From assembly GCA_034620365.1 (NCBI GenBank), contig JAQGEQ010000263.1:1550001-1614000 (forward strand): a stretch of DNA of 64,000 bases. The letters are read 5' to 3'. Shown one piece after another: positions 1-64,000 of this stretch. Both the position numbers and the translations under genes were made by a program. The number at the start of each line of letters is the position of its first letter. Position 1 is the first letter of the stretch. Below the pieces are notes generated by a model. That model saw only the letters and a list, made by a program, of their open reading frames with translations, ran no database searches and had not been told where the DNA came from. The stretch is from Pegea sp. RAD2-039 (taxonomy: Eukaryota; Chordata; Thaliacea; Salpida; Salpidae).

Positions 1-3000
1 TTACTTAATTTACCCATTTTGTATTTTCAAAAATTAAAGCATGTTTTTCAAACTATTTGAAATAAATCCTTTTTTTTTAATCATTACTGTCTGATAACTT
101 TTTGATTCTAGCATTTATACTTATTCAAATTAACAAAAGTAATAAAAAAAGTTAAACAACTTTTATTGACCCCTATTAGCTGAATGTTTTTTAACAAACT
201 ACCGCCTACAAGAATAAAATTGATTTCTATTATCTGCTATAATACATCTGCTTTATCTACGCAGTACACTAAAGCAAAATTTAATTATGCAGAAAGAAAT
301 CAATGATGAAACAAGTGCCTACTAAACTCTACGCTTTTTGGTTACTCTCGAATTTGAGATAAATGTGAATAAAAGTATTATTTTCATTCATTATTTATAT
401 ATGATCAGAAAACATTACTTTTAACACGTGACTGTTAAACTGATTTACAAAAGCAAACTTACTCTTAAAAATTTAGTAACGAAATTTACTTTACATGATT
501 TAAATCAAGTTCCTGTTTTCCAGATCGTGTCAATACTCATTTTAGCTGAAGCTTATCAGATAATATGATAGTTTACTTCAGAAACTACTAATCTATCAAG
601 TCGTTTTCTGACTTAATGTTTCCGTCTACTTCTTTAGAAACTCACACTAGTAAAACAGCTCCCTCGAATTCCATCAATTTATTTTCTAGATCATATCAAA
701 CATTGACAGAAAAAAGATTGCTAAAAACACGTTGTTCACCTTTTTAAACGATCTATCTTATTTTTGACTCAAAGAATAAAACATATCACTATCATAAATA
801 AAAGCTTTATACGCTAGCTTACAAAAAGATAATATTTTATTTTTTATGAAATGCCACAAAAGTATTTGGTTAACGATTATAAAAGATGTGATTACAGTGC
901 TAGAGTTTACGTAAGATATGAAAACGTAATCTTATAATTTTGTTTTGTTGTTTTTTTAGATTTTTATTATTACAGAGTGAAAAAATCATCTCAACAAACT
1001 TGATAGTGATATAAGAAATTAATAAGTCATCAACTGGACGAAAAATCAAAAGTTGTTAAAAGTTTTATTTTTAAGAATATAATTCATGTTAAGTTTGTTT
1101 CAAACGTTCAATTCAATCAAAATGTTTACTTTTATTTACATTTTTCCTACCTAGTGTAGATAAATGTTTTATATGTTTAACAAAATATTGCTAGTTAAAA
1201 GCGTTACTATTCCTTATTTATCAAATTTCGAAGAAACCCCTAAAAACGTTGCTTTACTGTTTACTTTTTTATCAGTAGCATAAACAAACTGAAAAATAAT
1301 TGTATCAGTAGTAAAGAAAAAATATAAAATATATATTTATTGAAATTTATAATCATTAAAAGCTCAAATATAAAAGCAATAATTTATCTGAACATTTTCT
1401 TTTAACCTATAAGCATTGATTTTTCTATTTTTATTCTTTGGTATGTTGTTGTAATTAAGATAAATGAACCAAAACAAACTAAATAGTTAGAGATTAAATG
1501 CTCTTCCCTGAATAGCTGACTAAATTGACATTAAAAGAAAACTATTTTATCTTTATCTATTTAAACATTCTACTTTCGTACGATTTAAGTAAGACAACAT
1601 ATCAAAAGAACTATTTAGTTTTACAGTAATATCGTTTTAATTATAGTATTCGCAACAAGTGTCAATTCTTGAAGTTCTTTTTAAATCAACTGAATCCCTT
1701 AAATGATCAGATTTCGTTATCAGCAAGAAATAAATTACTAGCAAGAAACCATAAGCAAAACTTTTGTCAATTGTATTTTGACAAACCTAGCTTTGTTTAA
1801 ACTTATAAGGTATATATGGCCTAGTGCTTTTATAAATTAATAAAAGAATGATTAAATCACAAGTATTTTAGAACAGATTATTTTGCTTTTATAAAAATCT
1901 GAAGAAATGCTTAAGCTGATAAAATTAGGAATAACAACTCAACTTGGCTTATAATCTATTATTTGTTTATGTTAGCTTTTAATTGACAATAATTGTTCTG
2001 TTCGACAAGCTAGATAAAAATATTAACTCATTTTCTTTAGAAAATTTGGCAACATTTTCGATAAATTTACCCTTTAATTAAATTTGTTATAAATTCTTAG
2101 AAATTGTTTACTACTAATTATAATATTAATTTGCAACAATAAACAATTCTAAAACATTCACATGACTGTAAATTGTATTTGAGGTATAAAAACAAAATTA
2201 AGTTGAACAAAAATTGTATTTCATAACAGCTCTTTACAAATAATTTAGCTCAAAATATTTTAAGTCTACATATCAAAAGATATTAACACGGTCTTTAATT
2301 TGTACTTAAATCTTAACACCAAGTTATAGCTCAGAACTAGTGATATGAGAACCTTTTTCCTGGTGTTATCTTCTTTCAGTTCCTTCAATTCAGTTTTAAA
2401 ATATCTTTAAAGTGTTTACAACCAGTCTCAGCTACAACTTATTTACATTAGTATATACTAGCAACTGATTTGTAAATAAACAGATTAAAACCACAAGCTT
2501 TCAAAACAAATTATTTTCAAGATTTTACTAGAAAAGCTGATCAAAAAATTTCAATTTTAAAAACAGGATGTTGTGCAGAGAAGCTTAAATGTAAATTTGC
2601 TAATAATTTTTTTTACCTACTGATGAAGCTATACAATATTTGCTTATTTTTAGCTAAAGTAGCGACGCAAAAGTTATTTGAAAATCTTACAGATTATGAT
2701 AACAAAACATTTAATCAAAATTTTGGTTTGTGTTATTACTTCTTAAAGGCTAAATCATTCACAAGTAAGCTTGTTAAAAGTCACATGACTTCTTAAACCT
2801 TAAATGTTAATATTCCCATTTTTACTACAAAAACGGTTAACAAACTTTAAAAGTAATCAGCAAAATTCAACTTAATAAATAAGAAAATTTTGAATTGAAT
2901 GATTATATAAAATTAATTTCTCAATTTTTTAACTTTAAAACCTATGCTAAGATGTTATATTCTCATTGTACTTTGTTCTCTATTGGGCACTTACTTTAGC

Positions 3001-6000
3001 TGCTAAAGTAAAATCGATAACAAAAAACAAAACTTTATAGTATAAAAGCAACTACATTTTCTAATACTGTTAGCTTAAAACTATTTGAAAAAATAAAAAT
3101 ACTTTTGATTATAACACAATAGCTCATAAATTTCAAATAACATTTTCGAAGTTAAATTTAAATTTTAATGTATATCGGATTTTTCACACTAAAACTACAA
3201 TTGCATTTATTTTTTCTTATAAAATTCGAAGAAAAAACTATTTGAAAATTTATTTTTCTACGATTTTAGGAAAGTAAAAAAGTTATTTAATGAAACCGAC
3301 TAAGGATTTAATAGCCTAAACCTCGATTTACTGCGGTTTATTCATAACTTCACTAATGAAATCTTAAGCTTTAAATTATATAATTTGTAAATTACTTATC
3401 AGTAAACTCAACTTTTAAATTAATTGCTTCATTGTGATACTGCAAAGTTACATTTGACAATTTTTAGATCAGTAAGTAGAAAATGCTAGCTGTAAATTAG
3501 TCACTTGAAGCGTTTTAAAGTGATTTCATTTCGTTCAAACAGTAGTTTTCATGTAACACATATAAAAATCAAAAAAAATGTAATTAAAATACTTCTAAAC
3601 AAAGCTTTATCTTATTTACAAATAAAAAATTTAAAATTTTTTAGTTTAGACTATTTAATAAAAGTAGATATTATAAAATAATATTTAAAATAAAGTTAAA
3701 AACAAACAACTTAAAAAGCTGTTTTATAATATTTGAAAATCATTGTAAAGTTGAATACCAATAAACAACAATATTTTCAATTAAAAAGTTTTTGTTGCAA
3801 TATCTTTAGTGTACGTCATTTTTTATAATTGTGATTTACTTTAATTGTAAAAAGATTTAAATATTAATTACGTTTTAAGTAAATGTCTTCAATTAAACTC
3901 TAAAAATCTTTGACATTTTGAGCCCTTTGATAAGACACCCACGTCAAAAATGATTATAATAAACTAAAAAGTTAAAAGTTTTGTTCAAATAATAACAAGT
4001 TAAGAAATTAGTTTATTTTAAAAAAATATTCACAAAAACCTTTAGCTTTATAACTTTTTTTAACCGTTACACAAGCGTAGATATAAAAAAGAATTAATTT
4101 AGCCTTATTGCTTTGTGGTTATAATCGATTTAAACTAAAGAGAAATGGACTTTTTTCTATTTTATATATAGTGTCATGAACATATCTAAAAGTTTAAAAA
4201 CTTGTAGTTTATTATCATAGTTTGTTATTTTACAAAATAACTTCATCAATAAACTTTAAAAATATGTAGTATGTGCTAAAATTTCCGAAGGTTTCTATAT
4301 GAACAAATGTTTTTATTCATTACAATCTTACTAAAGCTAAATAAAACATAGATATGCGATTATTAACAAAACAATGACTAATTTTGCTAAAATAATTTTT
4401 AAAAGTCTGTTAAGCTAAGCTAGCAAATATTTTGCTAAATTTCAAACAATATCTTAAAAAATCTGAAAACACAAACTGATTAATCCTTAGATTTACTTAA
4501 AACAAAAGTCTTGACAAGTTATTATTTAAAAGATAATAATAACATTGTAGTTTTTGTAATTAAGCTCGTCATTCTATACCGTTTGCAATGCTTTGAGATC
4601 AATAGCAAAGGTCTTATTGAATGCGAATTTATTTTATGAAAGATTAGGAAGCTCGCAATATCCTTAAATTTGTTTGACGTATTTTGTGCTACAAATTTGT
4701 TAGAAGCAAGTTTTTAGTAGTCTTCAACTCACCAAATTTACTTTTCTTCTTGTGGCTTAACACTTATATTATTTTTTTAATTACTTATACTTATTTCTTT
4801 TTTATCTACATAAATAACTTGTTTAGAATATTTTACCTTATTTATAGTATATTTCTTGGCATTTATATTCATTATTACTATGATTAATCTATATCTAAAA
4901 TAAAAATAGTATCTAATATCGAAATAATATACATAGTTTATTGTAAAATTGTTTTATTGTAAAATCAATAACCTCAAAATCCATGAAAACTTTTAGTAAT
5001 CAGCTTGTTTATAGTTTCATCTAAATTCAATTACCAGTAATTTATCACTGACTATTATATTGGTTATTTAATGTATAACGTTGCAACAACAACATAAATA
5101 AAATAAACTGTTTGATGTTAACTTCTAAAAAAAATAAATCTATTTACTGCTGCATAAAACTCTAGTCTCTACCAGAACAAATTTAAAGATATCAGCTAGA
5201 GTGGATACTTTTATAACCAATCAAAGTCACAATGATAAAACAAAGCTCACCGAATAATATACACAGTTAAAAGCACCCTCATTTACAAGTATTGCGATAT
5301 TATAGTTTATCAACTTCTTGTTACACTATTCTGCTTCACTTTACTAAAAGAAGATAGTTTTAAGAAGAGACATTACTTAAAAATTCTTCTAATTAATTGG
5401 CTGACGTGTTTATATATCGACCTTCTTTGAAAAAAATATTTGATTTTAACCAATTGCTACATATCGTATAACTATTATCAAGTATTTTTATTGGTTCTTT
5501 TACATAAAATTAAAACCGACTTTTAATTTTTTTAAATTAAAAAAATATATATTTTGGTCTCAAATGCTCTTTGGCAGATGTTAGAAGTAATTGAATTGAG
5601 TTTTTTCTGCAAAATTTATTTTATTTTTTCAAGATAATAAAAATAAAGAAATTATGTAAGAATTTTTTTTTAATTTATTTAAGATTTGCCTGATTTTGTT
5701 TTTTACTGCAAAATAAATTGTAATAAAAAGTTGTAATCAAAGTTTTATTGAAAAAAGAGTTATACAAAGTTAGCTATTTAAACTTGTATAACTGTACAAA
5801 TTTTTCAAAGCAAAAGAACCATTATTCGGAAATTTTTCAACTTACAAAATAAACTGACTAAAATTGTAACTTACTTTTAATAAACAAACTAATTCAATGA
5901 TTTAATACTTTTGCAAGTAATATTAATTTAGAAATAAAAAATTAAATAAAGTTGATGTTCTTTAACAGTTTGCTTTTATACTTTTCTTCCGCTAGGCGAT

Positions 6001-9000
6001 GACCAAGAGAGTTAGTCTATTTGGACTTGATATTTTGTTGTAAAAACTTTGTACAATTAATTAATCCGTTTTATTAAAATAAAAAATGAAAAAAATATAT
6101 AGCTTAGAGTATAACAAACATAAAATAATTATTTTATATCAAAATTTGATGAAATAAAAATTTGTTCATTCTGAAAATTTGATGCATTTACTATAAAAAG
6201 AATTTAGTATATTATATAATACTATTAATATTTATTTTATTATTATATTATAGTTCAGTAATAATCTTATCTTTAGCTGAAACTAAATCAAATTAAACTT
6301 TATTAGAATTCTTAACATTAGTTGATAAAAATAAAATAATTTTCGTATTAAATTATCTAATAATTTTAATGTAATTTTCAGAAATTTTCTTTTAAGCTTT
6401 TTTTAAAATCAATTCATTACTTTCTTTAATAAGTTGATGTTAAAAAGCTTTTTGTTTCTCTGTTCTTGTTAAGTTGATGAAAAAGAGTTTTTTTTAAGGT
6501 ATAACTTATATAAAATGTTTTTTATTAACTTTTTAAAATTTCCATTAAACTTTTAGATTAAAGATTCAAAATTACTTTCAAAACATTTTTAGATATATAA
6601 AAAACATTAATCACTTTTAATAATTTGATTACTCATTAAACCTTAAATGTTTTGTTTATTTTGTGTTCTTATTATTATAAAAACAAACGTTTATAAAAAA
6701 ACACTTCATTATTAGCCATCATCAATTAGTTTATTGTTATTGAACAAATTTATTTTTAACCTATCTATATTTATCATATGATTCAATTATTGATCACATA
6801 ATAACTAGACAATCAAATTGTATTTAACTAATTTGATGGTTTATAAATAATAGTTTTTACTTTAAAAGACTGAGTTGCGTTACTCATTGATAATGTAGGA
6901 CAAAGCTTAACTACTATTTCTTAGGAGCTGTTTTGCTAAACTAACATATCTAATAATAAACTCTGTAAGCTTTATATTGCTTATTTATAATTCTTACGAT
7001 ATAAGTTTTAAAAAGCTCTAAATCCAGATTTCGTTTTAAAGTAATATATCTGTCAATAGTTAAACTAAACTTTAATCGGATTAATTATCTTTACCCTGAA
7101 TAACTTTATTCTATACTTTTAATGGCCTTAGCAATTTTATCATTGTTTAACTTTCAACGTCTGACTTAGAAATAAATTATAAAATTAAAATTGTAGTAAA
7201 TTATTTATAGTTTATTCAATATGAGTTGCAACCTAGATACTTCAGCATATGATGTCAGAAGTATTCCCCAACGATCGATTAATAACACTTACAAACAAAA
7301 TCTTAAATAAAATGGTAATTCTTTACGAGAATTCAATTATTTTAATTAGTTTTATTGTTGTCAATTATTTGAATTTTTTTACAAATATTTTTACAATACA
7401 ATGTAAACTACAAATTTTCACTTTTTTTTAGTACATTTTCACAAAAAATTAATCAAAAGTATATTTTAAATTAAGCTTTTGATATTTTACCTAAGTATTT
7501 TTTGAGTCATATTATCTCTCAACAAGCTTTAAAAACGAAAAGTTAATATTAACTTCATCATCATAAAAAATTCGATATTCATATAAACACAAATTAAAAA
7601 AATTGTATTTAAAGTTTATGTGAGTTTATTTTATTAAAAATTTCCTTAAAAACTTTTAAATTACAAATAGTAAAAAAAAAAGTTTTTTTCCAACCACTTC
7701 CTCAAAACTGCGAACTGAGAACAAGTTTTTTTAGATTTTAATGACTTTTAGATGTTTATAATGGAAACATTCGTAAAAGAGAAAATCATTTTGACATAAA
7801 GAAAACTTTTTAACATTAACGCAATCACAAACAATAGCAAAAAGTAGTTTTAATTTCCAACTGTTTGTGTTTGATTCTCATAAACCAACCAACTAAACAA
7901 AACTGGAAGTAAGCTCGAGTCCAGGTATAAATACAAATGAAAATCATAAAATAAAAGGCAATGAAAGCGATAACATCATAGCTTCGATATATTGCTCTAA
8001 AAGCTTAACTGTGTTTTTTTAAACCGAACTAGAAGAGAAAAAATCTCATTCTCAAGCATTCTGCGACACAAACAATGTTTTTTTTAACGTTGTCGCTACC
8101 ATAGACAGAAGAGGCATATAGTCGCAAAAGATGTTTTATTTTATGATGATTACAACAAGTAGGATTTGAATGCTAGGTGGCAATGTACCGTGTTTTCTTA
8201 TCCACGCTACCGGAAGTGGAAATGACTCTGAAATAAGAGGAGCATCTTTTCTGCGTTATACTCAGGGCACTCATCAATATATTTCGTCGGTATAATGGTT
8301 TCTATATGAGCGAGCTTTCAAAAATAAATGCTCTTTCCTGAAACAACTAGCCCTGTTAGGTTTGTTTACTTTACTTGTGTTGTGTTTTTTTGGGTATAAG
8401 AATGTTTTTCTTGCTTTTCGACGAGCTGTAGCGCGATGTGTTCCAATAGCAACGCAGTAAAACCTTCTTTTTATTCTACTTCAGTTCTATTTTTGAACAC
8501 TTAGGTTGGATATTTTTAGGATGAGGTTATAGTTTGCTGCTTGAAGCTCGTTATTCTTATCTGTCTTACCTAATATATTTTTAGAATTATAACTTCCTAC
8601 TTACGCTTTTTTTATGCATTTAGTTTAATTAAAATATTATTGAATGCTATTAAATTATGTTTATAAAATTTGATCTAAGTGATATAGGATCTTGCTTCTT
8701 ATGAAGATAGTGGCTTCTTCTTTGGTGAGTGAATTAAAAAGATACTTGTTAAATATTTATATCTTTGTTTATTTAATTTAGGAAATGATATCAACTTTCA
8801 ATAATGTTATTTGATTATTTTTCAAGTGAGTGTTTAGTTTATAATTTTATAGTTTTTTGTCATAACATCGCTAATATACGAAAAATCAAATATTACTTAA
8901 TTATTTTTGTTTCTGCAATACTTAAAAAAATTTTGAAAATTAAAAAAACTTCAGTTTATTATCAATTTTCAAACTCCAACTTTTTGCTCAATAAATAATT

Positions 9001-12000
9001 TCACTTTTTAATATTTTTAATTAAGTTGAAATACTGGTTTAAGAAGTTTTTTAAAGTAAAATTGTATTTTTAATAAATGATATCTATAAATATGAAACAT
9101 CCTACTTTTAAATACTTTTATGCTTTTTTTACTCTGGAAATGTAATCTATATTTTTCTAAATACTTGGAAAATTATAGTTTATTTATAATAGAAACAATC
9201 TTATAAAAGTTGTTTTGTTATTTGTCATTAAAATATACAAATAAACAATTTCTAATATTGTTCAAAAATATAGTCATACTAAGCCTAGAAATATAAAAAT
9301 AACTTTTTTCTGTCATGAAATATAAATAGTATTTATAATGTAATTATAATAAAAATAAATTCTATAACAGTAAATAGAGTTCTTTCATTAATTTTCAATT
9401 CAATAACAAAGTTAAATAGTTTATTTACTTGCTTTAATAACTTTGGGTATAAATTTGAAGAAACATATATTAGTGTAAAACGAATTTGGATAAGAGCAAA
9501 AAGAAACTATAGTTAAAATTAAAAGCATATTGCTATTATCCGTGAATACCATATTTAGTTACTTCACATATTATGTACTTTCATAGCTGTCACATATAAG
9601 ACGTTTTACAAAGAAATTGTTAAAATCTTTTTATTCTTATAGCACATTAAGCAAGGATAACAAAGTTTTTGAATAAAAGAAATTGCCATATCTAAAAAAT
9701 GATTTATTTTGTGTTACAAATATCTATTAAAAAAACAGTTCAGAATTAGTAAGGATATTTAAACTGTTTGTTTTGAGAATAGAAAATAATTTGAAAACTT
9801 TTTTGAAGAGATTACTTAAGGTATGACCTTTTTATTATTCATGATCTTGTGAATAAGTAGTGAGCAACTGTATAAAGATGCTGCAAAAATAAATTGAAAG
9901 ATATTTCTGTAAAAGCTTTTACATAACTCTAATATTTATACGAAACAATAGTATGCCACCTTTAAAATAAAATCAATTTATTAAGTTTTTCTTAGTTTTC
10001 ATTGACTAAAAAAAACCTATAAATTTATTAGATATATTCTTATTTTTAGTTATTCGTGCCTGTGACTGTTGATTGTATTATAGGTATTTAGAAAAATAAT
10101 TCTATATTATTTTTAGAGGTTAATACTTTTTTTCAAATTGTATTTTTTTCGCTTTTCGAAAATTTACCTCAAGAAAATGAATCATTAATGAAAATTTTAT
10201 AAAAATAGAACTAATTTTTTTAAATTATCCTTATTTTTCCCTCTATTTTAAATTTATGGAGAAGTTATGTAATTTGAATCCAAAATTAAACTTTAAAATG
10301 ATAAACAGCAGATGTGATGTGATTTGAATAGAAGATAAAATTTCATTAAACAAGTTTCATGTATGTTCTTTATTTTTAAATTTAAAAAGTGTATTCTTAA
10401 CCAAAATTTCTTCTTAGTTTTTTTCTTTCAGCAATAAATAGAATAAATTAATTTTAAACATAAATCTGTTATGAAACAAAATGATTTATGTAAACATATT
10501 ATTCCAAAAATAAAGAAATTTATTTGATAAAAATGCAAAAACTATTTTTTGACACACATCTGCACACGCTTGAATGTCAATTATGAAGATTATGCTGAGT
10601 TGTTGCCAAATCAGCGCATTAAGTAGATGATAAACTCTTTTATTAACTTAACATTGCATCATTTAACTAAGTTTTGAGGTTACCATAGACTTTATTATCA
10701 TATTTCTTTACCGTATTGTCTTACATTATGGTAAAAACTAAGATTATTTTAGTGGCTACACCGTGAAAGATAAAAATAAGAACATCTGCAACACCAGCAA
10801 GCATAGATTGTCGAAGTAAATTTTCAAAGTAACAATTTTTAGACAAAATTGAATCTTTTAAAAATGGTTTAAGTTTGACAAACATAGTTATAAAACAACA
10901 TAAGTTTTCTCTGACAAACTAATCATAATTCATTTTGCTGCAACTTTTGAATACGTTATTCTATCAGTTTTATGTCAAATAAACTGTTATAGCAAGAAAC
11001 TGACTGTAGGTAAAACATTAACTGTTTATGAAACTGAAAGTAATTACATTTTAGTTTGTAAAAATTCACAATTTTCACACCGACAGTCAATGTTTAAATT
11101 GTTAAATATTACAAATAATAAGAAGGATTTTGGTAAAATATTTGTACTAAACTAACATAAAGAAACTAACTTCATAAACCATCAATTTCTTTATTAAATT
11201 GATCATTTAGAACATAAGATTTTTTAACATCGTATATACACATACTTTTCATAATAACTTTACTTGTTTATGTTTTAATTAAAAGATTAAATTATATCTC
11301 GTTTCCAATTCAAGGTAGATAGATTTATTAGATAATGCTTAACAGTTTAATGTTTGCTCTTTTAAATATTATTACATTTTATTTTATATGCTATAATCTA
11401 TTTATACTTAGATTGAAATATTTCTACTTGTAGTAGAAAGCCTTACTTGTTTATCAAGGGCTTTAGCGATCTTAGTAAATTTTTGAAGTGAAATAATGTT
11501 TATTTGATAAACCAATAAATAAATCTTTTTAATTCTACAAAAAATTATTAATATCCTAATGTACAAATTCTACCATTTAGTTTGAAAGTGTCACAAACTC
11601 CCTGTACTATTCAAACGATATGTAAAGAAATAAAGAGTTCTTTCTTGCAGACTTGCAGAAAAAATTCCCATAATCAGTTTCTCGTGGCTAACAGCAAGTT
11701 TAGAGATGTCACTCTCCTTTTTAGAGTTTGTTATTTTAGTAGTAAGAGACACTGCAGATTGTAGGTTTGCTTTTTTTGTAATATTCTTTTACTTCAACAA
11801 AAAACTTGTTTAGTTTTCAGTCATCTATTCAGATAATGTTTTTTCTATTTGTTCGTTGCTTTGTTTTCAGTTCAATTGATATTCACCGGTGTTTTAGAGT
11901 CATGTAATGACACATAAGACCACTAAGCAAGACACGAAGAAAAATTGTCTAAACATTAATATAGTTGGTTGGTTAGTGAGTGATTTTCAAAATTTTTACT

Positions 12001-15000
12001 TTGTAGTTTGTTATTTTAGTCATCATTATCAAATATAAAAACGTTTTTTCTAACTTATGAACATTAAAACAGCAACTTGCAATAAAAGCAAATTGCTTTT
12101 ATCGATTACATACTTTATTTTATGTTTCGTTTAACAAATAATTAATCCATTATTAAATCCTAAATTAAAAATTTATCCAAAATATAAGAATAGTTGTTTA
12201 TTTCCTGTAGACAACTTTAGTGACAAGCTATATCGTCCTAAAACAAGTAATTTAGTACCCTTGACCATTAAAATAGCCCGGTTGGTAAAATTGTAAAGGC
12301 TTTAAAACTACGTTGACGATATGTTCTTTTGTGTTAAATACTTTTCTTTAAATGACTCATAGTGTAAAAAGATGCTCAATGTTTCATGTGTAGGTAGCTA
12401 ATTTTGTACAATAACCATTAACAAAATTGTTACTTTAAAATTAAAAAAAAACTCATTTAAGCATTGAGTAAATAAAACTCATGAAATAAATCATCAGCCC
12501 TAAAAAATTAAACAACATTCTAGGTTTGGTATTTTTACATTACCTTCTCAACTTGATCAGGTTGTTATCACTATATTTAGAAATAAACAAATTCAAAACA
12601 CTACCTGCTTTTTTTCAAAGCACCACTTGCATGATACACGATTAAGAGGTTTAGATATCGACCTAGCCTTAAATCGATAATAATAATTTTATTTTTAGCT
12701 AAGTTTGATTGAAAATTATCTCTATTTTAAAGCAAATTGAAAATAAACTAATATAAAACAGGTAAATGTGTAAAACAAGACGTTTGGAAAGGATTTTTTT
12801 TCTTATTTGATTTTCTATGTGGCCATATACTAGTTTGATTATTTTGGTGGTTTTACTTTGCTACATACATCAGCTTGCGTTGCTACAAGGTTGCTCTTAT
12901 TCACATGATTGTAATGATACTCAATTTTAATTTACTCTTCATTTATTACTCATACAAAGTGTTTTAGGCTGCAGAATTTATTTTATTGTAGAATTATTAG
13001 TCTGCAATCATAACTATATTGCTAAAGAACTAGTTTTGAATTATGATTTGACTAATAAAAGATAGTTTTATTTATAAAGGCAAATTTGTCATACTTCAAA
13101 AACTGAGTAGTACAATAAACTCAAATTCTTCCTTCATATTTTAACCCAGTAAGCTACCAGAAACAAATTCTGCCATTAAACTATATTAAAAGTTTCAAAA
13201 CAATATTTTTCATTGAAATGGTTATTTTCATTTACGTACGACTTCTAAAATTAAAAATAGAATAGACTTTTTCAGCAGTTTTACTTGAAAATAAATAAAG
13301 ATAAATTAAATGATGAAATTAATTATGTAGTAATTCAATCCATCCAAACAGAATGGTCATGATAATTGAGCCTAGCAAAATACAAAACTAATGTATTCTT
13401 AAGTTTAATGGCCTACAAAATAAGCTTTATCTTGAAAAGCCGAAATAAGCAAATTTGAGTGTTTACCAATGTAAATTTAAAAAAAAATAATTGAAGAAGT
13501 ATTATTGAAGCTAGACTAAATTAATAAACAAATGAAGAAGTTAATGTTTAGTGAAAGAACCGTTTTTTTTGCTTTTACTAAGTTGATACAGAATAAAGGA
13601 ATCTATAAATATTTTTTATAGGCCCGTTTAAGAATTGTTCAACTTTCAAATAGTACTTTTCTTTTAATTGAATTTTTTTCTTTATTTGGCGTTGAAACCA
13701 GCTCAAAGTAGTTTTTAAACAACTAATTTGTATTCTTGAAGTTTTAAAGAGTTTTTAGAAATCAACTTTATCAAAGTATCATTTTATCAAATCGTGCTTT
13801 TGTAATAGGGTAAGCACCCAACTGCACGAAAAATTATTTTAGTAAGCGAGTTGAATGTGTTTGAAACTAATTGAATTTTTTCTTTGCTTCTTATTGAATT
13901 TGCAGCTACTTGAAAATGATGGTAAAACTACTTGAAGTAAATAATTGATTTAATCTTCAGCTTGAGAAGATACAACAGCAAGAAAACTACTTATTAAACT
14001 CATTACTATAATTATTTTCTCGAAACAAAGTTGATTATTTGTAATTCTTTTAACCAGTTTGTAAGCACTAATTAGCAACAAAGCTATTTTTATTTAAATT
14101 TCTAAATCCTAGATGGACAAAATTACAACAATTTTTGTTTCCTTTTAGAAAACAAAAAAAGTTTTTAAAAAGTATAGGATAATAAGTACAATGTTAAAAA
14201 TATTTTCGCATATTCAAAAAATCTATTTTCAGTTTTAGATAGTTAACACAAAATTAACAAATTCTTATCGACATTTCTGCGTCATTCTATGAATCTATCT
14301 TAATTTAGATGTTGGTGCTATTTCATCATGTTAAATAAATACTAAATGTAAATTTATCTAAATGTTTTCAATTACCGCTATTTAAAGAAATTTTTTATTG
14401 TATAAAATTGTTTTTGTATAAAGATATCAATTTCTTTAAATTGTTTTCCTTAATACTTAAGTTGAAACAGATATTTTTTTATAGAAAGTTTTTTTAGTTT
14501 TGTTCTATTTAAAGTAGTAAAAGAAATAAGTTTATTTTTTGATGGCTTTAGTTAGTAATTATGTTTTATTTTTACAGCAATTGATACTCTTAATAAGATA
14601 TATTGAAAAAAACTATAATTAAAAGATTTTAAATATACTATTTTAGTTAATAACATTTTTTAAACATAATATTACTTTTTTATTTCAGCTTTTCCAATTG
14701 TTAAATTAATTTGGTTGCTCTACAATTTTTCAAGCTCTGAAATTCGGCTAAAAATATTTCTTTTACAGCATTACCAAAAATTGATTATAAAGTGAAACAG
14801 GAATAGGTAAGCAACAAAAGTTTTCAATTATTTTCAATATTTGATTTGTCAACACCAATTTTTCAAATTGGTAATAATTAAAAATTATCTAAAATTAAAA
14901 TTTGGTTTTTATAAACATCAAAAAACAATTTAAAGAAACTGTCAAAATTTTGAATAAACTTCTTGGTACCGATGATATAAATATCTTTCGTACTTAGAAA

Positions 15001-17023
15001 TCACTATTTGATAACATCTTATATTTTATTTCCTTATTTATTTGCATCATACAGAAAGTTTATAACATAAATTTCAATTCTGTATACAACAAAAAGCCAC
15101 ACAAAACTAAATTTATCCACCATTGTTAAATTCTACGTATATAAAAAAGAATTTTTTTGACGTCACACATAAAACTACGCGATAATATATTCGAAAATAA
15201 ACGTTGTTATTTATAGACAGCTCTCCAATGCGAGTGTTAATGTTTTTTCCTTTTTCTCTATGCTCATATTTAACCTTCTATGTAGGTTTAAAACAGTCGA
15301 TGTTATGTTTGGTTAAACTAATCATCAAAATAAATTAAGAACAGGAAGTGACTAAATGTACAACTTTTTTTTCAAATGTTTTTTTACATAACCTATAGAA
15401 GTTGATGTTTTTTTGCAGAGTTGTTTGTTCAGCTTTTTCCAAGTGAAGATTTTACTTTTAGTATTTGAAGTAAACAGGGTGTTTTAGCGCAAGGTGTTAT
15501 GAGCAGTAAGTTATTATGGGCTTAAAATAATAAAGAACTAGTGAGGTAAAATAACCTATAAATAGATTTTTATAAACACTAACTAATACTAGCATCTAAA
15601 TATAATCAGTTTTAGTTCAAAAGTAGTATGAATAACTACCAGTAGCGTTTCTTGTCATTTCTTTTTCAGTACTAAATGTAACACTTACAAATAGCCTAGA
15701 GTGTTTAACTTATTTGAATATGAGAAAAAGCACTTCCTCTAAGTTATTGAATCTTTCAAAGCTGTTTTTTCAATCATTTATTTTCTTTATTTATTTTTTA
15801 CAAGCTAAGATTAATCTAGTTAGCTCACTCATGTGTTGTAAAGTTAAAGTTGCAGATTCTTAAATATTTAGATATAGACTTTTGAATTTCAGCTGGCTTA
15901 AGACTTATATTTTCCGTGATTTATTTAACTAAAGTATTTATAAATTGATAAAAAAAAGTTTCTTGCTGAAAGATGTTAAACAAGACGTCCGTAGCTTTCT
16001 GTAAGCAGCTGCCTTATAAGAGTTTTTAGATGGCTAATGTTATGGTCTGTCAAGAAAATTGAAGCGGTTTATCTTCAAATTTTAAAGATTTTAGAAAGTT
16101 GTTTTAAAGTTTTTCTTTGAGAAATTTCAAGTAGCTACCGACAATACTATAAACAATCATTGTGTAAAATTGTCGACTTTTTGTCATTTTTATTTATTTT
16201 ATTATAATACTATAATCGATATTAAATTGATATTAATGAAACTTTTTATTACGCAGTTTTATAATTATTATATGAAAGATATAATAAACTAATTAAAAAA
16301 AGTTTGTTTAATTTAATGACTAGTTCAGGCTTTCATTATATATCGATTTATTTGCCAAGGTGCATTTTTAAATGGTTGTTTAATCTGGCCAAAAATAGTT
16401 GATCAGCATTTACAAGGAGGTAAGGTTAGCTGACTGTTGATGCATTATAGATGTTTACTGAAATTTGTAACTTAACCTTTAAATTGAAATCTAAAGCAAG
16501 GCCACAGATTCAAATTTCATGAATATAAATAACTTACTTTATTGCTTTATTTTTTATTCGATTTAAATCTATCTCACTTTAAAAGCTACCAAATAGTTTT
16601 AAAATATCTCTTGCATTATAAATTGTTTATTTTACTTTTAGTGGATTTCAAAAGTGTATAATAAATATACAAAATCGGCATTAAATAAATTTTCAAACGA
16701 ACCCAGTTTGAAAACACTAGTAGCACGTAAACTAGTTTTTTGCGACATTATTTTTATAGTATTTTCATTATCAAAAACTTATCTCAACTTCATTTGTCTT
16801 TTTCTATCTTATTTAAAGTTTTTTGTATTTAGTTTGGTTGGGATTCCAGCTTTGACATAATAAGTTCTTTCAAGTGCTTAATTGCAAGCAACATATAACT
16901 TAATGTTAAAAAATATTTTAGATCTATTTTTAATCTTGTAGTTTATAGACCAGTGATAAATTGCTTTTGTTTTGTTTTATCCAGATTTATTTTGAATTAA
17001 AAGAACTTTACAAATAATTTTAG
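1..17023. other. Long gene-free AT-rich region
   Basis: I find no convincing exon here. The open frames are short, low-complexity and rich in Phe, Leu, Ile, Lys and Asn, as expected by chance in AT-rich DNA, and none shows a recognisable motif. The region directly precedes the zinc-finger gene and could hold its promoter, 5' untranslated exons and distal regulatory DNA, but that is inference from position only. One less AT-rich island near 8.0-8.5 kb is listed separately. Confidence 0.6.
8000..8215 (-). repeat. Possible degraded tRNA-like SINE fragment
   Basis: This stretch is noticeably less AT-rich than its surroundings. Read on the minus strand, GTAGCGTGGA (8201-8210) resembles a degenerate pol III A box, and ATTCAAATCC (8162-8171) resembles a degenerate B box (consensus GGTTCGANTCC). 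Their spacing is about that of a tRNA. No clear tail or target-site duplication was seen, and the match is loose, so this could equally be an unrelated old repeat or conserved non-coding DNA. Confidence 0.2.
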
Positions 17024-17047
17024 TGAATCATTTTATGTTTACCAATT

Positions 17048-19795
17048 ATGTGCTTTCATGAAAGTACAGATAAAAGCAATCCTTCAAACAATCACTCCTC
17101 AACAGCTGCTGAGGGCCGCAACAATACAACGAAACGCGATTTCGATGTTTGGGTCAGATGCCAGCATTGTCCCCGGACTTGGAAATCAGAGGATGATCCT
17201 GACATGAAAGATAATAGCGCTTATAATCTCACTGAAATTGGATTTACAAAAACAGTAGTCTGTCAGGAATGCCATGCCAAAAAACCTGCAAGTACTAGTA
17301 AAGTTTCCACAGAACCGATTGATAAAAGAAATTGGTTCGAATCACCAACTTCAAACGAAGCTTTATCAGTGAGTAAGTTTATGAGCATGATGTATAAAGA
17401 TATTAGCAAGAGTGTTAACTGCAGCAACCTTTTCAAAAATCATTCTTTGTTGCAACAAATGGCGAGCTGGAGCAATCAAAAAAGTAATATTTGTGTCAAG
17501 TGTGGCCTTTCAGGTTTCAATAATTTTTCAGAGTTATTTTATCATATGAACACAGAGCATTGTTCCTCTTCAGAAGTTAAAGAGAATGAGCATCATAAGA
17601 CACATAGTTCGGGACAAGATAAAAAAAGATGCAATGATTCTGCAGAAGATATCTCAACTAAATCGACTCGTAACAAACAAACTGATCAGCATCTGAAACA
17701 TCATAAGGACTTGACAATCGATTTGAATCAAACTAAAATTTCATTGAATGAACAAATGCAATCATATCAAAAAACATTTAAAAATCTTTCATGGAATCCA
17801 TTTCAAGGTCATCATCCGTTTAATGTGATGTTGGATACAAACAACAAAAAATTATCTAAACAAAGTCATTCTAACACAACTGAATCTAACATCTCGGAAC
17901 TTTCCAAACACTTTAAAGATGCAGAGATCGCAAAATCCGCTGAAAGTCAAAAAAAGAAAGCCTTTAGCAGTCCTTCTATGCAATCTTTAGCTGAGATTGG
18001 ACGTTCTCCAGGGGCTATTTGGAAAGTTGATTGCAATGTGAATGAAATTGAAACATTTAGTTGTTTAACTTGCAACAAAACCTTTAAAAGTGGCAGCTTA
18101 TTGAAGATACATCAGAAAGCTCATATAACAAGCGACAAGTTCCATAAATGCCACTTGTGTAAATTTTCAACTGGTGACCATGAACATTTATCATCTCACA
18201 TTCGTCAAGTACACCCTGAACATCTAAAAAACTCTGTGGACTGGTCCACCACACAAGAGGCCACATCACCAAAATGTAAGCCGGCCACTTGTCCAGTATG
18301 CGGACGCAAGTCACCATCGCTTGGTTACCTTAAGATACACATGAGATCACATAAGACTACTTTGGACCATATATGCAAAGTTTGTGGTCGTGGATTCAAG
18401 GAACATTGGTACCTGACCACTCATCTACGAACTCATGATAAAGGGTTGATAAGTCATCCTCATTTTAATGGAGTACATCCTGATGGTTCCCGCCGGACAC
18501 AACGCAATGAAGTAAATGAACAGATTCGGCAAATGATTGAAAGAAATAAGCAAAGTACAGGGGTCTTTCGAACAGATCTTCAAAGCCCAATGATGTCTTT
18601 AAACAATCAAAATATGCTCCTTGCAGCAGCAGAACCTCGTAGAAAGTCCTTCCAGTCTGCTCATCAATCTAGTTCCAGTTCAAGTCCTAATCAGCAAAAA
18701 GCGTCGGAGCAAGAAGAGTTAGAACAATATCGAAATCGAGTCTCGAAACGAAAGGCATTTCATCCTATGAGGTATGGACAAGACGGTTCTCAATGTAAGC
18801 GTTCCGCTCCAACCGAAATCATAAATCATTACCAAACATCAACAAGACGGAAATCAAAACCTCAAAAGCTGGAGGTTGATTTGCAAGAGAGCAAAGTAAA
18901 TGATTGCTTTACGTTAGATATTTGAGTTAATTGTTGATAAAGAAGATTCAAATAAAATCAATCCTAATGTTTTTGTGTTACAGGTTGCTAATAGCTGTGA
19001 TTCTGATAGTAGTCGAGAAGAGGCTGAAAAAGAGAAAAATTCGCCAATTTTCAAAGCAAACTTTAACACTAATAATGATAAAGGTAAAAAACAACTTTAG
19101 CAAATTTACTGTTAATGGATCTTTAAAAATGTTATTTATTTATTGAACACATTGCTGCAAATAACAAATTATTCAGCTCTTAAAATGACTTTTAAACACA
19201 GAACAATATGACTATAGAGAAATAATGAAAAGTTTCAAGTACCACAGTTAAAATTGAAAAGTTATAAAAGAAACTTTGTCATTAGTTTTTAGCTTTTGTT
19301 GAATTTAAACAAAAAGTATAAAGAAAATTTATAATAATTTTTAATCGTAAGTAACTTGGTGTAAATAAAATTATCTTTTAATTCCAAAAAAAAAAAACAT
19401 TTAGTTGTGATGTTTTTTCAATGCGCTTTGCTTTTTTTAAGTAAAATAAAAGTTATTTCAAAGAATAAACGCTGAAAAATGATTATAAGGCTTCTTTAAA
19501 CGCAGTTATCTATCATCATTCGATCAGCCTAAAGATTCTGTATCAGCTGTGTTTTGCAGCTAGTTTATTATAAGTAAAGTTTTAAAACAACAAACTTTTA
19601 AATTGATAAAGAGGACCATGAAACTTATTACTTAAAATAAACGTTTTTATAAGAGTTTTTATCCTTAATATTTTGATTTCTACAGATGCTACATTTACTG
19701 ATCAGCCCTTGGATTTGCGAACTATCAAAAAGACTGTAAATTCTCGAGCATTTATTCAAGATGAAGATCAAACAAATGGAAATGTTAGTAGATAA
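17048..19795 (+). CDS. C2H2 zinc-finger transcription factor, 3 exons, CtBP-type PLDLR motif
   Basis: The proposed exons are 17048-18895, 18984-19083 and 19686-19795, joining in phase to 685 residues with stop TAA at 19793. Exon 1 could read through to a stop at 18923, but the acidic exon at 18984 (acceptor tgttacag, donor gtaaaa) and the in-phase third exon make splicing more likely. An in-frame TGA at 17024, just after a possible 'ttttag' acceptor, supports ATG 17048 as start. Four C2H2 fingers are visible: C339/C342-H355/H359, C368/C371-H384/H389, C415/C418-H431/H435 and C443/C446-H459/H463. An atypical finger lies at C149/C152-H166/H171, and a CxxC...CxxC pair at 38-41 and 72-75. The third exon carries QPLDLR, close to the PxDLS motif that recruits the corepressor CtBP, so a nuclear repressor role is inferred. 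The last finger (FKEHWYL) recalls the ZNF536/ZNF516 group, but I cannot assign orthology. Confidence 0.8.
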
Positions 19796-19969
19796 TGTTG
19801 GTAGCTATTTCTCATTACTTGAATCAGAGCATGCTCTATCACAAAATTTTAATCTTTTTTTCTTAGTATCGAATACGCTTTTGCCATGTTTACATCAACA
19901 TAGTAGTAAAAGATTTTTTCCAAAAATATTTATGAATTCAGCCGTTTTGTAATAATCAAGTTTCTTATT

Positions 19970-19975
19970 AATAAA
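19970..19975 (+). promoter_or_regulatory. Candidate polyadenylation signal AATAAA of the zinc-finger gene
   Basis: This is an exact AATAAA about 175 bp after the stop codon of the three-exon model. In DNA this AT-rich the hexamer is common by chance, so support comes mainly from its position. Confidence 0.35.
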
Positions 19976-20261
19976 CTTTAAATTGGTTGATTAAAGTGTA
20001 CCCGTCAAATTTATGATTTAATTTGTTTTTTCACTTTTGTTTGTGTCTTTCAAAGCAACGACTGTTTACTTTTAAAATAGTAATTTATTGCAAGCTCTGA
20101 AATATTGTGAAAATTATTTAACTATCAGCTTGTGTATTTACACATTAAGCTTAAATGTAAACATCAAATAGTTAAATTATAAAGCAATTATCTATGAATT
20201 AACTGAACTTGGTTGAGTTAATTTCAGTCATTCTGGTTTCTTTTACTTCCTTTCTGAAAAG

Positions 20262-20527
20262 CGTCCATTTCTTAGACAAGTTGGTAATTCTGTTTTTATA
20301 GTTGATCAAACAACTTATGAAACAATCTTGATTATTCATTAACAACCATGACTCTAGTTACAATTTGCCACAAAAAGCATAAGGAAGGAATTCTTAGCAC
20401 TGTGAACGCCAATTTACAATCAAATAGGCATTTCAAGCTCAAATGTAACTTGATCCAATCAGAAACAGAAGCTGTTGAAAACTTATTTGAAACTAAGCAG
20501 GAAGCATCCTTAAAATATTTCATCTAA
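20262..20527 (+). other. Possible alternative 3' exons of the zinc-finger gene
   Basis: A 22-base microexon (20262-20283, donor gtaatt) and a second exon (20358-20527, acceptor gactctag, stop TAA at 20525) join in a consistent frame. They encode a Lys/His/Glu-rich tail of about 63 residues beginning RPFLRQV and containing ICHKKHKEG. They would attach in phase if exon 3 of the zinc-finger gene were spliced at gttagt (19784) or gtaaat (19736) instead of running to its stop. The composition is unlike the background, which is the main argument for coding. The microexon acceptor (gaaaag) is weak, so this is a hypothesis. Confidence 0.28.
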
Positions 20528-23500
20528 ATAAGAATTATTATCAGCAAGATCACACGGTTTGCATATTTCAAGCACATTTATCTAATAAGATCTATAAAAG
20601 TATATTATTACAATATCATCAAAGATTCAATCTCCGGAAGTCGTGTTCGAGTGCTCACAAAGTTAATCGATCTTTTTGGAGGAATATTTTTAAATATTCT
20701 GAAGTTGAAAGATTACAATAATTTGTCATGATTATCAGCAAAATTAATGACATAAAAACAAGTGTAATCCAGAAACTATTCCGGAAATTTAAGGAAACTT
20801 TCAGTTATAAGATTCACAAGTTTGAATCTTTTTACAGTTTTTATTATCATGATGTTTCATCTTTTGTAAAAACGTACAAATAGATTTATTTATGAAGAAG
20901 AGTACCCAACATCCTGCTGGCTTTTAGTCTGGATGGTTTCTATTAACAAGTGTTAAACTGTTTATAGTTCTAAACAGACCAGGGTGTCAATATTTCGACT
21001 GTTGCTTTAATTATATCAATGAAGTTTGGAATTATGATGTCTAACTTCCTGTTTTATCTCGAATGAATCTTTTCTTTATGTGCTATCTTTTCAATCACCA
21101 AGAAATGTTTTTTTTTCTTTTATGTGGTACTATCATTTTACAAATACCGTTTGTGTGTATGCTTGATGATAATATTAAATCGTTATTTTTAGTTATTTTT
21201 AAGATGCCAGTCGACAAATCATTGTGCGTCTAGCTTCGTGTTTCTGAAAAATTTACGTTTGTTGCTTTTTACCGTTTTTTGATGGCTTCTTTAAGTAATC
21301 ATCACAGTCTTTGTTAAATCTTAAGTACTCAATTTACACAAACAACTTTCTTTAGTTTGTTTATTTCTGTTTATTTTGATATTATATGGCAGACAAGAAA
21401 ATTGTTTGTTACGCTTAAACGATAAGTATAAAAGGAAATTCAATAAAAGTTTATGTTCTGTTTTACTTTTTCAAAAGCTTCTGAATTTTTATTTGCAAAT
21501 TCTTATAGGTTGAAATTTAGGAAAATATAAGTTTAACATAAACGTTACGTTGCACAAAGATAATTTTAGAAAATTTCAGAGTATTTTCAGTAGAATTAAT
21601 TCAATGCTTTATTATCTTATCTAATTTCTGTTGCTACTTTTTAAATTATTGCTTTATCTACTGGAATTTTTTTCTTAGTATAGAACTATCTAGCTCTTAT
21701 ATCGGATGATTTTCAATCATCAGAAATTTCTTGTGATTTGGGATAATTATTTTTCTATATTCTTGATTTGATATAACTTTTGCTATTTAACTAATGATCT
21801 TTGTAATTAAAGAATGATATGAATTTTTAAATTAAATTTTATCTCTATCTCAAATAAATTTCAATTTTTTATAAATTGTTTTTTCTAATGAAAAAATATG
21901 TGAACTTTTTCAAAATGTATGAACGATATTTTTTTGAGTTTTTATAGCATTCGTTTTAGACTCAATTATTAAAATTATTTACTTAAAGTATGTCAAATCT
22001 ACTTTTTAATTATTTTTTAAGTATAAATTGTTTTTTGATTAATCTAACAGCAAAAATATTTATAATTAATCTAACCTATTGTTAAAAATAAATTTTTTAT
22101 AATGTCAAACTTACTCTTAAAATAAATCATTTATTTTTAATTAGTATCTTCATCTGCTTTAATATTTAGTTTAAACGTAAGCACGACAGAGCTTTATTTT
22201 TTACTGGTAGTTGTTTTTGTAAAATACAAAGTTTTTGTGGAAAAAGGCTATAAATAATGTAAAACCAAAATAAAGAGACCGACAGTAAGCAGATATTTAT
22301 TTGAATTTGCAAAATAAATTTCATTTAGAAAATGTTTTACCTAAAAAAGCAGTTCACATGGGTTATAAATTTCTGTTATGTAAGCGTTTTGAAACAAATA
22401 TTAGAAGAATTTTTCTTCTATTTTCTTTTAAGAACTTTTTAAATAGCAAAAAAGTTGAAACTTTTAGTTTTATCTGCAAACTTCTGATTTTAGATATTAT
22501 TTTTAGCAGAAGTTCATGCACAAAAAATACAAAAATATTCTTAATACTGCGGTTTGTATTTAAGTATTTTTATCAACCCCAAAAATGTATCATTATTATC
22601 GTAAACTTAATAACTTTTTATTTTCACTTAAAAGTTGAACTTAATATTTCAAAAATCTTATTTTGAAGGTTGTACAACTGATCTATTTATTCTAAAACAC
22701 CAGTCGTTATTCTCAAAGTTATTTTTGTCATATTTAGTGTGTTACATGAATTTTCTAAAAAAGATTTAAGTTCATTTTTATCTAATAGCAGATTGTGAAT
22801 CAATAATTTAAAAAAAGCTGAGAAACTTTACCAGACAATTTTTTTTGCAAAAATTTTACATAAAATATATTTTAAATACAAACTATTAAAATATTCAAAC
22901 ATTCATTTTAAGTGATATCAAACTATTTAGACATGCAACAAAGTGTTTTTATTTCATTTTGTTGGTAGATTTTTTAAGGCAGGTTTATATAATACAACTA
23001 TCAAGTAAGCTTTATAGTTATTCTTTTTTTAAAGTATAATTTATTATTCTTTATTTTAATATTAGAAAATTTATTGAACCAAATTAAGTATAAATATAGC
23101 TTATTTGAATTGTTTAAATTAAATTTACTTGGTGATTCTACAGTTAAACATCAAACGAAAAACTTTATTTAATTTTAAATTGTTTGAAATAAATCTACTC
23201 CAAATGTTCAATATGTTATTATGTTCTATTTATACTGTTTTAGATATGACGTACAAAATTAAGTATTAAAATAGTAGTTAGACTTGTTGAAGATGGTCTC
23301 AGGGAAATATAGCCAAATATAACTAATGAAAATAATTTCAGTTACTCACTACAGCTAGAAATTACACCAACTATTAAGCTGCTAAAAAAGGAAACTGGTA
23401 AAAATAGAAGTGGAAAAAATTTGATCTTGTTTTAATCTCAGTGTCACGATTTTTCTTGAAAAAAAGTTATTCATAGACTAACCTTATGAGTTTAAAACTT

Positions 23501-26500
23501 TTTTATTTAACGATTACTAATTTAGAGTTATTTCAACTTAAAACAAAAGCACCAGTGGTTGGTACATGTTTGGTTGATGAATAAAAATTATGCAACTGAC
23601 TTACATATTTTTGGAGTTAATTCACAGTTATTTTGTTATACAGGATTTTATAAAAAGATACTTTTTTGTCAGATAAGGCACATTGGATTTATTTTAACAA
23701 CAAATCATAATAAATACGTTTGCAAACAACTTCAAAAAGTTCTTTCTGAACAAATAATTTCATAAGCTTGGTGATTTGATTGCTTTTTTAATAATTTCTG
23801 AATTTAGTCAAATCATTGTTCAATATTCTAACTCAAAATACTTCCTATGCTTACTTGCAAAACAACAAAGTTTACCATTTCTTAAGCTTGCACTTTTTTA
23901 AAATATCTCTGTATGTTTAATTTGTAATTTAATTTTGAAGAAGTTGAAAATATGACATTATACAAATTATAGTTAAAAACTATATATTTTAGTTATATAT
24001 ATATATATTATTCGTTAAAACATTTAAGTTTAATGGTTGAATCTTTAACTAATTTTTGTTAATAACTTAAGTTAATCAATCTTAATTTACAAATATATTA
24101 GTTATTTATTTTAATAAATGCCAGTTGAGGAATTGTACAACTTTTATCAGTAATATAGACAACATTTTAATATAGTTTAATTACAGGAGTCAAAATTATA
24201 AAGTTTTCTCAACTAAAAACACAAATTACAAAAAAAGGGTTTATTAAGTGATTGTTGGTCATCAGTAATAAAACCATTTTCATAATTTGAACATGATTCT
24301 ACAAAATGAAGTTTCAACAAGATCCATTTTTTTGAATGTTTGTTTATTTAAGTTTATTTAACAAAAATAACAAACTTTATAATTAAGCAGTGAAATTTGA
24401 AGCACCAATAATTAAAATTTCAATATTATCTGTTTTTTAAATACTTTCAATATGTGACAACCTTTACCAACAAATATTTATTTAATTTTAATTACTTGAT
24501 TCATATATTCTAAATAGAATCAGACTAGTAACATCTGTGAAATAATTTTGACAAAACGATAAAAACCCGTTTTGTTTAATTCAAATAAGCTTTTTAAGAT
24601 TAAATACAAATTTAAATTGAAAACTTTGTAATGACTATAGTTTTATTTCTTCAAGCAGTTATTTGCATTTCTATTTAAACGTCGTTGAAATGTTTATATA
24701 TCAGTTCAGCTTGAAATGACAACTAGAAAAATTGTTTTTTAAAACTTCCAAATTGTTTTATTTGGCGAAGCCTAAATGGTTTAACACTTCAAAATATGCT
24801 CAAAGTTTGTTTAGGATACACTTAAGACGAATTTCTATTTTGTTCTTTTTAATTTAAATAATTTAACTTTTCTCACTCAGCAAAAGACTTAAACTCAAAT
24901 TCAACCAAAAAAAGATAAGAAATTCTTGAAAAAATATTTTTTTAATGTTACTGACGAATAAAATAAAAGATACAACAACAGTTAGAGTTTGTAAAAATGT
25001 ATTAAAATTAATCTGTTACTAGTTTAAAGTTTTTAAAATTTTGTTCAAACTAAAATTTCAGTGATAATTTTATATTTATTTTAAGTAAAACAACAGCGCT
25101 GAAAGTTCTATAAATAATTTATTTGTGTTTTAGTCGTTGTTTCAGGCATAATTTTAATTCTGATCAGTTTACAAGTTTTAGGAGGTATTTATTATTTTCC
25201 CCATTTTCAATTCTTTTACAAATATATACAACATTAGTTTATTAAAACCACAAACTTTCTAGAAATTATAAAAGATGTACAAAATTTGACTATGCAAAAA
25301 TTTAATTAAGTTTTATATATAAATATGATTTTTTATAAAAATAACTTTCAATTTGATAACATTTTTAAGTTAAGATTTTTGAAGATTTTATGTTTATTTA
25401 TAAGTTATTTCTTGATCAAGCTTACTAAAGTTAAGAAGACTTTCTCCATGGACAGACAAGTTTGAAAAAAATTTGATATTTACACAAAATATTTGTGGTT
25501 TTTTCTTTTGTTTAATATTCCGTACTTCAATTTACAATCTCTGATATAAATTTTTAAATACTTGCTTGCTTACCAAGAATAAGTAATAATTTTTTAAGTA
25601 ATGTTTAACAGAAGTCTAAATAATTAAAACATTTTGTAAAACTTTTACCCAAAATACATTTCAAATGTACATAAAGATAACAGAAATTTGGATAAAAAAA
25701 TTTGTTCAGATGTTTTAAAGTTTTATAAACTTTCATTAAGTTTAGTTTCAGAAAACAAAATAATCGTTTTTAAATAAGAAGCGATGAGCTTTTGATGACA
25801 GTTTATTGTTTTTAATTTCAAACTTAAAACAAATACATTTTCTTTATCCAATTATCTCTTGCTAGCTTCAAAGAAAATATTTTAAAATTAAACTCTTTGC
25901 TGAATATATTAAAATAAACCGAATTTGCTCAAATGTTTACTCTGATATTGAGTCATAGATAATTTTGTAAGCTTTTTGATTTCTTTAGTTTAAATATATC
26001 TTAAAGTCTGAAACAGTTTAATTTGCATTTGTATTGACGTCAATCTGTAGATGACGTCTTGTATGTACAAAATGTTAAAATAAGCAAGAATAAAAACTTT
26101 CTAAATGTAGATCTTAATTCCTGTTACTTATTAAAATTTAATATTTATTCTTATAATAGAAAGATTACGTCACATACTGAGAAGAAGATCAGCAAAAATG
26201 TATTACTCTGTGACCTCAAACTAAAATGGGTTTGAATACAAAACGGTTTAATAAAAAATTAACTGCTTTAAAAAAGCTAAATTTTAGTGACTTCCTAATC
26301 ACTCATCTATTGTTTTGTTTATTTTTCTCCTTTATAGATCTTTGTACCATAAAATTTTAAAGGTCATTTACAGTTCAAATTATTATAACTTCTATAGTAA
26401 AATAAACAGGTTTATAAATATTATATTTTATAGAAAACTTTGATTTAGTAAATATAGCTTCTATTTGTGAGTAAAAGTAAATACTCCAATATTTTTTGTA

Positions 26501-28790
26501 TTTATAGAAAATATTTTTAAAGAATTTGCAAACGACTTTTTGCAAAAACAAAGTATTTCAATACTTTTCTTAATTTACAAACTTTATGGTTAAATATATT
26601 ACGATTGATACAATTATAATTTGAAAACAAGAACTTTAAAAACATTGTTAGTTTGAACAACAGTTTAAAAATTTCTTGGCAGTAAAAACAGCATTTAAAC
26701 AATTTTTTAAAAACTAGTTTTCTAAATAACTTAATTGAAGTAGATAAATACACATATGCTTGTATTTAAAGATGCTTAAAACTCAAAATTAACAATAATT
26801 ATTCTAATGTTAGCCTGTGATTTAGAAAAAATAAATTTTAAAATTATATAGAGACTAAAGTAAATATAAAATAAAGTTAGTTCCTCATTAGTTTAAAAGT
26901 CTGTAGATAATTTTTTAGGAAAAAAAATTGAGAAATTTAAAATCTTATTTAAAGTTAATTTGTAAAATTAAAGATTTTTGCTTACATATATAAATGAAAT
27001 GAATTAGCTTGTTTGCTAACCATATTATTCTAAAAATTTATAAATACTAAAATTGAAACTGAATACTTTATAATTGCTTATATAAAGTCACTCTAAGAAA
27101 AACAGTTGATTTAAAAGCTATTTTTATACTTCAGTTTTAAGTTCGGTTATCAAATTTCTTAATATTTAGTTGGAATCATAATAGAAACTATTTAAGCTTT
27201 ATTTAAGCAACAATTACCCTTAGAAACAACCCTTTAAAGGTTAACCAAAGTTCAACTTATAAATTTTCTATCAATAATTTTATGACTTCTAAGAACAATT
27301 CTAAAACTATATCTATTGATAATCTTAATTTAAGAATATAAATAAATATAAACTTTGAAGAAGTTTGAATAATTGAGTGGAGCGATAATAATAAGTTTCT
27401 AATAAAGTTTCAGTGCTATAAAAGGAATAGAAAGTCTCTGTAAACTTCCGTGTATTTAGTAGGTATTTCAAGATACATTTATGTTTAACTTTTATTTATT
27501 GAGCTGTGAATAAATGCTTTTCAAAAAGTATTGTTACAATCTTTATTAAATTCTTTTAAATTTTGTGTTTTAATACATCTGTTTATGGGTAAAGCAAAGT
27601 TTTTAAACATTTGAAAATATATCCCACAAAAGTTTATAGCTAAGGTTTGCGAATTAGCTGATTACTACAACCTTTTAATTTATGATCTACAAAAATATAA
27701 TTCTTCAATAAATTCTAATTTTGCTGCCTATTAAAAGGTTCCAAAGCAAAATGTTTCATATTTTTTACTACAAATAGAATCATGTTTGTTTCAAGAAGCT
27801 TTATATCAACTAGGAACAAGTACTTTTGTATCAGTGACTTTTTGGTTTGTATGACAAGCAGAAGTTACAACTGCATCTAAATTATTCTTAGCTTTAAGTT
27901 GCTTTTAAAACTTTATAAATGAGGTCCGATTCTTCAATGTCTTTTTTTTCGCCCAAAATACTAAGTAAAAAGGTCTTTAATAGCTTTTATTTTATAATTT
28001 ATGAAATCAAATAAAATACTTAATTGTATTATATTATAAAAAAGCGGTATCAAAACATACAACTGTAAAAATGATAGTAAGTTGGTGTGTATATAATAAA
28101 AAGGTACTTAAAAACTAATTCAACGCAAATTTTAATTCAAAATAAAATCTATGACTGGCAAATAATCTTGTAATGTATTTTTAAGAAATTGAAAATATCG
28201 CTTTCTTGAAAAAATAATATTATTTTTTGATATCACATCATATCTAAACTTCATCTGACAGGAACTGCTTTTCAAGTTCTATTTTTGGCAATAGATGCAC
28301 CTGTATAAACAACATACAACGAGTCAACACTCTTAAAACTATATTTATACCAAATGGAAAATTCCAACGAAGATAAAATGATAAATTAGTCACTCAAGAT
28401 AACATAGCTGCTAGCAATGATTTTCTGAATATATCTCTGTATTATTAAATTAATTCAAAGTTTAAAAAAGTTTTTAATTTTTCAAGTATATTTCAACTCA
28501 GCTATTAAATAACATTCTGCTAGAAAAATAAAAAAAACTTAGTTTTTAAATGTAACAAGTTTTAAAGTTTTAAAATTCATTAAATCTAGATTAATGAGAT
28601 TTAATTTGATTTTATCAGTTTTCCAAAAAAAAGTAATTTGTGAAATAGTTTCAAGTAAAGATATTCAAGCAAATAATGTTTTTTTTTAGCTTAAAACTTA
28701 TTTATACGTTCTCTTATACTTTATTTATTTATATCAGAAGAAAATGTTTTTAGATTAAATCTAGTAAAAATTAGAATGAATCATAAATTA
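20528..28790. other. Gene-free AT-rich region
   Basis: No exon or RNA gene could be supported. The open frames, including ones of about 120 codons near 22.3 kb and 78 codons on the minus strand near 26.6 kb, are low-complexity Phe/Leu/Ile/Lys/Asn stretches with no motif. The only simple repeat noticed is a short (AT)n run near 23995-24009. Confidence 0.55.
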
Positions 28791-28799
28791 AAAATTAAA

Positions 28800-29330
28800 A
28801 TGGTATAATTCTAGCAGATCCTACAAAGCAAATAAGTATAGAAGCAGCCAATCGAACTAAGAAAGTATAGATGTTGAAAATGAGAAAAAACTTTCTTTAA
28901 GACCAGTATGACAAAGGAATACAATTATAGCTTCATCTGTAGATGTACGGATGTCTAAAAAAGCAAGATTGCCAAAAATTGTAGAAGTCTTTTGTAGAAA
29001 GTGGTTTGAAGAGAACTTCCTGATATAAAAAGTTTGAAGTTTGTTTCAACTATCTAAAAATAATTTTAAATTCCATCACCAAAAGTGCAAATGCAAATAT
29101 TTTGATGTGAGGTGAAATCCTCATACTACTACTATTATTAACTACCAATCTTTACCAATCAACAAAGAAGAAATCTGGAGAAGATGGCAAACTTACATGA
29201 TTCGACTGTGACAGATAAAAAATTATTTTTGGGTACAAAACAAAGCTCGAAAGAAGCTAAAAACTTGATAAATGATTTTCATCTTCTAGAAGTTACGACA
29301 CTAAAATTGAAGTACATAAAATTTAAGTAA
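28800..29330 (+). pseudogene. Decayed coding-like sequence, probably old mobile-element debris
   Basis: Several frames contain short protein-like segments broken by stops and frameshifts, for example DPTKQISIEAANRTKK near 28818 and KEEIWRRWQTYMIRL near 29170. Composition is more balanced than in the flanks. I do not recognise a family. The position immediately 5' of a SINE and close to a dead LINE suggests transposable-element remains, which is inference. Confidence 0.25.
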
Positions 29331-29332
29331 AA

Positions 29333-29505
29333 TTTGGGTGGTGGTTACTACACTTAGCTACAAGGTACTTCTAGCTAGGAAGTACCGGGTTTGACCCCAG
29401 GTGGAGACATATTTATAAAACTCCTGAGAAAAACAATAAAAAAACTCGTGAGAATGTATGTTAGCGAGATGTGCTCTCTTTAGGCACCCTGCTTCACATT
29501 TTTAT
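29333..29505 (+). repeat. tRNA-derived SINE with LINE-like 3' tail
   Basis: The head resembles a tRNA. It has an A-box-like TAGCTACAAGG at 29355-29365. A perfect anticodon-arm-like hairpin follows, with GGTACTTC (29364-29371) pairing to GAAGTACC (29379-29386) around a 7-base loop. It ends with a B-box-like GGGTTTGACCCC at 29387-29398. After an A-rich linker the tail at 29448-29501 matches the 3' end of the non-LTR element at 31449-31502 in 46 of 54 positions without gaps. SINEs commonly borrow the 3' end of a partner LINE so that its reverse transcriptase will copy them. The head also resembles the one at 60.92-60.98 kb on the other strand. Confidence 0.75.
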
Positions 29506-30639
29506 ATATAGAAAAATAAGATATTTGTATCTCAAAATATTTGTCAAGTTAGAAGTTAAAATAAGTCTTATCCTAACTTCTAAAAATATTTTATAATTTG
29601 AATTATCTAAATTAAAGTAACTTGTGTCGCGTTCTCACATTAAATTTTGTAGCTGATAAATTAACAGCTTTTGCTCAAAATCAAGGATAACACATTTTAA
29701 AAAGTAAGTTGCTTTATTTCAGATGCTTTCCTGTTTGACATCTTCGACTATCAAACGAACAATTGTTGTAAGAACAACTTTTGCGGTTATAATTATTTAT
29801 TTAATTTAACTTTCTAATACAAATTTAGCACAAAAGGAGCCGAAGATGTTGAAGTCCTGCATTGAAGCACTCTAGGACAATATAATGTTGAATTGGGAGT
29901 AGTAGATTCTTATATGATAGGTGATCGATGTTTGTTCTTTTACTATGACCTATGAAAAATTAATGTCATATGACCTATGATAAATTGGTTATTATAAAAA
30001 TTAGTGTCAGCTGTTTGAAGATTTTTGTCTATTAAATAAAAACAGGAAGTGAGATTGATTGATTTGAAAACTTAACTTTATAATATATACAGATTTTGTA
30101 ATTAGTAGTTTTGGGTGATAAAGCCTCTTTTGGTCCTTTTTAAATCCATCTGATAACTGTTACTCTCATAGTATGAAGCTCAAAAGCATTTTTGTACAGA
30201 TACATTAGCTTTAGGAAATGGTATAATGAGGTATAATAAGATTTTAATCATCGCCCAAAGGTGTTTCACTCACCATAACATGTGTTTATAAGATTTAAAG
30301 AATTATTGGTAAATAAAATTTATGTAAACAAGTGTATTTAGTATTTATTTATTTAATCCATGGTTATAGATAACATATAGCTCTTAAAGCAAACACAATG
30401 CAACATAACTACAGAGAAATAAAAAAAAAGAATTACAAAAAGATACAAACAAAGAAAATGAAAGAGCTGGGAGAATAATATATTACTAGTCATCAGAATT
30501 ACTAAAATCAAATATTTAAATTTAGTTTTAAAATAGTGTGCAGAACTTGCTGTAGTGATCGAGTTGGAAAGAAGATACTTATTTATTAATATAATTTCTC
30601 ATTGCGTACATTTTATTTAATAACGAACTGTACTACACA
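29506..30639. other. Gene-free stretch between SINE and LINE remnant
   Basis: No gene is supported. A short protein-like frame occurs near 29835-29930 (for example GAEDVEVLH and GVVDSYMIGDR) but has stops and no recognisable family. It may be further repeat debris. Confidence 0.4.
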
Positions 30640-31502
30640 CTGTAAAAAACTGGTTTATGAACTGGCAGCTCACAATCCAGCCCACTAAGTCTGAACTTAT
30701 AACTTTCTCCCATAAATCAGCTGTAAATTCCTTAAACCAGTATATTCCATCAATGGATTTATTACTCCACGATTATCTTTGGTCCTAGACCTCAGTATTT
30801 CCCTATCATCTGACATTAAATGGCACATTTATGTTTCCAAAATCTTTACAAAATCAATCAATCTTATCTACCTTATTAAAAATATCTTTAATTCTAAGGA
30901 TCCATACTTTCTTATCAATCTCTTCAAATTGTATATACATCCAATTCTTGGATACAATGTTAGTACATGGATGCCATATCGGGTTAGTGATATTAAAAAA
31001 ATCGAATCTATTCTATTTGGAAATTCAACGGATTAGATACAACTTGATTCTTATTTTTAGAATTATCTATATTTTAGTTAACGTTCAATTCGATGCTTTC
31101 TTTTCCATTAGTCCTTCTCTCAAGTTATACCAACTCAGAGGATACACATTACATCTTAATAAGCCCATATCACCTGGTACATTAATCAGAACAAACTATT
31201 TCTCATACCACACAATTAGTACTTGGAACTAGCTGCCATCAGGCATTGTCATGCCAGAATCACTCGTGCTGTTCAAGCATAAGTTAAATCATTTTAATAT
31301 TGCCAACATTGTCATTTCTAACCTATGATACTATTAACATTCTATGTTGTTGTTCTTTATTATATGTTTTGGGGACTACTGAAATGCTATGTGTTACACC
31401 TTTTTCTTTCTATATTTTATACTTAATTATATATAATAAGTATTATTTGTGAGAATATGTGTTAGCGAGAGGTACTCTCTTCAGGCACCCTTCTTCGCGT
31501 TT
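30640..31502 (+). mobile_element. 5'-truncated, decayed non-LTR retrotransposon (jockey/CR1-like) ORF2 end and 3' UTR
   Basis: Broken frames spell the C-terminal part of a non-LTR reverse transcriptase in the expected order. A WQLTIQPTKSELITFS segment (about 30663-30710) comes first. It is followed by GFITPRL, DLSISLSSDIKW, a KSINLIYLIKNIFNSKDP segment and LYIHPILGYNVSTWMPY (about 30755-31000), then TWN-stop-LPSGIVMPESL and FKHKLNHF (about 31215-31295). These match the DLG..ISSDLKW, RPILEY...W.P and WN.LP...FK..L blocks typical of CR1/L2/jockey elements. At least one frameshift (near 30750) and internal stops show it is dead. The end, at 31449-31502, is shared with the SINE at 29.4 kb. Confidence 0.8.
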
Positions 31503-32277
31503 ATTCTAATAAATAAATATAGCTTTTTTTAATTAAATCAGTAAAAATATTTGTATAAATACTTACAGAATATTAAGAAATAAAGTTAATTTATATTTGC
31601 CTTTATCACAAGTTGAAAAAATAATTTTTTTGTCGTATAACTATGAAACAAAATAAATAATGCATGGCGAAAAACTTTTGGTTTTAGATTTGCTTGGCTT
31701 AGGGCTTTTCCCACTTTTTCTTAAAAGATAGTTAAAACATTTTGGTAAAACTTTAGGATTTGTACATGAGTTTGTTTTAAATTTAACTTTTTTTGTTTTT
31801 TAGCTTTGCTTTATTCTTTTTTTTATTATTTAATAATAAACATAATTTTTTAGTAGACCGATTTTATTTAAAAGGGAATTCTGAAATTTAGCATAACTAT
31901 TATTCAGTTTTTATATCAATTTTAAATAAATTTTAAAACGTGAGTTACTTAAAATATAGTTCCAAATTTTTTTTCATTATACTAGTTTTGTAGTTTCATA
32001 ATCATTACTATTATATACAGTAAAAATTAGTATTAGAAATTTAACTATTTCTATTCTAAAGTTTACTATATTCTACTATACTAGTTTATAATATACTAGT
32101 TTATAATGTTAAATTTAAAAAAATAAATTTGTTATGTACATTATAAAATTACTCAATCTGAAGCTATTCTAACTTAAATGTTTAAAAACTATTATAATGT
32201 AAGACTCATACAAATTTAACAATTTGATTTTTTTCTGTTTAATGAAGTTGTTTAAATTGATTAAGTTTTTGCTCGCT
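31503..32277. other. Upstream region of the MMS22L gene, no gene seen
   Basis: AT-rich DNA with no exon supported. A small 15-base direct duplication (TATACTAGTTTATAA twice) lies near 32075-32107. The promoter and 5' UTR of the following gene are presumably here, but no core promoter element can be singled out. Confidence 0.45.
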
Positions 32278-35200
32278 ATGGATGTTCAAGATAGTTTTCA
32301 AAATTGGCTTTCAGATATGTTATCTGATGCTTCATATCAAAATTTGGATGTAGAAGACAATGCCGAAGATACTTCTTTCAAGTAGTTTAAAATATCTTGA
32401 TTTTCTGATTTATAAGCAAATGATAAGTTTATTTTAATAACCAAATATATTTGATATATTTTTTGGATATTTGTTGTAGATGTTATTGATTTCAATATGG
32501 TTACATTTAGAATAAGTTTCTTATGAAATATTTTTATTCTTTTAGGTTAGAAATTCCTGATTCTGCTTATCAGCTAATGGAGTTAGACCAAATTCATCAA
32601 GAATTTTTGATAGGTATTTGTGGCTAATATATTTAGAAAAATTAAATGAATGTTTAGTTTTAGTTGTAAAGATTATGAGAGTATCAAATTGTTATTATTA
32701 TTATTTATTTATTTTACATAATTTTTTGTGCAATGTAATAAAATAATTAAAAGTTTATATCTTTTATAATATTTATCTTTTTAATCTCTAATAAAATTTT
32801 AAATAAGAATTCCTGATTTATCATTTAAGAACTGTTGTTTATTTTAGCCCTAAATACTATGAGAATATTAGAATCAAAGTTTTTCAAATCTGATTTTACT
32901 GATGATGGAGATTATAGTATACAAAATATTAAGAAAATTATGAAAAAATCTCAAGACTTTTTCAATTTAAAATCAAATGAAATATCTGCAAGCCTAGAAT
33001 ATATTAGTAAGAATAAATACATTTTATAATAATTAGATACATCATAAAATATAAAACTGTTTGATAAAAAACATTTTTGATCTTGTAAAAGTTATCTTAT
33101 ATGAAAATAAATCTTTTGTTATAATCCATTTTATAGTAGATGGTATGTTCTTATAAAGATTGAATAAATCATTTTAACTTAAAATTACATTTTAATTATT
33201 AGCCAATAAGAAACTATCTTGAATTCTTGAAATTGAACTTATACTTAGCTCACTAAACCTGGCATTTAGAAACATTTTTATTTTTGTAGAAAAATGTGAA
33301 CAAATACTTTCTTTATTAGACATGCTAAGTATTGAACTTAATCACTTAAGCAAATTTGGAGCAAAAGCTATGTTTAAGTTATATAAAAGTAAGAATTTAT
33401 TATCAAAAAGTATTTAACTTAAAAGAATTAAATATTTTTATGTCATAAAATTTCCTGATAGTTTAAACTTCTTGTTTTTGATCTTTAAAACATCAGGTAA
33501 AAATCTGCATGAATGTGAAGATCAAGATCTAATTGATTGGTTCCACTTCTTTTGTAAAGTTAACTCAACTTTACTATCAGTGGCTTCCAGAAAAGACCAT
33601 TGGTCTCCTAAGTTCACTTATAAGGTTTTGTGTTTTACTTGATAATATTTAAAGATTAAAATCATTTATTTTGCTTAAACTTCATCTGATGATTCATTTG
33701 TTGAAATCGATTTGTTTCTTTTAGGTATATGACTGTGACGGGTTCCAAATAAGTACATCATCTTCTCTTGTAGCAAAGTTTTCACTTCGAATCATACGTC
33801 AATTATTTACTATATCGGAAAGTTTTTATATTTTTGGTTCGGTAAAAGGTTTGTTGTTTTACTAATTCATTAAAAACATCTAAAATAGAAAAATAATTTT
33901 CTTGTTTTTCTAGAAAAGTATTTTTCAACATTAATCCTGCCATGTGACTGTTTTCTTGATATATATCATACATGCCGTTCTAATTTAACTGAAGATGAGT
34001 TTTGGAGTTCAGTTTATTCAATTATTACAAATATTATTCAAACTTCCAAACAAACCACGAAACTTCCCAATGAATTAAGCTTGAAAAGTCTCGATGAAGC
34101 AATTTGTTTTTGTTGGTGGCTTATTTCTCAATTAGTGAGTTACTTTTTAGATAAAACATTTAAATTATATCTAAAGTTTTTATCAATTTGGAGTGACCAT
34201 TATTAAATTTTTTTGTTTTTATGAAACGTTCTCTAATTTTTGGACAAAAACTCGATTATAATGATCTTAATAAAATCTTGTTCTTCATATTTAGAGTCTC
34301 ACTGTTGAAAATCTTGGCTGTCAAAAGCTGATCACAAAGATCTTGATGATGTCTCTTTCTCAATGTACTGGTGACTCCCTTTTGCAAGCGATTAAATGCT
34401 ACAATCGATTAGTGGAATTAAGGCAATTGTTTGATTCTTATAGCCTCAATAGATTAGATAACTTGTGGAAATTTTTCATCAAAAGTATGGCATCTTTTGA
34501 GTACCAATGGAACCCTGGTAAAAGTCGAAACTTTAATTGATATTTTTTAACATTTGTATCAAATAATTAAGCAGTAGTTCTTAATCTTTTTTATTCCCAA
34601 TATGATACAACGAACTAAATTTATTTCTATGTAGCAATTTTTATTAATAGAAAAGCTGTTGTAGATTAAAGTTGAAATATTCTGATGCTACTTTCACTAA
34701 ATACTCTTTCTTTTGTTTCCAAAGATGAATTTAGTTCACCAAAAGACTGGAATGAAGTTGTTGATAAGTTATGTCATGGAAATTTTATCTTGTCAACCAG
34801 CTTTCAACATTTCTTGAGTTTATTAATTGAAAATATCAAAGAAGGGTCAATCTGGGAACAAATCAATGAAAAGTAAATTGGCTAGAAACTAAAAACTCAT
34901 TTTTTTTTGTCATTTTCTAAATCTTGTAGGTTTTATTCAACTTTTACATCGACTAGTTCAAATTATCACCAAAATTCTTGGATATCAATTTTCACTTTGT
35001 TTTTGGTTTTAACAAAATTATTGAGTAAAAATGAGAAGTTGAAGATTAGTAGGAGTTGTGAGAAGATTCTTTCTTCAGTTGATTGGATTGAAATTAAAAA
35101 CAGGGATTCTGTTCCTACTATTTTATGCGGTTAGTGGATTTTCTGTTTCTAGAAATGTTTACAAGTCTGCATCTCATTAAATATTAATTTTTTAGGTTTA

Positions 35201-37465
35201 TTTTGTTTGGTACGAATAATTACAAAACGAAATCAGGATTTTACTGTGTATAGTGATGAAATTAGGAAAATTATTTCAGTATTCTCAAAGTAAGATTTTG
35301 ATTCAAAATATGATAAAATCTCAAAGAGTTTTTCATTAATTTGTTTTTAAATATAAAATCTCTTCTAATTTAATAATAGTTTTAAATTTAATTCAATTTT
35401 TTTAAAGAAATTTTGTAAATTTCAAAAACGCGAAGCCTGAAGACCAACGAAATTACTGGGAATTGATTTGTTTATACTTCAGATATTTGTCTGATATAAT
35501 CAACGTCTCAACTGACTTTTCATTAGGACAGGTACTTTGAACCTAACTGATATACTAGTCTTCTAAAGAAAAACAATTTCTTGTGTTGTTCCTTAGATCA
35601 AGTTAATACCGCTGAATTTAGGAAAACAAATCGTAGACGGTTTTCGATTAGAATATTCATCACAGTTTGTTTCAATTATGCAAATATTACTTCAAAGTTT
35701 AAAGTTAGTAGCACTCAATTTGATTTGATAAATTTTTTAACATTTTTTCATTCACAGAACACATAATGACAAGTTTAAATCGAGCCAAGAAATTAATAAG
35801 CCATTTTCGGATTTTCTTCAAATAATCTCAAATATTTTTATTCAATTTATGCAAAAGTTTATGTTTAACTGCAATCTTAATGAAGATTTTAAAGAAATTG
35901 TTTGCAAAATGGCTTCTTTATTAAAGTAAGAATGACTTGTACAAGAAAATCAACTATTAAAAATTATTTTCTTTTAGAAAAGAAACTTTTTCTCAAATCT
36001 GGATAAAATTTGGAAATGAATGTCCATTGAATGTTCAACAACATTCCTCATATCTTCTTCATTTTATTCTTGATGAAGAGACTAGCCAAATGTTAAATAA
36101 AGAATGGGATGATTATTTAGTAGATGAAAACAATCACAAGTTTCGATATTGTGACAGTTTTATGAGAGGGTGGTTTCGTTGTTGCTTACTGGATGAGTCT
36201 GGTGACAGAATTTGTTCCCAGATGAAACGACTAAACAGGTTTGTAAATAACTCCCTCCTTCTCCAATTTGTTGATTTTTTTTGATACAGTGTAATGCCAA
36301 CTTTGAATGTAGTTCGTCACGTGGTCGATGATGAAAATATTGGCGAAATCACTTTTGAAATGTTTCTCAAAGAAATGTTTCGAAAGTATACTTCTTCAAA
36401 AGTATCTTTTTGTCACTTCAACTTGAATTTGGTCATTTATCCGAATATTTTTATAGGATTTTCATAGCCGGGTTAAATGGTGTGGACTTCTTAACAGATG
36501 GTGTATGCCTCTAGTTAAACTTACTTTACAAAATTCTATTAAACGTAAATATCCTCTTGAAGCACCAAGACTCAACAACTTGTCCAGTTTAGTTTTTCAT
36601 ACTTCAAATATGTTGTACAAAAATGTAAGTTGGAAGTTATTTGTTTGATATTTGCTTTTATGTTGTGGTATCTACAAATATGTCTTGTTTTTTGTAAATA
36701 TAGTTTTCTTCTTTTAACAGAGTGGGTTTTCAATCATATTTGAAGTTTTAAAATATTTGGTTGAAATGGGAAACAACAAAAACATCTTAAACTCATTAAA
36801 ATTTTGTTTACATAAAGTCAGTTTTGATATTTTTATTTTTTTCATTATTGGCAGATTAATAATTGTAAAACTTTTTTGATTCAGTTTTTACTGGGAGTCA
36901 TAGAAGTCGGTAAAACTTGCTCAAAAGTTGGAAATATGATCAAAAGTATTCTTCTTACCTACATCACACTGTAAGTTTTTACAATTTTGATTACTTGCAG
37001 TTTAGAACAGATAAACCCAATATTTTTTCAATGTTTGATTTTTGAATAGCTATAAAACTTCTGATAATGGACAAGAACATCCAATTCTACAATTTCTTCG
37101 TCATGCTGAAGATTATAATTTTGTATTGAAAAATCTTCATCACACAACAGAAACAAACCAAGAACTTTCATACCGATCAAAAGTAGGATTGATTTTTTAT
37201 CAAATCAACAAGTCGATTCCTAAAACCTTATTCTTTTTGTTCTCAGGTGATAGAAATCATTTACAAGTGGTCAAAAACGAGTCATATTCCATCTGAATCT
37301 ATAGACTCAAACGTTGTCACAAGTATGTCTTCACTAATCAATCAACTGAAGAGTCAACATCATCTAAGCCAAACCATAATTGAAAGATTAGATTTTCTTC
37401 TTGCTTTTTTTAAATCAAAGGAAGAAGCAGCCGTGATCCCTTCATCTTTAGATCTATTTTCATAG
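32278..37465 (+). CDS. MMS22L: MMS22L homologue, 21 exons, 1013 aa
   Basis: MMS22L binds TONSL. The complex reads unmodified H4 on new chromatin at stalled forks and promotes RAD51 loading in homologous recombination. Exons, all phase-consistent: 32278-32381, 32546-32613, 32848-33006, 33290-33388, 33497-33624, 33725-33848, 33914-34134, 34295-34517, 34725-34872, 34930-35129, 35196-35289, 35408-35531, 35597-35703, 35758-35925, 35978-36238, 36290-36401, 36457-36624, 36721-36816, 36885-36970, 37050-37182 and 37247-37465. Family-like blocks in the right order are FCWWLISQ (about residue 294, human FSWWIITH), SFMRGWFRCCL (about 716, human TVRSWIRCVL) and GQEHPILQFLRHAE (about 905, human GQHPVLLALRN). 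It is about 230 residues shorter than the human protein (1243), mostly N-terminally. An in-frame ATG at 32242 would add 12 residues. The assignment rests on recalled family sequence, not a database search. Confidence 0.8.
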
Positions 37466-37522
37466 TTTACACAAAAATATCAAACAGTTGTTAAGACTGA
37501 AGCATCATTTCTTCCACGGTTT

Positions 37523-37528
37523 AATAAA
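37523..37528 (+). promoter_or_regulatory. Candidate polyadenylation signal AATAAA of MMS22L
   Basis: An exact AATAAA 58 bp after the MMS22L stop codon, at a typical distance for a short 3' UTR. Confidence 0.45.
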
Positions 37529-38085
37529 AACACTTTTCCCATTTGCTTCATTTTATCTTGGTTAGTCTTATTAACAAGTTTTGTGACTGGTTTTCAACTT
37601 TGTTAACAAGTTATGCTTTGAAATTCTGCTGTAACAGGTTGCTACCTCATGCTAATTTCTATTTTGCAGATATCTTTAAACAGTGAATTCAGATCAGCAA
37701 CTTTATTTATTGTCACAGTTGTAATAGAAAAAGTGAACAAACTTAATTGTAGCATCTTACCAATAGAAATCTAAATTTAACGCATGTAATAATTAGTGAA
37801 CTGTCATATAGTAAATTCTTTAAAACAACACTTCAATATTTGTAAATATAGAAAAAATATATTATGCATAATACCAATTACATCAAATGTAGTATATCAG
37901 TTCCTGTTAAAGAGCGGCGAAAAGTTTAATCATTTTACTGAAAATAGTTCAAACTGTTGCTTCAAAAGAGAAAGTTAAGCTCACTAAAATCTTTCAGTGA
38001 GGAAACCATCAAGCTAATTATTGATGAGAAGATATCTCAGAAGGCAATTGAATAGATGAATATAGAAAAGGAAAAATATCAAGGG
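37529..38085. other. Convergent intergenic region between MMS22L and the HAD-family gene
   Basis: The two flanking genes are tail-to-tail with about 620 bp between their stop codons. A 60-codon open frame near 37.8 kb lacks any motif and is most likely chance. No other feature was found. Confidence 0.5.
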
Positions 38086-39079
38086 TTAAGATACATGATC
38101 TAAGACACCCATAAGATTACTAATACAGTGACACCTAGGAACATTACTTGGATACTTTTGATGAGAATCAAGTAGCAGCGCTTTGTAACCAGCTTTTACT
38201 GCACCAAAATAATCAGAATCTATACCATCACCAATATGCAAGGCATCACTAGCTAGCACTTCTTCATTTATTATATTTGAAGCTTGATTTAAAGCTAATT
38301 CAAACATTCGTCTGTCAGGTTTACTATATCCAGCTTCACGAGACGTTAGAACAAAATCTAGATGCTTCAGTAGATCTGAAAATAAAAATTTTCGCAATAA
38401 CAAAGCTGTTGATGTTGTAACTCCAAGTCATATGTTAAAGAAATTAATTATCTTTTTAGTTTTACAATAATTTAAATAAGTGAAATTTATTCATAGAATT
38501 AATCAGTTTTAATAGAAATTATATATATATATATGTAAAGAGCATACCATTTTTTTCTAATATTTCATGAACTCTTTCATCATTATTAGTAATAGCGCCT
38601 ACCACTAGCCTTTGCTTTTCATTAATAGTCTTCTTTTCGTTTAGTTTACTAAGTATGTCATCAGCATAAGATATTTTTTCCCATTCAAAGTTATTATAAA
38701 GATCTTCAAAAGCATCAATTAATGTTTTATTGGGCTTCTTTCTATTGATTCTTAATAATGGTATTTTTCCAATTAACTCAGGTTTTACATGATCGCCAAC
38801 AAATTCAACTCCTTCTGTTGTTATAACCTTTGAATTAATAAGCGTTGTAAGAAATACAGATTCCCACCATTGCTTAGTACTTAAACTAGCATTTAATCCA
38901 TATATAGGAAGTATATTTGTGTGTAAAGTATGTGATTCACCATAACACTTTTGAATGGTTTGATAACATAATGACTTTCCAGTGTTTTTAAAAATTTTGG
39001 CATACTGTTCACTGACACTTTTTACCGGTGTAATCAAAGTGTATGATAAATCAAAAGTTATCAATTTATATATAGACAT
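38086..39079 (-). CDS. HDHD3: HDHD3-like HAD-superfamily protein, 2 exons, 273 aa
   Basis: Exon 1 is 39079-38548 and exon 2 is 38375-38086, joined in phase 1 (donor gtatgc, acceptor tattttcag). HAD motifs are motif I FDLSYTL with Asp10, motif II ITNND around Thr164, motif III Lys196 in GYSKPDRRMF, and motif IV HIGDGIDSDY with Asp227, Asp230 and Asp232. QWWESVFLTTL (70-80) and HLDFVLTSREAGYSKPD match the HDHD3 branch (human QWWLDVVLQT and HFDFVLTSEAAGWPKPD). Length is near the human 251. Motif I lacks the second Asp (position 12 is Ser), the usual general acid/base of HAD phosphatases. As I recall, human HDHD3 also deviates there (DVKDT). Phosphatase activity is therefore uncertain and no substrate can be assigned. 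The gene converges on MMS22L. Confidence 0.85.
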
Positions 39080-40620
39080 CAGTGATTATATTTAAAGAAA
39101 TTTAGTTCTAGTCTGAATAAATAAAAAATGTTAAAAATAATTTATAAATATTTAAGTAGTTATCAGTATAATTTATATAGAAAATTTGTTAAAAAATTGT
39201 ATGAACTGTTGAAATAATATTTTTAATTTTTCTTGTATATTATAATAAATCTTATCAACAATTTAAAATTTAGAAAGTTGAGTATACATATGCAGGGTAT
39301 TCTTAGAATTGTATCAGGAAAAAACTCATAAAATTTATATAGCAAAATGAACAGAATAAATAATTATATGATTTTGTTTTAAGAAGAATTATTTATGTTT
39401 ATGATTTTCGAAATATAACAAAATTAAATTTATTTTTAAACAAAAGTTATTCTCACTTTTTACTCAAAAAGTAAACATCTGAATACAAATTTATTTTGAA
39501 TAAGAAAGCTTATAAAAAAATGAATTATGAATATTTGTAACCTTTTAAACGAAATGTAAATAGCTATTCAAATAAACATGGTTATAAAGCTCATATGAAA
39601 ATGATTAACAAAAAACAGAAAAAAAAACTTATTGAAATGTTAATATTTATTTTGTAATAAATAAAGTATTACTACTTCATAAAATAACTATTTCATGAAA
39701 AAATCATAAATCAATACTTTGTTCAATAAAAGTTGTTATTAAAATAATAAGAAAACAAAAGACTTAGATTTCTAAAGCTTTCAGTTTTATGAAAAACATT
39801 TAAATCGGAAATGGTTTTATTTTGTTTATCGCTATATTAAAATTACTTCAAAAGTATAATATACTTATCTAATATATTTAGTGAAATTCAAAATAATAAA
39901 CATAGTTAAATATTCTGCTTTAAGCTAAACAAATATTTAATTAAATACTTAATCAAGTATTATTATTAAATATTAAATAAAATATTTTGCTTCAAACTTG
40001 TAAAAAATTTAATAGCTTTTTTTAAACAAAATCACATAAACATTCTATAGTAGTCATATAAAACCAATCAATTATTCATTATGACCATACGAATAAAATT
40101 ATTATAAATAATATCAGATAAAGTATATAAGGTTATTAGATTTGTTATCACGTGTTTTTTAAAAACAAAACAAATCGATTTAAAGAAAATGTCTTGTTTC
40201 AACTTTTACTGGAAAAGTATAAATCAACAGATAATTTGAGGTGATAGTATTTTAGCTTTAACTCAATGTAACATTTGTGGTATAAGATATGTATAAAATC
40301 AAATTTAATAATTAATTTAAAAAATATCTTCAGCCTTTATGGCTTCAAAATTGAAAATTCCATGAATAAAAATATAGAATCTACAGAAGCATTGTGGAAC
40401 AACTAGAAACTTTTCTTATACAATTGGATCATTTAGTAGAGATTAAAAATCGATGCATAATTTATGACTATGTTAAAAAGTCTTTGCATTTGGGATCCAA
40501 ATTTTTTCGCTAGAATATTCTTTTTAATAATTTTTTTCTGGAATACTTTGATTTCGTATTTTGATGGCAGTGAAACTTTTTGATTAATCTTGTAAGACCT
40601 ATATTTAAAAATAAACGAGA
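39080..40620. other. Gene-free AT-rich region
   Basis: Very AT-rich DNA upstream of the HAD-family gene (minus strand) and of the retroelement remnant (plus strand). No exon, RNA gene or clear repeat was seen. Confidence 0.5.
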
Positions 40621-40908
40621 ATCTAGAGGAAAATATGGTGACTAGAAAAGAAGAGGATGAAGAAAGGGATGAACCTGGTGTGTAGGTCCAATGGGAAAAG
40701 AAAGACAAGCTTTGATGGCCCGGGTACCAGGAGCTGTGACGTCAGCCCAAAGAACAGGAGAAACGGAAGCGTGGAAGTCCGACGGCCCACCAGATCAGGT
40801 GTAAAGGTGTACCTCGGATGGAGTGCTACGGATGAGACTAATTGGCGTTGATGGCAATACTGAGACAAGGGTCTTTACTGTTCGACCCAATTATTTGGTT
40901 GAAGAGAA
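40621..40908 (+). pseudogene. Probable 3' end of a retroelement pol gene, frameshifted
   Basis: An island much richer in G and C than its flanks. Broken frames contain Arg/Lys-rich segments such as VEVRRPTRSGVK, continuing in another frame as KGVPRMECYG. This recalls the basic tail at the end of Ty3/gypsy-type integrases (RRS.R..KGVPP.RYG). Stops and frameshifts show it is not functional. It ends with a purine run GAAGAGAA (40901-40908) directly before TG, the arrangement of a polypurine tract and 3' LTR. Family assignment is tentative. Confidence 0.4.
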
Positions 40909-41098
40909 TGTAGTATATTTGAATTAGATAACGGTTGAATATTTTGCAACTTTTGTAAATGTAACTTATTATTTTGCATACCTTATTTATTCTGTAGCTA
41001 ACCAAGATGTTGTTCGCTGCTGTGTACCGTTGCTATTAGCCGCCTTTTACGATCGAATAAAGTTCTCTTAAAGAGTTATTTTTATTACCTAATTGACA
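40909..41098 (+). mobile_element. Candidate 3' LTR of a retroelement (about 190 bp)
   Basis: The segment begins TGTAGT immediately after a purine tract and ends TGACA, giving the TGT...ACA termini typical of LTRs. It contains an AATAAA near 41055 followed by a T-rich stretch, as expected for an LTR polyadenylation region. No second copy of the LTR lies in this window, so the boundaries are inferred from the termini alone. Confidence 0.35.
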
Positions 41099-41475
41099 CC
41101 ATAGCTTTTTGAAAACGATTCTGTCCAGAAAGATTTTTGTGACGTAACAATTTCTTGGATGTATTAATTAAAGAAAATTTAAATGAATCAAATTTGTAGA
41201 AAAATACTTAACACCATTCATACATTTCTTCATGTTTGAATGTGGGTCATATTGAATCAAGCAAAAAATAAAAGTTAAAGAATTTCAATAAGAAGAATAT
41301 TTAAAACAAATTTAAAAGTCATCAAAGTTAACAAAGTAATGAAACTAGTTTTATTCTATAGATTAGAGAAGTCTTATTTTCAGCTACTTTAGAATTGTTA
41401 TCGTTAATTTTTGTAGTGCAATTATTTATTTCTAATTTAGAGGTTTAAAAATGACAAACTAAAATATAATTTAGA
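41099..41475. other. Short upstream region of CFAP100
   Basis: AT-rich sequence between the presumed LTR and the CFAP100 start codon. It should contain the CFAP100 promoter and 5' UTR, but no specific element could be identified. The nearby element could have contributed regulatory sequence. Confidence 0.35.
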
Positions 41476-44400
41476 ATGGAAGACTACATATCACCAATTC
41501 AAATTCTTAACCAAACTAAAACCATTCACGAATTAAAAAGCGAAGAAGATACAAGCGAGGTAAAAAAGCAATATTTAAAACAACATTATTTAAATATTTT
41601 GTAAACAGGTGAATACATTACCACCTATAAACCAAAATGTTAGCTTGCAAGATACTGATGAAAGCCAAGTATACTTTTTTTTTATAAATAATCTAAGCAA
41701 TATTCATATTTAAAGTTAAAGTAAGATAATAACTTTAATTTGATTACTAATTATTCAGTAGAGCAGTGAGACTAAAAAAAACATTCGAAACTTGTAGCAT
41801 ACATTAATGACTTCATTAGCTGATTAATTATTTTGTCAATTAAACATCAAAATAAAAAGAAGTTAGATGATAAGCCAGATAGAACACCAAGTTACTTAAA
41901 AGATACTTATGTAACTGCAAGTGGAAAGTCCAGACTGCCAGCAATTCGCGATTATTTGGCAAAACTTGATAAAGAAGATCGACAAGTAAATGCTAAAGTG
42001 TAATAGATTCTGTTGTTAGATTAAACAACTAATAAAATTACCAAAACTCATTTTACATAATTTACAATTATTGTTTAAAATCAAAGTTTGTATGATTAAA
42101 AAGTATTTTGGTTTTTATCATGTAAATAACTGATTTTTGATAAAACTGTGTCTTTTAGCTTGTACATGAAGAGAAAGATGCTAATTAATCATATTTTCAG
42201 TTTGATATCAGTCAAGGAATTGAAAAATATTTTCATAAACTTCCTAGACTAGTTGTTAGAGAAAAACATGAAAACAAGTTCAATTACATTGTACGTGAAA
42301 GAGAAAACTTTCGCCAAAAGTTTGCTTTAAAACAAATGAAAAAAGAAATTCAACGAATGAAAGATGTAATAGTAGCAGAAGAAATTACAGTAAACAAAAT
42401 CATTTTATAATATTCATTTTTTATTTTAAAATGCTCAAAAGAGGTTTCAGAAACCTTTAAATCGTTTCTGCATTATCACTTTATCTCTCAAAATGTTTAG
42501 AAATGTGTTTAATAGCATAACAGTTTTAATATTATGCTAATGAATTTAAGTTAGAAAATCGAGCTAAAGATTTGGAAGCAGATGCAACTTCTTTTAATGA
42601 GTTTATCAAAATGACTGATGAAGAAGCTGCTGAAGCAATTAAATTTGCAGATGAAGAAAAAGCAGCTTATAACGTTAGGGTAATAAAGTCTTAAAAGCAA
42701 AGCATTTTTTATTAATGTGTTTGAATAAAGTGAAGTAGAATTTGTATTTAAAGAATAGAATTAAAGCTATTTTAAAATGGATGATTATAGAAACCTTGTA
42801 ACTTTAAAACAAAAAAGTATTTTCAATTATTTGGCATAGATTTTTTTTCATCTGATTCTGAAGAATATATAGTATAACAATATGATTACTTGTTATTTTT
42901 CTATCATAAAATTATATACATAATATTTTTTCTAAAAATTGATTTTGTAAAACTCAAATTATTGAGATTAGAAAACAGATGCTAGCCGTTTGGCTAATCA
43001 AATAGTGATGATGAAGTCACAGCTTTCTAGAAGTGATGAGAAACTTTGTGAATATCTCAGGTGAAATAGTTTCATCTTTGTAAACATAACAACTTGATGT
43101 AATTATTGTAATAGCTACAAGCAGCTGCTTCTTCTAGTTAAGCACAATACTGGCTGTAAGCCACATGCTCTTCTAACCACTACTGACTGGGAACAACAAA
43201 AAAGAAAAAGCAAGCAACCAGAGATCTTATGCGCTGAAGATAAAAGCATGACGAGAGATAATTTGCTTTCACAACTGTCACCGACCAGTAGTATTTCAAT
43301 TAGAATGATTCGGTACACTATCTATAATGGTTTTTTTAATGAAACAAATATGGCGTTTACCTGTTTTATAGAAAACCATCAGAAAAAGTTTTGCTTAAAT
43401 ATAACCTACGAGCTAAACATTCTGTTGCTCCTTTTTTACAAAACCGAACTTTTGAAAAAATGAAAGATAAAATTCGCATAAACGGTGTTCCCGCTGAAAG
43501 CATACCACCTCATCCAACAGAAGTTTCGGAAACTTCCAACGTTTTAACGTTTCTTTATGATGACCCGGCAAGCTCAAAAAATAGATTTTTCAATGAATGG
43601 AGTGAGGATCGAGACACATTAACTTTCATAAACGGTAAATCTTCTAAAAGTCGGTTGAGATATAAAATAATTTGAGGATTTTATTTAACTCTTTGTTTTT
43701 GTAGAATATATAAAAAGTAGTTATATATAGGAAACACAAAGTAGTTTGTCATGTACAGTGTTCTACAACTTGTTTTTTGATTGTAATTCATAAAAAACTT
43801 AACCTTAGGCCATTCAAGAAAATAAGAATTTTCGTGTAGAAAACTAATTGCATAAAAGTTTGAAACTTGAATTTATGTTTAAAAAGGATAATAGTAATTA
43901 TCTATGTATTTCTTATAAACAGTTTTGATAATTTGTTAAATAACAATATAATTGTAAATTTGTTTTAAAATTCTAAAGTGAAAAACAAGAGTTGAACCTT
44001 CAAAAATTAAAAATTTAATTGCTCTTATGCGTTCACTAAAATATAGCTACAATAGTTGGTATATTAAAAGGATACTTAAAAATTTCTTCTTAGGTTTTAA
44101 TTATGTAAAATAATCAAACATTAAGTTATTTAAAAGTGCAATTAAATGAAAGCTTACAAAAAATTGTCTTAGAGGCAAAAAATCTCCAACCTATATTAGA
44201 AAATTCAAATTGGTTGATTGAGATTTATCATGATCTTGAAGAAAAAAATATCCAGCTGATTACTCATTTCCAAATGACCGATGAAGCTCAAGAATTATTA
44301 CAAGTAATATATCCACTTTTAGAATTAATTTATAGATATCTTAACCTTTATTTTTGTAGCTTAAGTTTGAAAATACTCGAAACTATTTCAATGTAGAACT

Positions 44401-45164
44401 TGCATATGTAAACCAACGATGTAACAAACTGCAAGCAGAGATTAAAGAATATGAAAATTTAGTAGAAGATTTAAAAATTAAATGTTCTTTTTTTCAAACA
44501 TTGGATAAAGAAACAAGACATAATAAGCTAGGAAAAATCAGCAAACGAATTGAAAATGTAATTATTTTCAACACTTTTATTGATATTTGAAAAATTAAGA
44601 AGTTTTTTTATAGATATATGTTGGAATATTTGGGGTTCTAGTTGTCCAGATTGAGTCAGTCGCTATGTTGACAAGAATTGAAGAAATTTGTCAAACATAT
44701 TTGGAAATTATCGAAGACTTTCCAGAAGAAGCTGTTTTGAAAATGTTCAGAAAACTTGAAAAGGTTAAAAAATATATTTTCGATTATCATTACAGCTTTA
44801 TGAAAAACTTAGATTATTAAATACATTTCTTAGGAACGAAGATATTTATTACGAGAAAATGAAATCGAAAAAGAACGAAAAAGATTAATAGAAAGATCAC
44901 AAAAATCAAATGCAAGATTTTTAAATTTAACCAGACAACCAAAATGTAGAAAACTAGTGTCAAGGTTAGTAGACATTCTAATTTATATGAATAATAAATC
45001 TATAAAGTTTAAAATTTGATTAAGACTTGTAAAAAAACTAATCAAAAGATTTCGTTAAGATTTAAACTTTCTTTTTTAGATCAAAACCTATATATAAAAA
45101 TTCAGACTCAAAAAAGAGGACTTTTGAAATAGATGCAGATTTTAGTTATTACTTTGAAAAGTAA
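41476..45164 (+). CDS. CFAP100: CFAP100 (CCDC37/MIA1) homologue, 13 exons, about 610-622 aa
   Basis: CFAP100 is the MIA1 half of the MIA complex, a coiled-coil axonemal adaptor for inner-arm dynein f (I1) needed for ciliary beating. Phase-consistent exons: 41476-41559, 41609-41668, 41860-41985, 42201-42389, 42551-42679, 42972-43060, 43115-43312, 43372-43634, 44137-44303, 44360-44557, 44614-44763 (or from 44650), 44834-44964 and 45080-45164. The DUF4200-type coiled coil is in exons 4-7, with LEADATSFNEFIKMTDEEAA (human EDAALFDEFLKENDKNS) and IVMMKSQLSRSDEKLCEYL before YKQLL. Exon 9 carries IYHDLEEKNIQLITHFQMTDEA (human FTELEEQNLSLIQNSQETEEA). Exons 11-12 carry MLTRIEEICQTYLEIIEDF and a Glu/Arg-rich helix. 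The exon 8-9 junction (acceptor ttaaaag) is the weakest splice, so an exon may be missing there. The total is close to human (611). Confidence 0.82.
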
Positions 45165-45197
45165 CAAGAAAACTATTGGGTGTGAAAATGCGTTAAA

Positions 45198-45203
45198 AAT
45201 AAA
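45198..45203 (+). promoter_or_regulatory. Candidate polyadenylation signal AATAAA of CFAP100
   Basis: An exact AATAAA 34 bp after the CFAP100 stop codon, consistent with a very short 3' UTR. Confidence 0.45.
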
Positions 45204-46670
45204 TAAGCCAAAAAAATTGCAATAAACTTACACTGCAAAAAAGAATATGTTTTAACTTGAAAAAATATTTGTTTGGATTCATCTATACTTTCAGTAATTT
45301 TGTTCATCTATATGAGAATCATTTTCAATACAAAAAGTGTAATGAATCATTGAAAGAATTAACAATAATATTTTGTTATTTTTTTGTTAGTAGTTTTATT
45401 TATTATTGATCAATTTAAAAGGTTAAAAAAAAGTATCTTTATAAGCCTTGAAAATCTGTTCAGTAATTTGCCACTTTAAACAACAATTATATTATTACCT
45501 TGAAATGCCACTGCTTCCAAATTGAACAATTTAATTACAAGTTAAAAATAATCACTTAACAGTTTGCACTAAAATATATTTTAAAGTATTTTATAAGCAA
45601 AGTATACTTTTTTTAATATTTTAATTTTGTGGTGGTTGTAATTTATTAAATCAGTATACTAGTCATCAGGAATGTTCTTTTATATTTCTAAAGAAATACA
45701 ATACACAAACTAAAAGAATATCGTGGATACAAAAGTATTGTTGAAACAGTAATACAACATTAAAGTATTATGATGACAACAAAAGCTTTGTAAAAAGTAA
45801 AAGTTTAAATTGGTAAAATATTATATAAGCATTGCAGTAGTATTAATAGATACAAGCCGGTTTATTTATTTCCCAGAAATTACAGAATCTGCATACCAGT
45901 CACTAACCAGTTGACTTAGATTCACAAGATTACATAAATACAGTGATGAAAGTAAAAAGCGCAGCATAAACAGTCAATATAAACTAAAAAAGATGTAAGA
46001 TAAAAATAATTGATAATGAAAATAGATAATAAGAAGTTTTAAATTTAGTAGAGTGTTAAAACGTTTGAAGTTAAGGCTTTGATTTCTGTCTATTTATTAA
46101 TATTTTTAATTATTAGCATATGGCCAAAGCAATGCTAATGATCAATGACAAAAATGTCGTTCCTTTGATTATATAATCAACTAACAAAATTAAACCTCCT
46201 AAGGCCAGTCAATTTTTTGGAAATAACAAGAAATAGAAATTTTTTATAGAAATGGTTATTATATAATCTCAAGTTGAGCATTCAGTTTAAAGAATAAAGC
46301 AACTGCAAGGTTTATCATGTTATAATATGTAAAAAAACTTAATCTAAGTAATATTTTAAATTTTATACTGTAAACAGAAACATTAAAAAGTAACTTACAA
46401 AAGACAACAATTGTTCAAAATATATGTTTACGTTTTTTACGAAAAAATTTTGAGTTGTATAGTATACAGGATAAGAAAATTAAAAACAGCTAGATTTAAA
46501 CATCATATTTGGCGGACGCTAAATTGTTAGATATATGAATAGCTTTTACATATTTGCACTGTTGTCAATGAGATTTTATGCTTTTAGTAGGAATTGATTG
46601 TATTAAATTTTTTGACATGTCAAAAGACTATCTTTTTTAAAACAAATGTTGAATTTTACAAATAAAAATC
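45204..46670. other. Intergenic region between CFAP100 and CC2D2A
   Basis: No exon was found. The two ciliary genes are on the same strand, so this stretch should carry the CC2D2A promoter. I could not recognise a convincing X-box (RFX site) by eye. Confidence 0.45.
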
Positions 46671-49600
46671 ATGAACAACAATTTGAGAGATAGACTTAGA
46701 GCACGCAGAAAAGAATTAAAATCAACTCAGCTATTAGAAAAAACTGTTGATGATTCAAATGTCACTGAACTCGAAGTATTATCTGAATCTAGAGTTGATC
46801 CAAAAGAAGCTAGATCTTCAAATGAAGACTCAGAACAACTGCTTCAAGCTTTATCTCAGCAACGTGCGGCAAACATCAAAAAGTTTGAAAAAAGTGATTT
46901 AAAAGAAACAAAATTTATTGAAGACGTAAGAATTTTTTATCATTTTTAATTAGTTATTTTTTACATCTTTTGTAATTTTTAAGCAGATTAAAGGCTAAAA
47001 AAATTGTACAAAAAGTGTAGTAATGAATAAATTATATTTTGTTAAATTGATTATTTTATGACTACTTAATTGGTTTAAACTAATTAAAAAATGATTGCTA
47101 TTTGGATCTTAATAAAAGCAGATGTTCCATTTTTTTTTGTACTTAACGTTGATCAACAATGATTCCAACTATGAATATAGTTATTACAAATTAGTTTGTT
47201 ATATTTTTTTATAAGTATTAGTCAACTTTTTTATCAGATTAGTTTGTTATATTTTTTTATAAGTATTAGTCAACTTTTTTATCAGATTAGTTTCATAAAT
47301 CTTTATTTTAAGTCAACTCAAAATGGAACTTTTTCTACAAGGTCTTCTTCACTATTTCCTTCAGCTGGTATAGATAGTGAAAGGTTTGAATAAATTAAAT
47401 TATTTCTATAATTAAATAATAACTTCCATTATATTACTTTTTTGTTGATTTGTCGTTGAAAGTTTTATATTTTAAAATATATAAATAGTAAAATATTCTC
47501 ATCAATACTTTAGAAATTAAAATTACATCAAGATAAATAAGTTAAATTATATTTTACTAGTATATCAATTACTTGTATATCAATTAATTCTTAAGGACAA
47601 TAATTTTTTGTAACATTTTCTTTAAATAACTCTATGGTTATTTTTGTAGAACAAACTTTAATCATTAATAACTGAAATTAGTTTGTATTATATCTTATAA
47701 TTAGGTCATTTGTATTTATAAGATGCTATATTTTTATCAAAAAATGTGCTCATAAGCTAATTATTATTATTGTTGTTGTAAATGTTTTATTTAAACTTCT
47801 ACCTGCCAATATGCTAATAAAGATCATGATAAAAATATCTTACACTTAAAGTTGAAGCTACATCTTAAGCATGAGTAAAAATTTGTTTTTATGTAGATAA
47901 TAAAAACTAAATTTTATAATATTTTTTTATAAACTTTTTTATTTATAATCAATTTATATATTTGAATTAAAGTTTGATTTTTAAACATTGAGAATTATTA
48001 GATTTTTAATAATTTATTATAAATATTTTCAATCAATGCTGTTAAGAAGTAAAATATATAGATTAATCTAATTAATATCTAAAATTTAACGAATCAAATT
48101 TATTTGTTTAAAGAATTAACCTAAAAACTGAAGTAGCTTTGAAATTTTATTTAATTCAATCAATTATTAAATTTAAAAAGTTTCAAGAATAAATAAATAA
48201 ACATTTATTACTTCTTAAAAATGTCTTCAATTTTTTTTAACCACCAAATAGTTGTATTGATTAATTTTATATTTAAAATTTGAATTTGGTAGCACACTTG
48301 GAATTAGTCAATCTGGTACACCATCAAAATCAGGATCTTCTTTGCTGAGGAGCCGGATTCAGGCAAAACTAGCTTCCAGAAGACTTTCCGAAAAATCTAA
48401 AGAAAAATCAAGAAGAATACGAGACAGAGTTGCCCTCAGCACAAGGTGAGCATCTGTTTGATCTCACTAAAGTAACAAATGATGTTTAAAGATTTGATGA
48501 GACTCTGAAACGATACAACAACTTAGAAGAAGGTCAGTTGAATGAAAGAGTAGCAGAAAAGTTGAGGTTCAAGCTCCCAGCTCCTAAGAATCAGTAAGAT
48601 TTGAGATGAACTTTCAGTTATCTAAATTGTATTATGAAGGGGTCAATTTCTCGATCAAGAATGCTTTGACTTCTTCACAAAAGAATTCAATCTTGATGAA
48701 GAGCTGCTGGAGAATGAGGAAACTTCTAACCTCAGGGATCTTCCAGCTGGAGTTACTGATTCACAAGTAATTGAATATCCTGAAAGTGAGTCTCGAATCA
48801 AAATTTTTAATGAGTTTGGAAATTATTTTTCATTTTAACAGATCGACCTTTAGTAGGCGAAAGTGAAAATATTGATAAGTTTCTTCCCGACTCAATTAAT
48901 TGGACTTCTTATGAGTTCTCTAGAGGAAGATTTTACAGTAATCAGATCAAATTAAAGTTTGAAAATGAAAACTACTTCATACCTGCTTCTACACCAGCAA
49001 AAATGGAAGATAAGTTGGGCGTGAACGTAAAACCAAGGTTTGAAAATTCCCTCAAAGCACTTTGATGCTCTAATTGATTTATTTCATTTTTTTTATCATT
49101 TGTTTGAATTTTATTGACAAATAAATATTTGCTGTATAAAGAAGACAATTTATCAATAATTTCTTTTGTTGTTTTTTCGCTTGATTGCATCTGAATTTCA
49201 CGTTTTCTGAATTCATTTATTCTACTTTTACAGATATTTAGAACTGGAAGGTTTCTATGTTGGAATCAGACCTTTTGTTTCAACCATCAATATCAACATC
49301 TTAGAAAACCGTCTTTTAAAGTCACCTGGCGATGGTCGAAAGTGGTTTGGTGTTGATGGTAGAGTAGATTTTCTCCCATGTCCCCTAAAACAAGTTTCAG
49401 TTCGTCCTTGGCATGCCGACAGTAAAATTTATGACAAAAGTATTGAAACTGTTTACGTAAAAGCGAGTCAAATGCTTCCTGAAGAGAAATATTTGACGGT
49501 ATCAGATGTTCCCTCATTGAAATTACGATTTGATGTTTCGTTCTTTGCAGGTTGGAAACGATAATGAGTTGCAGATTGATCTTAGTTCGATCTTATTTCA

Positions 49601-52600
49601 TCATCATCACTTGATGAGCAAAGAGCATGTCTTGGCCTCAAGAATTAGTTTATTGTATAATCAATATGTGGATCGAAGACACAAAAATTACATCAATTTT
49701 TTTACTGAGAAGTTAGCAACGCTTCGCAACGCTGTTAGTGTCCTTCAACAGAATCCAACATCTCAAAATGAAATCGGTGAGGACATAAGTGATCCTTCAC
49801 ATGCAAAATGATTGAGATTGAATCTTTAGATGAGGATCTTCCGACGTTAGAAGATCGTCTTTATGATTTTATGTCTGAGATAAGACTCACCACGAGACAA
49901 CTAAACATCGCTGAGATGGAAGAAAGAGATTTAATGAGAAGAATCATTGAAGATTGGAATCGTATTAAAGATCTGCGTAAGAAGCAAGGATATGTCAACA
50001 CCAGCATCAAATTAACTATTCAATCTGAAGAGGTTTAGAATGGTTTTCTCGTTCGTACATCAGTAATTTACATCCATTAAATAGATAAATAGTGAACTTG
50101 ATCAAATCCGGTGGGAAAGAGAAGTTAATTTGGAAATGAAAGAAAGGAAAATGGAATTTGAAGCGACGGTTTGGAATCCTTATCGAGAAAAAGTTTCCAA
50201 ATATAAACTCGAGTTAAAAGTGATTCCAAATAAATTTTGATAATTTCAACAAGTTTTTTAAAATCTGAAATTTTGTTTGAAGGAATGGAAAAAGAAGAGA
50301 AAACATCAAGAACGGATGAGAAAGGGATTAGAAGATGATGAAGTGGTGAATGAAGATGAGACTGATGTAGGATTTTCACTTTTTGTGTTTGGAAACACTT
50401 AAATGAAACAACTTTGTATTTGAAGGGAACAGATACAGGAAATTTGATTACAATCTCAGGGAACATTGACAAACCCCAAAAACCAGTAGCTCCTCCTAAA
50501 TTCAACAAAGATCAAGTCCGGGAGGCGATCAAGGAGAGTCTTTTGAAGCATCGAAGGAATCCTGGTGAGTGATCCAAGTGATAAAACATCGATAACATCT
50601 TCGAAACAGGGGAACCCCGGATATGGTTACTCCTCGGACACACTTCATCTATCACGACTTCTGGGACATCATCTCTAACTTCAGATGAGATAAACAGAAG
50701 AAAAGCTGTTGATAAATGTCAAATCTTCCTAAAAATCTTCTTTAACGGAGATGAAGTCTTTACAACTGAGAGGAGAAGACTAACTCAGGATTTTAAAGTT
50801 AATTTCGGATCGATCTTCCGAATTGTAATCAATCAGTGGCCGGAAAACTTGAAGGTTTGTTGAGAGGAGAGCAGAGGAAGATCTTGTGATTGATGCGAGA
50901 CTCACTTTCAGGCAAAGATCTATGAAGACCAGCTCATCGGATCTTCCATGATTGCTGGGATGAGTTTATTGATCCCTGAGATCAGCGTCAACTCAGATAA
51001 CGTGAGATTAAAAGAAGTGGAGTTTGTAGGAGATCGTGAGATCACCTATGATCACGCCGGAGTTGGGAGCAAGACACGAATCCAGTTATCAGAAGATCAA
51101 CCAACCTCATTTCTGACCACTAGAGGGCACCTGATATGTAGTTTATGTTGGGGACTCGATGAGGTTGGAGAAGTCTTAGCTCCGAAGAATGCGGATCAAG
51201 TCGTGATACGAGAAGGATTTGGAGATGGGAATCTACTTCAAAAATCGACGATGATAGCGTCTGGTGCCATGGAAACGCTTGGAATCGATGTTGTTCAAGA
51301 TCCAGAAGCCTTATCGAAGTGGTTACAACAAACAAGGATTGATCCTAATCATCCAGACAACTCTGATCTTCTTCCACTCATCGAAGACTCTACTGGAAAA
51401 GAAGTTATTTATTCGTCAGATTACTTCCGACTCGAACAGCTTCAGGTTGGTTGAAATCTTCACTGAATCCGATTCAAAAAGATTCTGTGATGTAGGAACG
51501 CTTTAATTTCGCTTCGGATTTGTTCTTCGAGAAAAACAGACTCCGGATGTTGATGTTGCGTCATAAAGAAGAAGAGGAGTTTCGGAATTTGACGATGATT
51601 CCTCCAAACGATCACGAGATCTTGGAGTCTGCTTTCACTATTTACGAGAATCGACTGAAAGAGAAGAATTCGTTGGAAAACTTCGCAGTGGATCGAAAAG
51701 GTGAGATCACAAGTAAAGGAGGCTCTTCATCTTGATTGTTTATCCAGGATTGTTAAATGAGCACCGATTAGAAGTCTTGAGATTCCGGCGGAGAATCAAA
51801 GATGCAGTGATCCACAGATTCCATATTTCGCGCCACATCTTCACATACGAAGTAGATCTTCATCAGATCATCTTTCACATCTTCAATCTGATCTTTAACA
51901 GGACATAGTTCATGAAGATAAGATTCCAGACACAAACTTCTTATTTGTCGCGTTTAAAAACATCTTCCATCGCGAAAGACCTCTCAGACCCACTAAACAT
52001 GAACGTAAAAGAGCAAATGCCAACACTCTTGTCGATGGACAGATTAAACTCCTCGTCAATGTGGTCCGAGCCTACAATGTCCCTGTTCGTGAGAGCAAGA
52101 ACAAGGTCCCATTCACCTCCAGTGAATATCAACTCAGTAAGATCTGAACGATCTTTCAAAATCTTCTCTTTATCTTTGTCTTCAGATCCAGGTCAGAACA
52201 GGATGAGTACAGCGGGTGAAACAATCAAATCTAAGAAGTTTGAGTGTTCCCCTTTTGTTGCTGTCTCCTTTCAGGACCATTTTACGACCACTAATATATC
52301 AGATGGTCCCCAACCTAATTGGAACGAGGAATTAAAGCTTCCATTTACTTCACCAGGCGATTATTCGCCCTCTACCCTTCAAACCGTCAACGATACCGTC
52401 TACATCCATCTGTTTGATCGGTTTGTTCCGATACTTCGGAATCTTTTATCTGATTCCATGAATTTTGTAGAGTTGTTGATCAAGTCGATTTAGCTGATAG
52501 AAATGAAGATCCTAACATTGTAGCTTACCGGACCCACAATTACTGGTTAGGGTCCTTAAGTCTCCCATTCTCAACTATTTATCATCAGGGGAAGATTGAA

Positions 52601-54247
52601 GGGACCTACAGATTAAAAACTCCTCCGGTTTTGCTCGGATACACATTTGATGAAAGAGTATGAAAGTGATCTTTTGAAATGATCTTCTTCACTATTTGAT
52701 CTTCACAGAAAGTTGCTTCTGTCGGAACATTTGATGATTTCCAGAATGGTTACAGATCAAACAGCTTCGGGACTTATTTGAATGTCTTCATCACTATTGA
52801 TCCTATTCTTAAGCCTATGGATCCACCCAGACTCAAATTTGAAACTCAGGAGCCAGATGATCTCATCAATCACGCCATCATCTACATCAATCAGTGTAAA
52901 GCGAAGTTCCCGAAACGGAACGTCAAAGCAACTGTTGTCGACATCAAAGGCGAATCAGTCTTCATCACCAGGTTGTAAACTGATTTCTCGATTAAATCTC
53001 ATCTATTTGAATTTTTCTAGATTTATTTCTCCCATCAAGCCCCCAGCGGAGTTACTTGAGTTAAGTGATCCTAACACGATCAATACAGCATCCAGATTAG
53101 CAAGATTTGTGTCTTTGATTCCGACAGAATCAGATAATGTCGCTTACTCAGGTGTTTGTGACTTATGGTGCACATGTGATCAGGTATTATGTCTTTGATC
53201 ATCAACATCTGCTCATCTTTGATTTCAGTTCCTGCACATGTTATGTGGAGATGAAGAAGAACATGCTGTCTTATTACTCAATTATTTTCTTTATCTGGGT
53301 AAAGAGGCGTACTTGTTGCTTGCAAATGCAGTTCCAGAAGGAGATACCGCTTATGTGTTGACAATTGAACGTAAAACTCAAGTGAGGACTTTTTACAAGA
53401 TTTTAAATTTATTGTTGATTTCTCCGATAATTTCAGGAATTTCTGTTTTGGAACGCGTGTACTGGTCAATATTACTCCCATAAGGACCCTTTGTGTCCTC
53501 TTAGTTGTATAGGCGCAGTTGTAAACAAAGAAAATATTTGGTTTAATATTCAACCGCACAGTAATCCGATTGACATTTCATATAATGTAAGTTGAGACGA
53601 ATATTTGGTGATGTTTCAAAATATCTTTCATAGTTTCAACAATCAAAAGATTGGAAACCCTTCTTTACATCAAAATACCCAAACCCAGGACTTTCAACTA
53701 ATCAACCTGACTCTCTTGTGTACGTGGTTCCTGAACAGAGTTACGTTTCACAACTAGCTGATAAAATTGAAAGAATATTAAAGGTTTTGTTGGATGTGAA
53801 AATTAATTGTTCGAATTTACAATTGTTAATCTCAGGAACGATTTGTTAGTTGGAGAGCCAGAAATCTAACAAAATGGAATCGAACTGGCAACTCAGCGTT
53901 GTTTAAGATTGTCAAGGAGCTAGAAAAAAGTTATGAACGGCGATCTTGTGAGTTGAATCATTCAAAGACATAATCATCAATAATTTAAATATTCAGCTGA
54001 AGTAAACCATGGTGAAATCATTAAAGAAGTTTTAGGAGATGTACAATTCACTGGTTTTCCGATGGATATGCCGTTCACTGATGTTGAAAGTATCATTTCA
54101 GCTGTTAAAGCTACTGAAGTCCATAAAATACAAGAACGTGACGTGGAATTCTCGCTTGCAGTCCATATCCACGCTTATCCAGGTGCCGTCTTTGCTGCCT
54201 GGATATACATTGCAGCTATTATCAACAAACGAAGATTCCAATTCTAA
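46671..54247 (+). CDS. CC2D2A: CC2D2A homologue, 26 exons, 1653 aa
   Basis: CC2D2A is a scaffold of the MKS/B9 module at the ciliary transition zone, gating membrane-protein entry. Exons: 46671-46925, 47313-47383, 48293-48445, 48492-48593, 48640-48785, 48842-49037, 49234-49498, 49551-49776, 49830-50032, 50085-50219, 50283-50366, 50426-50564, 50610-50854, 50912-51445, 51496-51700, 51748-51851, 51902-52136, 52186-52420, 52471-52657, 52709-52971, 53021-53183, 53229-53381, 53437-53586, 53634-53783, 53836-53947 and 53997-54247. Every junction keeps phase, giving 4962 coding bases; human has 1620 residues. In order: disordered basic N-terminus (1-180), conserved block from about 308 ([10 protein letters not shown]), coiled coil (about 495-620), N-terminal C2-like domain (about 690), classical C2 (about 1060-1180; [14 protein letters not shown]), a transglutaminase-like domain (about 1370-1480; [28 protein letters not shown]) and the conserved end [19 protein letters not shown]. 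The first two introns (387 and 909 bp) are long, the rest about 45-200 bp. Confidence 0.95.
47190..47293 (+). repeat. 48-bp tandem duplication in CC2D2A intron 1
   Basis: Two identical 48-bp copies (47190-47237 and 47238-47285) are followed by the first 8 bases of a third. The unit begins ATTAGTTTGTTATATTTT. The duplication ends about 20 bp before the acceptor of exon 2. Absence of mismatches between the copies points to a recent event. Confidence 0.9.
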
Positions 54248-54675
54248 TCAAAATTGAGTTTTAATCAAGATTAAAGCCCAGATCAATCCATCTATTTGTC
54301 GCCTTTCACTGTAATTGTATGATTTTCTACTTTGACAAGTTGTATTGGAGCTTGTCTCTGTGCTGTTTATTACTCGTTAGTTATTTATTGATTTATTTAT
54401 TGAGTAATTTCACAAATAGTTTCATCTGAACATCTTACCACCTGAAAATTTGTCCATCTATTTTATTTGTAGTTCGGGAATAATGTTTTTAGGCCAAATT
54501 GTTTCACTGTTGTAGACAACTTGTAAAAATTGGATGTTCACTGTGAGTAATGTTTTCAGACACAATTGTAATTCAACATTATTTTTTACACTTTTTTTAT
54601 TTTCTTAGTTTCATCGTTTTTTATTACACAAGTTGTTAAAGTTGTCATCTTGCTTTTAACATAAGATCCAACTCA

Positions 54676-54681
54676 AATAAA
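54676..54681 (+). promoter_or_regulatory. Candidate polyadenylation signal AATAAA of CC2D2A
   Basis: An exact AATAAA about 430 bp after the CC2D2A stop. The sequence between them is less extreme in AT content than the DNA further downstream, consistent with a transcribed 3' UTR. Position is the only other support. Confidence 0.35.
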
Positions 54682-55958
54682 AGATTTGAAAAATCTAAAT
54701 TTACTTTGGTAGTATTATTTTTACTTTTATCTCAAAGTATAAATTAGTTTCAAGAAATTAAAATTAAAAAAAAAGTAGTTGATTGTTAAATAAAAAGTTC
54801 TTGATAAATATAAAGTTGTTCATAGAAGTTGTTTTTCGATATTTAATAAGTTACTAAAAGAATATTTATGATGCTTTTCTTAAACAGAGGAAATATAAGA
54901 CAGATTTCATAAAAGTATGTTTACTAGTTGGTTAAGTTATCATAAGCAAGGTCACACATTGAAGTATTTATCGCGCTAGATGTTGATTAACTATTATATT
55001 TAAAAAAATAGCGTGATAGGCTACCTTAACGCCTCAAATAGTCAAAGTTTGTTAAGAGAAGTCTTTAATTAGTCTTCTTAAGACTTTCTCCTTGCAACTT
55101 CTTTGTGGCAATTGATCTTTAAGGTCATGTTGCTTCTCAACATTAAACACTTTTATATACATAAGACACAAAAATGCCTTTTTATATACTTTAGTTTGAA
55201 ATCTTTTTTTAATCATTTTGAAATGTCCAAATTTCTTTCTGAAGACTTTGAATAGTTTTCAAGTTTTCTTCACATCTTGATAACAGTAAACAATTTACTT
55301 CAAATAAAACTGATCGTTACCTGTGTGTTGTAGCGACCTGCATGACAAAAAAACACGATTACTATTAGCAGGGTTACCAACGATTTAAATCAAAATTGAG
55401 ATTATGTGATAAAATAGTTGGTACAAAAATTGCAAAATTTGACCAACAACCGCAATTTCTTAAGCAAAAAAAAAGTTAAATGTTTATTCTAGAAAATGTA
55501 ATCAAAAGTTAAATTGAAAATTGGGTAACAACAGAACAATATTTCCAAATTTGTTGTCATCATTTTCCCATATTTTTTAAACATCATCTTAAAAAACTCA
55601 AATTTAAAATAAAACGAAAACTTTTTTGGAATAAAAGAATATTGTTTATATGAAGAAATTGTTCTACTTGTCTTTTCCATCTGTCTGCTACTTGTTTTAA
55701 CTTTTGTAACCAAGTTTTTATGACTATCCACTAACTTGATTGTTAGAAAGTAATTAATAAAGCAGATGACAAACTAAATTATTCATTTCGATAAAAATTT
55801 ATCAAATATTTTGGAATGATGATATTTTCTTGATTTTTAAAATACTTTTTAAGAACTGCACAAAAACTTAATCAGAAATCTTACAAATGTGAAGATCTTT
55901 GATATTTCTTAGCAATCAAGCAACAAATTCAAGACCCTATCAACTAGAATCAACTTCT
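54682..55958. other. Convergent intergenic region, no gene seen
   Basis: AT-rich DNA between CC2D2A (plus strand) and the first ARF-like gene (minus strand). An 80-codon open frame on the minus strand near 55.6 kb has no motif and is probably chance. Confidence 0.5.
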
Positions 55959-56513
55959 TCAAAAATTTGCAGATAATTCACTCTTTTTTTTCAAATCACA
56001 TTTGAAGAGTTTCTGGATTTGTTTAATTGATTGCTGATAAAATGATTGGTCATCAATCGAACCAGCTTGAATAAACCAATCACGATTCTTTAACAAGTTT
56101 TCGAGATTCAAGTAACGCGTCAAATAGTCGATCTCCCGCGCTTCTGGAAGATCTTGTTTATTTGCGATTACCGCGATGGGTTGCTTGTCAAATGATGTCA
56201 TCTTCACCACTCTTTTAAGCTCTTCTCTTGCTTCTGTGAGTCTGAATCCATCAGAACTATCCACTACAAACACAATTGCATCTGCTGTAGGCAACATCAG
56301 GTCCCAAAAACCGCGATACCCTGGTCTCCCTGGCAACTCAACCACTTTTGCTTTCTTCTTTTTGCCTTTTATCATCACTTTACTATCCAGTATATTTAAG
56401 CCTCCACTCAAAAATCTCGTTTGCGTGATGTCACGAAGAATCGAAGACTTTCCTGATCCTTGCATCCCGATCACAGTGATAGTGGGTCTAAATCTTGAGG
56501 TTGAATTGCCCAT
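55959..56513 (-). CDS. Divergent ARF-like small GTPase A, intronless, 184 aa, potential N-myristoylation
   Basis: The length and motif order are those of the ARF/ARL family. The protein begins MGNSTSRF, a good N-myristoylation context (Gly2, Ser6), as in ARFs that anchor to membranes. The P-loop GMQGSGKS is at 16-23 (ARF GLDNAGKT). AIVFVVDSSD follows around 79-88, the guanine-specificity motif NKQD is at 118-121, and IQAGS (138-142) stands where ARFs have IQATCA. The switch regions are abnormal. The WDxGGQ motif is replaced by VELPGR (58-63), losing both the Asp and the catalytic Gln, and no PTIGFN switch I can be seen. Nucleotide binding is likely, but GTP hydrolysis and the usual switch mechanism are doubtful. 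No intron interrupts the frame. It is the first of three such genes within 6 kb, and the partner is unknown. Confidence 0.8.
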   Translation of the reverse strand: MGNSTSRFRPTITVIGMQGSGKSSILRDITQTRFLSGGLNILDSKVMIKGKKKKAKVVELPGRPGYRGFWDLMLPTADAIVFVVDSSDGFRLTEAREELKRVVKMTSFDKQPIAVIANKQDLPEAREIDYLTRYLNLENLLKNRDWFIQAGSIDDQSFYQQSIKQIQKLFKCDLKKKSELSANF

Positions 56514-59280
56514 TTTCTAGTTTTTAATTTTTTTAACTTATTTTTGCTGCAAAGTTAAAAAAATTTCAAAAAAATTGAAAATTTTTGGTTTGATAAAATA
56601 TATAAAATAAGAAACTAATTTTCAGTCATTTTAGACAATTATTCAGCATGAAAGAAAGTTCCGAAAAAAAACTTTCTCATTTCTCTATAACTAAACATCA
56701 ATTTGATAAAAATCTTATAAATCCTTACATATCAAAAGTAAATAGCCTTAAAGAAAACTAAGAAATACTGGCTATTAGCGAAAACTAAGAAATACTGCCT
56801 ATTAGCGAAAACTAAAGAAACAAAATTATTTTCACTTAAAATCGACTAACAATTTTCTAAAGTTTTTCTAGAACTGATTTTTAAAGTTTATATAAAAAGT
56901 TCTTCTTATAGTTAGTTTGAGATAATTTTGTTTACTTAAAATTGATTTTATTGAGAAAATTAGTTTTAAAACAGAGCAATTTAAAATTAAATTTGAAAAA
57001 AAATATGAAATTTTTAAAAAAATTAATGTAATTTGTTATTTTGCAGATTTGTTGCGAACGTTCAAATTTATGATGAAAATTTTATCAAAATTTATTTCAA
57101 TTATCCATTAATTTGATGTAATATTTCAAAAAGTTTTATTTGGAAATTGTTTCAGTTTTTTATTCATGAATTTATTGATGATTTTTTAATTATTTTATTC
57201 AAAGTTTTTATCTTTGCTGTATTTCTGTAAGTTTTTTCTACTGATAGTAAATTTCAAAGTTTACCTTCTTCAAAAATTTATCAAACATCAAATTATTCTG
57301 AATTGAGTTTTAAAAAAAATTAATAATTTAAAATATTAACTTGTTAGAACTGACATTCTGAAGAAAAATTTCGCAAAGCTGACTAATGTTTTTACTTAAA
57401 ACTAGAAAACATCTATTTGAACTTTATTTGAATATATAATAAAGTTTTAATTTTAAACTTAATTTATAAAAATATTAGAATAAGTTTTCGATAGACTCAA
57501 AAATATTTACCATTTTAAATCAGTATTTACTTGATACAGCTAAAAATAAACAAAATTTAATATAAGCTTAAAAAATAAATAATTTGTTTCTATAAAATTC
57601 ATCTTATATAAAAAAAAAGCTTTCAATTTTAATAAAATATTAGTTTATATTAATCTTGGTAAACCATTTACAATAATAAAATGAAATAAAGCATTTCCTA
57701 ATGCTATTTTTTAAATTATTGATATGAACTTTATACTAATTAATTACATTTCTAAATTTCAATTAACCTAATAATAGCAGAAAAATAACTTGCCAATGAT
57801 TGATTAAAGTAATGGAAATTAATCTATTCAATCTCTAAAATCAGATTTGTCAAACTATTGTTGCAGAAAAAATTATTTCAATGGAAAAATTCTTATTTTA
57901 TTTCAACTGTTGACTTTGTTACCCTGCTTTTTTAATTGTCCTAAAAATATAATATTGCTAAAAGGATTTTTTTTTCAATTAGTGAAATATTTATTAATAA
58001 GATATTTTATCGAGTTACTTAAAATCTAAAACACTTTAATTAAATTTACACGTGTTTAGTTACCAAATATATCTGTACTAGCTTTCTATAGAACAAAAAC
58101 ATTTTGGCTTCCAAAAACAAATTTATTGTTCGATTTAAAACAACATTCAGATCATTAAGAAGCTTTTTAAAAATATTTCATTTTTGTAACGGTTGATTCG
58201 CGTTTTAAGGTAATTAAAAGAAAAATATTCAAAACTAGCTTACATCATTAAGCTTACATAACCTAAATACACATCAAAAGTCATAGTATAAGTATAATTA
58301 TCAACTTAATGTTTTCAAAGAATATTGATCTTAATATATTTTAAATAGTTCAAAGTAAATATAGTAACATCAAATAAAGTTCGGAAATTTTCTTTAGATT
58401 CTGATATGATACATTTAATATAACAAGAGTTAAGTAAACTAAAAAATTTGCATAAGTATTGTACAATTAAAAAGTAGAATTATTTTATAAAGATATTATG
58501 TTACAGTAGAGTACCAGGAAAATATCTCAATAAAAGGAGAAAGATTTGTACAAACAAAAGTAAAGAACAAAATAGTTGACTTTAAATAAACTAAGGTTTA
58601 TTTTTGATATTATTTTTATTATTCTTTTACTGATAGTAAAATAATTCTATTAGTTTCCAGTCTTATTTATTTATCAGTTAGTTAATTTTAGATACATCTT
58701 AAAAGAAGAAAATTTAAGTGAATATGCAAGTCATAAAGTGTGAAGATTGTTTGATTTTATAAAATTGATTATCATTTAAATATTTAGGATCTTTAGTTTA
58801 ATTATCAAAAAATTATTGAAAAAATAGTTTAAAAAAAACAAGCTTTATATTTTACAAGTAAATAAAAAGAAAAACTCACAAGTATTATTTACTCACTAAA
58901 TATAGAAATTATAAAAGTAAAACCTACCCCTTTTCGTTCAAGTTGTATTTATAATCATTTGTTAAAAGTATTCTGTTTTATTAAAGTCATATACCTTAAA
59001 TTTATAAGTTTAATCTTTTACAAATTTTCAATTCTTAAAATTGATTTTAAACAAATATTAAAACTATTTTTCACAAAAGTGCAAAAAAATGAACTATTTT
59101 ATTGTAAAAATTTGTGTTGGTCGATCAAGAAATAAAATTTATTACATTAGACCTTTAGATAGACTTTAAAACTTCTTTGAATTTTCATAATTTAATGTTT
59201 TGATTATATTTACCCTAAAAATTTAAATACTTTATAATTAAACTTAGATCATTTTGTAATCCTTTTTTAAACTCTTAATC
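56514..59280. other. Divergent intergenic region between ARF-like genes A and B
   Basis: Genes A (minus) and B (plus) are head-to-head, 2.77 kb apart. The stretch is extremely AT-rich, contains the short tandem repeat listed at 56753-56816, and shows no exon or RNA gene. Confidence 0.5.
56753..56816 (+). repeat. 27-bp tandem repeat, 2.4 copies
   Basis: The unit GAAAACTAAGAAATACTGGC plus TATTAGC occurs at 56753-56779 and again at 56780-56806 with one mismatch (GGC to GCC), then 10 bases of a third copy. It lies about 240 bp upstream of the start codon of ARF-like gene A. Confidence 0.9.
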
Positions 59281-59862
59281 ATGGATGCTATCAAAAACAA
59301 ATTATCAATGAGTTTAATCAAGATGAAATTGATTTCATTTACACCAAGTGTTTTGTTTGTTGGGCCTAAGGGAGCTGGAAAAACAACAATTATTAACAAG
59401 TTGAAAGAAAGTAACGAGGAAGCATTGCCATCATCTCAAGCACAGGTTCAAGTACTGAAAATAGGAAAGAAAACAAAAGCCAAAGTTGTTGACTGTCCTG
59501 GCTCCACTTCGCATAGGCTTCATAATTTATCAGATTTTGATGCAATTGTCTTTGTTGTTGATAGTGGTAACGAAAAAATGTTTAAATTTGCTAAACTAGA
59601 ACTAACAAGGCTTGTAGGTTCTACATCTTTAAGGAAAACACCAATTTTAATACTTGCAAATAAACAAGATTGTGATTCTGCAGTCAGCGTTGAACAAATA
59701 GTTAATCGCTTAAATATCAAATCACTCCTAAACGATAGAATTTGGCAAATAGAACCCTGTAGTACTGTAAGTAACTTTGGATATTTAATTTCAATGAAGC
59801 AACTAAAACATATGATACTACAAAAAAAGCGGAATAGTTATTTTACTTATATCTTTATTTAA
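59281..59862 (+). CDS. Divergent ARF-like small GTPase B, intronless, 193 aa
   Basis: A single uninterrupted frame from ATG 59281. The P-loop GPKGAGKT is at 28-35, AIVFVVDSG at 88-96, LANKQD at 125-130 (NKQD 127-130), and EPCST at 158-162 is at the position of the ARF SA/IQATCA loop. The N-terminus MDAIKNKLSMSLIKMKLISF is longer than in a typical ARF, lacks Gly2 and looks amphipathic. The switch II motif is VDCPGS (70-75) instead of WDxGGQ, keeping Asp but losing the second Gly and the catalytic Gln, and a PTIGFN-like switch I is absent. The segment KTKAKVVDCPG resembles KKKAKVVELPG of gene A, so the two share a recent ancestor relative to ordinary ARLs. The C-terminal tail ends in aromatic residues (NSYFTYIFI). 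The function is unknown. Confidence 0.8.
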   Translation: MDAIKNKLSMSLIKMKLISFTPSVLFVGPKGAGKTTIINKLKESNEEALPSSQAQVQVLKIGKKTKAKVVDCPGSTSHRLHNLSDFDAIVFVVDSGNEKMFKFAKLELTRLVGSTSLRKTPILILANKQDCDSAVSVEQIVNRLNIKSLLNDRIWQIEPCSTVSNFGYLISMKQLKHMILQKKRNSYFTYIFI

Positions 59863-60560
59863 TTGAAAACAATTACTTATATATCAAATATCTTTTCTAT
59901 AACATCTATAAAAATAATCTTTTTGTTTTTACTTCTTTTGCAAGCCTACATTTTCTTACTTAAAATACAACAACTTGTTCTCCGATATTTCTTATAAAAA
60001 TAATTTGAAACAGATACATTAAGACAAGCATTATATTCTAATAAAGTTAAACATACAAACTTCCTGACATTTTGTTTATATTTATGTTTATTGCTCTAAA
60101 AGGCTAAAACTCAACTTATTAAATCTAAAACACTCAATTAAATGAATTGGAAAAAATTACTTTGACTTACTAATCTGTAAAACCTGTGTTATATAAGTAC
60201 TTTTGAGTTTTTGATCTAAAGTAATAAAGATCTCTTAATAAATTCTAGACTAATGCATTATAAAATATAACTTTTTTATAAAATAACTTTTTTGACCGCT
60301 TTTGCTTAAATCGATTTACTAAAGTTTATTACAAAAGTTAACTTTCTTGTGTAATCATAACTATTGTCTTATATTGTGAAATTAGACTTTTACATAAAGT
60401 TGAAATTCATGGTTTCAAACAGTATAAATAACAAAGAAATTTTGATTCATCAGAAGCGAAATCAAAAAGAATAGTAAACTTAAAATAAAAATTAATTGAA
60501 ATTAGAAGCATTACAAATTTTCGGTCGGTTAGAAATTAAATCATTTGTAAATCAGCTTAG
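59863..60560. other. Gene-free stretch after ARF-like gene B
   Basis: AT-rich DNA with no exon, RNA gene or clear regulatory element. No exact AATAAA lies within the first 100 bp after the stop of gene B. Confidence 0.45.
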
Positions 60561-60985
60561 TTAGTTAGTCTTTTTTCTTTATTCTGGCCTGCTTCGATTG
60601 AGAACGGCTATGCATATATATGCGTAAGTGTATAAGTGCCAGGGCAGAAGTTTTGGAATCCAGTTGCTGCCCGTGCAGCAGGATTTCACTCTTAATGCCA
60701 GCTAGGTTATGCATCGGAACAGACAGACTGATGCAGCTGCGCCTAGCTGGCGTCGCATGATTTTCCAGAATGACACTAAGTTAAGTGACGAACTGTCCAC
60801 GGGGCTCCAACTCTAGCTTTAAATTCAGAGTCTTGCATCTCCTAGAAGTGTTCACACTCACAGGGCCTTTCTACCCGGGTTTTTTACATTTACTTTTTCT
60901 TAGCACCAATATATGCCTACCTGGGATCGAACCCGAAAACACCCGCTCGGTAGGTAGTTATGGTGACCACTTCACCCAACACAAC
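60560..60985 (-). repeat. Long tRNA-derived SINE, minus strand
   Basis: This GC-richer island stands out sharply from its flanks. On the minus strand it starts near 60985 with TTGGGTGAAGTGGTCACC, which is like a tRNA 5' half with an A-box region. It continues to a perfect B box GGGTTCGATCCC at 60934-60923, followed by CAGGTAGGCATATA. The flanks of the B box (CGGGTT.GA.CCCAGGT.G, then CATAT) match the SINE head at 29.33-29.41 kb on the plus strand, so both derive from the same tRNA family. The roughly 320-bp body that follows shows no LINE tail like that of the 29-kb copy. An A-rich end lies near 60565-60580. No target-site duplication was found. Confidence 0.65.
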
Positions 60986-61369
60986 TAGTTCACCTTTATT
61001 TAGTTATCTATTGGTAACAAAGAATTAGCTTTTTCTTAAGAGAGCAGACCTAGATCAGTTTATCTTAATTTAAGATCCTATGAATACCACAACAAGATCC
61101 CGCTAGTCACCAACTGACACATTCATCTTAATGAAAAGACTAAATTTCAATCTTATCTTAAATATTTTTCTACTTTTATTTTGCTCGGTCGCGACTATTG
61201 AGTCATTTCATTTCTTGAAGGGCCGCTAAAAAAAGATCGGGCCCTCGAAAGCTCGAAGGAAATTATGTAACGGTCAAAAGTAGAAAAAATAATTGATTAT
61301 AAACTTTTTAATAAATAAATGTTCTATATTTTAAACCAAACAGAGTTTTAATTCAATTTTTTGATAAAA
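60986..61369. other. Upstream region of ARF-like gene C with a GC-richer segment
   Basis: No gene is seen. A less AT-rich segment at about 61183-61260 contains GGGCCGCT and CGGGCCCTCG around an A-rich spacer, then CTCGAAAGCTCGAAGG. It could be the edge of another repeat or a promoter-proximal element of gene C. I cannot distinguish these. Confidence 0.3.
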
Positions 61370-61912
61370 ATGTGCAAACAGAAATATTTGCCAGAAATTC
61401 TGCTCGTCGGATTAGACGGAGCAGGAAAGACTGAATTAATTCGTAATCTAAACAAAGAGCCTCTTGCAGATGATCAAAATAGAGGAGTCAAATCATATAT
61501 ATGTAAGATTGGAAAAAACTCAAAAGCTGAGATTTATGATTTTGTGGGAAATAAAAATATGAGAATGAATTGGTTAAGTTACCTGGAAACAACAGATGCT
61601 TTAATTTTCATGGTGGACAGTGGTGATGTACACCGTCTTAAAGAGGCTAAAAGTGAGTTGATTAAGATTTGTGGAAAACTTCCCTCATTAAATACTCCTA
61701 TTATGGTGATGGCAAACAAACAAGATGATCCGATAGCTGTTTGTAAGGAAACCATCCGGGAATTATTTGGATTAAGATTCATGATGGGTCTACGACCTTG
61801 GGATATTCAGGCTACTTCTAATAGTGACAAAAAGACTTACAAGCAAGCTTTGAAAAAACTTCAACGTATGATTCATAAATCTCGGAAATTAAACAGAAAG
61901 TTTAATTTTTAA
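61370..61912 (+). CDS. Divergent ARF-like small GTPase C, intronless, 180 aa
   Basis: Start ATG is at 61370; the three upstream codons are in frame but contain no ATG. This is the most ARF-like of the three. The P-loop GLDGAGKT (14-21) is close to the ARF GLDNAGKT, ALIFMVDSGD is at 77-86, NKQD is at 116-119, and WDIQATS (144-150) matches the ARF W.IQAT block. Switch II is nevertheless YDFVGN (56-61) instead of WDxGGQ, so the first Gly and the Gln are lost. It lacks Gly2 and the N-terminal amphipathic helix of ARFs, starting almost at the first beta strand. The C-terminus is strongly basic (HKSRKLNRKFNF). The shared KIGK..KAxxxD segment (IGKNSKAEIYD here, IGKKTKAKVVD in gene B) links it to gene B. 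Its function is unknown. Confidence 0.82.
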   Translation: MCKQKYLPEILLVGLDGAGKTELIRNLNKEPLADDQNRGVKSYICKIGKNSKAEIYDFVGNKNMRMNWLSYLETTDALIFMVDSGDVHRLKEAKSELIKICGKLPSLNTPIMVMANKQDDPIAVCKETIRELFGLRFMMGLRPWDIQATSNSDKKTYKQALKKLQRMIHKSRKLNRKFNF

Positions 61913-61916
61913 TAAA
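61911..61916 (+). promoter_or_regulatory. AATAAA overlapping the stop codon of ARF-like gene C
   Basis: The stop TAA (61910-61912) overlaps an exact AATAAA. If used, the 3' UTR would be only about 10-30 bases. Other signals downstream are possible. Confidence 0.3.
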
Positions 61917-64000
61917 ATTGAATTTGGACAAAATTATTGATTTCTTACAACAAGTTTTAAATCTAAATTTCTACAAGTAATAAGCTGAACTGCTGAAAAT
62001 GTTTTATTTAATATTCTTTTGACTTAAAAACTTGTAATCTGTTAATAATTTTTAAGTCATCTCTTTTTGATTTGTCTTTTTTCTTATCCATTTCACTTAA
62101 GGGTTTTAAAATCTCATTTTTTCTGTGATGTTGCTACTTCATAAATAATAGCAAATAATTGCCATAAAGATATATTTGTTTTTAGAAAACTTAAAAAACT
62201 TTACATATTTTTCCGTTGTTAAATAATTTCAAAATTAAACACCAATTTAAGCAATGAAAACTTATTTGCAAATGATGTGGTTTCAAATTATTTACTTAGT
62301 TTTAGTTGACATAATAATCGAGCTCAGAATATTTTATTTGCATCCACTAAACTAGTTTCTGTATTTTTCCATATCAACCTAAACTTGATCAAAAACTGCT
62401 ATCTCATGCTGTCTCAAACATCTCAGTCTTTTGATATTTGAAATAGAAATTGTAGATGGCTATTGGCAAGCTTTTTTTTAAAACAGAAAATTATTTGATA
62501 CTGACTTTATTAAGCTTGTTAAATATTTTGTAAGACTTAAAAACTGTTCAAAACCTATAATTAATTGAACAATACCTTAAAAAATAAAAGGTTTAGTGTA
62601 TACTAAACATCAATAATGATAAAAAACGATTTGACAAAATAATTTTTCAAAGAAATTATTGCTGAAAAAATTATTTAAATTAAAAAAAACAATTGTCAAT
62701 TCAAGTTATGCTACTTTGCTAATTGCAACAATCAATTTGAAATATATTTATTACAAGGTACAATCAAATTCGTTACATAGTTTGAACAAACCTTATGTGA
62801 TTTTAACTGATAAATTAGCCATCACAAAATTCAAATTACTTTTTAAGGCTTTTTATCTTTTCTGTAAGTGCATTAATAAGTATGGGTAATAAAGAAGTCT
62901 AAGCTTTTATTTCTTCAGGTTTTTCGTAATTATTAAAGTAATGACATTGCCTTTTCGTTTAAGTATCAAGTAATTCTAATCGTTTAATTTAAAGTATATT
63001 CTAGAAAATGATTCGAAAAGAAAATAATTTTATTATGGTCTTAGGTTTATTTACTATCCTGAAAATATCTACATTTTATTTATAAAACGAGTTTATTATA
63101 TCGAACCCTCTGGTTCAAACTTTGAAAAATTGATTATAAATAATTGATGTTATCTCTTAATTGACCTTAAGTTAAATTGACTTTTATCATATTTTAAGCT
63201 TATTCTATTGCTTTTTAAAACTATATATACTGTTTTATTTATCTTTATAGTCATGATGAGTTTGTAATGGAATATCTGTAAAAACCTTTTAAAATATAAG
63301 AAAATAAATGAATTTAAAATTGGATAAATTAGATTTCATTTTTAATCATAATTTTATTCAGTATTATAAAAGTATTTGACGTTAAGTGCTACTTTTAAAA
63401 GTATATTTTTCTAAACAGTTTTTAAAATCTATAATTTAATCAACATAGCAGGTAATTTTAAAACTATTTTAAAAAATACAATTTTCTATAATTCTAGTTT
63501 TTTATTCTCAATGTGTTGCTGACAATAAAAAGTCCAAATTTGAACGTTTATTTATTTACGTTTTGGTTTAACTTCAACGGCGTACAAAATCCCAATTACG
63601 TCAAAACTTTTATCAAAACAACTAGCTTATGTATTGCTTCATATGAAATTAGTAAACATTTTTGTGGGCCTAGTTTTTATGACTTTAACAAGGCTTATTT
63701 ACATTATGTGTCTTTAAATTTGTCAGTAATAAGTCTTCGTTTATGTGTTTGATCTGTAATATTTTTCTGGTATAAATATTGGTTTAAATGATCATTAAAT
63801 TTACGCTAATGATGTCACTTTATCTATATTTGTTTTAATTTTTTCAACAAAGTTTTTTTTTTAATGACATGCTGTTTTCTTATCAGTTTAAATTCAGTCA
63901 GTTTTTCTTGTCAATGATTGTTTGTAATTAAAACTTTCCTGTTATTAGTCAGTTTTTCTGTCTATTTGTTTTGTAAATATAATTTTTAGTGTTTTTATAT
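61917..64000. other. Gene-free AT-rich end of the window
   Basis: The open frames near 62.7 kb (76 codons) and 63.5 kb (79 codons) show no motif and have a random AT-rich composition. No RNA gene or repeat could be supported. Confidence 0.5.

Follow-up and report, generated by a model that had tools for sequence, protein, structure and literature searches.

The window analysed here, a stretch of 64,000 nucleotides from Pegea sp. RAD2-039, carries three neighbouring genes for ARF-like proteins (genes A, B and C, Table 1). The original prediction had described single-exon frames of 184, 193 and 180 residues, and this observation was confirmed as all three were found exactly where it had placed them, each running from an ATG to a stop. 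The stop-to-stop frames are open for only 1, 7 and 6 codons 5' of the ATG in genes A, B and C, and with in-frame stops this close a single exon holds the whole coding region of each gene, although an untranslated exon further 5' is possible. For each frame none of 20,000 base shuffles stayed open, and in the aligned codons of all three gene pairs the nucleotide identity is highest at position 2 (0.60–0.63), followed by position 1 (0.43–0.48) and position 3 (0.33–0.38). Shuffles and identity order together mark the three genes as selected protein-coding sequence and exclude chance frames, and the codon-position pattern indicates that they are under purifying selection. The genome is AT-rich, with a G+C content between 21 and 39% per 2 kb within the window, and C2H2 and CC2D2A exons were detected, which together with the assembly size and the Arl6- and Arl13-like genes point to a ciliated animal. 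Two guide sequences from the rotifer Brachionus manjavacas (PMC10395877; up to 2 and 3 mismatches allowed) and a spliced-leader pattern of bdelloid rotifers found no match in the searches made with them.

Table 1. Genes and motifs of the three ARF-like proteins (positions within the window).
Feature	Position	Strand	Basis
Gene A (P1), 184 aa ARF-like protein, N-terminus MGNSTSRF	55959..56513	-	frame list, Pfam, genome search, model
Gene A, MGNSTS, fits N-myristoylation pattern MGxxxS/T	56496..56513	-	sequence, inference
Gene A, P-loop GMQGSGKS	56445..56468	-	sequence, residue table
Gene A, VELPGR where ARF has WDxGGQ	56325..56342	-	alignment, residue table, realignments
Gene A, ANKQD guanine-recognition motif	56151..56165	-	alignment, residue table
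Gene B (P2), 193 aa ARF-like protein	59281..59862	+	frame list, Pfam, genome search
Gene B, P-loop GPKGAGKT	59362..59385	+	sequence, residue table
Gene B, VDCPGS where ARF has WDxGGQ	59488..59505	+	alignment, residue table, realignments
Gene B, ANKQD guanine-recognition motif	59656..59670	+	alignment, residue table
Gene C (P3), 180 aa ARF-like protein, net charge +10 over last 30 residues	61370..61912	+	frame list, Pfam, genome search, model
Gene C, P-loop GLDGAGKT	61409..61432	+	sequence, residue table
Gene C, YDFVGN where ARF has WDxGGQ	61535..61552	+	alignment, residue table, realignments
Gene C, ANKQD guanine-recognition motif	61712..61726	+	alignment, residue table

Pfam Arf (PF00025) is the top family for all three proteins (E-values from 2.8e-23 to 5e-31), with 82.7, 96.0 and 107.9 bits against a curated cut-off of 22.3 and 37.9, 49.3 and 42.7 bits for the runner-up, the SRP receptor beta family (SRPRB). 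As predicted, the P-loop, the VDS strand (read as F[VM]VDS) and NKQD were seen in all three. The GK[ST] of the P-loop and ANKQD are retained throughout, GxGK being invariant, and numbered on the Pegea Arf1 the P-loop residues Gly29 and Lys30 as well as A125-N126-K127-Q128-D129 are present in each protein. The Walker A GK[ST] and NKxD motifs are described in PMC3012027, where the Ala and the Gln of ANKQD are given as specific to ARF/ARL proteins. As the P-loop Lys and ANKQD are kept in all three, selection for guanine-nucleotide binding probably persists; according to the residue table G5 (SAx) is weak in each of them. Between the P-loop Lys and the DxxG Gly, genes A, B and C show the same spacing of 40 residues as the Pegea Arf1, thus the interswitch has an ARF-like length and gives no sign of a lost interswitch toggle. 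Profile score, motifs and interswitch spacing together indicate that the three proteins belong to the ARF/ARL family.

In order to follow their kinship we searched the Pegea genome (105.7 Mb, 387 contigs) at the protein level. The top two matches of each gene are the other two (32–38% identity, E 1.6e-23 to 3.2e-21), and outside the trio gene C matches best a locus named L004 (4.6e-18), gene A matches Arf1 (7.9e-16) and gene B matches Arl1 (1.5e-15). In the phylogenetic trees the trio forms one clade, with 90.7/96 (SH-aLRT/bootstrap) among 41 rows under LG+G4, 96/88 (bootstrap/SH-aLRT) among 37 rows under a mixture model and 99/96 in a 32-row tree. The first tree took all rows, the second was built without L014b, ARL16, L047 and the Sar1 of L039, and the third left out 9 of the 41 rows, incompleteness or long branches being the reason for the removals. 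Statements on subfamily are limited by the human references in these trees, on which the names of the Pegea genes rest as well. Mutual best matches and clade support make the proposed common descent, by local duplication, well supported; instead of falling each into a different known ARL subfamily, the three proteins form one clade with the references at hand. A KxKAKVVxxPG segment named as a further sign of descent is present in two of the genes but not in the third, which reads KNSKAEIYDFVG. The proposed expansion holds for these three copies but goes no further, since no other close copy appeared among the best-scored candidates of the genome search and the other matches were clearly weaker.

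At the DNA level little similarity is left in the flanks of the copies, where no blastn match better than E 0.001 was obtained. The best match between genes A and B covers 27 bases (E 1.3e-4) inside both coding frames, and a repeat search returned six two-copy direct families of 26–50 bases and one inverted pair, all short and 74–89% alike. The absence of introns had been regarded as outstanding, but 10 of the 22 other modelled family members in this genome are single-exon as well (L001 Arf1, L002 Arl1, L003 Arf6, L004, L005, L006, L008, L011, L014b and L015), so that it is ordinary in this family here. The remaining 12, including Arl2, Arl3, Arl5, Arl6, Sar1, Arfrp1 and an Arl13-like gene, have several exons. 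The family members come from the inspected matches among 118 in the genome, those that look Ras-, Rab- or G-alpha-like being excluded. Five incomplete members kept out of the trees, the residue table and this count, namely L038 (its model has in-frame stops), a second gene at C30:993846 and the ARL13-like pieces L049, L050 and L052, look multi-exon, and with them the single-exon share is 10 of 27. The trio is best read as the product of old tandem duplications of a single ARF/ARL-family gene that was probably already intronless; retroposition and duplication of an already intronless gene are alike compatible as its seed and indistinguishable.

In ARF proteins Thr48 coordinates Mg2+ and the gamma-phosphate, Gly69 is adjacent and Gln71 acts in hydrolysis. 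We mapped the switch residues of the trio onto the Pegea Arf1 and compared them with 21 other members from the same genome. The replacements of WDxGGQ are those predicted, and PTIGFN is absent from switch I of all three proteins, again as expected. The loss concerns the motif as a whole, whereas DxxG itself remains in two of the three; gene A has ExxG, as do the references for ARL9, 10, 15 and 16. In genes A, B and C, respectively, Trp66 is replaced by V, V and Y, Asp67 reads E, D and D, Gly69 is replaced by P, P and V and Gln71 by R, S and N, and only Gly70 is retained throughout. Thr48 reads N, S and N; for gene C a gap-free reading gives R and the phmmer alignment D at this site, neither Thr nor Ser appearing in any way. 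The letters at positions 48, 67, 69, 70 and 71 were unchanged in 12 of 12 realignments. None of the trio keeps Thr48, Gly69 or Gln71, compared with 20, 19 and 15 of the 21 other members. A missing Gln is therefore shared with 6 of these 21, whereas the loss of Thr48 is rare and found elsewhere only in L014b; Thr48 is also kept in all 16 human reference rows. The altered switch chemistry that had been proposed is thus borne out and reaches Thr48 and Gly69 too, and with Thr48 kept in 20 of 21 relatives the change exceeds the loss of Gln that is reported for ARL10, ARL13, ARL15 and ARL16. The Ser of gene B opposite Thr48 might still coordinate Mg2+, and gene A has Ser residues four positions away on either side of this place.

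Where the trio attaches within the family is less sharply drawn, and the trees allow ARL9/10, L004, SRPRB, ARL15 and ARL6 as candidate relatives. With the references used, ARL9/ARL10 is the neighbour in the 41-row tree (SH-aLRT 84.3, bootstrap 83) and in the 32-row tree (77/77), whereas the best 37-row tree puts the SRPRB reference beside the trio (89/79). In the 37-row set the p-AU values for joining the trio with ARL9/10, L004, ARL15, ARL6 and ARL3 are 0.476, 0.427, 0.273, 0.232 and 0.058, and in the 32-row set the value for L004 is 0.288, L004 being rejected in neither set. The trio could belong, as divergent members, to the metazoan Arl10 lineage (vertebrate ARL9/ARL10), a lineage already without the switch II Gln. 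Two of the three trees speak for it and the p-AU value in the third does not reject it. A search with ARL10 also speaks for it, in which the matches above gene A were Arl1, Arf6, Arf1 and L004, all with GGQ, and no separate Arl10 was present among the inspected matches. In the same search, however, the best match was Arl1 (2.9e-24), while gene A came in at 6.2e-17, gene C at 4.2e-15 and gene B at 2.7e-7, and the placement beside ARL9/10 involves long branches and depends on the human references. ARL10/ARL9, ARL13, ARL15 and ARL16 resemble the trio in having an ARF fold with Gln71 replaced, but in the human reference sequences they keep Thr48 and Gly69. Moreover, Arl10 is described in a survey of the ARF family as having a transmembrane N-terminus (PMC8358228), and none is found in the three frames. 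Only 8 (gene C), 10 (gene A) and about 22 residues (gene B, by alignment) precede strand 1, and in front of every ATG an in-frame stop follows within 7 codons; an unseen upstream exon encoding such a part is possible. Taken together we regard an Arl10 origin as unlikely.

L004 (C46:422934-423437) is a single-exon gene, a near outside relative and 36% identical to gene C, but with Thr48, GGQ and SAK kept its switch looks normal. SRPRB is the second-best Pfam family, has a DLPG-type switch II and adjoins the trio in one tree, whereas the trio scores 45–65 bits higher with Arf, has an ARF-type ANKQD and a W.I strand and is without a transmembrane anchor. Membership in SRPRB was rejected on the profile scores, Arf being higher for all three despite the pairing in one tree, and this pairing is suspected to be a long-branch effect because the end branch of SRPRB is the longest in the 37-row tree. 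L014b (C202:24986-25456) is likewise single-exon and has lost Thr48 (Asp) along with a degenerate switch II (DLDGD), but it has also lost NKxD (NVTS), does not group with the trio in the 41-row tree and lies beside L008 on another contig. A horizontal or viral origin found no support, as a scan of viral contigs gave one locus only, a normal ARF with GGQ (L053) that is 30% identical.

What these proteins might do has to be read from their residues, and a slightly better than even case can be made that they are ARF-like pseudoGTPases, descended from old tandem duplications, that hold nucleotide without hydrolysing it, switch poorly and act as membrane-linked partners. Guanine nucleotide would be held through the P-loop and ANKQD, GTP would be cut very slowly or never and the usual change of shape on GTP binding would be absent. 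The proteins might then serve as standing binding partners at membranes, gene A via an N-myristoyl group and gene C via its very basic C-terminal helix, with control through expression, location or partners rather than through a GEF/GAP cycle. From the residues we infer class II of the pseudoGTPases (binding, no hydrolysis), and the weak G5 in all three means that they might bind nucleotide with low affinity or not at all (class I). Precedents are reported for other family members: ARL13B, without a catalytic Gln, is described as having very low intrinsic hydrolysis (PMC4868535), and ARL15, with Ala in place of the Gln, binds nucleotide weakly, with micromolar GTP affinity, and is called atypical (PMC10348743). 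A review describes the pseudoGTPase classes and lists ARL10, ARL13, ARL15 and ARL16 as lacking the Gln (PMC12722892).

It seems rather improbable that the trio consists of ordinary cycling ARF-like GTPases that rely on other residues, such as a Ser in switch I or a residue contributed by a GAP to activate water. SRbeta and Sar1 are active GTPases; in the reference rows both have His for Gln71, SRbeta with DLPG, and the Gly of DxxG, the P-loop and ANKQD are intact in the trio. Against such cycling, the switch positions vary from copy to copy, and around the Thr48 site all three proteins are free of Thr for 7 residues on either side. Decaying copies on their way to pseudogenes, as motif loss and the long branches in the 37- and 32-row trees might suggest, are very improbable since the frames are intact at 33–38% protein identity with such low position-3 identity, stay open where none of their base shuffles does and share an invariant GxGK and ANKQD. 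With nucleotide-holding pseudoGTPases as the preferred reading, these sister proteins, which keep the grip while Thr48, Gly69 and Gln71 are all replaced, offer a natural test of the purpose that an ARF fold serves when unable to sense GTP.

Several ARLs are suspected to be non-cycling; the catalytic Gln is missing from the ones that the review names (PMC12722892). The ARF-family survey covers more than 2,000 sequences, of which 160 stayed unassigned, and leaves out extremely divergent ones with disrupted motifs (PMC8358228); the trio would belong with either of these. Among the open-licence papers listed for the evolution of ARFs, atypical ARLs, ARFs of rotifers and loss of the switch I Thr, none dealt with such a trio. 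Judged by its residues it appears as a new case of divergent atypical ARLs, with a switch loss more complete than in the human reference ones, and if binding without switching is true, surveys that exclude ARFs with broken motifs overlook working proteins.

Finally, we modelled genes C and A without ligand from 3-row alignments (pLDDT 81.5 and 74.6), and their predicted folds match structures of ARL3, ARL2, ARF1 and ARL1. The N-terminus of gene B is not distinguished by amphipathicity, 3090 of 5000 shuffles being as high, in a test that did not pick out the Arf1 control either (1413 of 5000). Proteins beginning with MGxxxS/T fit the pattern for N-myristoylation, and gene A may be modified in this way via MGNSTS. 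In the model of gene C, residues 154–176 form a helix, and its C-terminal stretch is basic.

The profile search of the Pegea genome brought up four ARL13-like genes within 25 kb of one contig (L050 and three more), two on each strand and with nearly equal profile scores across all four, the sequence having been read for one of them. Kindred genes (L047, L049 and L052) are located outside this stretch, and among the ARL13-like genes read the switch II letters are GGA, GGE, GGG or AGE. In the ARF-like pair L014 one gene, L014b, has lost Thr48, Gln71 (ARF1 numbering) and the guanine-recognition motif NKxD, and is perhaps a nucleotide-free ARF fold.

Coordinates of the features discussed (C, contigs of the Pegea genome)
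Feature	Location	Description
CC2D2A-type exon	window 50894-51451	near the ARF-like cluster
Dispersed repeat	window 60600-61000	between genes B and C; similarity search of genome
ARL13-like group	C5:314912-339648	four genes
L014	C202:20001-28000	ARF-like pair, adjoining, each single-exon
L014b	C202:24986-25456	one of the L014 pair
L010	C32:1053001-1063000	three single-exon genes in tandem
L026	C3:2004001-2013000	two G-alpha-like genes in tandem, each single-exon
L053	IMG/VR contig, 2935-3483	ARF

The L010 genes, which we take to be Rab-like, include one whose C-terminal end carries a long array of VADETVAGE-type repeats. The L026 pair is nearly identical across most of its length and ends in an atypical C-terminus with the last letters VFGSG. 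L053, from a scan of viral contigs, is a canonical ARF with GGQ and adjoins a presumably thymidylate synthase-like frame; its contig is catalogued as viral and may come from a large DNA virus or from a host.

Between two of the window's ARF-like genes, the repeat, which looks like a SINE, has 715 candidate places in the genome; the best 40 of these were scored, the other 39 showing 72-80% identity, and it contains a presumably tRNA-like GGATCGAACCC box. The exon near the cluster matches the N-terminal C2 domain of CC2D2A, and its gene belongs to the ciliary transition zone.
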